From positions 90,756 through 146,146 of the forward strand of contig NZ_BMOS01000007.1 of the NCBI RefSeq assembly GCF_014647195.1: a DNA stretch of 55,391 nucleotides, given 5' to 3'. A program made the translations under genes and the position numbers. The notes under the pieces were generated by a model. It saw only the letters and a program-made list of their open reading frames with translations, did not search any database and was not told where the DNA came from. This DNA comes from Oceanobacillus indicireducens (lineage in GTDB: Bacteria > Bacillota > Bacilli > Bacillales > Amphibacillaceae). Each line of letters starts with the position of its first letter. Position 1 is the stretch's first letter. Positions 1-55,391 of this stretch are shown here, piece after piece.

Positions 1-100
1 ATCAGTAGTTTCTTTCGGTTACTTTTAAGGGAGAATTATTAGGATAGCTAACAAATTGATATATCATAAAAAGAATAACGACTAATAAAGGACGGTAGTT

Positions 101-1393
101 ATGAAACAACAACCATTAGCACTACGAATGCGACCAACTCATATCAATGAAGTTATTGGCCAGGAACATCTAGTTGGAGAAGGGAAGTTAATCCAACGTA
201 TGGTAACAGCGAATATGCTTGCATCCATGATTCTGTTCGGCCCACCAGGTACTGGGAAAACTTCTACTGCGTTTGCCATCGCCAAAACAGCAGGCCTTCA
301 AGTGAGATTATTGAATGCAGTGACACATAAAAAGAAAGATATGGAAATCGTTGTTGAAGAGGCAAAGTTAAGTGGAAATCTTGTACTTATTTTGGATGAA
401 GTCCACCGTTTAGATAAAGCGAAACAGGACTTTCTCCTCCCTCACCTTGAAACAAATCTCATTACGATGATTGGTTGTACAACAAGCAATCCCTATCATT
501 CCATCAACCCGGCTATCCGAAGTAGATGTCATTTATTCGAACTCGAATCCCTGGAACCTGAACATGTAAAAACAGCATTACTTCGGGCAATCGAGGACAA
601 AGAACGTGGATTAGGTGAGATGGACATTGAAATGACTCCGGAAGCGCTCGATCATTTTGCTCAAAGCTCCAACGGGGATATGCGCGCAGCCTTGAATGGT
701 CTAGAACTTGCGGCAATGTCAACTCCACCAAATGCGGATGATGTAATTGTCATTGAACTGGAAGCTGCGGAAGAATGTATGCAGAAGAAAAGTTTTTCCC
801 ATGATAAGGGAGGGGATGCGCATTATGATGTGCTCTCAGCATTCCAGAAATCGATCCGCGGGAGCGATGTGAACGCTTCTCTTCATTATTTAGCTAGATT
901 AATTGAAGCAGGCGACTTGGATAGTATCACAAGAAGAATGCTTGTTATCGCGTATGAAGACATTGGGTTAGCTAATCCACAAGCAGGACCACGTGCACTT
1001 GCCGCTGTACAGGCCGCGGAAAGAATCGGGTTTCCGGAAGCAAGGATTCCATTAGCTGTTGCAATTGTAGAACTTGCCCTCTCTCCTAAATCCAATACAG
1101 CCTACAAAGCTCTCGACGGCGCTCTCGCTGACGTGCGTAGTGGGAAAAGCGGTGACATTCCCTCACACCTAAAAGATAGTCATTATAAAGGTGCAAAAGA
1201 TTTAGGCAGAGGAATCGAATATAAGTATCCGCATAATTATGACGGGGCATGGGTCGCGCAACAATATTTACCGGACCGGATTAAAAACAAGAGATATTAT
1301 GAGCCTAAAGATACTGGTAAATTTGAGAAAGCAATGAAACATGTCTATGAAAAAATCGAACGTGAAATGAGTTTTCCAAAGAATGACGTATAA
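101..1393 (+). CDS. rarA: RarA (MgsA) replication-associated recombination AAA+ ATPase
   Basis: This 430-residue protein belongs to the RarA/MgsA/WRNIP1 family, cytosolic AAA+ ATPases that act at stalled replication forks and resemble the clamp-loader and RuvB ATPases. Walker A (GPPGTGKTS) lies near residues 47-55, and Walker B with the sensor region (LILDEVHRLDKAKQ) follows near 95-105. The C-terminal half contains the family's conserved segment around RRMLVIAYEDIGLANP and a tail rich in GAKDLGRGIEYKYPHNY-type residues. The length is normal. The ATG is preceded by AAAGGACGG at a suitable distance. In B. subtilis the orthologue (yrvN) sits in the same neighbourhood upstream of aspS. The gene is read on the plus strand and followed by rsfA with a 75-bp gap and no obvious terminator between them. 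Confidence 0.95.
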   Translation: MKQQPLALRMRPTHINEVIGQEHLVGEGKLIQRMVTANMLASMILFGPPGTGKTSTAFAIAKTAGLQVRLLNAVTHKKKDMEIVVEEAKLSGNLVLILDEVHRLDKAKQDFLLPHLETNLITMIGCTTSNPYHSINPAIRSRCHLFELESLEPEHVKTALLRAIEDKERGLGEMDIEMTPEALDHFAQSSNGDMRAALNGLELAAMSTPPNADDVIVIELEAAEECMQKKSFSHDKGGDAHYDVLSAFQKSIRGSDVNASLHYLARLIEAGDLDSITRRMLVIAYEDIGLANPQAGPRALAAVQAAERIGFPEARIPLAVAIVELALSPKSNTAYKALDGALADVRSGKSGDIPSHLKDSHYKGAKDLGRGIEYKYPHNYDGAWVAQQYLPDRIKNKRYYEPKDTGKFEKAMKHVYEKIEREMSFPKNDV

Positions 1394-1468
1394 ATCTTTT
1401 TTCTTGAGGCAATAATAACTAGCAACATGATAATCTATTGTTTTGCCTAGAAAAAGGAGTTGGATAAA

Positions 1469-2107
1469 ATGGCCAAAGTGAGACAAGACGCCTGGTCCCA
1501 TGAGGATGATCTATTGCTGGCAGAAACCGTGTTGCGGCATATTAGGGAAGGAAGTACACAACTGAATGCGTTTGAAGAAGTTGGGGATAAATTAAACCGG
1601 ACTTCTGCTGCCTGTGGATTCAGATGGAATGCTGAAGTTCGTAATAAATATATCAATGCGATTGATTTAGCAAAACGGCAACGGAAAGAACTAAAACGAA
1701 AGCAAGCAAAACAAAATTTCTCACCTGCTCCGAAACAACCAAATCAAAGCAGGGAAATAGTAGCTGACAGAAAAGTTACGGAAGACATTACATTTGATAT
1801 GGTTCTCACATTCTTGAATGAAGTAAAACAGGACTACTATGTTTCTAACCAGTCAAAAGCGACAACAGAAGCAGCATTAACAGAAAACGAACAATTAAAA
1901 GATGAAATTACGAAGCTTGAGAAGCAATTGAAACAGACGGAAAAACAACTGGAAACAATCCAGGATGATTACCAGACGTTTATTCAGATCATGGACCGGG
2001 CGAGAAGAATGACCGTTTTAAAAGATGAACGATCCTTCACCTCCCCGAGTTTCCGAATGGATAAGAATGGAAACCTTGAACAACTAGCTAACCCTTCATC
2101 AAACTAA
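1469..2107 (+). CDS. rsfA: RsfA-type prespore-specific transcriptional regulator
   Basis: The N-terminus (RQDAWSHEDDLLLAETVLRH, then a segment with TSAACGFRWNAEVR) is a Myb/SANT-like DNA-binding domain characteristic of RsfA, a sigma-F-dependent regulator that tunes forespore gene expression in Bacillus. Residues 130-180 form a predicted coiled coil rich in E, K and Q. I place the start at the ATG at 1469: the alternative in-frame TTG at 1460 touches the AAGGAG ribosome-binding site, whereas the ATG is nine bases from it. That gives 212 residues. A strong stem-loop follows directly. Function is known from the family; forespore expression here is inferred. Confidence 0.9.
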   Translation: MAKVRQDAWSHEDDLLLAETVLRHIREGSTQLNAFEEVGDKLNRTSAACGFRWNAEVRNKYINAIDLAKRQRKELKRKQAKQNFSPAPKQPNQSREIVADRKVTEDITFDMVLTFLNEVKQDYYVSNQSKATTEAALTENEQLKDEITKLEKQLKQTEKQLETIQDDYQTFIQIMDRARRMTVLKDERSFTSPSFRMDKNGNLEQLANPSSN

Positions 2108-2111
2108 AACC

Positions 2112-2143
2112 AAAAGCGTAACGGCTATGGCCGTTACGCTTTT
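2112..2143. terminator. Bidirectional terminator between rsfA and the 6S RNA gene
   Basis: A perfect 14-bp stem (AAAAGCGTAACGGC with its complement) closes a TATG loop and is followed by T-rich sequence on the plus strand. On the minus strand it is followed by TTTTGGTTTT, so it can end both rsfA and the convergent 6S RNA. Confidence 0.85.
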
Positions 2144-2149
2144 TATTAT

Positions 2150-2330
2150 GTACGAGATCCCGATCGTGCCGTCCATTTAAAAGTTTTGATCCCGCTTTTA
2201 GCAGGTGGGTGCCCTGTTCCAAACTGCTGATATTGTCTGCAGTAGACGGTATGGCAGGATGGAAACTTCCAGGCTCCCTATCAATTGGTGTTCGGTCAAA
2301 ATACTTCGTATGGACGCACACATCAGGATT
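2150..2330 (-). ncRNA. ssrS: 6S RNA (RNA polymerase-binding regulatory RNA)
   Basis: The minus-strand transcript starts near TCCTGATGTGTGCGTCCAT (2328-2310) and ends near ATGGACGGCACGATCGGGA (2176-2158). These ends pair almost completely, with some G-U pairs, giving the long closing stem expected of 6S RNA. The interior holds segments I recall from Firmicute 6S RNAs: GGGAGCCTGGAAGTTTCC on the 5' side and TTTGGAACAGGGCACCCACC on the 3' side, flanking a large central bubble. 6S RNA binds sigma-A RNA polymerase in stationary phase. In B. subtilis bsrA lies in the corresponding place next to aspS. Exact ends are approximate. The identification rests on recalled sequence and synteny, not on a covariance-model search. 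Confidence 0.85.
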
Positions 2331-2407
2331 TTTTGATATTCTTTTGATTGTAAATTTATATTAACATAGCTTTTTAGAATTATCAAATGATAACCAAATC
2401 GTTTTGA

Positions 2408-4174
2408 TTAATCTTTTTGTTTTCTAAGTTGAATCGATAATTCTTTCAGCTGTTCTTCCGCTACTCCGCCTGGTGCTTCCGTTAATAGATCTGAAGCCGA
2501 GGCCGTTTTAGGAAACAGGATTGTATCACGTAAGTTTGAACGGCCGGCAAGCAGCATGATAATCCGGTCAAGCCCTAAAGCAATACCCCCATGTGGAGGT
2601 GCACCGTATTCAAGAGCTTCCATTAAGAATCCGAATTGTTCTTGTGCTTCTTCTTCTGAAAAACCAAGAACTTGGAACATTTTTTCCTGAGTTTCTTTTT
2701 GATAAATACGGATGGAGCCTCCTCCTAATTCATATCCGTTCAAGACAAGGTCGTACGCGTTCGCACGCACATTCTCAGGTTCTGTCAATAATTTATCGAG
2801 CTCACCTTCTACCGGAGAAGTGAATGGGTGGTGTGCTGCGAAGAAACGGTCAAGTTCTTCGTCATACTCAAGCAATGGCCAGTCTGTTACCCATAGGAAA
2901 TTGTAAATCGACTGATCGATTAAATCCAACTCTTTTCCAAGTTTTAGACGCAATGCACCTAAACTGTCAAAAACAACCTGGTTCTTGTCCGCAACGAATA
3001 ATAATAAGTCTCCATCTGTAACTTCAACCTCTATTATCAACTGTGCCTTTTCCTCTTCAGTTAGGAATTTGGCAATTGGTCCTTTTAGCTCTGCTCCTTC
3101 CGCTTTCAACCATGCAAGTCCTTTAGCACCGTATACATCAACATATTCAGCCAGCTTATCAATATCTTTTCTGGAGAAATTAGCTGCTTCACCTTTCACA
3201 TTCAACAGTCTCACACTTCCTCCATTTTCAATCGCCCCTTTAAACACTTTGAATTCGGATGTTTTGAAAATAGGTGAAGCATCGATAATTTCCATACCGA
3301 ATCTCGTATCAGGTTTATCCGAACCAAAGCGATTCATCGCATCATCGTACGACATGCGCGGAAACGGTAACGTAATATCAATTCCTTTAACTTCTTTCAT
3401 AACATATTGCATCATTTTTTCGGTCATCGCCATAATATCATCGCTTGTCTGGAAAGAAGTCTCAATATCAATCTGAGTGAATTCAGGCTGACGATCTGCA
3501 CGTAAGTCCTCGTCACGGAAACAGCGGGCAATTTGGTAATACTTCTCAAAACCACTCATCATAATTAATTGTTTAAACAGCTGCGGAGATTGTGGCAAGG
3601 CGTAAAACTCCCCTGGATGGACCCTGCTTGGCACGAGATAGTCTCGAGCACCTTCTGGAGTACTTTTCGTTAAAATCGGTGTCTCCATTTCAAGGAATCC
3701 GTCATTGTTTAAAAAGTTCCGGATTGCCTGTGTTGTTTGGTGACGTAATTTAATCGTTTCCTGCAAGCCCGGACGTCTAAGATCAAGATAGCGATATTTC
3801 AACCGTAAATCCTCCGCAACGTCCGTATCATCTTTGATCATAAATGGTGGATTCTTGGATTTATTTAAAATTTCTACAGAAGAAGCAACGACTTCTATTT
3901 TCCCGGTTTTCATCAATGAATTGACGGTACTTGCTTCACGTGCGACAACTTTCCCTGAAATCTCCACCACATATTCTGAACGAATTGTATCAGCGATCTG
4001 GAGTGCTTCTGCTGATTCATCTGGATTGAATACTACTTGCACAACACCTGATCGGTCACGTAAATCAATAAAAATTAATCCACCAAGGTCGCGGCGCTTT
4101 TGCACCCAACCTTTGAGCAGAATTGTTTGACCGATATGCTCTTCATTTATTGTTCCGGCATAAATTCTTGTCAT
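2408..4174 (-). CDS. aspS: Aspartyl-tRNA synthetase
   Basis: A class II aminoacyl-tRNA synthetase of 588 residues, the bacterial-type length. It has an N-terminal OB-fold anticodon-binding domain (residues about 1-110, including [20 protein letters not shown]), the catalytic core with motif 2 ([18 protein letters not shown]), the bacterial GAD insertion domain (about 300-420), and motif 3 near the end ([15 protein letters not shown]). It charges tRNA-Asp in the cytosol. It is the second gene of the hisS-aspS operon, starting one base after the hisS stop, so it shares the T-box leader upstream of hisS. The presence of the GAD domain and long form is consistent with a discriminating or non-discriminating bacterial AspRS; the sequence alone does not tell which. 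Confidence 0.98.
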
Positions 4175-4175
4175 C

Positions 4176-5459
4176 TTACTTACTACCTCCTGTTAATTTC
4201 CCTGTCAGCGTATCAACTATATTTTCCATCGGTAGAACTTGTTGTTCACCCGTAGCCATTTCCTTTACTGTTACCGTATTGTTGCTTACCTCTTCTTCAC
4301 CAAGGATTAGGACATATTTAGCTTCGTAACGGTCCGCTGCTTTCAATTGGCCTTTCATCTTCCGCATTTGATAGTCTTTATCAACTTGCACACCATTTGC
4401 ACGCAGGTCATGAACTAGGCGAACAGCTGCTTGTTCCGCTTCCTTACCAACAGCAACGACGTAACAATCTAATTTGTCCGTGTCCGGTATTTCAACCCCT
4501 TCAGCTTCAAGGGCCATCAGAAGACGCTCCAAGCCCATTCCAAAACCGATAGCAGGTGTAGTTGGCCCACCGAACTCCTCGATCATTCCGTTGTACCTTC
4601 CACCACCAGCAAGTGTTGTTATCGCTCCAAATCCTTTTGCATCACTCATGATTTCAAAAGCCGTATGGTTATAATAATCCAGCCCGCGAACTAAGGTAGG
4701 ATCTATGACATAGTCAATTCCCATCGCATCTAAGTACCCTTTTACTTCCTCAAAATACGTTTTCGATTCTTCGTTCAAAAAGTCAAGAATCGATGGTGCT
4801 GTTCCCATTGCCGGGTGGTCCCGGTCCTTTTTACAATCGAGGACACGTAACGGATTTTGCTCGAGGCGGACTTGACAGTCGGCACATAGCTCTTCTTTAT
4901 GCGGAGTGAAGTGGTCGATCAATGCTTGACGGTGCTTCTCTCTGCTTTCTTTATCACCTAGGGAATTAATGACAAGCTTCAAGGAAGTTAATCCTAATGA
5001 TTGATAAACCGTCATTGCTAAATCAATCACTTCCGCATCAATAGCGGGATCCGCACTGCCTAGCGCTTCGATACCGAACTGATTCAATTGACGCATTCTA
5101 CCCTTTTGCGGGCGCTCATAACGGAACATTTCTGCAAAATAATAAAGTTTAACTGGCTGATTCACATCTCCATACAGCTTATTTTGCACATAGGCCCGGG
5201 CGACGCCAGCTGTTCCTTCAGGTCTTAGCGTTAAACTTCTCCCGCCGCGGTCCTCAAACGTGTACATTTCTTTCTGGACAATATCCGTCGTATCACCAAC
5301 TCCGCGCTGGAACACTTCTGTATGCTCAAAGACAGGAGTACGGATTTCTTTATAATGATATCTCTTACAGATTTCCTTAATTTGTTCTTCAACATATTGC
5401 CAAGCTTTGACATCTTTCGGTAAAATATCAACCGTTCCTCGTGGTGCATTCATACTCAA
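4176..5459 (-). CDS. hisS: Histidyl-tRNA synthetase
   Basis: A class II synthetase that charges tRNA-His. It opens with the signature [12 protein letters not shown] and contains motif 2 ([15 protein letters not shown]), the histidine A motif ([14 protein letters not shown]), the glycine-rich [14 protein letters not shown], and a C-terminal anticodon-binding domain (about residues 325-420). The start is uncertain. AAAGGAGGAG runs directly into ATGGTGTTGAGTATG: the first ATG (5465) is only two bases from the Shine-Dalgarno, the GTG (5462) five, the TTG (5459) eight, and the last ATG (5453) fourteen. I chose the TTG on spacing. First gene of the hisS-aspS operon. Confidence 0.97.
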
Positions 5460-5510
5460 CACCATCTCCTCCTTTACTTTCTACAAATTTATTTCCTCGA
5501 AAAAATATAT

Positions 5511-5780
5511 AAAAATCCCGTCCCTTATAAAAATAAGGGACGGGATTTTTGCCCGCGTTGCCACCCTAGTTGATGTAAATACATCCGCTCTACACACAGT
5601 TAACGCCTGTCTACGTATATCCCTACTCTAATTTTCGGTCTATATCCTCTGGAATGTCTTTCATTGGACTATCGTATAGAAATGCTCTCAGCCAGTGACA
5701 TCTCTTCTCTGCTTTACCTAGTTTCCAATTACTTTTTCCATCAACGGTATTGTCTATTTATTCGTAGCTTATTTGAATGA
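5511..5780 (-). promoter_or_regulatory. T-box leader of hisS-aspS with a GAC (Asp) specifier
   Basis: On the minus strand the leader shows the T-box sequence AGGGTGGCAACGCGGG, followed by a strong terminator hairpin (5511-5550, arms ATCCCGTCCCTTA) ending in T's. In stem I, ATTGGA pairs with TCCAAT and TGGAA with TTCCA. They enclose an internal loop with AAAGTA on the 5' side and GAAAGACA on the 3' side. By the usual position, the specifier is GAC at 5656-5658, an aspartate codon. Uncharged tRNA-Asp would stabilise the antiterminator and turn on both synthetases. The assignment of the specifier is by hand-folding. Confidence 0.93.
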
Positions 5781-5785
5781 TTATA

Positions 5786-5814
5786 ATCATAAGCTGTTCC
5801 AAGAAAATTGTCAA
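5786..5814 (-). promoter_or_regulatory. Sigma-A promoter of the hisS-aspS operon
   Basis: TTGACA (5814-5809) and TATGAT (5791-5786) on the minus strand are separated by exactly 17 bases, placing the transcription start near 5779, just before the T-box stem I. Confidence 0.8.
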
Positions 5815-5862
5815 GAACGATTGTATAAGAACAATTTAAATTGCAAAAAGGGAACTGCGGCA

Positions 5863-5994
5863 ATGAAGATCATCAATCGAGGTATCCTCCATGACGGGAG
5901 AGTATTTGAATATAGTGAAATGGTTAGCCTTGATTATACTGTATCCTATTTCACACCGTTCGACCCTTCCAACCATCAATATAGAGCTATATAG
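5863..5994 (+). CDS. Small conserved-looking protein of 43 residues, unknown function
   Basis: The ATG at 5863 opens a 43-residue frame (MKIINRGILHDGRVFEYSEM, ending in YRAI). I prefer it over the longer frame from 5773, which would run through the hisS promoter. A purine-rich AAAAAGGGA lies upstream, and a good terminator hairpin begins at the stop codon, which argues that this is a genuine short transcript. B. subtilis has a small gene of unknown function (yrzK) in the same place between hisS and yrvJ; equivalence is a guess from position only. There is no signal peptide or membrane segment. Confidence 0.6.
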   Translation: MKIINRGILHDGRVFEYSEMVSLDYTVSYFTPFDPSNHQYRAI

Positions 5995-6022
5995 AAAGAC
6001 GTTTCCATCGTCTTTCTTTTTT
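5994..6022 (+). terminator. Terminator of the 43-residue gene
   Basis: GAAAGACG and CGTCTTTC form an eight-base-pair stem followed by a run of T's. The first arm starts at the last base of the stop codon. Confidence 0.8.
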
Positions 6023-6173
6023 GCAAATAAATACTTCTTTTAGCTCTCTGAATTTCCAACCGTGAGAATCCAATCAATATTGAAATACCTTAATTATTAA
6101 AGTTAGTGATTAGTCGAATAAAGGTTATCATGATATATTGTGATTAGAATAAAGAACTAAAGAGGGTTGCTAT

Positions 6174-8090
6174 ATGAATGTACGATGGAAACAGATTTTA
6201 CATCTACTTCTCACTTCCGAGAAATCTTTAACCAGTCAAGAATTAGCTGCAGAGCTCCATGTTAGTTCCAAGACGATTCGAAATGACATTAAAAATCTAC
6301 AACCACTTTTATCTGATTACGGTCTAGAAATTGTTTCTGTACGCGGGAAAGGGTATGCCTTAACAGATAATGACCAGAAAAAAATGGCTGTTTTTTTACA
6401 ACATCATATGGAACAGGATATCCCTGTTGAACCAGAAGATAGGGTCCATTTTTTGATGGAAACATTATTACTGCAAACGGACTATATCAAGATAGATGAA
6501 ATAATGGAAAAGATTTATGTCAGCCGTTCAACGTTACAAAATGATTTACGTCAGGTTCGTAAAATTTTAGCAGACTATCAACTTACACTGAAGCAGAAAC
6601 CAAACTACGGAATAAAAGTAGAAGGCGACGAAATGCAAATTCGTTTTTGTATTGCTGAATGGCTCTTTCAGCAAAGTATCTCCCTACTACGTCATGATAT
6701 GGATTTACCTATCTTAAATAAAAAAGATTTGAACATGATTAGCAACACGATTTTATCCAACTTGCGACAAAGTAAGATCATTATTTCAGATATAAACCTT
6801 CATAACTTAATCACACATTTGGCTATTTCCATTAGACGCCTCAGAGAAAACAACACAATCCAAACAGAAATAGATGATGCCAGTTTACAAGACACGATGG
6901 AATACCAAGTTGCCCAAAAAATATTACGTGAGATTGAAGAAGATTTATTTATCACTTTCCCATATAATGAAGTCGCTTATTTAACGATACATCTAATGGG
7001 AACAAAACTCCTTTCTCCCGAAGACAGTACGACAGAAACTCATCAAGTTATTGATGCGGAAATACTTCGACTATCAGAACAAATAATAAAAAGAATCGAC
7101 CAGCAATATGAGTTTCATTTACAAGAAGACGAAGAATTGAAGCTTGCATTAGCGTTACATTTAAAGCCGGCAATGAATCGTTATCAATATCAAATGAATA
7201 TGCGAAATCCAATGTTGGATGAGATAAAGATGAATTATCCTTTATCGTTTGAAGCAGCAGTAGCTGGAAGCGAAGTATTGATTGAAGAGAAATCCATCAA
7301 AATCAATGAAGATGAAATTGCTTATCTCGCATTGCATATTGAAGTAGCTCAAGAGCGAAGAAAGCAGCTTCTTTCCAACAAAAAACGTTGCCTTATCGTT
7401 TGCGCTTCTGGAATGGGCAGTGCACATCTCTTAAAATATAAACTTAAAAACATGTTATCAGAAGACTTAGTTATTGTCGGAACAACAGAAATGCATAACT
7501 TAAAATATCATTCATTGGATTATATTGATCTAATCATCACAACCATTCCGATTCCCTGGGATACTGAAAAACCGGTTATTCAAGTAAGTACGATTTTAGG
7601 AAAAACAGATCTTTCTAAAATAAAGGATCTCCTAAGCAAAGGAAAAGATATGACAGATCATTATCTTTATGAATCATTTACCTACTTGCAGCAAGATTTC
7701 AAACATCCAGATTCCATTCTTCATTTTATGTGCAATGAAATTTACAAGGCAGGATTTTCCAATGATAATTATCTTGATTCCGTTTTAAAACGAGAAAACT
7801 ATGCACCCACCAGCTTTGGTAATCTCGTCGCAATTCCTCATCCACTTGATCCAGAAAATACACATACATTCTGGTCTGTGATGACGTTAGTTAAGCCTAT
7901 TAAATGGGGGAACAAGCCTGTGCAGCTAATTTTTCTATTAAGTATACAAAAAGGAAAACAAAAAGAGATCAAAAGTATGTTTGAAGAGTTAGGCGATTTG
8001 TTAGAGGACAAGGATTTGATTCAAAGGTTAATCGCCTGTACGACATTTAAACAATTTAAACATACTTTACAGCAATGGAAAGGCCTTTAA
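6174..8090 (+). CDS. licR: LicR-type PTS-regulated transcriptional activator (two PRDs, EIIB, EIIA)
   Basis: This 638-residue protein has the full BglG/LicR/MtlR activator layout. An N-terminal HTH_11 (residues 5-60, with SSKTIRNDIK) is followed by a second winged-helix/Mga-like domain (about 85-165, VSRSTLQNDL). PRD1 carries His215 and His273, and PRD2 carries His329 and His388. An EIIB-like domain holds Cys410 (LIVCASGMGSAHLL), and an EIIA-like domain holds His556 (LVAIPHPLDP). Such proteins activate PTS operons when dephosphorylated at the EIIB/EIIA sites and are tuned by HPr through the PRDs. The downstream GH4-IIB-IIC-ChbG-IIA operon is the obvious target. The two are now separated by 1.3 kb of repeat and intron-like sequence. 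RBS AGAGGG upstream of the ATG. Symbol by analogy; the inducing sugar is not proven. Confidence 0.9.
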   Translation: MNVRWKQILHLLLTSEKSLTSQELAAELHVSSKTIRNDIKNLQPLLSDYGLEIVSVRGKGYALTDNDQKKMAVFLQHHMEQDIPVEPEDRVHFLMETLLLQTDYIKIDEIMEKIYVSRSTLQNDLRQVRKILADYQLTLKQKPNYGIKVEGDEMQIRFCIAEWLFQQSISLLRHDMDLPILNKKDLNMISNTILSNLRQSKIIISDINLHNLITHLAISIRRLRENNTIQTEIDDASLQDTMEYQVAQKILREIEEDLFITFPYNEVAYLTIHLMGTKLLSPEDSTTETHQVIDAEILRLSEQIIKRIDQQYEFHLQEDEELKLALALHLKPAMNRYQYQMNMRNPMLDEIKMNYPLSFEAAVAGSEVLIEEKSIKINEDEIAYLALHIEVAQERRKQLLSNKKRCLIVCASGMGSAHLLKYKLKNMLSEDLVIVGTTEMHNLKYHSLDYIDLIITTIPIPWDTEKPVIQVSTILGKTDLSKIKDLLSKGKDMTDHYLYESFTYLQQDFKHPDSILHFMCNEIYKAGFSNDNYLDSVLKRENYAPTSFGNLVAIPHPLDPENTHTFWSVMTLVKPIKWGNKPVQLIFLLSIQKGKQKEIKSMFEELGDLLEDKDLIQRLIACTTFKQFKHTLQQWKGL

Positions 8091-8123
8091 ATCCGAATGG
8101 ATACTTCTGGATTTAAAGGCCTT
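8080..8123 (+). terminator. Stem-loop at the end of licR
   Basis: A perfect 15-bp inverted repeat (AAGGCCTTTAAATCC and its complement) spans the licR stop codon and closes a 14-base loop. The downstream ATTTGGTT is only moderately T-rich, so termination may be weak. Confidence 0.65.
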
Positions 8124-8176
8124 ATTTGGTTACCCTCCATTCCCGATTTTTCTTCATTCAAACCATGAATAAAACG

Positions 8177-8312
8177 AAACTTCATTCAGTTGGAGTTTTC
8201 GATGCACAGCTCTTTACGCTGGGGTGAGTAATCGCAATCCCAACCCCAAGACGTCGCGAACTTAGTATGCTTCTTTTCTCCCACTGAATTAGCCTAAGTG
8301 ATTCAGGGTCGG
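8177..8312 (-). repeat. Diverged copy of the TTTCAC-ending palindromic repeat, with an expanded loop
   Basis: On the minus strand the segment CCTGAATCACTTAGGCTAAT, then TTCAGTGGGAG, followed about 80 bases later by the complementary arm CTCCAACTGAATGAAGTTTC, matches the right half of the 155-bp repeats at 31.7-32.1 kb. There the same hairpin has only an eight-base loop. Here the loop carries an extra segment containing ACGTCGCGAACTTAG. The left part of the repeat is not recognisable. Confidence 0.6.
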
Positions 8313-8319
8313 GTAAAAA

Positions 8320-9200
8320 ACTGGCGCGCGCATTCAAACATTGAACCACATTTCCTTTAGCCCCCTACGATCCCGGACGGTCGGATTTCCCGAGTCCGGT
8401 TCTGACTCTGGATTACTGTCGCTACATAAGTCTATCTCACATAATACAGGTTTACATGTCAACACACATATTCACCCGTTATTTTGCAAGTTTACTTATG
8501 CGCTAGCCATCGGAAAAGATTTTAACTTTTATAGACTTGGTGTTCTATTGTTTCTCGATGGCGTCCCAGATGCCCAGGGTTCTTTGCTCTATTTTGGTGT
8601 TACTGTTATAGAAGTTTATTTCCATAAACTTAGAAAGGCATTACCCTTTCCTCCTCGCTACTACAACCTCATGCGCCAATCCTAAATCATCCATACCACT
8701 TTCGCTGATAGCTTATATGGTTGTCTTTGCTGGTTGTTTTATCCCAGCTGGAAGTAGGACCTTCCCGTCGTTATCTCTGAAAATCTTTCTCTGGATGCCA
8801 ACCCCCTACCCCAGCAGCTTCTATGGTGCACTTGACCGTTTCTTCCCATAGAACATCGGCCTTCCCCACTAACTCAGGTCGGCGCTTCGCATTCTTCCTT
8901 ATAAACAGTTTTAAAGGTACGGGTTTTCGGGTCTGCAGTATTCGTTAAAGCCTTTTGGCCTCCAGACTTGCTCGCCACTCTAACTATTCCGACTCTTACT
9001 CTCTCTGTGTAGAGTTAAACCGCAGTGACTTTTACTTCCAAGCAGAACGTGGTTTGTTACCTCCCCACGCATTGGATATACTAGTCATCTGAACCGATCA
9101 ATTGATGACAGGAGACTTTCACTCCATTAGATTCTTGCCTTGACGGCTACTCCGAGTTAGCGCCCGTTATTTCCCGCCTAAATAAATTTATTCTCACTCT
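8320..9200 (-). mobile_element. Probable group II intron relic lacking its reverse transcriptase
   Basis: No long open frame exists here. The minus strand reads like a group II intron RNA: GGAGTGAAAGTCTCC (about 9119-9105), GAGCAAGTCTGGAGGCC, GAAGCGCCGACCTGAGTTAG, then GTAGTAGCGAGGAGG with a start codon at 8641 that meets a stop after three codons. A 34-base domain V-like hairpin follows at 8402-8369, with GAACCGGA and GTCCGG arms around a GAAA loop. The distance from the vestigial start codon to this hairpin is only about 240 bases, so the RT frame has been lost. In domain V the usual AGC triad reads AAC, the 3' domain VI is not clear, and no GTGCG 5' end is visible. It is probably a dead, edge-eroded copy. 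Recognition is from memory of intron sequences; alternatives are another structured mobile RNA. Confidence 0.55.
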
Positions 9201-9230
9201 TTATTTGGAGGCGGGAGTTTTACGGGCGCT
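9159..9230. repeat. Large imperfect palindrome upstream of the PTS operon
   Basis: AGCGCCCGTTA and TTTCCCGCCTAAATAAA are mirrored by TTTATTTGGAGGCGGGAG and ACGGGCGCT, with a 13-base loop. The resulting cruciform or hairpin covers 72 bases. It abuts the apparent 5' edge of the intron relic. It could be an old terminator used as an intron insertion site, or part of a separate repeat. Confidence 0.75.
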
Positions 9231-9279
9231 TCTCCGTGATAAAATCTTCTTTAATAAAAATCCAGTATTATCCACTTGA

Positions 9280-9305
9280 CTTTTTTCCTTTGCAAATGGA
9301 AAAAG
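9280..9305. promoter_or_regulatory. Palindromic box, candidate LicR-type operator of the PTS operon
   Basis: CTTTTTTCC and GGAAAAAG are inverted repeats around TTTGCAAAT, 65 bases before the operon's first start codon. A -10-like TACAAT or TAAAAT lies at about 9332-9341 without a good -35, as expected of an activator-dependent promoter. No catabolite-repression cre site was recognised. Operator function is inferred. Confidence 0.45.
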
Positions 9306-9369
9306 ACTCGGTGCAAAAGTTCGATGGTTTAAAATACAATAAAAGTAAGAAAGGAGAGGTGAAGAGCAC

Positions 9370-10665
9370 ATGCAGTCTATCAAAATAACAATTATCGGCG
9401 GTGGGTCCTCTTATACTCCAGAGCTTTTGGAGGGCATTATTGCAGAAGCAGACCACCTTCCGATAAAAGAAGTATGGCTTGTCGATATACCAACAGGACA
9501 AGAAAAGCTTCAAATCATCGAAGCACTCGCAAATAGAATGGTTAAAAAATCAGGTCTCCCTATTCGTATCATTGCAACCATGGATCGAGAAAAAGCGATT
9601 AAAGGTGCAGATTATGTAATCACACAAATTCGAGTCGGGCAATTGGAAATGCGAAGAAATGATGAATATATTTCTATGAAGCATGGCGTTATTGGTCAAG
9701 AAACAACCGGTGCTGGAGGATTTATGAAAGCGCTTCGAACCATTCCGGTTATTTTAGAAATTTGTAAGGAGATGGAAAGGTTAGCCCCAGATGCGTGGTT
9801 ATTAAATTTCACCAATCCTGCTGGTGTAGTAACAGAAGCGGTACTGAAGCATTCCAAAATTAAAGCAGTCGGGCTTTGTAATAACCCTATTAATTTCTAT
9901 AAAAAATTCGCTGCAGTTTACGATGTACCAGTAGAGGATGTACGAATTCACTTTATCGGAATTAACCATTTAATTTGGATAACCGGACTGTATATTAATG
10001 GTCAATCACGTATCCAAGATATTCTCACAGGAAAATCAGATAGTTATGAAGCTGCTAATATACCAAATTTTGATTGGGATACAGATTTTCTCCAATCACT
10101 TGGTGCTATCCCCTGTGGATATCATAGATACTATTATCAGACCGATGAGATATTAAAAAAACAAAGAGCAGAGTACGAAAAAAAAGAAACACGAGCAGAT
10201 CACGTGCAGAAAGTAGAAAAAGAACTGTTCGAACTTTATCAAAATCCAGAGTTAGACATAAAGCCGAAAGCATTGGAACAACGGGGAGGTGCTTATTATT
10301 CTGAAGCGGCTGTACAGCTGATTAAATCCATTCATTTGGATACACAGCAAATTCATACATTGAATGTCAGAAATAATGGAGCAATCTCTAGTTTACCGGA
10401 CAATGTTTGTGTAGAAATCAATTGTGTTGTTGAAAAGCATCAAATTACACCATTACAAACATCAGAAGCCTCACCACAAATTCGTGGGCTTATGCAGGTT
10501 GTCAAAGCTTATGAAGAACTCACTGTTGAAGCAGCTATAACTGGAGATAAAGGAATTGCTTTGCAAGCTTTAACGCTTCATCCACTGATTCCTTCCGCAA
10601 ACAAGGCTAAAGAGGTTCTCGACGACATGCTGGCAGTAAATAAATCTTATTTAGGTTGGAGTTAG
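9370..10665 (+). CDS. licH: 6-phospho-beta-glucosidase, glycoside hydrolase family 4
   Basis: A 431-residue GH4 enzyme. The N-terminus (IKITIIGGGSSYTPELLEG) is the NAD-binding Rossmann motif of this family, and QETTGAGGFMKALRT, LNFTNPAGVVTEA, LCNNPINF and GINHLIW follow in the expected order. The Cys of the LCNNP motif and the His of GINH are the metal ligands. GH4 enzymes cleave phosphorylated disaccharides by an NAD+- and Mn2+-dependent redox mechanism in the cytosol, acting on products of PTS import. In E. coli the homologue ChbF hydrolyses chitobiose-6-phosphate, and in Bacillus LicH acts on cellobiose/lichenan products. With ChbG in this operon either is possible. RBS AAAGGAGAGG. Confidence 0.92.
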   Translation: MQSIKITIIGGGSSYTPELLEGIIAEADHLPIKEVWLVDIPTGQEKLQIIEALANRMVKKSGLPIRIIATMDREKAIKGADYVITQIRVGQLEMRRNDEYISMKHGVIGQETTGAGGFMKALRTIPVILEICKEMERLAPDAWLLNFTNPAGVVTEAVLKHSKIKAVGLCNNPINFYKKFAAVYDVPVEDVRIHFIGINHLIWITGLYINGQSRIQDILTGKSDSYEAANIPNFDWDTDFLQSLGAIPCGYHRYYYQTDEILKKQRAEYEKKETRADHVQKVEKELFELYQNPELDIKPKALEQRGGAYYSEAAVQLIKSIHLDTQQIHTLNVRNNGAISSLPDNVCVEINCVVEKHQITPLQTSEASPQIRGLMQVVKAYEELTVEAAITGDKGIALQALTLHPLIPSANKAKEVLDDMLAVNKSYLGWS

Positions 10666-10769
10666 CACTATATCTTGTACAAACTGTGTTTATCATGGGT
10701 TAACTAACTAGAACGCCCTACTGATTAAACATTTACTTTATGCAAAATACATTCGGGAGGTTTTGGAAA

Positions 10770-11090
10770 ATGAAAATTGTACTGCTATGCGCACTTGGAA
10801 TGAGCACCAGTTTACTTGTAAAAAAAATGAATAATGAAGCTGCTAATCAATCAATTGATGCTACGATTGAGGCTTATTCCGTGGATGATTTAGAAGAACA
10901 GCTGAAGATCGCAGATATTATCCTACTTGGACCGCAAATTCGTTACAAAAAAAGAGAAATATTCAAGAAAGCAGAAGAAGCTGGTGTACCAATAGCTGTT
11001 ATCGATATGAAAGCCTATGGAATGCTAGACGGAAAAAAGGTGCTAAAACAAGCTCTAGATTTAAAAAATAAACAAAGGAGAGAAGGTTAA
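10770..11090 (+). CDS. licB: PTS lactose/cellobiose-family IIB component
   Basis: The protein (106 residues) starts at the ATG at 10770, after CGGGAGG; an upstream in-frame ATG at 10740 has no ribosome-binding site. It opens with MKIVLLCALGMSTSLLVKKM, with the phospho-accepting cysteine at residue 7 in the CALGMST signature of the Lac family. IIB receives phosphate from IIA and passes it to the sugar bound by IIC. Its stop overlaps the IIC start by one base (taATG). Confidence 0.92.
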   Translation: MKIVLLCALGMSTSLLVKKMNNEAANQSIDATIEAYSVDDLEEQLKIADIILLGPQIRYKKREIFKKAEEAGVPIAVIDMKAYGMLDGKKVLKQALDLKNKQRREG

Positions 11091-12373
11091 TGAATGGGTT
11101 TCAAGGTTTTATGGAACGTTATTTCATGCCTGTCGCGGGAAGACTTGCGGAACAACGTCATTTAAAAGCGGTACGAGATGGCATTATTGCTGTAATGCCG
11201 TTGTTGATCATAGGAAGTGTATTTTTAATTATTTCCTCCCCACCCGTTGAGTCATGGGCAGAATTTATGGCTCCATATGCTGCTAAATTAAGCATTCCTG
11301 TAGATGCCACTTTTGGATTACTCGGATTAATTGCAGCATTTTCTATCGCTTACAGCTTGGCAAAAAGCTATAAAATGGACGGACTTTCAGCCGGAGTTTT
11401 AAGTATCGCAGCATTTTTTGTTGCAACACCTTTGACGGAAGATGGAAACATCCCACTTAACTTACTAGGAAGCGAAGGACTCTTTATCGCTATCCTTTTG
11501 TCTATTCTTACTGTAGAAATATTCCGCTTCTTTGAACAGCGACATATTGTCATTCGTATGCCTGAAAGTGTGCCTCCTTCCGTTTGGAGAGCATTTACTG
11601 CACTTATTCCTGGAGCCGTTATTGTCGCAGTAGTATGGGGAATAGATCTCCTACTTAGCGGTGTGTGGAACCTATCTTTACATGAAATTGTTGGAGCGGT
11701 ATTAAGAGAGCCTCTGCAAATGCTCGGCTCAAGCTTTTGGGGCGCAATGGTTGCGATTATATTAATTCACCTGCTCTGGTCTTTTGGAATTCACGGCATT
11801 TCTGTTGTAGCCAGTGTCATGGCTCCAATTTGGTATAGTCTAACAGAACAAAACGTAGCTGCACAGCAAGCTGGAGAAGAACTCCCGCATATTGTTGGTC
11901 AGCCTTATATGGCAATCTGGTGGGCAGTAGGTGGATCAGGTATGGCGCTGGCGCTTACTCTATTGTTTCTCTTTATGGCAAAATCTAAACATTTAAAAGG
12001 ACTTGGAAGAGGTTCAGCAGGAGCAGCTTTTTTCAACATTAGTGAACCCGTCATTTTCGGTGCACCTATCGTCATGAATCCATTGTTAATTGTTCCATTT
12101 ATTCTAGCTCCTCTGGCAGTTGGGATCATCACTTATTTTGCCATGTCTATTGGCTTGGTCGGCAAACCTTATGCCATTGTTCCATGGACAACACCACCTC
12201 CATTTTCCGGTATATTAACAACAGGTGATTTCCGTGGCGGCATACTAATGATTGTAAATATTTTCGTAGCGATGCTTATCTACTTCCCATTCTTTAAAAT
12301 GTACGACAAACAGCTGTTAAAAGAGGAAGAAGAAAATAAAGAAGATACATTGGCTGATGATGAGGATGACTGA
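11090..12373 (+). CDS. licC: PTS lactose/cellobiose-family IIC permease
   Basis: A 427-residue integral membrane permease of the Lac/CelB family. About ten hydrophobic segments span the sequence from residue 30 to 400. The family motif regions are visible (HLLWSFGIHG near 225, FFNISEPVIFGAPIVMNP near 310, and a PWTTPPPFSGILTTGDFRG segment near 365). The tail is acidic (EEEENKEDTLADDEDD). It imports and, with IIB, phosphorylates a disaccharide such as N,N'-diacetylchitobiose or cellobiose. Translationally coupled to IIB upstream; two bases separate its stop from the chbG start. Confidence 0.93.
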   Translation: MNGFQGFMERYFMPVAGRLAEQRHLKAVRDGIIAVMPLLIIGSVFLIISSPPVESWAEFMAPYAAKLSIPVDATFGLLGLIAAFSIAYSLAKSYKMDGLSAGVLSIAAFFVATPLTEDGNIPLNLLGSEGLFIAILLSILTVEIFRFFEQRHIVIRMPESVPPSVWRAFTALIPGAVIVAVVWGIDLLLSGVWNLSLHEIVGAVLREPLQMLGSSFWGAMVAIILIHLLWSFGIHGISVVASVMAPIWYSLTEQNVAAQQAGEELPHIVGQPYMAIWWAVGGSGMALALTLLFLFMAKSKHLKGLGRGSAGAAFFNISEPVIFGAPIVMNPLLIVPFILAPLAVGIITYFAMSIGLVGKPYAIVPWTTPPPFSGILTTGDFRGGILMIVNIFVAMLIYFPFFKMYDKQLLKEEEENKEDTLADDEDD

Positions 12374-12374
12374 T

Positions 12375-13130
12375 ATGCGAACCAAAAAGAAAGTAATTAT
12401 TAATGCGGACGATTTCGGGATGACTCCAGGTGTTACAGCAGGAATTCTCTATGCGCATCAGTTTGGTATCGTCACTAGTACCACAGCAATGGTAAATAGT
12501 CCTTTCGCAAAAGAAAGCCTAGTATTGGCAAAAAACTGCCCCAATCTTGGCATTGGTTTACATTTTGCACTAGATGCCGGAAAGCCAATTTCTAAGAATG
12601 TACCAAGTTTAATTGATCATTCAGGACAATTTTTAACTGGTCATTCCCTAATGAAATCCGCCAAGAAATCAGATATAAAAGACGAATTGCTTGCACAGCT
12701 GGAATTATTGTTACAATGGTATCCCAATGTTACGCATATTGACAGCCACCATCATATGCATTTACATCTACCAGAAGCATTGGAAGCGGTCTTAGAAGTA
12801 GCTGAAGCATATAAACTGCCGGTCCGCTCCTTCACAGAAAATCACTGGCGTACTGTGGATAGTACGGACAAGTTATATTATGACTTTTACGGTACAGAGA
12901 ATGTAACCATTCCTTATCTCGAATCAATCTTGAAAAATATAGAAAATGGTGTAAGTGAAGTCATGTGCCATCCGGCTTTTCTAGATCCATGGCTCCTTGC
13001 AGCAAGCAGCTATACAGAAACAAGAATGAAGGAATTAGAAATCTTAATAGACCATCGATTAAAAGAAATCATCGAAGACCAAACAATGGAGCTGGTTCAT
13101 TTTGGAGGGATACACCATGAATATAGATAA
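12375..13130 (+). CDS. chbG: ChbG/YdjC-family carbohydrate deacetylase
   Basis: A protein of 251 residues from the ATG at 12375, which follows GATGAGGATGACTGAT. The YdjC/ChbG motifs are present: INADDFGMTPGV with the metal-binding aspartate pair, LGIGLHFALDAGKP, and THIDSHHHMHLHLPEA with metal-binding histidines. E. coli ChbG removes one acetyl group from chitobiose-6-phosphate or chitotriose-6-phosphate, a step needed for regulator induction and for GH4 cleavage. Its place between IIC and IIA suggests that this operon handles N-acetylated chito-oligosaccharides. An alternative in-frame start at 12357 lies inside the IIC gene. The gene overlaps the IIA start by 14 bases. Confidence 0.9.
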   Translation: MRTKKKVIINADDFGMTPGVTAGILYAHQFGIVTSTTAMVNSPFAKESLVLAKNCPNLGIGLHFALDAGKPISKNVPSLIDHSGQFLTGHSLMKSAKKSDIKDELLAQLELLLQWYPNVTHIDSHHHMHLHLPEALEAVLEVAEAYKLPVRSFTENHWRTVDSTDKLYYDFYGTENVTIPYLESILKNIENGVSEVMCHPAFLDPWLLAASSYTETRMKELEILIDHRLKEIIEDQTMELVHFGGIHHEYR

Positions 13131-13467
13131 TTTATCCATGCAAATCATTTTATACGCTGGAAATGCTAAAAATGCCCTGCATGAAGCTCTGCAACAAGCA
13201 AGAATTGGAGATTTCTCGCACACACAGAATCGTTTAGAAGAAGCTTCCAAAGAATTACTGCAAGCACACAAAATACAAACACGTTTTATTCAAGAAGAAG
13301 CAAAAGAAAACTTAGGCGGATTATCCATCCTTCTTGTACACGCTCAGGATCACTTAATGACGGTTATGTCTGAAAAAGAACTGATAGAAGAGATGATTCA
13401 TCTTTACGGAAACCAGCATCGGTTGGAAAGACGTGTGGAGGAATGGATTCGTGCAGGAAAGGATTAG
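13117..13467 (+). CDS. licA: PTS lactose/cellobiose-family IIA component
   Basis: A 116-residue helical IIA protein. It starts at the ATG at 13117 (TTTGGAGGGATACACC upstream) inside the 3' end of chbG. The Lac-family IIA pattern is visible: IILYAGNAKNALHEALQQAR, then a histidine-containing segment (LLVHAQDHLMT) with the phosphorylatable His near residue 74. It takes phosphate from HPr and gives it to IIB. It is the last gene of the operon, so all three PTS subunits are encoded here. Confidence 0.9.
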   Translation: MNIDNLSMQIILYAGNAKNALHEALQQARIGDFSHTQNRLEEASKELLQAHKIQTRFIQEEAKENLGGLSILLVHAQDHLMTVMSEKELIEEMIHLYGNQHRLERRVEEWIRAGKD

Positions 13468-13583
13468 TTTTGAATAATAAATGAAGGGCTTAACTGCGGA
13501 AAGAAACTTAGCGCATTATATCTATTGTAAAAATATTTACTGTTAATCTGCTTCATCTGCAGAATAGCGTGAAAGAGAATAGC

Positions 13584-13654
13584 CTTTTATAGTACTAAGC
13601 TACTTTATAGCCAAATCTTTAATACTATAACTGGAGCTTAGTACTTTATAAAAA
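13584..13654. repeat. Inverted repeat downstream of the PTS operon
   Basis: CTTTTATAGTACTAAGCT is mirrored by AGCTTAGTACTTTATAAAAAG about 33 bases on. It lies 117 bases after licA in a 209-base gap. It may terminate the operon, though no clean T-run follows. Nothing else is visible in this gap. Confidence 0.6.
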
Positions 13655-13676
13655 GTTTCTAAAGTGAGACGATGAT

Positions 13677-14021
13677 ATGATAAAAAAATTCATGGCATAT
13701 AAACCGAGGTGGTGGTTTAATGAAAAAAATGTTACTTTTTATGAAATTGTTGTGCATGTTGTCAATTGGCTCTTACTCGGCTTTATCGGTTTTATCGCTT
13801 TTTTCTCCATCGTAAATATCAGCCCAGCTCCAAGACCATACGGCCTCCTAATCGGTTATGATATTATCACGATTCTGCTCTGGGGTGTTAATTACTGGTA
13901 CCAATATAAGAATAGAAAATGGATTGTGCTGATAGCCGGGACCATCCTGTACGTTGTCATTGCTCTACTTCTCTTGGGCGTTGTCGTACCATTTTTGACA
14001 GACATATTTTACTCTTTCTAG
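13677..14021 (+). CDS. Small membrane protein of unknown function
   Basis: A 114-residue frame with three hydrophobic segments (about residues 25-48, 55-72 and 78-108) and a basic N-terminus containing KKFMAYKPRWWFNEKN. I do not recognise the family. The ATG follows AAGTGAGACGATGAT, a weak ribosome-binding site. The stop codon overlaps the remains of the minus-strand pseudogene. It could be a small stress- or envelope-related protein or a chance frame; the even spread of aromatic residues and the membrane pattern favour a real gene. Confidence 0.55.
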   Translation: MIKKFMAYKPRWWFNEKNVTFYEIVVHVVNWLLLGFIGFIAFFSIVNISPAPRPYGLLIGYDIITILLWGVNYWYQYKNRKWIVLIAGTILYVVIALLLLGVVVPFLTDIFYSF

Positions 14022-14575
14022 AATAATTTATTTTTAACCAATGTATCCGCAACCGTCAATACACCGGCTAGTCGAATTCCATTACAAATCGTAGTAGTAC
14101 CAGGTCCTTTCATACCCTTCGAGCAACTAATAAATTCTTATGAGCGTCACATCTACTCGGACGCGGTGGCGGGCCTTGAAGCTCTCTGTCATGCGTTACA
14201 CAACACCAGTCAAACGCATTGATTGGTGAACCGCCAACAGCGTAATTATAATAGACACATGTGGCTCCGCAATGCTCATAGCGTTGCCCCTCAAAGTAAC
14301 AACAAGAACTAGATGCAACACAGCTCAGGGGGCATACGTAATCTCTGCTAAGATTTCTTCGTGTTCCTCCGCTACTTCTGAAGTCTTTACATAATCCGTA
14401 TAGACATCAGCTAATACCTCTGCAGTTTGTTCTAATTTAAGTTCTCCATTCACATATTCCTTAACGACGAAATTAGATTTAATTCATTTAAAACATCTGT
14501 CAATGCAGCTTGCATAAAAACAGCTTCATATTGCTCTTTCTCATAACTTAGGGTGAAATAGGAAATTTTATTCAT
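14018..14575 (-). pseudogene. Frameshifted phospholipase A2-like protein
   Basis: A ribosome-binding site (AAAGGTGATTGG) and ATG at 14575 start MNKISYFTLSYEKEQYEAVF. The frame shifts near 14480, continues with KEYVNGELKLEQTAEVLADV, and shifts at the C-run GCCCCCTG near 14290. It then reads a Cys-rich region with SSCCYFEGQRYEHCGATCVY and FDWCCVTHDRELQ, and shifts again near 14112 into GPGTTTICNGIRLAGVLTVA before stopping at 14018-14020. The CCxxHD element with nearby paired cysteines is the Ca2+-dependent phospholipase A2 active-site pattern. At least three indels mean it is dead in this form. No signal peptide is obvious. The family call is by motif only. Confidence 0.7.
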
Positions 14576-14758
14576 TCCAATCACCTTTATTCAAAAGAAG
14601 AGACCCTTCAAGTTTTATCTAAACACAAGAAATATCTTATCCTCAAAAAACCTGAAAACGAGACTCCGAGCTGCACCGTTAGCTTTGCCACTAGCACAAA
14701 AATTTATTATACTTTAGAATACTACTATTGACTGTACTTATAGATTGGAGGAACAAAT

Positions 14759-15820
14759 TTGTCTTTCAGAAAGATTATCATCCTCTCTTTCACATTTCTT
14801 TTATTACTTACTTCAACGGCTTTTGCAAAAAATGCAATGATCGAAGAAGATAAATTGAATGTCCGAACTGGACCTGGTACAGATTTCGATCGTATCGGAC
14901 AAGTTAACAGCGGGGATGAATATGAAATCCTTGAAGAAACGGACGAGTGGATAAAAATTCAATATGCCGATTCGGAAGGTTGGATTACAAAAGAGTTTGT
15001 GACGATAAATGAAGAGGACGATCCAGTTAAGGAAACAAAAGAAGAGGAGGAAAAATTAGAAGAACCTTCCTTGTCTACTGTGACGATTCAGCAAGATGGA
15101 ACCCATCTAAGAGAAGAAGCTTCTCCCGGTTCTGATATTGTTGCATTTACCGATAAGGATGAAGAATTTGAAGTTGTCTCGGAAACGGAAAATTGGCTGG
15201 AGATTACAAATGATAAGGTATCAGGTTTTGTTCTACGAGATTATATTGAACAAACCGGTAACCGGAACACTAGTCTGCGGGGTAAAACCATTATAATTGA
15301 TGCGGGACACGGCGGTAGAGATGTCGGAGCAATTGGTATTAGCGGATCCTACGAGAAGGACATTACCTACTTGACGGCTAGAGAGTTGGAAAGGGAATTG
15401 ACGGCACTTGGAGCAGAAGTCGTTATGACTCGACAGAATGATGAATTCATCCCTCTAGAAAGCCGTTCCAGCTTAGCTAACGTTATCAATACGGATGCTT
15501 TCTTAAGTATCCATTACAATAGTTTCCCTGAAGTTCCAAGTGTTTCAGGTATTGAGTCTTTCTATTATCATGATCAATATGAATCGCTTGCAACTTATGT
15601 CCATGATGAAATTATTAAGGAAACAAATGAAAAAGATAGAGGAATTTCTAATCAAGATTTATATGTCACCCGCCTAACGTTTAATCCTGGTATATTGCTT
15701 GAACTCGGGTTTATATCCAATGAAGAGAGCGATGAGCTATTACATAGCACGGGATATCAAAAGAAAATGGTGACCGGTATTATCAACGGTCTGCAGCGTT
15801 ATTTCGCAGACACCGAATAA
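14759..15820 (+). CDS. yrvJ: N-acetylmuramoyl-L-alanine amidase with two SH3b domains (YrvJ-like)
   Basis: A secreted cell-wall hydrolase of 353 residues. It has a signal peptide (basic start, hydrophobic ILSFTFLLLLTSTAF, cleavage after AFA) and two SH3b wall-binding domains (about 27-83 and 105-162, the first with NVRTGPGTDFDRIG). An Amidase_3 catalytic domain follows (about 175-350) with the zinc-binding DAGHGGRDVG, a second histidine in FLSIHYN, and ELGFISNEE near the end. It cleaves the amide bond between muramic acid and the stem peptide. The start is TTG at 14759, seven bases after TGGAGG. B. subtilis yrvJ, which has more SH3 repeats, sits at the same place between hisS and dtd. Confidence 0.93.
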   Translation: MSFRKIIILSFTFLLLLTSTAFAKNAMIEEDKLNVRTGPGTDFDRIGQVNSGDEYEILEETDEWIKIQYADSEGWITKEFVTINEEDDPVKETKEEEEKLEEPSLSTVTIQQDGTHLREEASPGSDIVAFTDKDEEFEVVSETENWLEITNDKVSGFVLRDYIEQTGNRNTSLRGKTIIIDAGHGGRDVGAIGISGSYEKDITYLTARELERELTALGAEVVMTRQNDEFIPLESRSSLANVINTDAFLSIHYNSFPEVPSVSGIESFYYHDQYESLATYVHDEIIKETNEKDRGISNQDLYVTRLTFNPGILLELGFISNEESDELLHSTGYQKKMVTGIINGLQRYFADTE

Positions 15821-15822
15821 CC

Positions 15823-15870
15823 AAAAAAAGAAGCAGGGATGCAATTATTACATATCCCTGCTTCTTTTTT
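15823..15870. terminator. Bidirectional terminator between yrvJ and dtd
   Basis: AAGAAGCAGGGAT and ATCCCTGCTTCTT form a long stem flanked by A's on one side and T's on the other, serving the convergent yrvJ and dtd. Confidence 0.88.
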
Positions 15871-16315
15871 ATTTATCTTTGCTGTCGATTAGGATAGTGA
15901 CTGGACCGTTGTTGGTTAGGTTAACGTCCATCATAGCACCAAATTCACCGGTTTCTACATGGATACCTTCCTGCCGCAGTGCTTCATTAAAACTTTCGTA
16001 TAGACGATTAGCCACGTCAGGCTTTGCCGCATGAACGAAACTTGGTCTTCTTCCCTTTCTCGTGTCCGCATATAACGTAAACTGCGAAATTGACAAAATG
16101 CTTCCTTCCGCATCTTTTAAAGACAAATTCATTTTTTCATTTTCATCTTCAAATATACGCAAATTGATGATTTTATTCACTAAATAATTAACATCTTGCT
16201 CGGTATCCTCATGTGTCACCCCAAGCAATACGACGAGACCGTGATCGATTTCACCTACGACGGAACCATCTATGGTTACGGATGCATTGGTTGTGCGTTG
16301 AATTACTGCTTTCAT
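15869..16315 (-). CDS. dtd: D-aminoacyl-tRNA deacylase
   Basis: A 148-residue protein that hydrolyses D-aminoacyl-tRNA (for example D-Tyr-tRNA) and so keeps D-amino acids out of translation. The start [20 protein letters not shown], the [17 protein letters not shown] segment with the catalytic SQxT motif, and the C-terminal [10 protein letters not shown] with the GP motif are all present. It is the last gene of the relA-dtd pair: the relA stop lies 26 bases upstream, and the terminator overlaps its own stop. Confidence 0.97.
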
Positions 16316-16340
16316 TTCACTATTTCTCCTTACTTTACAA

Positions 16341-18545
16341 CTAGTTGATCGTTCTTGTTACAGAGTATACATCTGGGATTTTCTTTAATCTGCCAACAAT
16401 TTTTCTTAAATGACCCGTATTTTGAATAAGAATTGTCAACTGAATGACAGCCATTTTATTCTTATCCGTTTGGCCATTCACATGGGTAATATTTGTCTTC
16501 ATTTCACTTACAGCGTGAAGCACTTCATTAAGCATTCCTTGACGATCATATCCTGAAATTTGCAAATCGACATAGTAATGCTTCGTGTCTGTATAATCGT
16601 CTTCCCAAGATACGTCTATAAATCGTTCCTTCGCTTCTTCCGTATCGATATTCGGACAGTCGGCTCGGTGCACGGACACACCCCGTCCTTTCGTAATATA
16701 ACCTCTGATTTCGTCACCTGGTACAGGGTTACAACATTTCGCTAAACGTACTAATAAGTTTTCTACTCCTTCTACCCGAACACCTGAATCTTTACGATGC
16801 GCTCTCTTTTTCGTCTTTTCAGCCGATTCCTCGGAAAGTATCTTTTTAACACTTTCTTCTTTTTCTCTATCTTTCCGTATCGTATCTGTTAACCTTGTAG
16901 CTACAAGTGCTGCTGTAATTCCTTGATAGCCGACCGCTGCATAAAGATCTTCTTCATTCGTAAAGCTGAATTTCTCACAAACTCGTTTCAAATTCTCTTC
17001 GGTTAATACTTCTTTTGGAAGAATGTCGAGCGCACGGATTTCCCGTTCGACAGCTTCCTTCCCTTTGATAATATTTTCTTCCCGGCGTTGTTTCTTGAAA
17101 AACTGTTTGATTCGGCTTTTCGCTTGTGAAGTTTTTGCGATTTTCAACCAATCCTGCGATGGACCATAAGAATGTTTCGAGGTCATCACTTCAACAATAT
17201 CGCCATTTTTCAATTTATATTCAAGGGGTTCCATTTTTCCGTTAATTTTGGCCCCAATCGTTTTATTACCAATTTCCGTATGGATTTTATAGGCAAAGTC
17301 GATTGGCACAGACCCTGAAGGGAGTTCAACCACATCGCCTTTAGGTGTGAAAACATAGACCATATCAGAGAATAAGTCGATTTTTAATGACTCAATAAAC
17401 TCTTCCGCATCATGGGTTTCGCTTTGCCAATCTAGTATTTCCCGAAACAGAGATAATTTCTCTTCAAATGAACTGCCTGAACCACTCTTCGCCTGTTTAC
17501 CTTCTTTATATGCCCAATGTGCAGCAATCCCGTACTCTGCAATTTCATGCATTTCCTTTGTCCGGATCTGCACCTCAAGCGGATCACCCTTCGGACCGAT
17601 AACAGTCGTATGCAAGGATTGATAAAGGTTCTGTTTTGGCATCGCAATATAATCTTTAAATCTTCCAGGCATCGGCTTCCAGTTTGTATGGATAATACCA
17701 AGCACAGCATAACAATCTTTAATACTGTCTACAATAATCCGCACAGCGAGCAGATCATAGATTTCATTAAATTGCTTGTTTTGCTTCACCATTTTTTGAT
17801 AAATACTATATAGATGCTTCGGACGACCGGACATTTCCGCTTCAATATGGACTTCATCCAGTTGAATCGATAATTGCTTGATGACTTCCTCAATATATGT
17901 TTCACGCTGTTCTCGCTTCTGTTTCATTAATTGTACGATGCGGTAATATTGCTGCGGGTTTAGATACCGTAGCGCGGTGTCTTCCAATTCCCATTTAATC
18001 GTTGAAATTCCGAGACGGTGAGCAAGCGGGGCAAATATTTCGATTGTTTCATTCGCTTTTTGCCGTTGTTTATGTGGTGGTAAATGCTTCAATGTCCGCA
18101 TATTATGCAGACGGTCCGCAAGCTTAATGAGAATGACCCGAATGTCTTTTGCCATTGCAACAAACATTTTGCGGTGGTTCTCCGCTTGTAATTCTTCTTT
18201 GGACTCGTACTTGATTTTCCCAAGTTTCGTTACACCATCGACAAGCAAAGCAACTTCCTCATTAAACTCTCCTTCAATTTCTTCCAGCGTCGTCTCAGTA
18301 TCCTCAACGACATCATGTAAAAATCCACCTGCAATGGTCTCCGCATCCATTTGCAGATCAACAAGTATCCAAGCAACCTGGACAGGGTGGACGATATACG
18401 GTTCTCCTGACTTTCTAAATTGGCCTTCATGGGATTTTTTTGCATATTCATAGGCGCGTTTAATAAAGGTTAGATCGTCCGTTGATAAATATTCACTTGC
18501 CCTGTCCATTAATTGTTCAATTGTTATAACTTCATCTTTTGCCAT
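16341..18545 (-). CDS. relA: Bifunctional (p)ppGpp synthetase/hydrolase (Rel)
   Basis: A 734-residue long RSH enzyme. The N-terminal HD hydrolase domain is intact ([17 protein letters not shown], residues about 74-90). The synthetase domain follows (about 235-345, including [20 protein letters not shown]), then TGS (about 390-450, [20 protein letters not shown]), a zinc-finger/helical region ([13 protein letters not shown]) and a C-terminal ACT domain. It makes (p)ppGpp on amino-acid starvation at the ribosome and degrades it otherwise. Both catalytic domains look complete. The ATG follows AAAGGTGATTAA. Upstream is apt, as in B. subtilis. Confidence 0.98.
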
Positions 18546-18751
18546 TTAATCACCTTTATCAACTATCTAAAATTGTTTGACTTATCTGTAGATAAGGAAG
18601 TTTCCTTAATAATTATCCTTTTAAATAACTTCCATTATATGCGTTTATTCGTCCACTGTCTATAATTACGGTGAAAAAACAAGAACAAGATCGAATTTGG
18701 GGATATATTAGAAGAGGTCTGACCAATATATAGCCAGACCTGATGTGTATA

Positions 18752-19264
18752 TTAGTACGTTATCAAAGATAGAACTTCATATCCTTCTAATTTATCAATG
18801 CCATTCAAATAGCTCAACTCAATAAGGAATGCGCAGCCTGCTACTACTCCGCCGAGCTCTTCGACAAGTTTAATTGTTGCTTCGATTGTTCCACCTGTCG
18901 CAAGTAAGTCATCTGTAATAAGAACCCGCTGGCCTGATTTAATCGCATCTTTATGGATAGCTAGAACATTCTCACCGTATTCCAGACCGTAGTTTACTTG
19001 AATCACTTCACGAGGCAACTTGCCTTTTTTTCGAACAGGTACAAATCCGCGGCCTAGCGCGTAAGAAACAGGGCAGCCTATAATAAATCCTCTTGCTTCC
19101 GGACCGACGATAACGTCTACTTCTTTTTCTTTGGCAAACTCAACAATATCATCTACTGCTGCGCGGAATGCATCACCATCAGACATGAGCGGGGTAATAT
19201 CCTTAAAAGAAATCCCTTCTTTCGGCCAGTCATCTACAATTTCAATATATTTATTATAATCCAT
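18752..19264 (-). CDS. apt: Adenine phosphoribosyltransferase
   Basis: A 170-residue purine-salvage enzyme converting adenine and PRPP to AMP. The adenine-binding [10 protein letters not shown] and the PRPP-binding [13 protein letters not shown] motifs are clear, and the length is typical. The start overlaps the recJ stop by 11 bases, so the two are translationally coupled. A hairpin with AGGTCTG arms lies just past its stop (about 18714-18740), lacking a good T-run. Confidence 0.97.
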
Positions 19265-21572
19265 TTATCATTTCCTCCTTGGACTTTTCCGTTTCAAGGT
19301 AATTTATATATGGTGTAAACCAGTTTTTAAACTCCTCATAATTGGAGTAATACAATTGCTGTTCAATCTCTAACTGTCGTAACCTTTCCTGATACACATC
19401 AGCAGCTTCCAAATCCTTTTTCTCCGGGGTTGGATTGACATGAACTACTCCATTATCCATCCTAACAAATTCAAGCTCGGAAAAAACACGCAGCATGAAA
19501 ACAATATGTTCTTTAGACCAAGACTTTACTTTCATGATGGACTGGATTTCCCGCTTCATGTCGATTGTTTTACGCTTATGAAACAGTGCATATAACCAGA
19601 CAAAGTCTTCTCTTGTTGGAAATGTCTTTAAATAGGCACTGTCATTTAATTGGAAACAAGCATAAATATTAACTGGTTGTATCTTCTGGATGAGTTGAAT
19701 TAAGTCATTCAATCGAGCTGGCAGTGTACACAAAATCAGGTGGGGAACTTTCTGTAATTCCTGGTCTTTCGCTTCATAGCTGATTGTGGGAATAAAGCTA
19801 TATTCCAGCGGATTTTCCGAAACAGCGATAACTTCTTCATTTGCCAAAAAGCTGAAATCAACATTTTTTCTGCCACGATAATCGAATAGCTGCCATTCCT
19901 CTATTCGCATGTCTTGAATCATAATCTGGGGTTTACGGTTGCCATTCCATTCATTGATTCCTAACTCCCCGACTACTTGTAGAGGGGTGTTCGGCGAAAT
20001 TGCATAATAAAGATTTCCAAATCCAAACCCGATTCCATCCAAAAGCTTTCCATCTTCGCGGAATTGCAATTTTAAATGGTTTTTCTTGCTTCCAATCTGC
20101 CTTCCTTCAGCAGGAATATGTTCGATCTTGAAAACAGGTTTCGGATTCCCCATACCATATGGTGCCAAACGATTGATTTCATCGATTAACCCTTCGTTTA
20201 TCTCAGCGATTTCCACTTCTCCACTAATTATAATTTCTTCTTTGCAGTCCTCTTCCGTCAGTTGCTCTTTCATATATCCGTCAAGTGCTTCCTGAATTTT
20301 TTCAACATTCTCAAGAGGGATTGTCATCCCCGCTGCCTGAGCATGCCCACCGAACTTTGAAAATAGATGGCGAACTTTCATGCAATTCGTGAATAGATCA
20401 AAAGCTGGAATACTTCTTGCGGAACCTTTTAATTCATTCGTTTCTGGATTAAAGTTCAATACAATTGCTGGGCGATCAAATTGCTTCACAAGTCTAGAAG
20501 CAACAATTCCCAATACACCTTCATTCCAATTTTCCTTATATACAATCATAACACCGAACTTGCTTGGGTCTACCATTTTCTCTGCTTCTTTTCTTATCAC
20601 TTCTACAATCCGCTGTCTTTCCTGATTCAACTGATCTATTTCTTCAGCGAGTTCTTGGGCTTCCTCTTGGAACTCCGTCAGTAGAAGTTCAACGGCAAGA
20701 CCGGCATCCTGCAGCCTTCCAACTGCGTTCAAGCGTGGTCCCATTTTAAAACCAACATCTTCTTCTGTCACATTTCCTTCGATTTTGCAGATCTGTTTTA
20801 ATGCTGAAATTCCCGGTGTATTGCTTATTGTTAATTCTTTCAGTCCGTAATAGGATAGTACTCGGTTTTCATCCGTTAACGAAACTAGATCGGCAATCGT
20901 TCCAATCGCTACAAACCCGAGCAGATGTTTCGGAAAAAACCCAAGTAAGTACTGAGCGAACTTGAATGCAACCCCTACTCCAGCCAATTCTTTAAATGGA
21001 TAATTCTCAGAGAGAGCGGGATGAATAATTGCATAAGCATCAGGGAGTTCATTCTGTGCCTCGTGGTGATCGGTAATAATAAGGTCAACGCCAAGAGCTT
21101 TTGCCACATTCGCTTCGTGAACAGCTGTAATTCCATTATCCACCGTAATGATCACTGTAAACCCGTTAGCATAAGCTTGGCGGAAAGCTTCTTCATTCGG
21201 TCCATAGCCTTCTGTAAATCGATTTGGTATGTAATAGGAACAATTTGCTCCAAGCTCTTCCAAAGCCTTAATGAGAACAGCTGTAGAAGTGACACCATCT
21301 GCATCATAGTCACCGTAAACTAAAATCTTTTCATTTTGTTCAATTGCTTCTCTTACACGCGTGGCTGCCTTATCCATCCATTGGATCTTTTCAGGTGGAT
21401 GAACATCGTCCAAAGATGGGAATAAAAACTTTTCCGCTTCCCTAGACGAGCGAATCCCCCGTTGCAGCAATAGTTTTTCAACAACAGGAGAAAGTTTAAA
21501 AGGTATATCATTTATTAATTTTGCATCAGATTCAATTGTTAATGTTTTCCAGTTTGCCTTGCTATGTAACAT
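19254..21572 (-). CDS. recJ: Single-stranded-DNA-specific exonuclease RecJ
   Basis: A DHH-superfamily 5'-3' exonuclease acting in recombination and mismatch/base-excision repair. The catalytic motifs are visible in the first third: [26 protein letters not shown] and the DHH motif in [13 protein letters not shown]1 is recognisable from [11 protein letters not shown] near residue 405. A long C-terminal domain typical of Bacillus RecJ brings it to about 772 residues. I start at the ATG at 21572, preceded by AGGGGTGAATTT; an upstream in-frame ATG at 21602 lacks a ribosome-binding site. Confidence 0.97.
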
Positions 21573-21623
21573 AAATTCACCCCTGACCAATCTATTATAC
21601 AAAAGACCGGCAGGGGTAGCAAT

Positions 21624-21968
21624 TTAATTATTCTTTTTAGGAACGGTTTTAACGTTTTTCTCCTTTGTTTCTTCTTTAATTACAGGTGGTGTGATGCCCG
21701 CTTTCTCCAAACGTTCCCGGTAAAGCTTATGTTCCTTCTCAAGCTTCATCATTTGCTTCCGCATTTGAAAGATTTTAAACATGCCTGCACCAGCTGTAAT
21801 GAGTCCTCCCATTAAAACGGAAAACAAAATAACGAGAATGAGAGGAGATGTCGCACTCCAAAAGAAATAGTTCACTTGGACAGGCTCAATATTGATAACG
21901 GCAAATATTGATATTAAAATCGTTAGTACAATTGCCAGAATAACGTAACCCTGACCTTTCATTTCCAT
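21624..21968 (-). CDS. LapA-domain (DUF1049) membrane protein, YrvD-like
   Basis: A 114-residue inner-membrane protein with two hydrophobic segments (about 8-28 and 40-63) joined by NIEPVQVNYFFWS, the hallmark of the LapA/DUF1049 family. A basic, coiled C-terminal tail follows (KIFQMRKQMMKLEKEHKLYR). In proteobacteria LapA helps regulate lipopolysaccharide assembly; in Firmicutes the role is unknown. B. subtilis yrvD lies at the same place between recJ and secDF. The ATG is preceded by TAGGAGGAGAT. Confidence 0.85.
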   Translation of the reverse strand: MEMKGQGYVILAIVLTILISIFAVINIEPVQVNYFFWSATSPLILVILFSVLMGGLITAGAGMFKIFQMRKQMMKLEKEHKLYRERLEKAGITPPVIKEETKEKNVKTVPKKNN

Positions 21969-21982
21969 CTCCTCCTAAGAGC

Positions 21983-24235
21983 TTATACTTGGGGTCCTTC
22001 CACTCGTTTTTTCTTTCTGAAATCGAGTGGTTTTTCTTTGAGATTTTTCCCTCGCCAGACGAGCCATACTTGAGCTGCAAGGAAGAGGGAAGAATACGTA
22101 CCTGCAACTAACCCAATTACTAATGCAAGAGTAAACGTAAAGATGGACGACGTTCCGAGTACAAGAAATGCAAGAATCGCAATTAATGTTGATATTGTCG
22201 TATTCATTGTACGAGTAAACGACTGAATAATACTCTTATTAATAATCCTAGCAAGTACTTTATTAGACGTTACCCGTTTTTCAAATTGAATATTCTCCCG
22301 AACTCGGTCAAAGATTACAATCGTATTATTAATAGAGTAACCGATAATCGTCAGGATTGCCGAAACAATCGTTATATCAAACTCAATTTGCGTAATACTG
22401 AAAGCGAACAACATGATCAATACATCATGTAGAAGTGCAAGGACTGCTGTAACCCCGAATATCAATTCGAACCGGAATGCAACATAAATAATGATGAATA
22501 CCGCTGCAATTGCAACCGCATAGACCGCATTCTTCACGAGTTCTTCTCCAACGATCGGGGAGACAATACTTATCCCTGGATCAAAGCCATATTTTTCATT
22601 AAAGGTTTGTTGGATTTCGGTAATTTCTGTATCGGAAAGTACCGTATCAAAGCGAGCAACAGCAAGTTCATTATTTTCACCAGAAGGCACGAGACTGCTC
22701 GCTTCCACTCCAAGGTCTGAAAATGTCTGTTCTACCTCTTCGATATCAATCGGTTCATCCGCGATTACCTCTATTCGTGATCCACTTGTAAAATCAATGC
22801 CGGGATTAATCTTAAAGATTGCTAGCGCTGCAAACCCAGCCACTAAAAGAATCCCCGTAAATACAAAAAACTTTTTCCTGTGTTTTACAATATTAACTTC
22901 TCGGTTAAATAGTTTCGGTTCCCTTTCTGGTTCCGCAATATCTTTAATTTCTTTATTCTTAACGCCAAACCATGTCTTTCTATTTTTCAAGAATCCACTT
23001 TTCACCCAGAAGCTTAGGAATAGTCTCGTTCCAAATACTGCCGTGATGAAACTTACGAGAATACTGATAATTAACATCGTTGCAAATCCCTTGACGGAGC
23101 TTGTACCAAAAATGAAAAGGACAACCGCTGCAATCATTGTCGTGATGTTCGCATCTAATATCGTACGGAAGGAGTTCTTGCTTCCTGCTTGGAAGGCAGC
23201 TTTCACCGATTTACCGGACCGGAGTTCTTCCTTATAGCGTTCAAACGTAATAACGTTCGCATCTACTGCCATACCTACACCAAGAATCAGTGCGGCAATA
23301 CCTGAAAGTGTTAATACACCGTTCATCGCCATAAAGACAACGAGGACAAGATACGTATAAATAATCAAATTGATGGAAGCAATGAATCCAGTAAAGCGGT
23401 AAACGGCAATCAGAAATAGAACGACAAGGCCAATTCCAACGATACCTGCAAAGACTGTATCATTCAGTGCCTGTTCTCCAAACTGAGCTCCAACAGAAGT
23501 AGAGAATATTTCGTTCATATGGACCGGTAAGGAACCGGAGTTGATAATATCAGCCAATGCCTTCGCTGACTCCACCGTGAAATCACCGGTTATCATGACA
23601 TCTGTCGTATGCAATGTCTGATCAACACTTGGTGCGGACACGAATTTCGGCTCTTCCTTTAGTATTTCCTCTTTAAAGGAATCCCCTTCCTGGAAGTCCA
23701 TCCAAATAACCAATAAATTATCAGGTGGTCCCATATCTTTAATCTCTGTAGTGACTTCACCGAATTTATTTGCATCATTCAGCTTGAGGGAAACAATCGG
23801 TTGATTCGTGGTTTGGTCGAAGTCTTGTTTCGCACTCCCCGGCTTGACGTCGGAACCATCTAACAGCTCGACATCATTTACGTCACGGAAAGAGAGTTGC
23901 GCGGATGTTGCAAGCATATCCCTCGCTTCTTGCTGATTCTCTACACCGGCAAGCTGTACACGTATGCGGTTCTCTCCTTCAATGTTAATGACCGACTCAC
24001 TAATCCCTAGACGGTTCACCCGGTCGTTCAGTGTTTGAACAGTACCCTCCATTAGGCCACGGGTAATCTCCTGTTCTTCATCAATCGGTTCGACTTCGTA
24101 TAAGACTTCGAAGCCACCTTGTAAATCCAATCCTAAACTTATGTTTTTTGTAACTCCAGTTGTCGTTGTTCCAATCAGTGTACCAAAAATAAGCACGATT
24201 AGAAAAAAGGCAACGAGTCTGCCTCTCTTTTTCAT
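21983..24235 (-). CDS. secDF: Protein translocase subunits SecD-SecF fused
   Basis: A 750-residue membrane protein in which SecD and SecF are one chain, as is usual in Bacillus. The first transmembrane segment (RLVAFFLIVLIFGTLIG) is followed by LGLDLQGGFEVLYEV, the SecD periplasmic domain signature. Six-helix blocks then occur at about 255-420 (SecD) and 590-730 (SecF), with the second external domain between. GVGMAVDANVITFERYKEEL and IIGYSINNTIVIFDRVREN are the conserved helix-4 motifs. It uses the proton gradient to complete Sec-dependent export. RBS GGAGG upstream. Confidence 0.98.
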   Translation of the reverse strand: MKKRGRLVAFFLIVLIFGTLIGTTTTGVTKNISLGLDLQGGFEVLYEVEPIDEEQEITRGLMEGTVQTLNDRVNRLGISESVINIEGENRIRVQLAGVENQQEARDMLATSAQLSFRDVNDVELLDGSDVKPGSAKQDFDQTTNQPIVSLKLNDANKFGEVTTEIKDMGPPDNLLVIWMDFQEGDSFKEEILKEEPKFVSAPSVDQTLHTTDVMITGDFTVESAKALADIINSGSLPVHMNEIFSTSVGAQFGEQALNDTVFAGIVGIGLVVLFLIAVYRFTGFIASINLIIYTYLVLVVFMAMNGVLTLSGIAALILGVGMAVDANVITFERYKEELRSGKSVKAAFQAGSKNSFRTILDANITTMIAAVVLFIFGTSSVKGFATMLIISILVSFITAVFGTRLFLSFWVKSGFLKNRKTWFGVKNKEIKDIAEPEREPKLFNREVNIVKHRKKFFVFTGILLVAGFAALAIFKINPGIDFTSGSRIEVIADEPIDIEEVEQTFSDLGVEASSLVPSGENNELAVARFDTVLSDTEITEIQQTFNEKYGFDPGISIVSPIVGEELVKNAVYAVAIAAVFIIIYVAFRFELIFGVTAVLALLHDVLIMLFAFSITQIEFDITIVSAILTIIGYSINNTIVIFDRVRENIQFEKRVTSNKVLARIINKSIIQSFTRTMNTTISTLIAILAFLVLGTSSIFTFTLALVIGLVAGTYSSLFLAAQVWLVWRGKNLKEKPLDFRKKKRVEGPQV

Positions 24236-24275
24236 GTTCCTTGTTCCTCCCTTAATCTCTCGGGTTAAAATTCCT

Positions 24276-24560
24276 TTATGTATCTAATAAAGCAGCAATG
24301 GAACCGGCAAGATCATCATCTTGAAACGAACTGACGGTAAGGTAGCTTAAGTAAATGGATGAGTTTAATTGCATAATATCAGCTACCGTCTCATAAATCC
24401 GCTTATCCGGATACCCTTTCCATACTTTATCTACAAGGCATTTCCAGACATCTTCACTAGTTGCCTGCTCATAACCCATTAGATGCAATTCTTCAGCTTT
24501 ACTGTGTAAAAAAGGTGTAACGGTTAGTTTCCATTTTTTAACGCTTTGAATTGTTTCCAT
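24276..24560 (-). CDS. comN: ComN-type post-transcriptional regulator
   Basis: A 94-residue acidic protein matching the ComN/YrzD family (WKCLVDKVWKG, YETVADIMQLNSSIYLSYLT). In B. subtilis ComN acts on comE mRNA and localises to division sites with DivIVA. Its position between secDF and spoVB is the same. RBS AGGAGGGG precedes the ATG. There is no membrane segment. Confidence 0.88.
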   Translation of the reverse strand: METIQSVKKWKLTVTPFLHSKAEELHLMGYEQATSEDVWKCLVDKVWKGYPDKRIYETVADIMQLNSSIYLSYLTVSSFQDDDLAGSIAALLDT

Positions 24561-24673
24561 TATCTACCCCTCCTAAATGGAGTATTTATAGAATCTTGTC
24601 ATGCTTGGCCAACACATTTGCATATATATTATTGTATATGAATTTGTATTTTTTGAGAAGGCAGGACGATAAA

Positions 24674-26227
24674 ATGACAAGGCAAACATTTTTACAAGGT
24701 GCTTTAATCCTTATGCTAGCTGGAATGATTACGCGTTTCCTCGGCTTCATCAACCGAATTGTAGTTGCGCGTTTAATTGGTGAAGAAGGTGTAGGCCTGT
24801 ATATGCTCGCCCTTCCGACCTTGTTTTTAGTCATTACATTGACCCAAATTGGGCTGCCTGTTGCTATTGCTAAGCGTGTTGCTGAAGCCGATGCAGTAGG
24901 TAATCATGAGAAAATCAGAAGCATTCTTGTCGTCTCCCTGCTCATTACTTCAGTCACAAGTATTATTTTAACAATCGCTATGATACTCGGTTCTCCCTAT
25001 ATCGCCTCGACGCTACTTACAGATGAGCGCACAATTTATCCTTTGCTCGCAATTAGTCCGATTGTTCCGATTGTCGCCATCTCATCCGTTCTTCGGGGAT
25101 ACTTCCAGGGTAAGCATAATATGAAGCCGCAAAGCTATGCACAAGTGTTCGAACAGATCGTCCGGATAGTGTTTGTTTATATTTTCATTAAGCTGCTTCT
25201 TCCGTACGGTGTTGAGTTCGCTGCAGCAGGAGCAATGTTCAGTGTAATCCTGGGCGAGTTTGCTTCTCTTATGTACATGCTATATCAATTTAAATTACGA
25301 AAATCAGGTAAAAATCGAAGACCGATCCGTTCTTATTTCAAGAATACAAGAGAAACAATGCGTGAATTATTCTCAATAGCCTTGCCGAGCACTGGCAGCA
25401 GACTGATTGGATCTATCTCTAATTTCCTTGAGCCGATTCTCGTTTCTCAAGCTCTTGCTATTGCAGGAGTGACTGCAACACTAGTTACGAAGCAGTACGG
25501 TGAACTGACAGGCTACGTCATCCCATTACTATTCTTACCAACGTTTATTACACATTCTCTTGCAATCGCGCTGATTCCATCCATTTCCGAAGCAGGAGCA
25601 AAAAACAATCAAAAACTTATACATTATCGGATTCATCAAGCAATCCGGATTTCATTTGCCTCAGGAGCGATTGCGACTATTGTATTGTTACTCTTCTCTG
25701 AACAAATTTTATTATTCATGTACGGGAGTTCGAGTGCCAATCAGCTGCTCGTTCTAATGGCCCCCTTTTATATTCTACTTTACATTCAAGCACCATTACA
25801 ATCGGCACTGCAAGCACTTGATTATGCAAAGGAATCGATGTGGAATACATTGATTGGCACTTTCATGAAATTATTAATAATTTTTGTATTGGCACAGCAA
25901 CCAGCATTCGGGATAAATGGTGTAGCCATAGCTCATTCAACCTCCGTCATACTTGTTACTTTATTACACTTAACGGTGCTGAATAAAAAAATCAAATATC
26001 ATATTCCCCTCAAAGATATGCTGAAAATGATCGCTCTTTTCCTCTTGCCTTTTTTCGTCGGTTGGATGTTAAGAGAAATTTATATCTTAAGTTCGGGGGG
26101 AATAATGATGCTTGGGTTGATCTTCCTTCTATTGATTGCGATTTATCTCAGTGTATTGTTTCTACTCCAGTTTATTACAAAGGAAGAACTGCGAGCAATC
26201 CCTATTTTTGATAAATGGTTAAGCTAA
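24674..26227 (+). CDS. spoVB: Stage V sporulation protein B, MurJ/MATE-like flippase
   Basis: A polytopic protein with about fourteen hydrophobic segments, 517 residues from the ATG at 24674, matching the length of B. subtilis SpoVB. An in-frame extension back to 24551 would overlap comN and lacks a ribosome-binding site. It opens with TFLQGALILMLAGMITRFLG and IVVARLIGEEGVGLYML, typical of the SpoVB polysaccharide-synthase/MOP exporter family. SpoVB is needed for spore cortex peptidoglycan, probably by flipping precursors in the mother-cell membrane. Divergent from comN. Confidence 0.95.
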   Translation: MTRQTFLQGALILMLAGMITRFLGFINRIVVARLIGEEGVGLYMLALPTLFLVITLTQIGLPVAIAKRVAEADAVGNHEKIRSILVVSLLITSVTSIILTIAMILGSPYIASTLLTDERTIYPLLAISPIVPIVAISSVLRGYFQGKHNMKPQSYAQVFEQIVRIVFVYIFIKLLLPYGVEFAAAGAMFSVILGEFASLMYMLYQFKLRKSGKNRRPIRSYFKNTRETMRELFSIALPSTGSRLIGSISNFLEPILVSQALAIAGVTATLVTKQYGELTGYVIPLLFLPTFITHSLAIALIPSISEAGAKNNQKLIHYRIHQAIRISFASGAIATIVLLLFSEQILLFMYGSSSANQLLVLMAPFYILLYIQAPLQSALQALDYAKESMWNTLIGTFMKLLIIFVLAQQPAFGINGVAIAHSTSVILVTLLHLTVLNKKIKYHIPLKDMLKMIALFLLPFFVGWMLREIYILSSGGIMMLGLIFLLLIAIYLSVLFLLQFITKEELRAIPIFDKWLS

Positions 26228-26320
26228 TCGGGAAAATTGGAGATTCTGTGAAAATTCACTTCTATTAGGGCGCATGGTTGAATAAAGTAATAAAAAGGAC
26301 GACCATAGGGGGAGATTACG

Positions 26321-26698
26321 TTGCAACGTCAATTGATCGCTTTATTATATGGCTGGATTTTCATTCTTTTGTTCATTGTAGTTTCTAGTTTTGTGTTGGC
26401 ATTAGTTTTACAGTTTACAACAATTAGTCAATGGATGCTTTCTTGGGTAGCATTTTCAGTCGGGTTGGTTGGGTTGTTTATTGGTGGGATGATCACTGGG
26501 ATTAAGGGGAAATCAAAGGGATGGGTCGTTGGCGGGTTAACGGGACTCGGGTTTACGTTATTTATTTTTCTCGTTCAATATCTCGGCTATCAAAATGGCT
26601 TTTCCATGCAGCAGATGCTTCACCACACAGGCTTCATACTAGCCGCAATCTTCGGCGGCATGATCGGCGTTAACCTCTTTCAAAAAGATGCAGAATGA
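26321..26698 (+). CDS. yrzE: TIGR04086-family membrane protein (YrzE-like)
   Basis: A 125-residue protein with four hydrophobic segments (about 8-30, 40-62, 72-90 and 102-120) and glycine-rich turns (GLFIGGMITGIKGKSKGWVV). It starts at a TTG 26321 preceded by AGGGGGAGATTACG. The family is conserved next to spoVB/yajC in Bacillaceae; function unknown. Confidence 0.85.
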   Translation: MQRQLIALLYGWIFILLFIVVSSFVLALVLQFTTISQWMLSWVAFSVGLVGLFIGGMITGIKGKSKGWVVGGLTGLGFTLFIFLVQYLGYQNGFSMQQMLHHTGFILAAIFGGMIGVNLFQKDAE

Positions 26699-26930
26699 GC
26701 TAACAGATCCCTTCTTCTCTACTTAAAGTCAATAGTCCCGATACCTTGAGACAGCTCCGGAAGATTCTCTAACTTGTGGCTCCTATTATATTATCTTATT
26801 TTGAATTATATCTTAACAAAAAAACACCTGGAGACTCCTGATGGAAAGCGAAGTGCAGGAAGCTATATTCATGGTTTAAAAAGTTATCAAGATTTCGTAC
26901 ATCAATGGACAATCATCTACTTGAGATTAC
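26699..26930. other. Non-coding gap, decayed repeat
   Basis: No gene is supported. AGTCCCGATACCTTGAG (26735-26751) shares AGTCCCGATACC with the 33.05-kb spacer, and GGAGACTCCTGATGGAAAGC (about 26830) recalls a common Bacillaceae intergenic repeat containing CCTG..GGAAAGCGAAG. A 63-codon frame here looks accidental. Confidence 0.5.
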
Positions 26931-26961
26931 AAAAATGGCCCTTTAATAGGACCATTTTTTT
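26931..26961 (+). terminator. Terminator hairpin downstream of yrzE
   Basis: AAAAATGGCCC and AGGACCATTTTTTT form a stem with one mismatch, ending in T's. It lies 230 bases past yrzE and may end that transcript. Confidence 0.7.
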
Positions 26962-27011
26962 GTAGTATAAGAAACTATAAAATAAAAATGCTGTGGGTAA
27001 CTTAGATATCC

Positions 27012-27165
27012 AGGGCTAGCCACGTCCGGCTCCAGCGCCCAGCAACTAGCAAACTTCACACTCCTCCAATCGATAAGTCAACATCAACTCACTGCGCTCG
27101 TTGTGTTTCCTTTATCTCATTACGGAGTGCTCCAGTTTGTACGTTGCTAAACGGGCGCTTCCGCC
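27012..27165. repeat. Bacillaceae intergenic repeat with palindromic ends
   Basis: The element begins near GCTCCAGCGCCCAGCAACTA and ends near ACGTTGCTAAACGGGCGCTT. The two ends are imperfect inverted copies of each other. The middle contains CTCACTGCGCTCGTTGTG. Sequences of this GCGCC...GGCGCTTCCGC type are common between genes in Bacillaceae. It lies 3' of yajC and has no coding capacity. Confidence 0.6.
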
Positions 27166-27206
27166 TTTGTTTTTTGCAATTCTATGTAGTTGAATCACAT
27201 TTGGGC

Positions 27207-27464
27207 TTACTCAGCTACCTTCTCGCGGATTGCGGATCGGTCGTACGTAAGTTTCGTACCGTCTCCTGCTTGAATAACTACTGTACCTTCATCAAGCGCA
27301 TGGATAATTCCATGGAAACCGCCGATTGTAATAACCTTATCGCCTTTTTGCAGATCATTTTGCATTTCTCTTACTTGTTTCTGCCTCTTTTGCTGTGGAC
27401 GGATTAGTAAGAAGTAAAAAATTACAAACATTAAAATTATCGGTAACAATGCCATTAAATCCAA
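27207..27464 (-). CDS. yajC: Preprotein translocase auxiliary subunit YajC
   Basis: An 85-residue protein with one N-terminal transmembrane segment (LLPIILMFVIFYFLLIRPQQ) and the conserved RPQQKRQKQ, GDKVITIGGFHG motifs. It associates with SecDF in the Sec holo-translocon. It is the last gene of the queA-tgt-yajC run, 46 bases after tgt. Confidence 0.96.
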   Translation of the reverse strand: MDLMALLPIILMFVIFYFLLIRPQQKRQKQVREMQNDLQKGDKVITIGGFHGIIHALDEGTVVIQAGDGTKLTYDRSAIREKVAE

Positions 27465-27510
27465 CGTTCATCCTCCTTCCTTATTATCTCTTTAAGAGAA
27501 CATATTCAAG

Positions 27511-29695
<2,185 letters not shown>

Positions 29696-29740
29696 AGGTG
29701 TCTCCTTCATTCTGTTTCGGTTTCAAATTATTCGAATTCG

Positions 29741-29938
29741 TTATCTGAACTTGCCGATAACATAAAAAATCAGCGTCAGAATAATACTGATTAAAATAGA
29801 AGTGACGATCGGAAAATAAACTGTCACATTTCCAGTCTTGAACTGAATATCACCGGGAAGTCTGCCAATAAAACGCCAGATGAGTCCGAGTATGATTAAA
29901 ACGATCCCCGCTATAATCAGTAATTTACTTATATTCAT
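29741..29938 (-). CDS. DUF2905 small membrane protein
   Basis: A 65-residue protein with two transmembrane segments (about 5-25 and 42-62) separated by [18 protein letters not shown], the DUF2905 signature. It overlaps the ruvB stop by four bases (ATGA), so it is co-translated with ruvB. Function unknown. Confidence 0.88.
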
Positions 29939-30942
29939 CTCTTTTCCGGCCCTTCCATTCCAAAATGTACATAAGCTTGAGCGGTAGCCATTCTTCCACG
30001 AGGTGTCCGCTGGATAAAGCCTTGCTGCATCAAATACGGTTCATACACATCCTCAATCGTTTGCGCCTCTTCTCCGATCGTAGCAGCCAGCGTATCCAGC
30101 CCCACTGGACCTCCATTAAACCGTTCGATGATCGTTGTTAGTAATTTATGATCAATATGATCAAGGCCCGCGTCATCAACTTGCAGCATGGCAAGTGCCT
30201 GCTTCGTGATGTCTAAACTAATTGTTTTTTCCCCTTTTACTTGGGAAATATCACGAATCCTTCTGAATAAACGATTGGCGATCCTTGGTGTTCCCCTGGC
30301 TCGCAAGGCGATTTCTGCTGCTGCTTCTTTCTTAATCGATGTTTCGAATATCTCAGCAGTCCGTTCGATAATTGATGTTAAATCTTTCTGTTCATAATAT
30401 TCAAGCCGGCTCAAAACACCGAATCTGTCACGGAGCGGAGCAGTCAGCAATCCTGATCGGGTGGTGGCACCGACTAAAGTAAATGGTGGTAGATCAATTC
30501 GAACAGAACGGGCACTTGGACCAGTGCCAATAACGATATCGAGGAAATAATCCTCCATTGCCGGATAGAGGACTTCTTCCACAACCCTTGGTAATCGGTG
30601 CACCTCATCTATGAATAAGACGTCACCTGCTTCAAGAGAGGAGAGAATTGCAGCCAAATCACCAGCACGTTCAATCGCTGGTCCTGAAGTAGTCCGGAAA
30701 TCGACTCCCATTTCATTGGCGATAATAGCAGCAAGCGTTGTTTTCCCAAGACCAGGTGGTCCTGATAGTAAAACATGATCTAGCGGCTCATTCCGCATTT
30801 TAGCTGCTTGAATAAAGATTTGTAAGTTCTCCTTCACTTTATCTTGTCCAATATATTGCTTAAGGGTTTCTGGCCGTAAACTTTGTTCGAGTCCAAGATC
30901 TTCTTCCTGCACGTCCCCGGCTACCATTCTTTCTTCCATCAA
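29935..30942 (-). CDS. ruvB: Holliday junction branch-migration ATPase RuvB
   Basis: A 335-residue AAA+ motor. Walker A is [11 protein letters not shown], Walker B with sensor is [15 protein letters not shown], the arginine-finger region is [15 protein letters not shown], and the C-terminal winged helix contains TPRGRMAT. It drives branch migration with RuvA. The gene is 15 bases downstream of ruvA. Confidence 0.98.
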
Positions 30943-30957
30943 ACTCTTCCTCCTCTC

Positions 30958-31560
30958 TTAGCTTTGTAATAATAATGCTAACCCTTTGCGGACAATTTCA
31001 TCCGAATTCGTCAAGTTTTCTTTTCTCAATGCAGGCATGATGCTTGTCAGTTCTTTTTCTGTATAGCCTAAAGCTCTCAGTGCTTCTTTCGCTTCTGTTA
31101 AGGCAGCTTCATCTGTTCTTTGTATATCCTCAGCTTCCGTTGGTGTAATACTGAACGAGGAAGTGAGCTTCCCTTTCAAGTCTAAAATAATTTGTCTGGC
31201 AGTTTTTTTACCTACCCCGGGGAACTGCGTCAGGAATTTCTCATCCTCATTTTCTACCGCAGTAACAAAGGAAGGGATATCAACCGCACTCATAATTCCA
31301 AGTGCACCTTTAGGTCCAATGCCTGAAACAGAAATTAGCTTAGTGAATAAATATTTCTCATCTTCATTTTTAAACCCGTATAAAAGCTGCGCATCTTCCC
31401 GGACATGATGATATGTCTGGATCATTACTTCTTCTTCGAGTTGATGCTGGTAATAAAACGGGTTCGGACAAAGCAGTTCATAACCAATTCCACCTGTTGT
31501 TTCAACAATGATAGCTTCATCTTGTATCGCCATCAACTTGCCTTTTATATAAGCAATCAT
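30958..31560 (-). CDS. ruvA: Holliday junction DNA-binding protein RuvA
   Basis: A 200-residue protein with an N-terminal OB fold (MIAYIKGKLMAIQDEAIIVE), two helix-hairpin-helix motifs (ISVSGIGPKGALGIMS, LTQFPGVGKKTARQII) and a C-terminal RuvB-binding domain (EALRALGYTEKELT). It forms the tetramer that holds the junction for RuvB. The upstream region has been filled by repeats, so its promoter must lie within or beyond them. Confidence 0.97.
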   Translation of the reverse strand: MIAYIKGKLMAIQDEAIIVETTGGIGYELLCPNPFYYQHQLEEEVMIQTYHHVREDAQLLYGFKNEDEKYLFTKLISVSGIGPKGALGIMSAVDIPSFVTAVENEDEKFLTQFPGVGKKTARQIILDLKGKLTSSFSITPTEAEDIQRTDEAALTEAKEALRALGYTEKELTSIMPALRKENLTNSDEIVRKGLALLLQS

Positions 31561-31604
31561 CTAATGACCTTCTCCTTTTGTTTCCTCATAGATTTATACT
31601 AACA

Positions 31605-31746
31605 TAAAACAAGACTTCATTCAGTTAGGGATTCCCGCTAAAGATTAGTCCAGTTAATCAAGGTGTCAGCGTACGTCAGCCCGCTTAAATTAATTCGTCC
31701 TCCGATTGGCAATGGAGGGGTTTCCAGACGGTTGCACCATGTTAAA
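31605..31746. repeat. Diverged relative of the 155-bp repeat
   Basis: It starts with ACTTCATTCAGTTAGGGATT and ends ACGGTTGCACCATGTTAAA just before the first 155-bp unit. Layout and short motifs follow the tandem units (ACTTCATTCAGT at one side; a GAC(G/C)GTTxxxAC segment at the other), but most of the sequence is different. It could be an older family member. Confidence 0.45.
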
Positions 31747-32055
31747 GTGAAACTTCATTCAGTGGGGATTCCTTACCTCCCCACTGAATGTTAGTTGAAC
31801 AGAATCAGGCATTTACGGACTGTTTATCCCCGCCCTTCACATATTGGGCTTCCCTCATGTTTAGAAGTGGGGATATTACAGACCGTTAATACGTGATAAA
31901 GTGAAACTTCATTCAATGGGGAATTCCTTCCCTCCCCACTGAATGTTAGTTGAACAGAATCAGGCATTTACGGGCTGTTTATCCCCGCCCTTCACATATT
32001 GGGCTTCCCTCATGTTTAGAAGTGGGGTATTACAGACCGTTAATACGTGATAAAA
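31747..32055 (-). repeat. Tandem pair of 155-bp palindrome-bearing repeats (non-autonomous element family)
   Basis: Two nearly identical units (31747-31901 and 31902-32055; a few substitutions and a one-base deletion) are joined head to tail. On the minus strand each unit starts after TTTAT with CACGTATTAACGGTCTGTAA, carries CATGAGGGAAGCCCAATATG and AATGCCTGATTCTGTTCAAC, and ends with a hairpin (CATTCAGTGGGG with its complement) and GAAGTTTCAC. Further copies occur at 34472-34560 (internally deleted), 38601-38668 (left part only) and 8177-8312 (diverged). Constant TTTAT before one end, TTTCAC at the other, a subterminal hairpin and no target duplication fit IS200/IS605-type single-strand transposition of a non-autonomous element. 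No transposase lies in the window. Confidence 0.8.
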
Positions 32056-32069
32056 GGATAGAAATGATG

Positions 32070-32100
32070 AAACTTCTATCCCAGTTTGGAATAGAAGTTT
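32070..32100 (-). terminator. Stem-loop after yebC
   Basis: AAACTTCTAT and ATAGAAGTTT pair around CCCAGTTTGGA, ten bases past the yebC stop on the minus strand. The T-run is poor (CATCATTTCT), so its strength is uncertain. Confidence 0.5.
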
Positions 32101-32109
32101 TAGAGATAA

Positions 32110-32844
32110 TCATTCATTTGTTTCATCAATGTTATGGTAAACCTCTTGAACATCTTCATTATCTTCTAAAGCATCGATCAGTTGCTGTACTTTTTCTGCA
32201 TCTTCTCCCGATACTGCGGTATAATTTTGTGGAATTAACGTTAACTCGCTATCTGTTATGTCAAAGTCTTTTTCCATAAAATATGCAACTACATCAGAGA
32301 AATTTTCCGGGCTCGTAACAATTTCATATACGCCTTCGTGTGTATGGATATCGTCAGCTCCTGCTTCTAGTGCTTCAAGTGTGATTTCATCTTCATCAAT
32401 CTCACCTTGTTCATTATTGATGATAATAATACCTTTCCTGTCAAACATGAATGCGACACTTCCGCTTTCTCCAAGGTTTCCGCCGTTTTTACTAAAAGCG
32501 TGTCTTATTTCTCCTGCTGTTCTGTTTTTATTGTCAGTAAGCGCATTGACGATTATTGCTGTTCCAGCGGGACCGTAACCTTCATAAGTAATTTCTTCAA
32601 AGTTTCTCCCATCTAAAGTTCCTGTTGCTTTTTTAATGTTTCTTTCTATGTTATCATTCGGCATATTATCCGCTTTAGCTTTTTCGATTGCTAAACGGAG
32701 TGCCGGGTTCATTGTTTCGTCTCCGCCACCTTGTTTCGCTGCGGTATAAATATCTTTTGCATGGCGCATGAAGATTTTGCCCCGTTTTGCGTCTTGTGCA
32801 CCTTTTCTTCTTTGTATATTCTTCCACTTGGAATGGCCAGCCAT
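32110..32844 (-). CDS. yebC: YebC/PmpR-family protein
   Basis: A 244-residue protein of the YebC/TACO1 family ([33 protein letters not shown], with an acidic C-terminal domain). Family members have been described as transcriptional regulators and, more recently, as factors that relieve ribosome stalling at proline-rich sequences; I cannot choose from sequence. The ATG follows AGAGGAGAATGTCCA. B. subtilis yrbC holds the same position next to coxA. Confidence 0.95.
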
Positions 32845-33140
32845 TGGACATTCTCCTCTCTAGCAATATCTTTAATAACTATACCAAAAAATGACCCTAG
32901 TGAAAAGTATAGCCTCCACAGAGCAATTTTACTGGCGCCTTGTATTGGGACTGTTCCGCGAGAAACTGATTGCTAGGCTTACTGAATATTAAAATATTAT
33001 CGAATAAAAATAACATGAGTATGCATTAGGGTGTACCCAGGGAACAGTCCCGATACCTAGGGATTTCTGAGGAAAGGGGGAGGTAGGGGACTGTGGACCT
33101 CCACTGGAAACGTTTTACACCACTTTAAAATTATTTCAAC
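32845..33140. other. Spacer between yebC and coxA with an inverted GGGACTGTTCC motif
   Basis: GGGACTGTTCC (32947-32957) is repeated inverted as GGAACAGTCCC (33041-33051), and a third partial copy (GGGGACTGTGG) follows near 33088. The 83-base loop is AT-rich. No frame or RNA gene is recognised; probably a decayed repeat. Confidence 0.5.
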
Positions 33141-33659
33141 TTATTCTCTTTCAAAAAAATTGTTGAAGTTGTCCATGAAATCGAGCTCTGCTCCTTCGTT
33201 TTTGAATTGATTCCATTCGATATGGTCTGTCCATATAACAATCTGCTTTTCATCCGTTCCCATAACATCCCTCACCTGTTTTTCAATTTCAGGAATGACA
33301 TTTTCTTCATGGGAAGTATCTGCAATATTTTCCCTAAGCCGAACCGCAACATAAATCTGATCATCCCTTTCGTGGACTTCTGCCATGATAATATCGCGGT
33401 TTTCCAGTAATTTTTGTGAAATCTGTTCACTTCTATCCGTAATCGTTGGATCAGTGTAGGAATTGAAATCATTCGTTGAGAGCTCTTCCTGTTGCAACAT
33501 TCTACCGTAATCATTGACATTACCCTCATCATGCCCGCTGCCCCTATAACTCGGTGCCCTTGGACTCCCATATCCCTCTTGTTGCGAATTATTTCCAGGT
33601 GACATTACACAGCCTGCGATAAACAAAAGCGAGAGAAAGAATATTGATTTTTTCAACAT
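33141..33659 (-). CDS. coxA: Sporulation lipoprotein, YhcN/YlaJ family (CoxA/YrbB-like)
   Basis: A 172-residue lipoprotein precursor. The signal peptide is SIFFLSLLFIAG with a lipobox ending in the cysteine of IAGCVMSP. It is followed by a disordered stretch rich in G, S, N and Q, and a C-terminal YhcN/YlaJ domain (EVHERDDQIYVAVRLREN). CoxA is found in the spore cortex of B. subtilis, where coxA lies between yrbC and safA; the same neighbours are here, with nadE inserted. Its Shine-Dalgarno lies inside a hairpin (see separate entry). Confidence 0.85.
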   Translation of the reverse strand: MLKKSIFFLSLLFIAGCVMSPGNNSQQEGYGSPRAPSYRGSGHDEGNVNDYGRMLQQEELSTNDFNSYTDPTITDRSEQISQKLLENRDIIMAEVHERDDQIYVAVRLRENIADTSHEENVIPEIEKQVRDVMGTDEKQIVIWTDHIEWNQFKNEGAELDFMDNFNNFFERE

Positions 33660-33662
33660 AAT

Positions 33663-33707
33663 AAAACAACCTCCTTATCTATAGTTTGTATAAGAAAGGT
33701 TGTTTTA
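33663..33707 (-). promoter_or_regulatory. Hairpin enclosing the coxA ribosome-binding site
   Basis: On the minus strand AAAACAACCTTTCTTAT pairs with ATAAGGAGGTTGTTTT (one mismatch) around ACAAACTATAG. The AAGGAGG of coxA is in the right arm. The structure would either terminate nadE transcripts (weak T-run) or hide the coxA ribosome-binding site in read-through RNA. Confidence 0.7.
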
Positions 33708-33717
33708 CACATCTATT

Positions 33718-34458
33718 TTATTTTCTGCGAAACATTGGCAGACTTTTCCTTTTATGCTGCGTGCGTTCATGCATACTTTCAATCAACACTCGATCAGCCT
33801 CGGAGATTTGTTTCCCCTTCAAGTATGCATCGATTACAGCATATGAGATACCCATTTCCATTTCGTCTGTCTGCTCTTCCCATAAATCAGCGCTTGGAAC
33901 TTTTTCAATCACAGCTTGCGGTACATTTAAGGCTTGAGCCATTTCACGTACTTCACCCTTTGTAAAATCAACAAGTGGGAGAATATCGACTCCTCCATCG
34001 CCATACTTTGTAAAGTAGCCGGTATACCATTCTGACGCATTATCCGTCCCGACAACCAAATGATTACGATGCGCCGCGATTGTGTATAATGTGCTCATTC
34101 GTAAACGAGCACGTAAATTAGCATCGGCTAATTGATCCTGCGCTTGAGCAAAACTTTTATTTTCAATCATCTTTTCCGAAATGGCTTGATACATCATTTT
34201 ATGTGTTTCTGTTAAGTCGATTGTCATTTCCTCTATCCCGCAAGCTGTCGTGACGTCGCGTGCATCTTGAATATTCTTTTCACTTGTCTGGATAGGCAGG
34301 ATAACCCCTAAAGAATTATCAGGATAGGCAAGTTTAATCAAATTAGCTACAACGGCAGAATCCAGTCCGCCACTTACACCAACAAGCAAACCGTCTGCTT
34401 TTGCAGCTTCTGTTCGTTCTCTTAACCATTTTACAATCGATTCAATATGTTGTTCCAA
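33718..34458 (-). CDS. nadE: NH3-dependent NAD+ synthetase
   Basis: An N-type ATP pyrophosphatase that amidates deamido-NAD with ammonia. The P-loop GVSGGLDSAVVANL, LRARLRMSTLYTIA, VVGTDNASEWYTGYFTKYGDG and the C-terminal PSADLWEEQTDE motifs are intact; there is no glutaminase domain. I place the start at the TTG at 34458, eight bases after AAAGGAG (about 246 residues); a GTG seven codons upstream lies in the end of an adjoining repeat and has no ribosome-binding site. Its place between coxA and safA is unlike B. subtilis. The region directly upstream is repeat sequence. Confidence 0.95.
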   Translation of the reverse strand: MEQHIESIVKWLRERTEAAKADGLLVGVSGGLDSAVVANLIKLAYPDNSLGVILPIQTSEKNIQDARDVTTACGIEEMTIDLTETHKMMYQAISEKMIENKSFAQAQDQLADANLRARLRMSTLYTIAAHRNHLVVGTDNASEWYTGYFTKYGDGGVDILPLVDFTKGEVREMAQALNVPQAVIEKVPSADLWEEQTDEMEMGISYAVIDAYLKGKQISEADRVLIESMHERTQHKRKSLPMFRRK

Positions 34459-34471
34459 ATTGGTACACTCC

Positions 34472-34560
34472 TTTATCACGTATTACAGTTCGTAAATCCC
34501 TGATTCTGTTCAGCTAACATGCAGTGGGGTGGTAAGGATATCCCACTGAATGAGTTTCAC
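34472..34560 (+). repeat. Internally deleted copy of the palindromic repeat abutting the nadE ribosome-binding site
   Basis: It begins TTTATCACGTATTACAG, skips about 64 bases present in the full unit, and continues with CGTAAATCCCTGATTCTGTT, the CAGTGGGG hairpin and a terminal GAGTTTCAC. TTTAT at its left edge overlaps the complement of the nadE Shine-Dalgarno (ATAAAGGAG), so the element was inserted at the edge of the translation start site. Confidence 0.75.
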
Positions 34561-34650
34561 TTTAAGAACGCTGTCTTGTACGATTTTAGCATGAAAACCA
34601 TTATTTTAAAATTAAACAAGTATCCATTTCTTCTATTTCTCTTTTACCCC

Positions 34651-34680
34651 AAAAAAAAGAGACGTAACGTCTCGTCTCTG
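34651..34680 (-). terminator. Terminator of safA
   Basis: On the minus strand GAGACG and CGTCTC pair with a short loop and are followed by eight T's. Confidence 0.85.
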
Positions 34681-34692
34681 AATGATTTATGA

Positions 34693-35592
34693 TTATTCTT
34701 CTTTCTCATCATTTGAGGCACCTGCTTCATTCCCATCAGGTGTCGGGTATAATTCTAATTCTTCATTCCTTAACCCTGAAGCTGGTTCTGGAAACATCTG
34801 CATGTTATTTGTGTTTACTCCTTGATACATTTCTTCTGGAGGTGCTTGGAACTGCTGTTGATGCATCATACCAGGAAATGCTTGAGGTTGGTGCTGCATC
34901 TGCATTTGCATAGGCATTTGCATCGGCATTGGCATAAACATCGGGTCATGCCCGCCATGATGGAATGACTGATGTCCATGTCCCCCGCCACAGCCACATC
35001 CACAACCACTCGGCACATGGGGCATTGGCATATATCCTGGACAAGGATAAGTAAACATTGGCATCATTTGTGGTTGCACGAAACATGGTTGTTCCATCGG
35101 CGGCATTATTGGCTGGTGCATAGGCGGCTGCATTGGTGGGTGCGCGGGCTGTGTTTTTGGCATTACTTGTTTTTCTTGTTTCGGTTTTACATGTTCTTTA
35201 GCTTTTGGTTTTTCTTTCTTTTTACTAGTTTTCGGAAGTTCTGGATGAATTTCTGCTGGATGCTCTTTGTGCTTTTTCTCGAGAGTTGGTAACATTTTCT
35301 GCGGTTCAAATGGAAATGTTGGCATTTTTGGTAGCTCTGTCATTGGTTTTTCTTTCTTAACTTCTTTTTTCGGAGCAGGAACATGTTTCTTTTCAGCTTT
35401 TGGTAACGTTTTTGTTTTATCTCCATGAGTCACCTTTTTGGAATGGGTCGGTATCCTTATTTTCATCCCGGGCATGATCATATCTGGGGTTGCTAAATGT
35501 GAATTCAGTTCTTTTAGCTCTTCAAAATCCACATGATACTTCTTCGCAATCTCCCATAACGTGTCTCCTTTTTGGACAATGTGTATTTTCAA
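34693..35592 (-). CDS. safA: SafA spore coat/cortex morphogenetic protein
   Basis: A 299-residue protein with an N-terminal LysM domain (MKIHIVQKGDTLWEIAKKYH through IMPGMKIRIPT), a long Lys/Pro/Glu-rich linker, and a C-terminal part very rich in Met, Pro, His, Gly and Cys (GCGCGCGGGHGHQSFHHGG, MPMPMQMPMQMQMQ). This layout and the location next to coxA and yebC match SafA, which directs inner-coat assembly and binds cortex peptidoglycan through LysM. The Cys/His cluster suggests metal binding or crosslinking. The start has AAGGAAGGATC upstream; the terminator follows directly. Confidence 0.93.
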   Translation of the reverse strand: MKIHIVQKGDTLWEIAKKYHVDFEELKELNSHLATPDMIMPGMKIRIPTHSKKVTHGDKTKTLPKAEKKHVPAPKKEVKKEKPMTELPKMPTFPFEPQKMLPTLEKKHKEHPAEIHPELPKTSKKKEKPKAKEHVKPKQEKQVMPKTQPAHPPMQPPMHQPIMPPMEQPCFVQPQMMPMFTYPCPGYMPMPHVPSGCGCGCGGGHGHQSFHHGGHDPMFMPMPMQMPMQMQMQHQPQAFPGMMHQQQFQAPPEEMYQGVNTNNMQMFPEPASGLRNEELELYPTPDGNEAGASNDEKEE

Positions 35593-35689
35593 AAAGATCC
35601 TTCCTTTCTAGTTAACAATCTAGGCTAATTACTCTATATCAACATATGCAATGTAATCTCAAAAGTTAACCCGGAAGGAACACAAAAAA

Positions 35690-35722
35690 GAAGCTAGGAG
35701 AAAATTTATCTTCCTAGCCTCT
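35690..35722 (-). terminator. Terminator of pheA
   Basis: GGCTAGGA and TCCTAGCTTC pair on the minus strand, followed by TTTTTTG. Confidence 0.85.
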
Positions 35723-35728
35723 GCGTTA

Positions 35729-36580
35729 TTATAGATTCATGTGATATACCGGATAGGTACCTAATACATTCACCTCACAGCCAAGCGCTTCGAGTTCTCC
35801 TTTCACACCAGGGAACAGTGCATCATCATAAGCTTGGTTGACGTCAATGATAAAAAAGTAATTTCCTAATCCTGTTTTTGTCGGACGGGATTCAATTTTT
35901 GATAAGTTCATCTTCCTCCAAGCAAAAGCGGAGAGAATCTGATGCAGGGCACCTGGTTGATCACTAGGTAACGTAATCTTCAACGTCGTTTTCTCCAATT
36001 GAACCGGATGCTTCACATTTACTAATGCTTTATTTTTTGCCAATACAATAAATCGCGTATGGTTATTAGCATAATCATGAATATTTTCCGCGAAAATCTG
36101 TAAACCATATTCTTCTGCTGCCAAACTGTTTCCAATCGCAGCAATTGGTTCTGTACTTTCAGCGACAATTTCTGCCGCTCGACCTGTAGAGGTCGTATAC
36201 GAAAACTTTGCTGTAGTTAAGTTTTTATGAAGATAACGATGGCACTGAGCGATCGCATGACTATGGGAATGAATTTCCGTAATTTGCGATAAGTCTCCAC
36301 CAAAATCCGGCCTTACGAGTAAATGTTGTTGAATTGGCACAACAACTTCTGCCACAACCGGTAAAGTGACTTCATGAATTAAATAATCTACAGTCAACTG
36401 CACAGTTCCTTCAATCGCATTCTCTATCGGTACTACCGCTATGTCAATCTCATCATTTGCTACTGCATCAATACATTCAGGGATCGTTGAATAACTGACT
36501 TTGTCCTCATTATTGAATGTTGTATCCACCGCTAATTTCGTAAATGTTCCCTTTGGTCCTAAATATCCAATCGTCGTCAA
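35729..36580 (-). CDS. pheA: Prephenate dehydratase
   Basis: A 283-residue monofunctional enzyme converting prephenate to phenylpyruvate in phenylalanine synthesis. It has a PDT domain (GYLGPKGTFTKLAVDT, VVPIENAIEGTVQLTVD, and the NNHTRFIVL substrate motif) and a C-terminal ACT domain (SDQPGALHQILSAFAWRKMN, KIESRPTKTGLGNYFFIID) that binds phenylalanine for feedback inhibition. It is 21 bases downstream of obg. The ACT-domain gene pheB that separates obg and pheA in B. subtilis is absent. Confidence 0.97.
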   Translation of the reverse strand: MTTIGYLGPKGTFTKLAVDTTFNNEDKVSYSTIPECIDAVANDEIDIAVVPIENAIEGTVQLTVDYLIHEVTLPVVAEVVVPIQQHLLVRPDFGGDLSQITEIHSHSHAIAQCHRYLHKNLTTAKFSYTTSTGRAAEIVAESTEPIAAIGNSLAAEEYGLQIFAENIHDYANNHTRFIVLAKNKALVNVKHPVQLEKTTLKITLPSDQPGALHQILSAFAWRKMNLSKIESRPTKTGLGNYFFIIDVNQAYDDALFPGVKGELEALGCEVNVLGTYPVYHMNL

Positions 36581-36601
36581 AATGTTCCCCCCAAAACAAA
36601 T

Positions 36602-38406
<1,805 letters not shown>

Positions 38407-38600
38407 AAGTGTACCTCCCATTGATATAGAAAGTATAGCAGAAACGAATGAATACTTCATCAAATTTAATAAAGACGGGAAAGGATAAAAGCACGAGGTC
38501 TTTCTTGTTGCAACACTTGAAGCTGGGATTACTCGCCCCACCGAAATGATCGCACTAGCACTTTCAGTAGTGTCACAGCAACGTACTAACTGGAGGGCGC
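38407..38600. other. Spo0B upstream region, no gene seen
   Basis: This stretch separates spo0B from the rpmA operon. CACTAGCACTTTCAGTAGTG (about 38551-38570) is an imperfect palindrome. No promoter with a good -35/-10 pair was identified, and no frame is supported. Confidence 0.4.
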
Positions 38601-38668
38601 TTTATCTCGCATTAACGGTCTGTAATACCCCCTCCTCTAAACATGAGGGAAACCCAATATGTGGAGGT
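38601..38668 (+). repeat. Left-end fragment of the palindromic repeat
   Basis: TTTATCTCGCATTAACGGTC, then GTAATACCCC and CTAAACATGAGGGAAACCCA match the left half of the 155-bp unit, including the preceding TTTAT. The right half with the terminal hairpin is missing. Confidence 0.7.
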
Positions 38669-38703
38669 TGGAATTTTAATTTATAGGCTCCTATGTGAGT
38701 AGC

Positions 38704-38733
38704 AAAAAACTCCAGCCGAAATTTGGCTGGAGT
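38704..38733 (-). terminator. Terminator of the rplU-prp-rpmA operon
   Basis: CTCCAGCC and GGCTGGAG pair around AAATTT and are followed by TTTTTT on the minus strand, just past the rpmA stop. Confidence 0.88.
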
Positions 38734-38747
38734 TCGCTATTTATCTT

Positions 38748-39038
38748 TTATGCTTCTTGAGCTTCCGGATAAACACTTACTTTCTTACGGTCGCGACCAT
38801 AGCGTTCGAACTTAACAACACCATCCACTTTTGCAAATAGTGTATCATCTGAACCAAGGCCAACGTTATCACCCGGGTAAACTTTTGTACCGCGTTGACG
38901 GTATAGAATGGAACCACCTGTTACAAACTGGCCATCCGCACGTTTTGCGCCAAGACGTTTTGAATGTGAATCACGTCCGTTACGAGTACTACCTGCACCT
39001 TTTTTCTGAGCAAAGAACTGTAAATCTAAACGTAGCAT
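38748..39038 (-). CDS. rpmA: Ribosomal protein bL27 (precursor)
   Basis: A 96-residue 50S protein near the peptidyl-transferase centre. The start is the ATG at 39038 after AAGGAGGTGCACG; an upstream in-frame ATG lies inside prp. The N-terminus [14 protein letters not shown] is the Firmicute extension that Prp cleaves after FFA to expose the functional tail. [20 protein letters not shown] and [15 protein letters not shown] are classic bL27 sequences. Confidence 0.98.
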
Positions 39039-39051
39039 ATCGTGCACCTCC

Positions 39052-39381
39052 TTATGTTTCCTGAATTTGTATAAATTCACCGTATTCCATTTCAATGGAT
39101 TTTAAGGAAACAAGCATTCCTTCAAGAAGAAGTTGTGCTTTTTCCAATTCGTTTTCAATATAGAGGGAAGGGAAAGTGATTTTTAAATAACCACCTTCTC
39201 CTCCCTGCTTAACGTCAATATCCGTATCAGTTAATTCGAAGACTGCGTTTACTGCCCCAATCGACACTCCGGAAACAGCCGCGCAGACGAGGTCATAGCC
39301 ATATGGTCCACTTTCAGCATGTCCAGAAAGTTCAATGGAGTGCAATAAATCTTTCTTACGTTCAACAGTTATTTGAATCAC
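39052..39381 (-). CDS. prp: Ribosomal-processing cysteine protease Prp
   Basis: A 109-residue cysteine protease that removes the N-terminal extension of bL27. The catalytic pair is seen as His21 ([14 protein letters not shown]) and Cys33 ([10 protein letters not shown]). It sits between rplU and rpmA in the order found in Firmicutes whose bL27 carries the extension, consistent with the next gene. Confidence 0.96.
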
Positions 39382-39393
39382 TTGAACCGACCT

Positions 39394-39702
39394 TTAAGCA
39401 TTGATTTTTTCAATTACTACTTTTGTGTAAGGCTGTCTATGCCCTTGTGTACGATGGTAGTTCTTTCTACGTTTGTATTTGAATACTCTAATTTTCTTTT
39501 GACGGCCTTGCTTTTCAACTTTAGCTGTTACGTTCGCACCGTCAACATATGGAGCTCCGACCTTTACGTCATCTCCACCAACGAAGAGTACTTTGTCAAA
39601 TGTTACCGTTTCGTTTGGCTCTGCAGAAATTTTTTCAACATAAATTTCTTGACCTTCTTGAACTTTAACTTGCTTACCACCTGTTTCGATAATTGCGTAC
39701 AT
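39394..39702 (-). CDS. rplU: Ribosomal protein bL21
   Basis: A 102-residue 50S protein ([18 protein letters not shown] at the start; [20 protein letters not shown] near the end). First gene of rplU-prp-rpmA. The ATG follows AAGGAGGTGCGGATTC. Confidence 0.98.
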
Positions 39703-39810
39703 GAATCCGCACCTCCTTGATCACTAAGACTCGCCATACAGGTACTCTCACTCATAAAAGTTTAAAACCTGTTCTGAGCGGTTGTAGCACTGGTGCTACG
39801 TTGTATAACG
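39703..39810 (-). promoter_or_regulatory. 5' leader of rplU, probable bL21 autoregulatory leader
   Basis: Between the promoter and rplU the RNA contains GTAGCACCAGTGCTAC (a perfect hairpin near 39783-39798) and GAGTACCTGTATGGCGAGTC before the Shine-Dalgarno. Firmicutes carry a structured L21 leader at this place. Identification is from position and general look. Confidence 0.55.
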
Positions 39811-39815
39811 TATTG

Positions 39816-39845
39816 ATATTACCATATTTAAAGCAGTTATGTCAA
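39816..39845 (-). promoter_or_regulatory. Sigma-A promoter of the rplU operon
   Basis: TTGACA (39845-39840) and TAATAT (39821-39816) on the minus strand with an 18-base spacer. The -35 is two bases from the spoIVFB stop region. Confidence 0.75.
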
Positions 39846-39853
39846 GTTTCCAT

Positions 39854-40708
39854 TTAGAATAAATCTTTTATTCGTTTCGTATATTGTTTTTCACGGAAAT
39901 AGGCATGTAAACAGTCTGTTTCATCGATTCGCTTAACGGATCTTTCATTAGCTGGAATAATGATCAAATGTCTTCTTTCTCTTTTGAAATGATTAAATAC
40001 GTCCATCAATGTTAAATTACCCGGCAAATATAACGGTTCAATTTTTTTAACAGTCTCGTTCCCTCTGTATCTTACCATAAGAAAACGCATGAATACATAG
40101 AATCGGCGTTTCCATTCTAATCTGTTTTCAAGAAATAGAAAAATCATGATTGCGGTAAAGGTCAACGTAAATGGGTAAAAAATTATATAACCTATCGAAA
40201 GAAAAGCACACAAACTCAAAGATAATAAAAAAATGGCATCCAATGCTTTCCGAAAAGGAAGGATGACCGACAATAAATAAAAAAGAATTTTTCCGCCGTC
40301 AAGTGGCCAAATTGGCAATAAATTAAATAAAAGTATAACCGTATTATACCATATCGCTGTTTGGAATAGCGGTTCTGAAATCAACTCGAGATAAAACAGC
40401 GCATGAAGGACAAGGTAGATTGGAATATGCTGAATTGGTCCTGCCAACGTAACGATTAATTCTTCTTTCACCCGACGATTTCCATGTTCCTCCGTCTCCA
40501 TTACTCCACCAAACACCCAGAGCATCACTCTTTTTACCCGCCATTTGAAAAATTTCGCCGCTAAATAATGCCCCATTTCATGAATAAACACAATTGCAAA
40601 GATAATCATCATTTCCATGAAAGTACCAGTCAGTAAAGAAATGCCGATAAATAATATTAGAACTGGATGAATGTGAAGGGGGGGAAGTAGGTTACGAGCC
40701 ATCATCAA
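39854..40708 (-). CDS. spoIVFB: SpoIVFB, intramembrane site-2 metalloprotease
   Basis: A 284-residue membrane protease that releases sigma-K from pro-sigma-K in the mother cell. The zinc motif HEMGH is at residues 43-47 in a transmembrane helix, and the second metal ligand is in LLPIWPLDGGKILF near residue 137. A C-terminal CBS-like region (about 200-284) follows. It overlaps spoIVFA by 17 bases, so the protease and its inhibitor are translationally coupled. Confidence 0.95.
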   Translation of the reverse strand: MMMARNLLPPLHIHPVLILFIGISLLTGTFMEMMIIFAIVFIHEMGHYLAAKFFKWRVKRVMLWVFGGVMETEEHGNRRVKEELIVTLAGPIQHIPIYLVLHALFYLELISEPLFQTAIWYNTVILLFNLLPIWPLDGGKILFYLLSVILPFRKALDAIFLLSLSLCAFLSIGYIIFYPFTLTFTAIMIFLFLENRLEWKRRFYVFMRFLMVRYRGNETVKKIEPLYLPGNLTLMDVFNHFKRERRHLIIIPANERSVKRIDETDCLHAYFREKQYTKRIKDLF

Positions 40709-41462
40709 CCACTATTACCTTGACCGGATCTAGAAATGTATTATCTTTTTCCAGAGAAAAATAAACTGCATCAGCACTTTCCGTAGGTGCGAATGTACCA
40801 ATTCGCTCGTTTGCCGTTACGTATTGATATAGATGCACATCAATATCCGTTAAATTACCATAACTAGAATTCGTCCCATCAGCATGTTGGACGACAATTG
40901 TTCGACCTGTGTCCGGATATTTCCCTGCAAATACAACAACTCCTTCGTGATGAGCAACGATATCCGTTTCTTTACCTGGAGATATCTTTACACCTGTTCC
41001 ATTCGTTTGGAAGGTTTCAATTATATCTCCCGTTACCGGCATGACCGCTTCCTGGTGTTCCTCTGGCAGATCCACAGGTTGCGGGGAGAATGCTAATGGA
41101 CTGCCGAATACATCCCGGTACCAACTGTTTACTTTAGCGAATGGGAAGTCATTACGTAATAATTGATTGGCTATTTCCTGAGGTTTTGTAAGTAAGGTGT
41201 GGTTGGTAGTCATTAAGAGAGCGACAGAAAAGAATAGAATTCCCGAAAGAATACCTTTCATCATCAGACCGGTTACAAGGTCTTTACCTGCTTTCTTTTT
41301 AAAAACATAGTTGTTAATTTCTGGTGGATATCCGTGTTTTTCTTCTGGTTGGTGAAAGATTCCGCTGTCTTGTTCCATTCCTTTTTTTGATACGTTCCGT
41401 TCTCTTTTACGTTGTTCTATTGCTTTTCGAACTTTTCTTATATCCCTACTCATTCCATTCAC
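40692..41462 (-). CDS. spoIVFA: SpoIVFA, regulator of SpoIVFB
   Basis: A 256-residue protein with a basic N-terminal region (KVRKAIEQRKRERNV), one transmembrane segment (about 70-88) and an external LytM/M23-like domain (about 150-250). The usual active-site YGH is YGN here (GTNSSYGNLTD), so the domain is probably non-enzymatic, as expected of SpoIVFA, which holds SpoIVFB inactive together with BofA until the forespore signal. Confidence 0.93.
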   Translation of the reverse strand: MNGMSRDIRKVRKAIEQRKRERNVSKKGMEQDSGIFHQPEEKHGYPPEINNYVFKKKAGKDLVTGLMMKGILSGILFFSVALLMTTNHTLLTKPQEIANQLLRNDFPFAKVNSWYRDVFGSPLAFSPQPVDLPEEHQEAVMPVTGDIIETFQTNGTGVKISPGKETDIVAHHEGVVVFAGKYPDTGRTIVVQHADGTNSSYGNLTDIDVHLYQYVTANERIGTFAPTESADAVYFSLEKDNTFLDPVKVIVVDDGS

Positions 41463-41650
41463 CGTCTTTCCTGCTATTTCCTTATCAATATATGAAAGCT
41501 CGTCCGGAGTTATGAATGATTTATAGTTGATGAATGAAGATAGAATAACTTCTCTCCTAAGGGTTCACGGCCCCCATGCGCCTTCGCTTTCCTGGTGCGA
41601 CAGGATAACCTCCGATGTATAGAAGTTGCGGATTAAAATTAGGAAGCCAA
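41463..41650. other. Spacer between minD and spoIVFA
   Basis: No gene. The minus strand holds CCAGGAAAGCGAAGGCGC (about 41594-41577), the same type of decayed Bacillaceae repeat as near 26.83 kb. A promoter for spoIVFA is not obvious. Confidence 0.4.
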
Positions 41651-41680
41651 AAAACCGACACTTTTAAAAGTATCGGTTTT
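41651..41680 (-). terminator. Terminator of the mre-min operon
   Basis: AAAACCGATACTT and AAGTGTCGGTTTT pair around TTAA (one G-T) and are followed by TT on the minus strand, 20 bases past minD. Confidence 0.85.
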
Positions 41681-41699
41681 GATTAATATTATTATAGTT

Positions 41700-42500
41700 T
41701 TATGAGCGCATGCCGATGAATTTTTTGAAGCGTTGGAAGATGCCTTTATCTTCTTCTAAAGATTGTAGCGGAACATTTTCTCCAAGGATTCTTCTTGCGA
41801 TATTTCGATAAGCAATGGAAGCTTTAGAGTTGGGGTTTAAAGCAACAGGCTCGCCATTATTAGAAGCTTTAATGACTTCCTCATCATCGATCACAATACC
41901 TATTAAATCAATCGCCAATAACTGGACGATCTCATCCACTTCCATAATGTCGCCACTTTGCATCATATGATTCCGGATCCGGTTGATAATAAGACGAGGA
42001 GATTCCGTCATTTCTTCCTGTTCCAAGAGGCCTATGATGCGATCAGCATCACGCACGCTTGATTTCTCGGGATTCGTTACGACAATAGCCCGATCCGCTC
42101 CCGCAATAGCATTTTGAAATCCCTGCTCAATTCCTGCAGGGCAATCAATAATTATATAATCATATTCTTGCTTCAATTCAGCAACGATTTTTTTCATACC
42201 TTCAACGGTAACCGCAGATTTATCACTGGTTTGTGCAGCTGGGAGAAGAACCAAAGAGTCGAAGCGTTTATCGCGAATCAATGCTTGATTTAACCGGCAG
42301 CGTTCCTCAACGACATCCACAATGTCATAGATAATCCGATTTTCAAGTCCCATAATCACATCAAGATTTCTTAAGCCTATATCTGTATCCACCAGACAGA
42401 CTTTTTTCTCCATTAAAGCTAATGCTGTACCTATATTAGCGGTCGTTGTTGTTTTTCCTACGCCACCTTTACCAGAAGTAATTACAATAGCTTCACCCAT
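41700..42500 (-). CDS. minD: Septum site-determining ATPase MinD
   Basis: A 266-residue ParA/MinD ATPase with a deviant Walker A (GKGGVGKTTTTANIG), VDTDIGLRNLDVIMG, IIDCPAGIEQGF, and a C-terminal amphipathic membrane-targeting helix (GIFQRFKKFIGMRS). It recruits MinC to the membrane to block polar division. It overlaps minC by eight bases. Confidence 0.98.
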   Translation of the reverse strand: MGEAIVITSGKGGVGKTTTTANIGTALALMEKKVCLVDTDIGLRNLDVIMGLENRIIYDIVDVVEERCRLNQALIRDKRFDSLVLLPAAQTSDKSAVTVEGMKKIVAELKQEYDYIIIDCPAGIEQGFQNAIAGADRAIVVTNPEKSSVRDADRIIGLLEQEEMTESPRLIINRIRNHMMQSGDIMEVDEIVQLLAIDLIGIVIDDEEVIKASNNGEPVALNPNSKASIAYRNIARRILGENVPLQSLEEDKGIFQRFKKFIGMRS

Positions 42501-43179
42501 TTTGCATTCTCCTTTCGAATCCGCTTATTTCATTTCGTTTCCGTGAAAGAAGCTTTAACGAATCAATGATGATTTTATCTTCATTTTCATCAATTATGCC
42601 ACACTCCATATAGACACCATCTGCTTCATAGTCTGGTGCGCGGCTAATATAGTCAGCAATCCGCAACTGAGTCGGCTTCATATAAGATGCTGCAATAAAT
42701 GCACTGCGATCACCTTTATAACCAGCATGGGCAATCCCGAATAAATTACCTAAAACATAAATATTACCAGTGGCCATAACCTTACCACCCGGATTTACAT
42801 CACCAATAAGCAAGAGATCGCCAGTTACTTTTAAGACTTGTCCAGAACGAATAATCCGGTGGATCGTCTTAATTTCACTCTCCTCTTTCCAGCGCAGCGC
42901 TTCATCACGGTGAACAACATTTGTTTCAATTGCTGTTACTTTAAAATGATTTTCCCCTTCAATCATATCCCGTAACTTATACTGCTTTTCTTCGTCTACA
43001 AAACGATTGCCAGATTGTACTTTCACAGAAACAACCGGTTCATTTTTATTTTGTTGAGTCGATTGTAATTTATCTTTTAATTCGACAAGGGCTTCTTCAA
43101 AAGGCACTTCATCATCAATCATTAATGTAAGGCCTTCCCTGTTCCCTTTTATCGTGATTATTGGTTTCTTTTCATGCAA
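42493..43179 (-). CDS. minC: Septum site-determining protein MinC
   Basis: A 228-residue FtsZ-assembly inhibitor. The N-terminal domain (about 1-100) is divergent, as usual; the C-terminal beta-helix is clear (IIRSGQVLKVTGDLLLIGDV, GNIYVLGNLFGIAHAGYKGD). Acts with MinD, and in Bacillus is positioned by DivIVA. RBS AGAGGTGACG upstream. Confidence 0.97.
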   Translation of the reverse strand: MHEKKPIITIKGNREGLTLMIDDEVPFEEALVELKDKLQSTQQNKNEPVVSVKVQSGNRFVDEEKQYKLRDMIEGENHFKVTAIETNVVHRDEALRWKEESEIKTIHRIIRSGQVLKVTGDLLLIGDVNPGGKVMATGNIYVLGNLFGIAHAGYKGDRSAFIAASYMKPTQLRIADYISRAPDYEADGVYMECGIIDENEDKIIIDSLKLLSRKRNEISGFERRMQNG

Positions 43180-43223
43180 ATTTCGTCACCTCTTCCAAAA
43201 AAGCCCTAAATATCCTCCACTTT

Positions 43224-43757
43224 TTAATTTCCGTGATCCAATTGTTCCTCACTCCAGCGAACAATTCGTTTTTTAAGTAAAGGAAAGAGAAGTAGTAAAA
43301 ATAACAGATTAGCAAGTATTGTCGGCAGTAATCTTCTAAGTAAATAATCCGACCAAATCATATCTGTCACACCAATAACGGTATACATCAAGTAAATTAA
43401 GCCATCAGCAAGCGTAATTGCCGTAACACATAGTAGAAGCAAGACGTAAAAATTACGGTGCAATATTTTCCGGAGCCCATGTACAGCGTAGATTGCGATC
43501 CCATAGGAAAACATATAAACACCAAGAACACCTGCATAGACAACATCAATTAATAGCCCAAACATAAAGGCATATACAATGGAATAATATGTATCTTCCA
43601 GATCGTAGTAAACAGCAATGTAAACAAGAAAGGCAAGAACCCAGTGAGCGATAATTAAATAATCACTTAATGCTATTTCTTTTGGTAGAAGGTTGATTGC
43701 CAAACCCTCAAAAATTACAAGAACAAGTAGAATGAGTGGTAAGTAGGCCTTTTTCAT
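43224..43757 (-). CDS. mreD: Rod shape-determining membrane protein MreD
   Basis: A 177-residue polytopic protein with about five transmembrane segments, including FMFGLLIDVVYAGVLGVYMF, the family's most conserved part. It belongs to the elongasome with MreB, MreC and the SEDS/PBP synthases. The start overlaps the mreC stop by four bases (ATGA). Confidence 0.95.
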   Translation of the reverse strand: MKKAYLPLILLVLVIFEGLAINLLPKEIALSDYLIIAHWVLAFLVYIAVYYDLEDTYYSIVYAFMFGLLIDVVYAGVLGVYMFSYGIAIYAVHGLRKILHRNFYVLLLLCVTAITLADGLIYLMYTVIGVTDMIWSDYLLRRLLPTILANLLFLLLLFPLLKKRIVRWSEEQLDHGN

Positions 43758-44656
43758 TCTTCATTGTCCTCCTCTTCTCCATCATCTGCCTCACTAGATT
43801 CATCAACTTGGTCAACTGCACGGTCAAGTACGATGACATGATTAATATCATACATATCGGAAGACGGCTCAACAAGAGCAATCTGAGTTAAACCGTATTG
43901 ATCTGATGTCACTTCCTTTACTGTACCAATCGGAACTCCCGCTGGAAATACGCCCCCCATACCAGAAGATACGACAAGGTCATCTTCCGCTATGTCTTGC
44001 TCCGATTCTTCAATGATACGGAAGAGCAATGAATTCGTCTCTTCATCAAACCCTTCGATCATACCGAATATATTGCGTCCCTTATCACGGGAAACCATAG
44101 CAGATATCCGATTAAATTGATCAAAGCCGGTTAACAATTTTACTCTAGCAGTATGCTCATTGGCTGACTGGACCTTTCCAATCATCCCATCTGCCGTCAT
44201 AACTAACATATTTGCTTTGACACCGTGATTTTTACCTTTATTGATTGTTACCTGTTCAAGCCATCTTTCGGGAGAGCGGGCAATAACGATTGCCTGAATT
44301 GCCTCATGACTGCGAATTGAATCAGATTCCATCAAATCGAGCACATCACGTAATTCTTCATTCTCTTTATTAACTTCCTGAACTTCGTAAATGAGTGAGC
44401 GGTACTGGCTAAGTTGTTCTTTCAGTACCTGATTTTCTTCATATGTGTTGCGGAAATCTTTAATATTTGTAAAGACATCTGTTGTAAAATTGACTGGTGT
44501 GTGGATCACATATTGCACCCAGCCAATCGCATCGTTTATAAATTCTTCTGCAAAGGTAACTTTTATCCGGTCTTTGAAGGTGTAACCAACAAGCACGACG
44601 AGTAAGATAAAGCCAATCAGAAAGATAAAAAGTCGTTTATTTCTAAAAAAACGCAT
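43754..44656 (-). CDS. mreC: Rod shape-determining protein MreC
   Basis: A 300-residue bitopic protein with an N-terminal transmembrane segment (LFIFLIGFILLVVLVGYTF), a coiled coil (about 65-110, ENQVLKEQLSQYRSLIYEVQ) and an external beta-rich domain (about 120-270). The acidic tail (ESSEADDGEEEDNEE) is unusual in its charge and would suit a salt-adapted host, though that is inference. Elongasome scaffold. Confidence 0.97.
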   Translation of the reverse strand: MRFFRNKRLFIFLIGFILLVVLVGYTFKDRIKVTFAEEFINDAIGWVQYVIHTPVNFTTDVFTNIKDFRNTYEENQVLKEQLSQYRSLIYEVQEVNKENEELRDVLDLMESDSIRSHEAIQAIVIARSPERWLEQVTINKGKNHGVKANMLVMTADGMIGKVQSANEHTARVKLLTGFDQFNRISAMVSRDKGRNIFGMIEGFDEETNSLLFRIIEESEQDIAEDDLVVSSGMGGVFPAGVPIGTVKEVTSDQYGLTQIALVEPSSDMYDINHVIVLDRAVDQVDESSEADDGEEEDNEE

Positions 44657-44668
44657 GAAAACACCTAC

Positions 44669-45706
44669 TTAATTATTTGAAGATAGAGTTGATACATTTG
44701 TATTTCGGAAATGCTGGATATAGTCAATTGACTTCCCTGTTCCTACTGCCACGCTTTCTAGTGGCTCTTCCGCAATGAAAACCGGTATTTTCGTTTCATC
44801 ACTTATTACTTGGTCAATATTTTTGAGCATCGCGCCACCGCCTGTCAGTACAATACCACGATCCATAATATCTGCAGCAAGTTCTGGCGGCGTTTTTTCA
44901 AGTGTATTCTTCACAGCTTCAACAATTGCATCCACTGTTTCATTTAAAGCAGAGGATACTTCTTTCGCGGTTACTGAAATTGTTTTCGGCAAGCCGGTCA
45001 GCAAATCTCTTCCTCTGATATCCAATTCGCTGTCTTCGGTTACTTCTCCTGCCGTTCCAATATCTAATTTCATCGATTCCGCTGAACGTTCTCCAATTAA
45101 CAAGCTATATTCTTTGCGGATATAATTAATAATCGCATCATCCATATTATCACCAGCTACACGGATTGAACGGCTTGTAACAACACCGCCAAGGGAGATT
45201 ACCGCAACTTCTGTTGTTCCCCCGCCAATATCGACTATCATACTGCCTGTAGGCTCCCAAACAGGAAGACCAGCACCGATAGCAGCAGCAAATGGTTCAG
45301 AGATTGCAAACGCCTCGCGGGCGCCAGCTTGTTTAGTCGCATCAATTACCGCACGTTCTTCCACCATTGTAATCCCGGAAGGAACACAAATCATTACGTT
45401 CGGTTTCTTTGCAAAAATGGAACGACCACGCATTGCCTTCTTAATATAATAATTCATCATCGCTGCCGTCGTGTCATAATCCGCAATAACCCCATCTTTC
45501 ATCGGACGAATAACTGTTATGTTTCCTGGCGTACGACCAATCATATTTCTTGCATGACTTCCAACCGCTTCGATATTACCTGTTTCCAAATTTTTGGCAA
45601 CAACGGACGGCTCCCGCACAACTACTCCTTTACCTTTAACGAACACCAATGTATTTGCAGTACCTAAATCGATACCAAAATCCTGCGAAAAACTAAACTT
45701 TGCCAA
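44669..45706 (-). CDS. mreB: Rod shape-determining actin homologue MreB
   Basis: A 345-residue bacterial actin. The ATPase motifs are intact: phosphate-1 [17 protein letters not shown], phosphate-2 [20 protein letters not shown] and adenosine [17 protein letters not shown]. It organises lateral wall synthesis. First gene of mreBCD-minCD; the radC gene upstream ends in a hairpin at 45808-45845. Confidence 0.98.
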
Positions 45707-45807
45707 TCCAATCTCCCTCTCCGTTCACGAATTTCTTATATGTAGTTAACTATATCTATTTCTTAAACCTGTTGCAAACATTCATTTTATCCTTTTTCAA
45801 GATTAAG

Positions 45808-45845
45808 AAGCGCCACTTTCAATTGTTAGCAGAAAAATGGCGCTT
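45808..45845 (-). terminator. Stem-loop between radC and mreB
   Basis: AAGCGCCA and TGGCGCTT pair around a 22-base loop. The downstream CTTAATCTTG is only moderately T-rich on the minus strand, so some read-through into mreB is possible. Confidence 0.6.
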
Positions 45846-45905
45846 GATAAAACAATTCCTATAATATTATACGAAATAAATGATAAAATAGATAGTCTTA
45901 TATTG

Positions 45906-48900
45906 TTACAGATACCCTTTTTCCTTCAATGACACAAATTTACGATTTCCAATGATTAAATGATCGAGTACTTCTATTCCCATTATTTTCCCAGCCTCGA
46001 CTAAGCGTCTCGTGACATGGATATCTTCTTGGGAAGGTGAGGGATCGTAGGGTAGGAATCATGCGCCTTACTTTGTTCCCAAGGCAGGTTTCACAATTCC
46101 TCCCTCAGAACCGTACGTACACCTTTCAGCGTATACGGCTCGCCAGTTGACTAATCGGAATTTGCTGCTCATGGTGATCATGATGGCACTTATAACATAG
46201 AACAATGGTTTTTCTATTGCGTTCAATCATTTTTTTGTCCAAATATGTTAAGTGTTTCTTTTTCTTCAGGTCCTTTAACTTACGGACATGATGAACCTCC
46301 ATCTGACCTTCTGTTGTACCACACGCTTCACATTTGTTTGCTAATAAACGCTGTTCAAATTCAGTTCTGCCCGAATATTTCATTGTATTAACTAATATAT
46401 CAATATCGGGTGTGTCTGCTTTGATTGCACCTTTATGCTTAGGTAGGTCTTTAAGCTTTACGAACTGGTGTAATTTTTCATTTCCATGTTTATCTTTCCT
46501 TACAAGGCATAAGACACCTTGTTTGTGGGTCCGCATACTATAAGCAACCTTCCTGGAGGTACTTCTTCTTTTATTAGCAATCGTTTTTATAAAACTACTT
46601 TCAGCTAAATAAAATAGTTTATCTAGATGATGATAATTATTAGCTAACTTGTAGAAATTTGCGATTCCTCTCAATTCAGCGTTATAGGTATGGAGAATTT
46701 CCATTTCCGAATTGTTTATTAGTTTTGCTCTGTGTATAATTTTAAAGGTATCTAAATTACCATATCCATTTTCAATTGCAAATTCTTTGATTTTCTTTTC
46801 AGGAATTTCTAACTTTATTGCACCTGATAGAGTTCTTTTTTTCAAGGGATGCTTTTGGTTTTTATATAAGACCCTTTTTACCTTAACCTCATTCCATCTA
46901 CGAAATTCATATCCAATAAAGGGAATTGGATTTTCAAGATGGGTAATCAGTGTTTTTTCGTCGCTGAGTTCAAGATGGAGTTCCTGTTCTAGAAAACTTC
47001 TAATCGTTTCTTTCATTTTCAAAGCACTTTGTTTTGAGCCGGCAATTCCAATCACGAAATCATCAGCATAGCGGACATATTTCATTCTTTGATAGTTTTG
47101 ATCCATTGGGTCAATAGAGGGAACTTCTAATTGTTTAGCTTTAAGTTCCTGAATATTGAGGACTAACTCCTCCCTACCTTGCCAATGACTATGCCCGTTT
47201 CTTTCATCGAGTCTTGTAATCTTTCGTGTTAGTGTGCTGATTTTTGATCGAACCTTGATGTACTCCTCATTTCTTGCCCTATTCTTACCTTTATCAAATG
47301 CCTTCATTTGTCTTTCCATAAAGAGGTCAAACTCATGAAGCAAGATATTGGCTAGAATAGGAGAAATGATACCTCCTTGTGGTGTACCACTATAAGTTTT
47401 ATTGTATGTCCAATTTTTCATTACACCACTGGTAAGCGCATTATGAAGTAGAAGAAGGAAACGATGATCATTTATTTTCTTTGAGATAAGTTTTAGTAGT
47501 ACAGTGTGGTCAATATGGTCGAAGAAGCCTTTAATGTCTCCTTCAATACACCAAGTTAGTCCTTTCCACGTGTTTTTGATTTGAGATAGAGCTGTATGGC
47601 AGCTTCTCCCTTCTCTAAACCCATGAGAATTATCCGAGAACACTGGCTCAAATACATTTTCCAGTATCATTCTCATAACTTCCTGTACCATCTTATCTTT
47701 AAATTTTGGAACTCCTAAAGGTCTCTTTTTACCATTGGATTTTGGGATATAAACCCTGCGTACAGGTGCAAAGCGGAATGTTCCAGCTTTTAATTGCTCT
47801 ATGATGTTATCAATTTTATGTAAACTGAAACCATCTATTGTTTCATTAGATGTTCCCTTTGTTAGGTTCCCTGGATTCGGATATAGTTTTGCATATGCTT
47901 TAATCCACAACTCTTTGTTATACATGAGACGATAACAATCCGTGATAATGTTTCCTTTTTGAGAAGCTTTCCTTATAACGTCCAACTGATGAAATGGATT
48001 TGTTGCCATATTCATGACTCCTTTCTCGTTGACGTTAACATCAACCTATCTCCCTTCCCCCTGCTAAACTCATTACAAGCAAACGTTGAGTACTATGGAG
48101 ACTCCGTTACCATATGCAATTTTCATAGACCCTTGTCTAATAGCCAATCGGCACTTGCACGTAGGTAATCCCTGCATTATGACATAATTTTAGATGCGTG
48201 ATGGTTAGGTATCCCTTTCGACGGTTTCCTCATACGGAGGATTGAAGGACAAACCTTACTATGGACAGGGCTCCGGAGAATACCCAGTAGACACTCTGGC
48301 GATATATCTCCCATTTTGTCCTCATCGCCTGTTAACTATCGTAGGCAACGGCGCACCCATCGCTCATTCGTCTAGGATTCAAGCAGTTTAGCTTTTACCA
48401 TACATCACTTGGTCTGAAGAACTGACTCGACGTTAGATAGTTTTGTCGTCTCTTCTCCTTTTCACATCATGCTCTGTTCCCTCTATGGATTTCTCCTCAA
48501 GGTAAGATGCTGACCATGGAACGTTGTAAGGAGTTCCAGATTACTAATTAATCGCTAAAATTACGCATCTTGCAGGCGCACGCCGGAAGGATGATTATGT
48601 GTCAGAATTATCGAAGCAGCTGAACGCTTTGCAGCTTCACGGAAGACCTCGCGCGGGTGAACGATCGAAGCATTGAGGCTTCCAACAAAAATGGTTTGCC
48701 GGTGCATAACGTGGTTCTTGGTGTCCAGGAACAAAACGACGAAATGTTCCTGCTTCAATAAGCGCATCTCTTCCATGACATAATTTGCTCCGTCGTCGGG
48801 TGAGCGGATCACGTATTTATCATCCGGTTTATACTGACTCATTCTTTTGCCAAGTTCGATTGCAGCAAGGATCTGCACTCCTTTTGCATGACCGATTCCA

Positions 48901-49121
48901 TTAATCGCTGTCAATTCTTCAAATGTGGCATCGTGTAATAGTTTTAACCCTTCAAAATGCATAAGCACCCGATTGGCAAGCATCATGACGGACTCTACTT
49001 TCGTACCGCTACCAAGCAGGATTGCTAAGATTTCCTGATTGGTCAGATGACTTGCTCCAAGTCTAATAGCACGTTCCCTCGGTCTATCCTCTTTCGGTAC
49101 ATCTTTAATCATGATTTGCAT
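45906..49121 (-). CDS. radC: RadC (JAMM-family protein), interrupted by a group II intron
   Basis: Exon 1 (49121-48582, 180 codons) starts at the ATG after AAAGGAGGTTGTAGG and runs from [19 protein letters not shown] to [11 protein letters not shown]. Exon 2 (46046-45906) reads [20 protein letters not shown] to VSLKEKGYL and stop. Joined at the intron boundaries they give an unbroken 226-residue RadC with a UPF0758 helix-hairpin-helix part ([14 protein letters not shown]) and a C-terminal JAMM domain whose motif HNHPSGDPSPS is cut by the intron between G and D. RadC function is unclear; it was once linked to repair. Because the reading frame is restored exactly, I treat it as a live, splice-dependent gene rather than a pseudogene. 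In B. subtilis maf separates spoIIB and radC and is missing here. Confidence 0.9.
46108..46141 (-). ncRNA. Domain V of the radC group II intron
   Basis: A 34-base hairpin: GAGCCGTA pairs with TACGGTTC, with an upper stem and GAAA loop. The catalytic AGC triad is at the 5' side. The RT stop codon lies inside this hairpin. Confidence 0.92.
46126..48009 (-). CDS. ltrA: Group II intron-encoded reverse transcriptase-maturase with HNH endonuclease
   Basis: A protein of about 627 residues. RT0-RT7 blocks are recognisable: [20 protein letters not shown], the [11 protein letters not shown] motif, [19 protein letters not shown] and the catalytic YADD in [13 protein letters not shown]. The maturase (X) domain follows, and the C-terminus is an HNH DNA endonuclease ([19 protein letters not shown] and [11 protein letters not shown]). 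It aids splicing and target-primed reverse transcription. The second ATG (48009) is eight bases from AAAGGAG and is preferred to the one at 48015, which is two bases away. Read in the same direction as radC. Confidence 0.95.
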   Translation of the reverse strand: MATNPFHQLDVIRKASQKGNIITDCYRLMYNKELWIKAYAKLYPNPGNLTKGTSNETIDGFSLHKIDNIIEQLKAGTFRFAPVRRVYIPKSNGKKRPLGVPKFKDKMVQEVMRMILENVFEPVFSDNSHGFREGRSCHTALSQIKNTWKGLTWCIEGDIKGFFDHIDHTVLLKLISKKINDHRFLLLLHNALTSGVMKNWTYNKTYSGTPQGGIISPILANILLHEFDLFMERQMKAFDKGKNRARNEEYIKVRSKISTLTRKITRLDERNGHSHWQGREELVLNIQELKAKQLEVPSIDPMDQNYQRMKYVRYADDFVIGIAGSKQSALKMKETIRSFLEQELHLELSDEKTLITHLENPIPFIGYEFRRWNEVKVKRVLYKNQKHPLKKRTLSGAIKLEIPEKKIKEFAIENGYGNLDTFKIIHRAKLINNSEMEILHTYNAELRGIANFYKLANNYHHLDKLFYLAESSFIKTIANKRRSTSRKVAYSMRTHKQGVLCLVRKDKHGNEKLHQFVKLKDLPKHKGAIKADTPDIDILVNTMKYSGRTEFEQRLLANKCEACGTTEGQMEVHHVRKLKDLKKKKHLTYLDKKMIERNRKTIVLCYKCHHDHHEQQIPISQLASRIR

Positions 49122-49221
49122 TCCTACAACCTCCTTTCTTGCTCTTACTTTACGAACTTCGCAAGGAAAACTCAACTTCCCGTATCCCTTTTTTATAGAC
49201 TGTTTTCTAAGTGAAAATACA

Positions 49222-49259
49222 AAAACCACCCGAGGATATTCTCCTTATCAGGTGGTTTT
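49222..49259 (-). terminator. Terminator of spoIIB
   Basis: AAAACCACC and GGTGGTTTT pair on the minus strand; the T-run is part of the right arm (GGTGGTTTTTG). Confidence 0.8.
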
Positions 49260-49287
49260 ATCTGTTGATAATTCTAAAACAGACAAG

Positions 49288-50043
49288 TTATAAATTATCA
49301 TAAGCTTGCATGACTTGCAGAAGGTAAACTTCAATATTTTCTGTCTGTTCACTCAAAATTTCAACGAGATTCCCTAATTCATCTGCTTTCGGTGCTTGTT
49401 CCAAATGGTTCACGAGGGGAGTGTTTTCTTTGGCAGTTAATGCTTCCTCCCATACTTGCCCAAGCTGTTCAACCCATTCAGACGCACCTTCTGTTAGTTT
49501 CAGCTCTTTTTCATTTGTTTGCCACTCTTTGACGAACACATCGAATCCTTCACCTTGTAACTCCATCGCCCTTTGTTTAGCTTGTTCCTCTGTATGGGAA
49601 ATCCCAATCAATAAAAAGTATTGACCGTCTCGTTCCCAAATGAATGCTGGTTCTCCTGCTGACATATAGGATTGCTGCCATTCCTCTGCATTTGCTTTTT
49701 CCTCAAATAAACCAGCTTGGAGAACGTATGCAGCAAGTGTCGGCAATTGTTGCTCCGCTTTTACTTGATTGTCCGTTCCTTGAGCGGTGACTGCTGTAGA
49801 GGGACTCGGATCCTCACCCGTCTGCTCGTTTTCGATACCGGTAAATAAATTGATAATAAATATTCCTAACACTGTACCAATCACACCGGCTGATAGAATG
49901 GTCAGGAAAACAGGTGCAAGCCAACTATTATCCTTTACTTTTTTTGGATGATAATGGACAGGTGTAAACTCATTTTCCACTTTCTTCTTTACTGCGCTGC
50001 CATCCTCAATAAACCGATCATCCGTATATTTATTATCTGACAT
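49288..50043 (-). CDS. spoIIB: SPOR-domain sporulation protein SpoIIB
   Basis: A 251-residue bitopic protein: cytoplasmic N-terminus with acidic and basic patches, one transmembrane segment (about 48-68, FLTILSAGVIGTVLGIFIIN), an acidic linker and a SPOR-like peptidoglycan-binding domain (about 100-165, YVLQAGLFEEKANAEEWQQ). Position between folC and radC matches B. subtilis spoIIB, which helps localise the septal engulfment machinery. The prepilin-peptidase gene comC found there is absent. Confidence 0.85.
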   Translation of the reverse strand: MSDNKYTDDRFIEDGSAVKKKVENEFTPVHYHPKKVKDNSWLAPVFLTILSAGVIGTVLGIFIINLFTGIENEQTGEDPSPSTAVTAQGTDNQVKAEQQLPTLAAYVLQAGLFEEKANAEEWQQSYMSAGEPAFIWERDGQYFLLIGISHTEEQAKQRAMELQGEGFDVFVKEWQTNEKELKLTEGASEWVEQLGQVWEEALTAKENTPLVNHLEQAPKADELGNLVEILSEQTENIEVYLLQVMQAYDNL

Positions 50044-50136
50044 CTCGTCACTCCCTGCTAGAATTCCTTTGCATTACTCTACCATATCCAGAATGAAAAA
50101 CTAGAAGAAATTTGTCAGGTGAATTGTAAAAGTTTT

Positions 50137-51357
50137 CTACAACTTTTTACGTTGATTCAATAAATAGTGACGTATCTCTGTTATAAAATGAAGAGAGCCG
50201 GTAATAAAATATACGCTATCACTTTGTAAAGTACGTTCGAGAACTGCTTGATAGTCAGAATCTATTTGATCGACCGAGGTATTTCCTTGGAATTCATCAA
50301 GGTTCCATGCCCGCGGATGATCGAAGGAAGTAAGGGTGACATGATCAAATTGTTCTGTTAGTAAGTCCAGCATCTCTTCCGTTGCCTTATCACGAAACAT
50401 GGCAACAATCACATGTCTCTCCGCATCTGGGAATAATTCATTGGCAGTCTGAACAAAAGCCTTTATCCCGTCCGGATTATGAGCGGCGTCAAGGATAATC
50501 GTTGGGTTACTTTGAATCTGTTCAAACCGGCCAGGAAGCATCGTCTTTTCCATCTGGTGGATCCCTTTTTCTACATCCATTTCAAAGCCATTTCCCTTTA
50601 AAATAAGTACCGCTTGAATCGCAAGACTGACATTATCAAGCTGGTGTTCACCTTTCATTTGCAGATTAAGCTGGCTGCGATTAAAATCGATCCCAAGCCT
50701 ATAATAGGGAGCATGTTTATGCCGGGCCTCTTCTTTAATTACAGCAAAAGCTTCCTCACTCACATTACCAATGATAACCGGTATCGCCTTTTTAATAATT
50801 CCAGCCTTGTGCCAAGCAATTTCCTCCTCACTTCCCCCTAAATAATCCGTGTGGTCAAGAGCAATCGATGTAATAATCGACAGAATCGGCTGCAAGACGT
50901 TCGTTGTGTCGAATCGCCCACCCATTCCCGTCTCAATGAGAACAATTTCTCCATTTTCCGCAAAAAAAGAAAACGCCAGAGCAGTAAGTATTTCAAACTC
51001 TGTCGGTGCAAGATTCGCCTTATCCATTTCCCTAATATGCGGGAAAAGGCGATTCATCCATTCAAGTAATGCTTGTTCAGATAGTTGTTGATCGTTTAAA
51101 AAAATGTGGCCTCCTAAGCCCGTGAAGCTCGGTGATGTAAAAACCCCAACCTCATAGCCGTTTGCCATCAGGGCGGCTTTAATAAAATGCAATGTCGATC
51201 CTTTACCGTTCGTACCGGCAATGTGAATCGCTTTGAAATGTTTTTCTGGGTTATTTAAACGATTGAGCAATCCAGTAATCCGCTCAAGACCTGGTTTCAT
51301 CCCCAATTTTTTTCGTTCATTGAAAAACACTTCCACCTCTTGTATAGTAGAAAACAT
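50137..51357 (-). CDS. folC: Folylpolyglutamate synthase/dihydrofolate synthase
   Basis: A 406-residue Mur-ligase-family enzyme adding glutamate to (dihydro)folates. The P-loop is AGTNGKGSTLHFIKAAL, followed by GVFTSPSFTGLGGHIFLN, VLIETGMGGRFDTTNVL, SIALDHTDYLG, and LDAAHNPDGIKAF in the C-terminal domain. It would normally follow valS; here a plus-strand ATP-grasp gene lies between them. Confidence 0.96.
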   Translation of the reverse strand: MFSTIQEVEVFFNERKKLGMKPGLERITGLLNRLNNPEKHFKAIHIAGTNGKGSTLHFIKAALMANGYEVGVFTSPSFTGLGGHIFLNDQQLSEQALLEWMNRLFPHIREMDKANLAPTEFEILTALAFSFFAENGEIVLIETGMGGRFDTTNVLQPILSIITSIALDHTDYLGGSEEEIAWHKAGIIKKAIPVIIGNVSEEAFAVIKEEARHKHAPYYRLGIDFNRSQLNLQMKGEHQLDNVSLAIQAVLILKGNGFEMDVEKGIHQMEKTMLPGRFEQIQSNPTIILDAAHNPDGIKAFVQTANELFPDAERHVIVAMFRDKATEEMLDLLTEQFDHVTLTSFDHPRAWNLDEFQGNTSVDQIDSDYQAVLERTLQSDSVYFITGSLHFITEIRHYLLNQRKKL

Positions 51358-51416
51358 GATAACACCGCTTTCCTCGATTGATCGTAAGTTAATTATAGCA
51401 GAAAGGAAAATGAAAG

Positions 51417-52298
51417 TTGAAACGAACCGGATGGATCATCTATAACGGCAACTTGCCAGGAAATAAATTTCTTGATTTCGCGGAAATGATTCAAACAGCT
51501 GCAAGGACATTAAATAGTAAGGCTGAAATTATTAAAAATAATGATTTACTAAGTCTGCTTACAACCTCAAGCCTTGGTTTATTATCGGAAACCTCCCTCC
51601 CTGATTATGTAGTATTTACAGATAAGGATATTTATTTAGCGAAGCAATTGGAATACCTTGGTGTTCCTGTATTTAATCAGGCAAAAGCGATTGCTGTGAG
51701 TGATGATAAAATTGCAACGTATCAAAAACTTTCCAAATTACAGCTGCCAATTCCGAAAACAATTATCGCTCCAAAAATCTTCCACACAGGGAGTTTTGAC
51801 GAACGGATTATAGATAAGGCAATTAAGGAACTCGGATTTCCTCTCGTAATGAAAGAAGCATTCGGTTCCTTCGGTGAGCAAGTATATCTTGTTAAAAATA
51901 AACAGGAACTCGATAAAAAACTTCAGTTAATCGGCAATAAGCCATTTGTCTTCCAGGAATTTGTCCACACGAGTTATGGAGTGGATATTCGTTTGCAAGT
52001 TGTAGGTGACAAAGTCGTTGCTGGAATGAAAAGGAGGTCTGCAGACGATTTCCGGGCTAATATTACGGCGGGAGGCCGAATGGAAGCTTATACACCATCT
52101 CAAGAAGAAGAAGAACTAGCAGTGAAGGCGGCGAAAGCAATCGATGCTGATTTTGCCGGAGTTGATTTATTGAATGGTGATAGAAATCAGCCAATCGTAT
52201 GTGAAATAAACTCCAACGCACATATCCGGAATTTATATGAATGTACTGGCATCAATGCTGCAGATTACATGATGGAATATATTTTAAATAAATTATAA
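51417..52298 (+). CDS. RimK-like ATP-grasp ligase
   Basis: A 293-residue protein with a pre-ATP-grasp domain (about 1-95) and an ATP-grasp fold (about 100-290): YQKLSKLQLPIPKTIIAPK, ELGFPLVMKEAFGSFGEQVY, the nucleotide-binding VFQEFVHTSYGVDIRLQVVG, and the metal-binding FAGVDLLNGD and CEINSNAHIRN. Family members join an amino acid to a carboxylate (glutamate to ribosomal protein S6, or to a carrier protein, or mycosporine-type products); the substrate cannot be told. It starts with TTG at 51417, after GAAAGGAAAATGAAAG. It is alone on the plus strand, divergent from folC (59 bases apart) and convergent with valS. Confidence 0.85.
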   Translation: MKRTGWIIYNGNLPGNKFLDFAEMIQTAARTLNSKAEIIKNNDLLSLLTTSSLGLLSETSLPDYVVFTDKDIYLAKQLEYLGVPVFNQAKAIAVSDDKIATYQKLSKLQLPIPKTIIAPKIFHTGSFDERIIDKAIKELGFPLVMKEAFGSFGEQVYLVKNKQELDKKLQLIGNKPFVFQEFVHTSYGVDIRLQVVGDKVVAGMKRRSADDFRANITAGGRMEAYTPSQEEEELAVKAAKAIDADFAGVDLLNGDRNQPIVCEINSNAHIRNLYECTGINAADYMMEYILNKL

Positions 52299-52307
52299 AG
52301 GGGAACA

Positions 52308-52357
52308 AAAAAACAGCTGGGGTTCAATGAGTTGAGCCTCCAGCTGCTTCTTTTTTT
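52308..52357. terminator. Bidirectional terminator between the ATP-grasp gene and valS
   Basis: AAACAGCTGG and CCAGCTGCTTC pair across a 21-base loop and are flanked by A's and T's, so it can serve both convergent genes. Confidence 0.8.
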
Positions 52358-52358
52358 C

Positions 52359-55004
52359 CTAACCTTTTAATTCTTCCAGTCTTGCTTTTACTTTTGCCTG
52401 TTTTTCCAAGTAATCTCTTTCCTTCTGTCTTTCCGATTCAACTAGAGCTTCTGGAGCTTTACTCACAAAGCCTTCATTAGATAATTTCTTCTTAACTCTA
52501 TCTACTTCTTGAGTCCATTTTTCCAATTCCTTTTCCAGACGTTCCAATTCTTTATCAATATCGATTAGACCTTCCAGCGGCAGGAAAATCTCTGCTCCTG
52601 TCACAACGGCTGTCATTGCTTTATCTGGAACTTGTAGCTTAGCGGCAATTTCTAATTTTTCCGTATTACAGAAACGCTCCACATATGCTCGATTTCGCTC
52701 AAGTTCAGAGACAATTTGTTCGTTCTCCGCCTCAATTAGCATATTGATCTTCTTCGACATTGGTGTATCAACTTCAGCTCTGATATTACGAACTGACTTG
52801 ATGATGGCCATAAGACGAGACATTTCTTTAACAGCCAGTTCATCATGTAATTCCTGTTTCACTTGTGGCCAGCTGGCAATGGTAATGGATTCTCCAGCAT
52901 GTGGCAGTTGCTGCCAAATTTCTTCTGTAATAAACGGCATAAACGGGTGCAACAAACGCATCGTCTGGTCAAGCACATAAGCTAATACAGATTGCGTCGT
53001 TTTCTTCTTGGCGGCATCATCACTATAAAGTGGCAGTTTCGCCATTTCAATATACCAGTCACAGAACTCATCCCAAATAAAGTTATATAACTGACGACCC
53101 GCTTCCCCAAATTCATATTTATCCGTATTCTTCGTTACTTGATCAATCGTCTCGTTCAATCTTGTCAAGATCCATTTATCAGCAACTGAAAGATCTCCAG
53201 ACAAATCAATATCATCATAGTTGAAATCCTCTAAGTTCATTAAGACAAATCGGGAAGCGTTCCAGATTTTATTCGCGAAATTCCAAGTTGATTCAACCTT
53301 TTCCCAGTGGAATCGTAAATCCTGTCCAGGCGTTGAGCCAGTTAACAAGAAGTAACGAAGGGAGTCTGCCCCGTATTTATCGATAACATCCATCGGGTCA
53401 ACACCATTTCCAAGAGATTTACTCATTTTCCTTCCCTCTGCATCACGGATTAATCCATGAATGAGCACATCTTCAAATGGCTTTTCCCCTGTAAATTCCT
53501 TCGACTGGAAAATCATCCGCGCTACCCAGAAAAAGATGATGTCGTAGCCAGTTACGAGTGCTTTAGTCGGGAAGTAACGTTTGAAATCAGCCGCTTCCGT
53601 ATCCGGCCAGCCCATCGTAGAGAACGGCCAAAGGGCGGAGGAGAACCATGTATCAAGTACATCTTCATCCTGTTCCCAATTCTCATGGTCACGAGGGGCT
53701 TCTCTTCCTACATAGATTTCTCCTGTTTCTTTATGGTACCAGGCCGGTATCCGGTGGCCCCACCATAACTGTCGTGAAATTACCCAATCACGAATGTTTT
53801 CCATCCAGTGGAGGTACGTCCGTTCGAACCTTTCTGGGAAGAAATTGACTTTATCATCACTCTCTTGTAGCGCAACTGCAGCATCAGCAAGTGGCTTCAT
53901 TTTTACAAACCATTGGGTCGATAAGTACGGTTCCACAACTGCACCGCTTCGTTCCGAGTGGCCAACCTGGTGGACCCTTTCCTCAATCTTCAGGAGGGCA
54001 CCGATTTCCTCTAGATCTTTTACAATCTGTTCACGGCATTCAAACCGGTCCATCCCCTCATATTTACCAGCATTTTCGTTCATTGTACCGTCTTCATTCA
54101 TAACAAGAACTCTTTCCAAGTTATGACGATTACCAATCTCAAAGTCATTCGGATCATGGGCTGGTGTTATTTTTACCGCGCCAGAACCTAGTTCCATATC
54201 AACATAATCATCTGCAACGATTTCGATTTCTCTACCGACAAGTGGCAAAATTACCGTTTTCCCAATAAGATGTTGGTACCTTTCATCATCCGGATGGACA
54301 GCTACCGCCGTATCTCCAAGCATCGTTTCCGGACGTGTTGTAGCAATCTCGATAAACTCATCACTATCTTTGATGGGATATTTAAAGTGATAAAATTTCC
54401 CTTCGACCTCTTCATGAATTACTTCAATATCGGAAAGAGCTGTTTTTGTTTGCGGATCCCAGTTGATAATGTATTCGCCACGGTAAATGAGTCCTTTCTC
54501 ATAAAGCTTGACGAAAACCTCTTTAACCGCATCGGACAATCCTTCATCGAGCGTAAATCGTTCTCTCGAGTAATCAACACTTAAGCCGAGCTTTTCCCAT
54601 TGTGAACGAATGAAAGAAGCATACTCTTCCTTCCATTCCCAAGACTTCTCAAGGAACTTTTCCCGTCCAAGCTCATAACGGTTCGTTCCCATCTTTTTCA
54701 ATTCACCTTCAACTTTTGCCTGGGTTGCAATTCCTGCATGGTCCATCCCTGGAAGCCAGAGAACATCATATCCTTGCATTCGCTTCATGCGGATAATCGT
54801 GTCTTGCATTGTCGTATCCCAAGCGTGCCCTAGGTGGAGCCTGCCCGTTACGTTTGGCGGTGGAATAACGATAGAATAAGGTTCTTTCTTCGGATCATTC
54901 GGGGCTTCAAAGAATTTCCCCTCCAGCCAAAATTGATAACGACCTGCTTCTACTTCATTTGGATTATATTTTGATGGCAATGTTACTTTTTTATCCGACA
55001 TCAC
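52359..55004 (-). CDS. valS: Valyl-tRNA synthetase
   Basis: An 881-residue class I synthetase. HIGH is read as HLGH in [20 protein letters not shown] is in [17 protein letters not shown], the CP1 editing domain is at about 190-400 ([18 protein letters not shown]), and a C-terminal coiled coil (about 810-880, [20 protein letters not shown]) contacts tRNA-Val. A T-box leader controls it. Two bases before the terminator region mark the stop. Confidence 0.98.
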
Positions 55005-55019
55005 CGATCACCCTCCTTT

Positions 55020-55299
55020 AGTTTTAACAATTAAAAAAACCCTTTCCATCCTTCAAAAAAGGACGAAAAGAGTTAACTTCCGTGGTACCACCTTTGTTTA
55101 CAAATAAATATTTGTACACTCATCGACAGATATCGGCGCATAGCCGGCGTGCCTCTACTGTAATTCGAAGCAGCTGCATCAAGGGCGACCTTCCAGCACA
55201 ACCTTCCTAGGAAATTCTCAGCAAATCATTTCCCTTCCTGTAGGCGTTCATCCTGTACTCTTCCCAATCATTTGCATCATTATATTTTAATTACCTTAT
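55020..55299 (-). promoter_or_regulatory. T-box leader of valS with a GTC (Val) specifier
   Basis: On the minus strand the T-box reads AAAGGTGGTACCACGG, and the terminator is at 55030-55075 (AACTCTTTTCGTCC pairing with GGATGGAAAGGGTT, then T's). In stem I, GGG pairs with CCC and CAG with CTG around the specifier loop: AAGAGTA on the 5' side, GAAGGTCG on the 3' side. GTC at 55187-55189 is a valine codon in the same place as GAC in the hisS leader. Uncharged tRNA-Val would allow read-through. Confidence 0.93.
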
Positions 55300-55328
55300 A
55301 TTGTATACACTTCACTTAAAAACGTCAA
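55300..55328 (-). promoter_or_regulatory. Sigma-A promoter of valS
   Basis: TTGACG (55328-55323) and TACAAT (55305-55300) with a 17-base spacer on the minus strand, just upstream of the T-box. Nothing is recognised from 55329 to the end of the window. Confidence 0.75.
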
Positions 55329-55391
55329 CTCTTTACTGGAACAAGTTTGTGTCAAGATTTTCTCGGTACCCTTTCCACTCCAGTATTTCTG

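Follow-up and report, generated by a model that had tools for sequence, protein, structure and literature searches.

In the window, by which we mean the whole stretch of 55,391 nucleotides of Oceanobacillus indicireducens DNA that was analysed, the radC gene is read from the minus strand and is interrupted by a group II intron that starts with GTGCGCCTGC, finishes with CCTACCCTAC and separates the codons for HNHPSG from those for DPSPS (Table 1). The boundaries GTGCG...TAC carry the GUGYG 5' end and the AY 3' end of group II introns exactly at the exon junctions, and the two exons (540 b, and 141 b including the stop) fuse in frame across them, as a sequence-only reading of this DNA had proposed. 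The same reading had held that RadC can only be made if splicing works, and the unspliced frame indeed stops six codons inside the intron (VRLQDA). The intron splits the JAMM metal ligands of RadC: exon 1 encodes both His and exon 2 encodes the Asp. Used as query against the 89 contigs (3.87 Mb) of the strain's genome, the intron DNA gave a single match and no second copy. The other RNAs recognized by Rfam in the window are two T-box leaders (5533-5753 and 55056-55280), a 6S RNA (2153-2332) and an L21 leader (39717-39793).

Table 1. Features of the interrupted radC gene and its intron (positions in the window)
Feature	Position	Strand	Basis
radC 5' exon, 180 codons, ending HNHPSG	48582..49121	-	Pfam RadC and UPF0758_N
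radC 3' exon, 46 codons + stop, starting DPSPS	45906..46046	-	junction reading
Group II intron, 2535 bp, GTGCGCC...CCCTAC	46047..48581	-	junctions, Rfam, one own-genome match
Intron-encoded protein (IEP), 629 aa: reverse transcriptase (YADD), maturase X, HNH	46126..48015	-	Pfam
Domain V + domain VI + 3' end	46047..46143	-	Rfam RF00029, whole model (1-77 of 77), 64.2 bits
EBS2 GGGTG, hairpin loop; partner His-Pro codons CAYCC (G-U if CAT)	48354..48358	-	hairpin invariant in alignment A1
Guide loop 1 (putative EBS1 + delta) TCGCCAGAG; own-exon pairs 8/9	48294..48302	-	hairpin 48289-48309
Guide loop 2 (putative second EBS1 + delta) TCTCCGGAG; own-exon pairs 8/9	48271..48279	-	hairpin 48268-48285
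IBS1 region of exon (-7 to -1), TTCCGGC	48582..48588	-	pairing with guide loops
IBS2 of exon (-12 to -8), CATCC	48589..48593	-	pairing with EBS2
delta' (+1, +2), GA of Asp codon	46045..46046	-	pairing with loop 5' end

Judged from its sequence, the intron is intact, in line with what had been claimed for its parts. The intron-encoded protein (IEP) matches the Pfam families RVT_1 (4.4e-33), maturase X (Intron_maturas2, 6.7e-11) and an AI2M-like HNH (3.2e-15), so that the reverse transcriptase (RT), X and En domains of a mobile intron are all present, and its YADD motif, the loss of which marks O.i.I2 of Oceanobacillus iheyensis, is kept at residue 316. At the 3' end the Rfam match covers the whole RF00029 model with a score well above the gathering score of 40, and the AGC and a GAAA tetraloop are visible by eye in the domain V region. 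The EBS-IBS pairing with the flanking exon, on which the sequence-only reading had made its case depend, is present: EBS2 GGGTG faces CATCC with one G-U pair, EBS1 forms 8/9 pairs from either of two loops, and a delta-delta' pairing, a feature of group IIA, lies next to EBS1 between the 5' end of the loop and the GA at +1 and +2. By its resemblance to O.i.I2, which the available parts of two sources assign to the ML class (PMC4424553) and place under group IIA (PMC8283771), the window intron would be of the IIA/ML type.

The radC boundary HNHPSG|D, hereafter site A, was read with an intron in 44 distinct cases, 28 of them from the 159 genomes of the window's family and 16 from elsewhere, and all 13 relatives of the IEP in the searched genome contigs (13/13) lay inside radC at the same boundary. 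A RadC search returned 118 whole genes and 41 that were not whole in the 159 genomes. Reading of the latter loci gave 28 with both site-A junctions (four with an additional site-B intron and one with a large upstream insert), two with a partial site-A intron (G002, at a contig end, and G006, with an unrecognizable 5' junction), two with a site-B intron only, three with a site-C intron, three with a large insert near residue 150, two with an element starting in GATCC, and one (G116) cut by the contig start. Beyond the family, 12 of 380 genomes of the order showed the filled-site pattern, with none in the reversed control, and none of 360 genomes outside the order did; four other families had it in 1/43, 2/24, 2/44 and 1/34 genomes, mostly overlapping the 12/380. 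Excluded from the counts were L067 (5' junction unrecognizable), the partial or contig-end loci of G002 and G116, and repeat loci from already-sampled genomes (L046-L049, L053, L061 and others), and L121 is not part of the exon-junction, distance and loop-complementarity counts, which refer to a set of 43 introns. All matches in the plasmid and phage collections stayed below 60% identity, and none of them therefore provided a vehicle for the site-A intron. The proposal that the conserved DNA of the motif may be a homing target, with spread among radC genes and with empty and filled sites to be compared, is thus well supported by 44 introns at an identical boundary and by the many relatives with an empty one, and the boundary appears to be a dedicated homing site, one that was not found among the literature matches listed.

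Sixteen site-A introns are full-length (2512-2538 bp) and 28 are shortened (705-2229 bp). The junction HNHPSG|D was in frame, with the exons open as read and the motif intact, in 43/43 distinct introns tested, which excludes chance for the placement of the intron; the 3' exon had 46 codons in 42 introns and 48 in one, and only 32 codons of the 5' exon were available for L014, L086 and L116 because of an upstream insertion or the end of the stretch. All 27 shortened introns searched had an Rfam domain V at the intron end (L121 was outside this set). Among pairs with dS below 1.2, dN/dS of the IEP was 0.08-0.16 in full-length introns against 0.32, 0.40 and 0.54 in the three measurable pairs of shortened ones, by which measure constraint on the shortened proteins is relaxed, yet still with dN/dS below 1. 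Together, the intact exons, the catalytic RNA and the signs of selection suggest that splicing is maintained. RadC is conserved but not essential, and for this reason the word housekeeping, which the sequence-only reading had used, is loose; dispensability would also suit an intron that stays unspliced in the cell and simply knocks radC out. We regard such a knock-out as very improbable, as all 43 interrupted genes tested keep their exons open as read and their motif intact, even those whose introns are down to 0.7-1.1 kb and still have domain V, and as the shortened proteins still show the dN/dS values given above.

The two size classes also differ in their coding capacity. The full-length frame is unbroken in seven of the 16 full-length introns (L045, which is the window intron, L002, L003, L004 from Virgibacillus indicus, L007, L012 from Ornithinibacillus halophilus, and L117) and broken by a stop or frame shift in the other nine, L013 being scored as broken because of a tblastn frame change near the C-terminus. 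YADD is kept in 14/16, counting the YSDD of L113, and is absent from L006 and L009. Conversely, 27/28 shortened introns have no YADD in an RT context, the exception being L114 (YVDD), whereas FSDD in L057 and YLDD in L064 fall outside such a context as judged by eye. A stop-free stretch of 234-496 codons persists in 25 shortened introns, and L081 and L116 have none of at least 80 codons.

Distances of the 5' 450 nt of the intron did not follow RadC distances among full-length introns (Mantel r -0.12, p 0.78, 15 of 16 used), again as expected from spread among radC genes, while they did among shortened ones (r 0.40, p 0.0002, 25 of 27); L014, L086 and L116 were omitted here, their upstream radC part being interrupted or beyond the stretch. 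Over the whole intron the full-length set gave r 0.22 (p 0.13), and some shared descent with RadC is therefore possible. Individual comparisons point the same way as the 5' region: the window and L008 (O. alkalisoli) have RadC proteins 96% identical and introns 75% identical, the window and L002 have 67% and 87%, respectively, and the closest RadC in the family (G074, 90%) has an empty site. The record of L002 is labelled Paenibacillus bovis DE0126, a label that looks wrong, the genome, apparently G237, being placed in the window's order. In the RNA tree, with long branches and 24 of 41 inner branches open, shortened introns are not confined to one side of a branch, and three changes between full-length and shortened introns are counted, at least two of them forced by supported branches. 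From the distances and the individual comparisons we take the full-length introns to be travelling and the shortened ones to be mostly inherited. An ordinary group II intron that entered radC once, was inherited and was then lost in most species, with no radC-specific homing, would explain the shortened introns and perhaps the whole-intron correlation, and group II introns within bacterial genes are already known; nonetheless we consider this very improbable given the behaviour of the full-length 5' regions, the very different intron (L008) or the empty site (G074) in the window's close relatives and the sporadic presence in four other families. All the statistical tests of this study ignore relatedness and, the sequences being related, overstate independence.

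The consensus fold of 14 full-length introns has an invariant GGGTG hairpin (EBS2) followed by two tandem hairpins. The stems of the three hairpins and the helix bearing the last two are paired in 251/251 cells of alignment A1, and covariation is seen in 20 stem cells in which both sides differ (7.9 in shuffles), a count made on the same alignment from which the structure was derived. Pairs changed on both sides (4 vs. 3.0) and further pair types (12 vs. 11.8) gave no excess over shuffles, and the hairpins were absent when the corresponding stretch of the window was folded alone (z -0.41).

Pro(wobble)-Ser-Gly|GA has its reverse complement in both loops of the tandem hairpins, at intron nt 280 and 303. 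Scored over nine positions against all 96 codings of PSG|GA with G-U allowed, loop 1 was complementary at 9/9 in 15/16 full-length introns and loop 2 in 14/16, and each was an exact Watson-Crick complement in 11/16; as background, the other 9-mers within nt 1-500 of these introns reached 9/9 in 27/7312 cases and an exact match in 0/7312, and exact guide 9-mers occurred 11 times among 37867 in the remainder. Each loop has 11 different sequences, and most of the changes affect degenerate positions, namely the Gly wobble, the Ser codon and, for loop 2 as well, the Pro wobble; in 10/16 full-length introns one loop suits a TCN serine and the other an AGY serine. A six-base EBS1 sought against -6 to -1 gave no common column, a difficulty resolved by the -7 to +2 window together with both hairpins.

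In the window, the spelling that loop 1 complements exactly is CTCTGGC|GA and that of loop 2 is CTCCGGA|GA; against the resident exon, TTCCGGC|GA, either loop forms 8/9 pairs. The TCN/AGY division does not hold here, because both loops fit a TCN serine. The empty-site strings matched in the family number 129, of which 118 are TCN (116 genomes) and 11 AGY (10 genomes), some of them belonging to radC paralogues or to genes interrupted elsewhere. With at least eight pairs the window loops fit 60 and 85 of the TCN strings, jointly 105, and none of the AGY strings. Both loops score 9/9 with G-U allowed in every one of the seven introns whose full-length frame is unbroken, but they do so too in six of the nine with a broken frame, and hence the link between two loops and an intact RT is not strict; where one loop of a full-length intron is imperfect (L009, L011, L014), the frame is always broken.

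We infer that the two loops are alternative EBS1 guides that widen homing over synonymous radC sites. The competing view, by which a single EBS1 is real and the other loop is a functionless vestige of hairpin exchange or duplication between related introns, is in our opinion unlikely, even if it deserves more weight than the knock-out or the single insertion. Some loop sequences do occur at both positions in different introns, as such exchange would leave them, and over the 16 introns the fit of a single loop to its own exon does not significantly exceed the fit to shuffled exons (p 0.31 for loop 1, 0.15 for loop 2), although that of the better loop does (p 0.013); an earlier set of 14 introns gave p 0.31 and 0.08 singly and 0.087 for the better loop, none significant. 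Introns at other sites, taken as controls for the two-guide reading, have on the whole one principal loop that matches the exon. In the seven radC introns at site B a single 9-mer matched their own exon best, forming 8 or 9 of 9 pairs; it lies at nt 287-290 in six introns and at nt 229 in L080, with weaker G-U-rich 9-mers also scoring 8 in several; the loop of their second hairpin, mostly TGATAC by eye, mismatches the exon and is not among the best matches, which lends the vestige a further point, since a hairpin can stand in second place without being a guide. Among five plasmid or phage relatives outside radC, a single best 7-mer (6 or 7 of 7 pairs) was found in L124, L126, L128 and L129 and none in L127, while L125, a site-B intron in a plasmid radC, had no good match to its own exon. 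Against the vestige, at site A both loops retain full complementarity in nearly all full-length introns despite the diversity of their sequences, and in shortened introns either position can be, by eye, the last guide left, namely loop 1 in L054, L074 and L081 and loop 2 in L075, L116 and L121.

Two exact guides were present in 9/16 full-length and 0/28 shortened introns (p 1.6e-5). By eye, the second hairpin is missing or its loop misfits in L054, L058, L059, L074 and L081, while the first loop has decayed and the second fits in L075, L116 and L121. The best 9-mer of nt 190-340 in 27 shortened introns, with 7 to 9 of 9 pairs, matched its own exon better than shuffled exons (p 5e-5). A comparable adjustment is seen at EBS2, which is GGGTG in 16/16 full-length introns, 12 of them facing CATCC through a G-U pair; where a shortened intron has a single, unambiguous EBS2 (13/28), the partners are CACCC-GGGTG in 7/7 and CATCC-GGATG in 6/6. 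EBS2 is not unique in the other 15/28, among which L115 has GGGTG facing CATCC, against the rule. The pattern led informally to the expectation of an RT-dead intron at L120, with one decayed and one good loop, and the locus read next, L121, proved to be 2229 bp long with YADD replaced by FEDE, a single test whose expectation was not recorded beforehand. We infer that one guide is lost once mobility is lost. Neither the second guide loop nor this decay series is part of the sequence-only reading.

We hold it probable that the window contains an apparently active group II retro-intron dedicated to the PSG|D site of radC, with two EBS1+delta guides and, later in the life of such introns, decay of a guide. 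The intron would splice out of the radC mRNA, allowing RadC to be made, and would retrohome into empty radC genes via EBS2, reading the His-Pro codons, and EBS1+delta, reading the Ser-Gly|Asp codons. The two tandem loops would be EBS1+delta guides for different synonymous spellings of one protein motif, and since each complements a different spelling, one intron could recognize many more radC alleles. Once fixed and deprived of its RT, the intron would persist as a splicing intron in which one guide decays while the remaining one, together with EBS2, adapts to the exon in which the intron resides. With slightly less assurance we favour the more general formulation of a multi-guide retroelement, in which two loops (divided between TCN and AGY in many introns) and a G-U-tolerant EBS2 address a protein motif, the spare guide decaying and the others fitting the exon. 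The sequences themselves show the specificity for the site, the intact exons and domain V, the two guide-like loops, the decay series and the covariation; splicing, homing and the use of both guides are predicted from them.

The closest known relative is in the window's own genus: L062, which we take to be the O. iheyensis locus of O.i.I2, shares the RadC exons, the intron type and the identical site with the window, but its intron measures 1948 bp, with no YADD in its 442-codon frame and with a single exact guide. The window intron, in contrast, is of full length, keeps YADD and HNH, and has two exact guides. In the available part of a 2015 review, O.i.I2 is described as an ML intron in radC exons whose degenerate IEP lacks YADD and as the only known bacterial degenerate IEP, such loss being described mainly for organelles, and most bacterial group II introns are said to lie outside housekeeping genes (PMC4424553). 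The intron that the sequence-only reading had noticed in the RadC motif is real, but its kind was already in print; as far as the accessible text of these sources goes, a radC intron was so known in one species, and to this sole reported case the present site adds 26 further YADD-less shortened introns. Mobile IIA introns of the Ll.LtrB type resemble the window intron in the GTGCG start, the RT-maturase-HNH protein, EBS2 and an EBS1 with adjacent delta, but have one EBS1 loop, whereas the window intron occupies a chromosomal radC site and has two EBS1-like loops. A recA intron of Geobacillus kaustophilus, reportedly the subject of a 2005 paper by Chee and Takami, to go by its title, is likewise a group II intron in a conserved DNA-repair gene of a bacillus, although the gene differs. 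According to the matches listed, radC is also a known integration target of Tn554-family transposons, which are DNA recombinase elements and not introns. In the text available for C.te.I1 of Clostridium tetani, an unusual EBS1 region serves correct exon fusion, yet this is one enlarged EBS1 loop in an intron with alternative splicing and no EBS2, without two guides for synonymous targets (PMC3919590). The phrase alternative EBS1 in the accessible part of another paper concerns an alternative IBS1 in the exon, which is a different matter (PMC4238363). Among the literature matches listed, mostly open-access, there was no report of two EBS1 loops, and among those same matches neither the site-wide distribution nor the decay series nor a double guide was found.

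Guidance by base pairing should fail when the target drifts synonymously, and two guides on one ribozyme, if true, would be a direct solution, one that could be copied for targetrons. The same radC site moreover holds a graded series, from an intact retro-intron through maturase-like remnants to an intron without an ORF, which makes the change from a mobile to a splicing-only intron testable in bacilli.

The radC gene receives other insertions as well. Site B (HPREV|F/Y-REA), about 20 codons upstream of site A, is a second group II site, filled in L065, L074, L076, L080, L081, L082 and L119, and five of these genes (L074, L080, L081, L082 and L119, the last in G506, apparently the Bacillus badius genome of L014) carry introns at both sites. 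At L065 (G065 C33) the site-B insert is 4990 bp long and has two IEP regions and two domain V matches, indicating nested or tandem introns. The site-B intron L125 is carried by a radC-like gene on a plasmid (Metabacillus pB218), which could be a vehicle for introns of this site. Both of the site-A introns that lack an ORF of at least 80 codons (L116 and L081) are in a radC that also carries a site-B intron, and a trans-acting maturase is possible in these cases. Site C, inside the Pro codon of HNHPSG (L052, L055, L056 and L093), holds introns of a different type that match RF02004 (D1-D4-5), with L093 representing a radC paralogue whose site-C copy bears an IEP. Near residues 150-158 radC is broken with a short gene repeat at both ends (L077-L079, L083-L086) by inserts of 9 kb (G130) or 43-44 kb (G034, G024), or is divided between contigs (G105). 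Such interruptions point to prophages or other integrase elements; besides its large insert, G024 has a site-A intron. The element starting in GATCC at the HNHPSG boundary ends near TTGATAA or TTGATAT (L050, L051 and L088 with L089-L092) and is possibly Tn554-like. Finally, an Rfam RAGATH-18 match (50.5 bits) lies near radC at positions 397-490 of L070.
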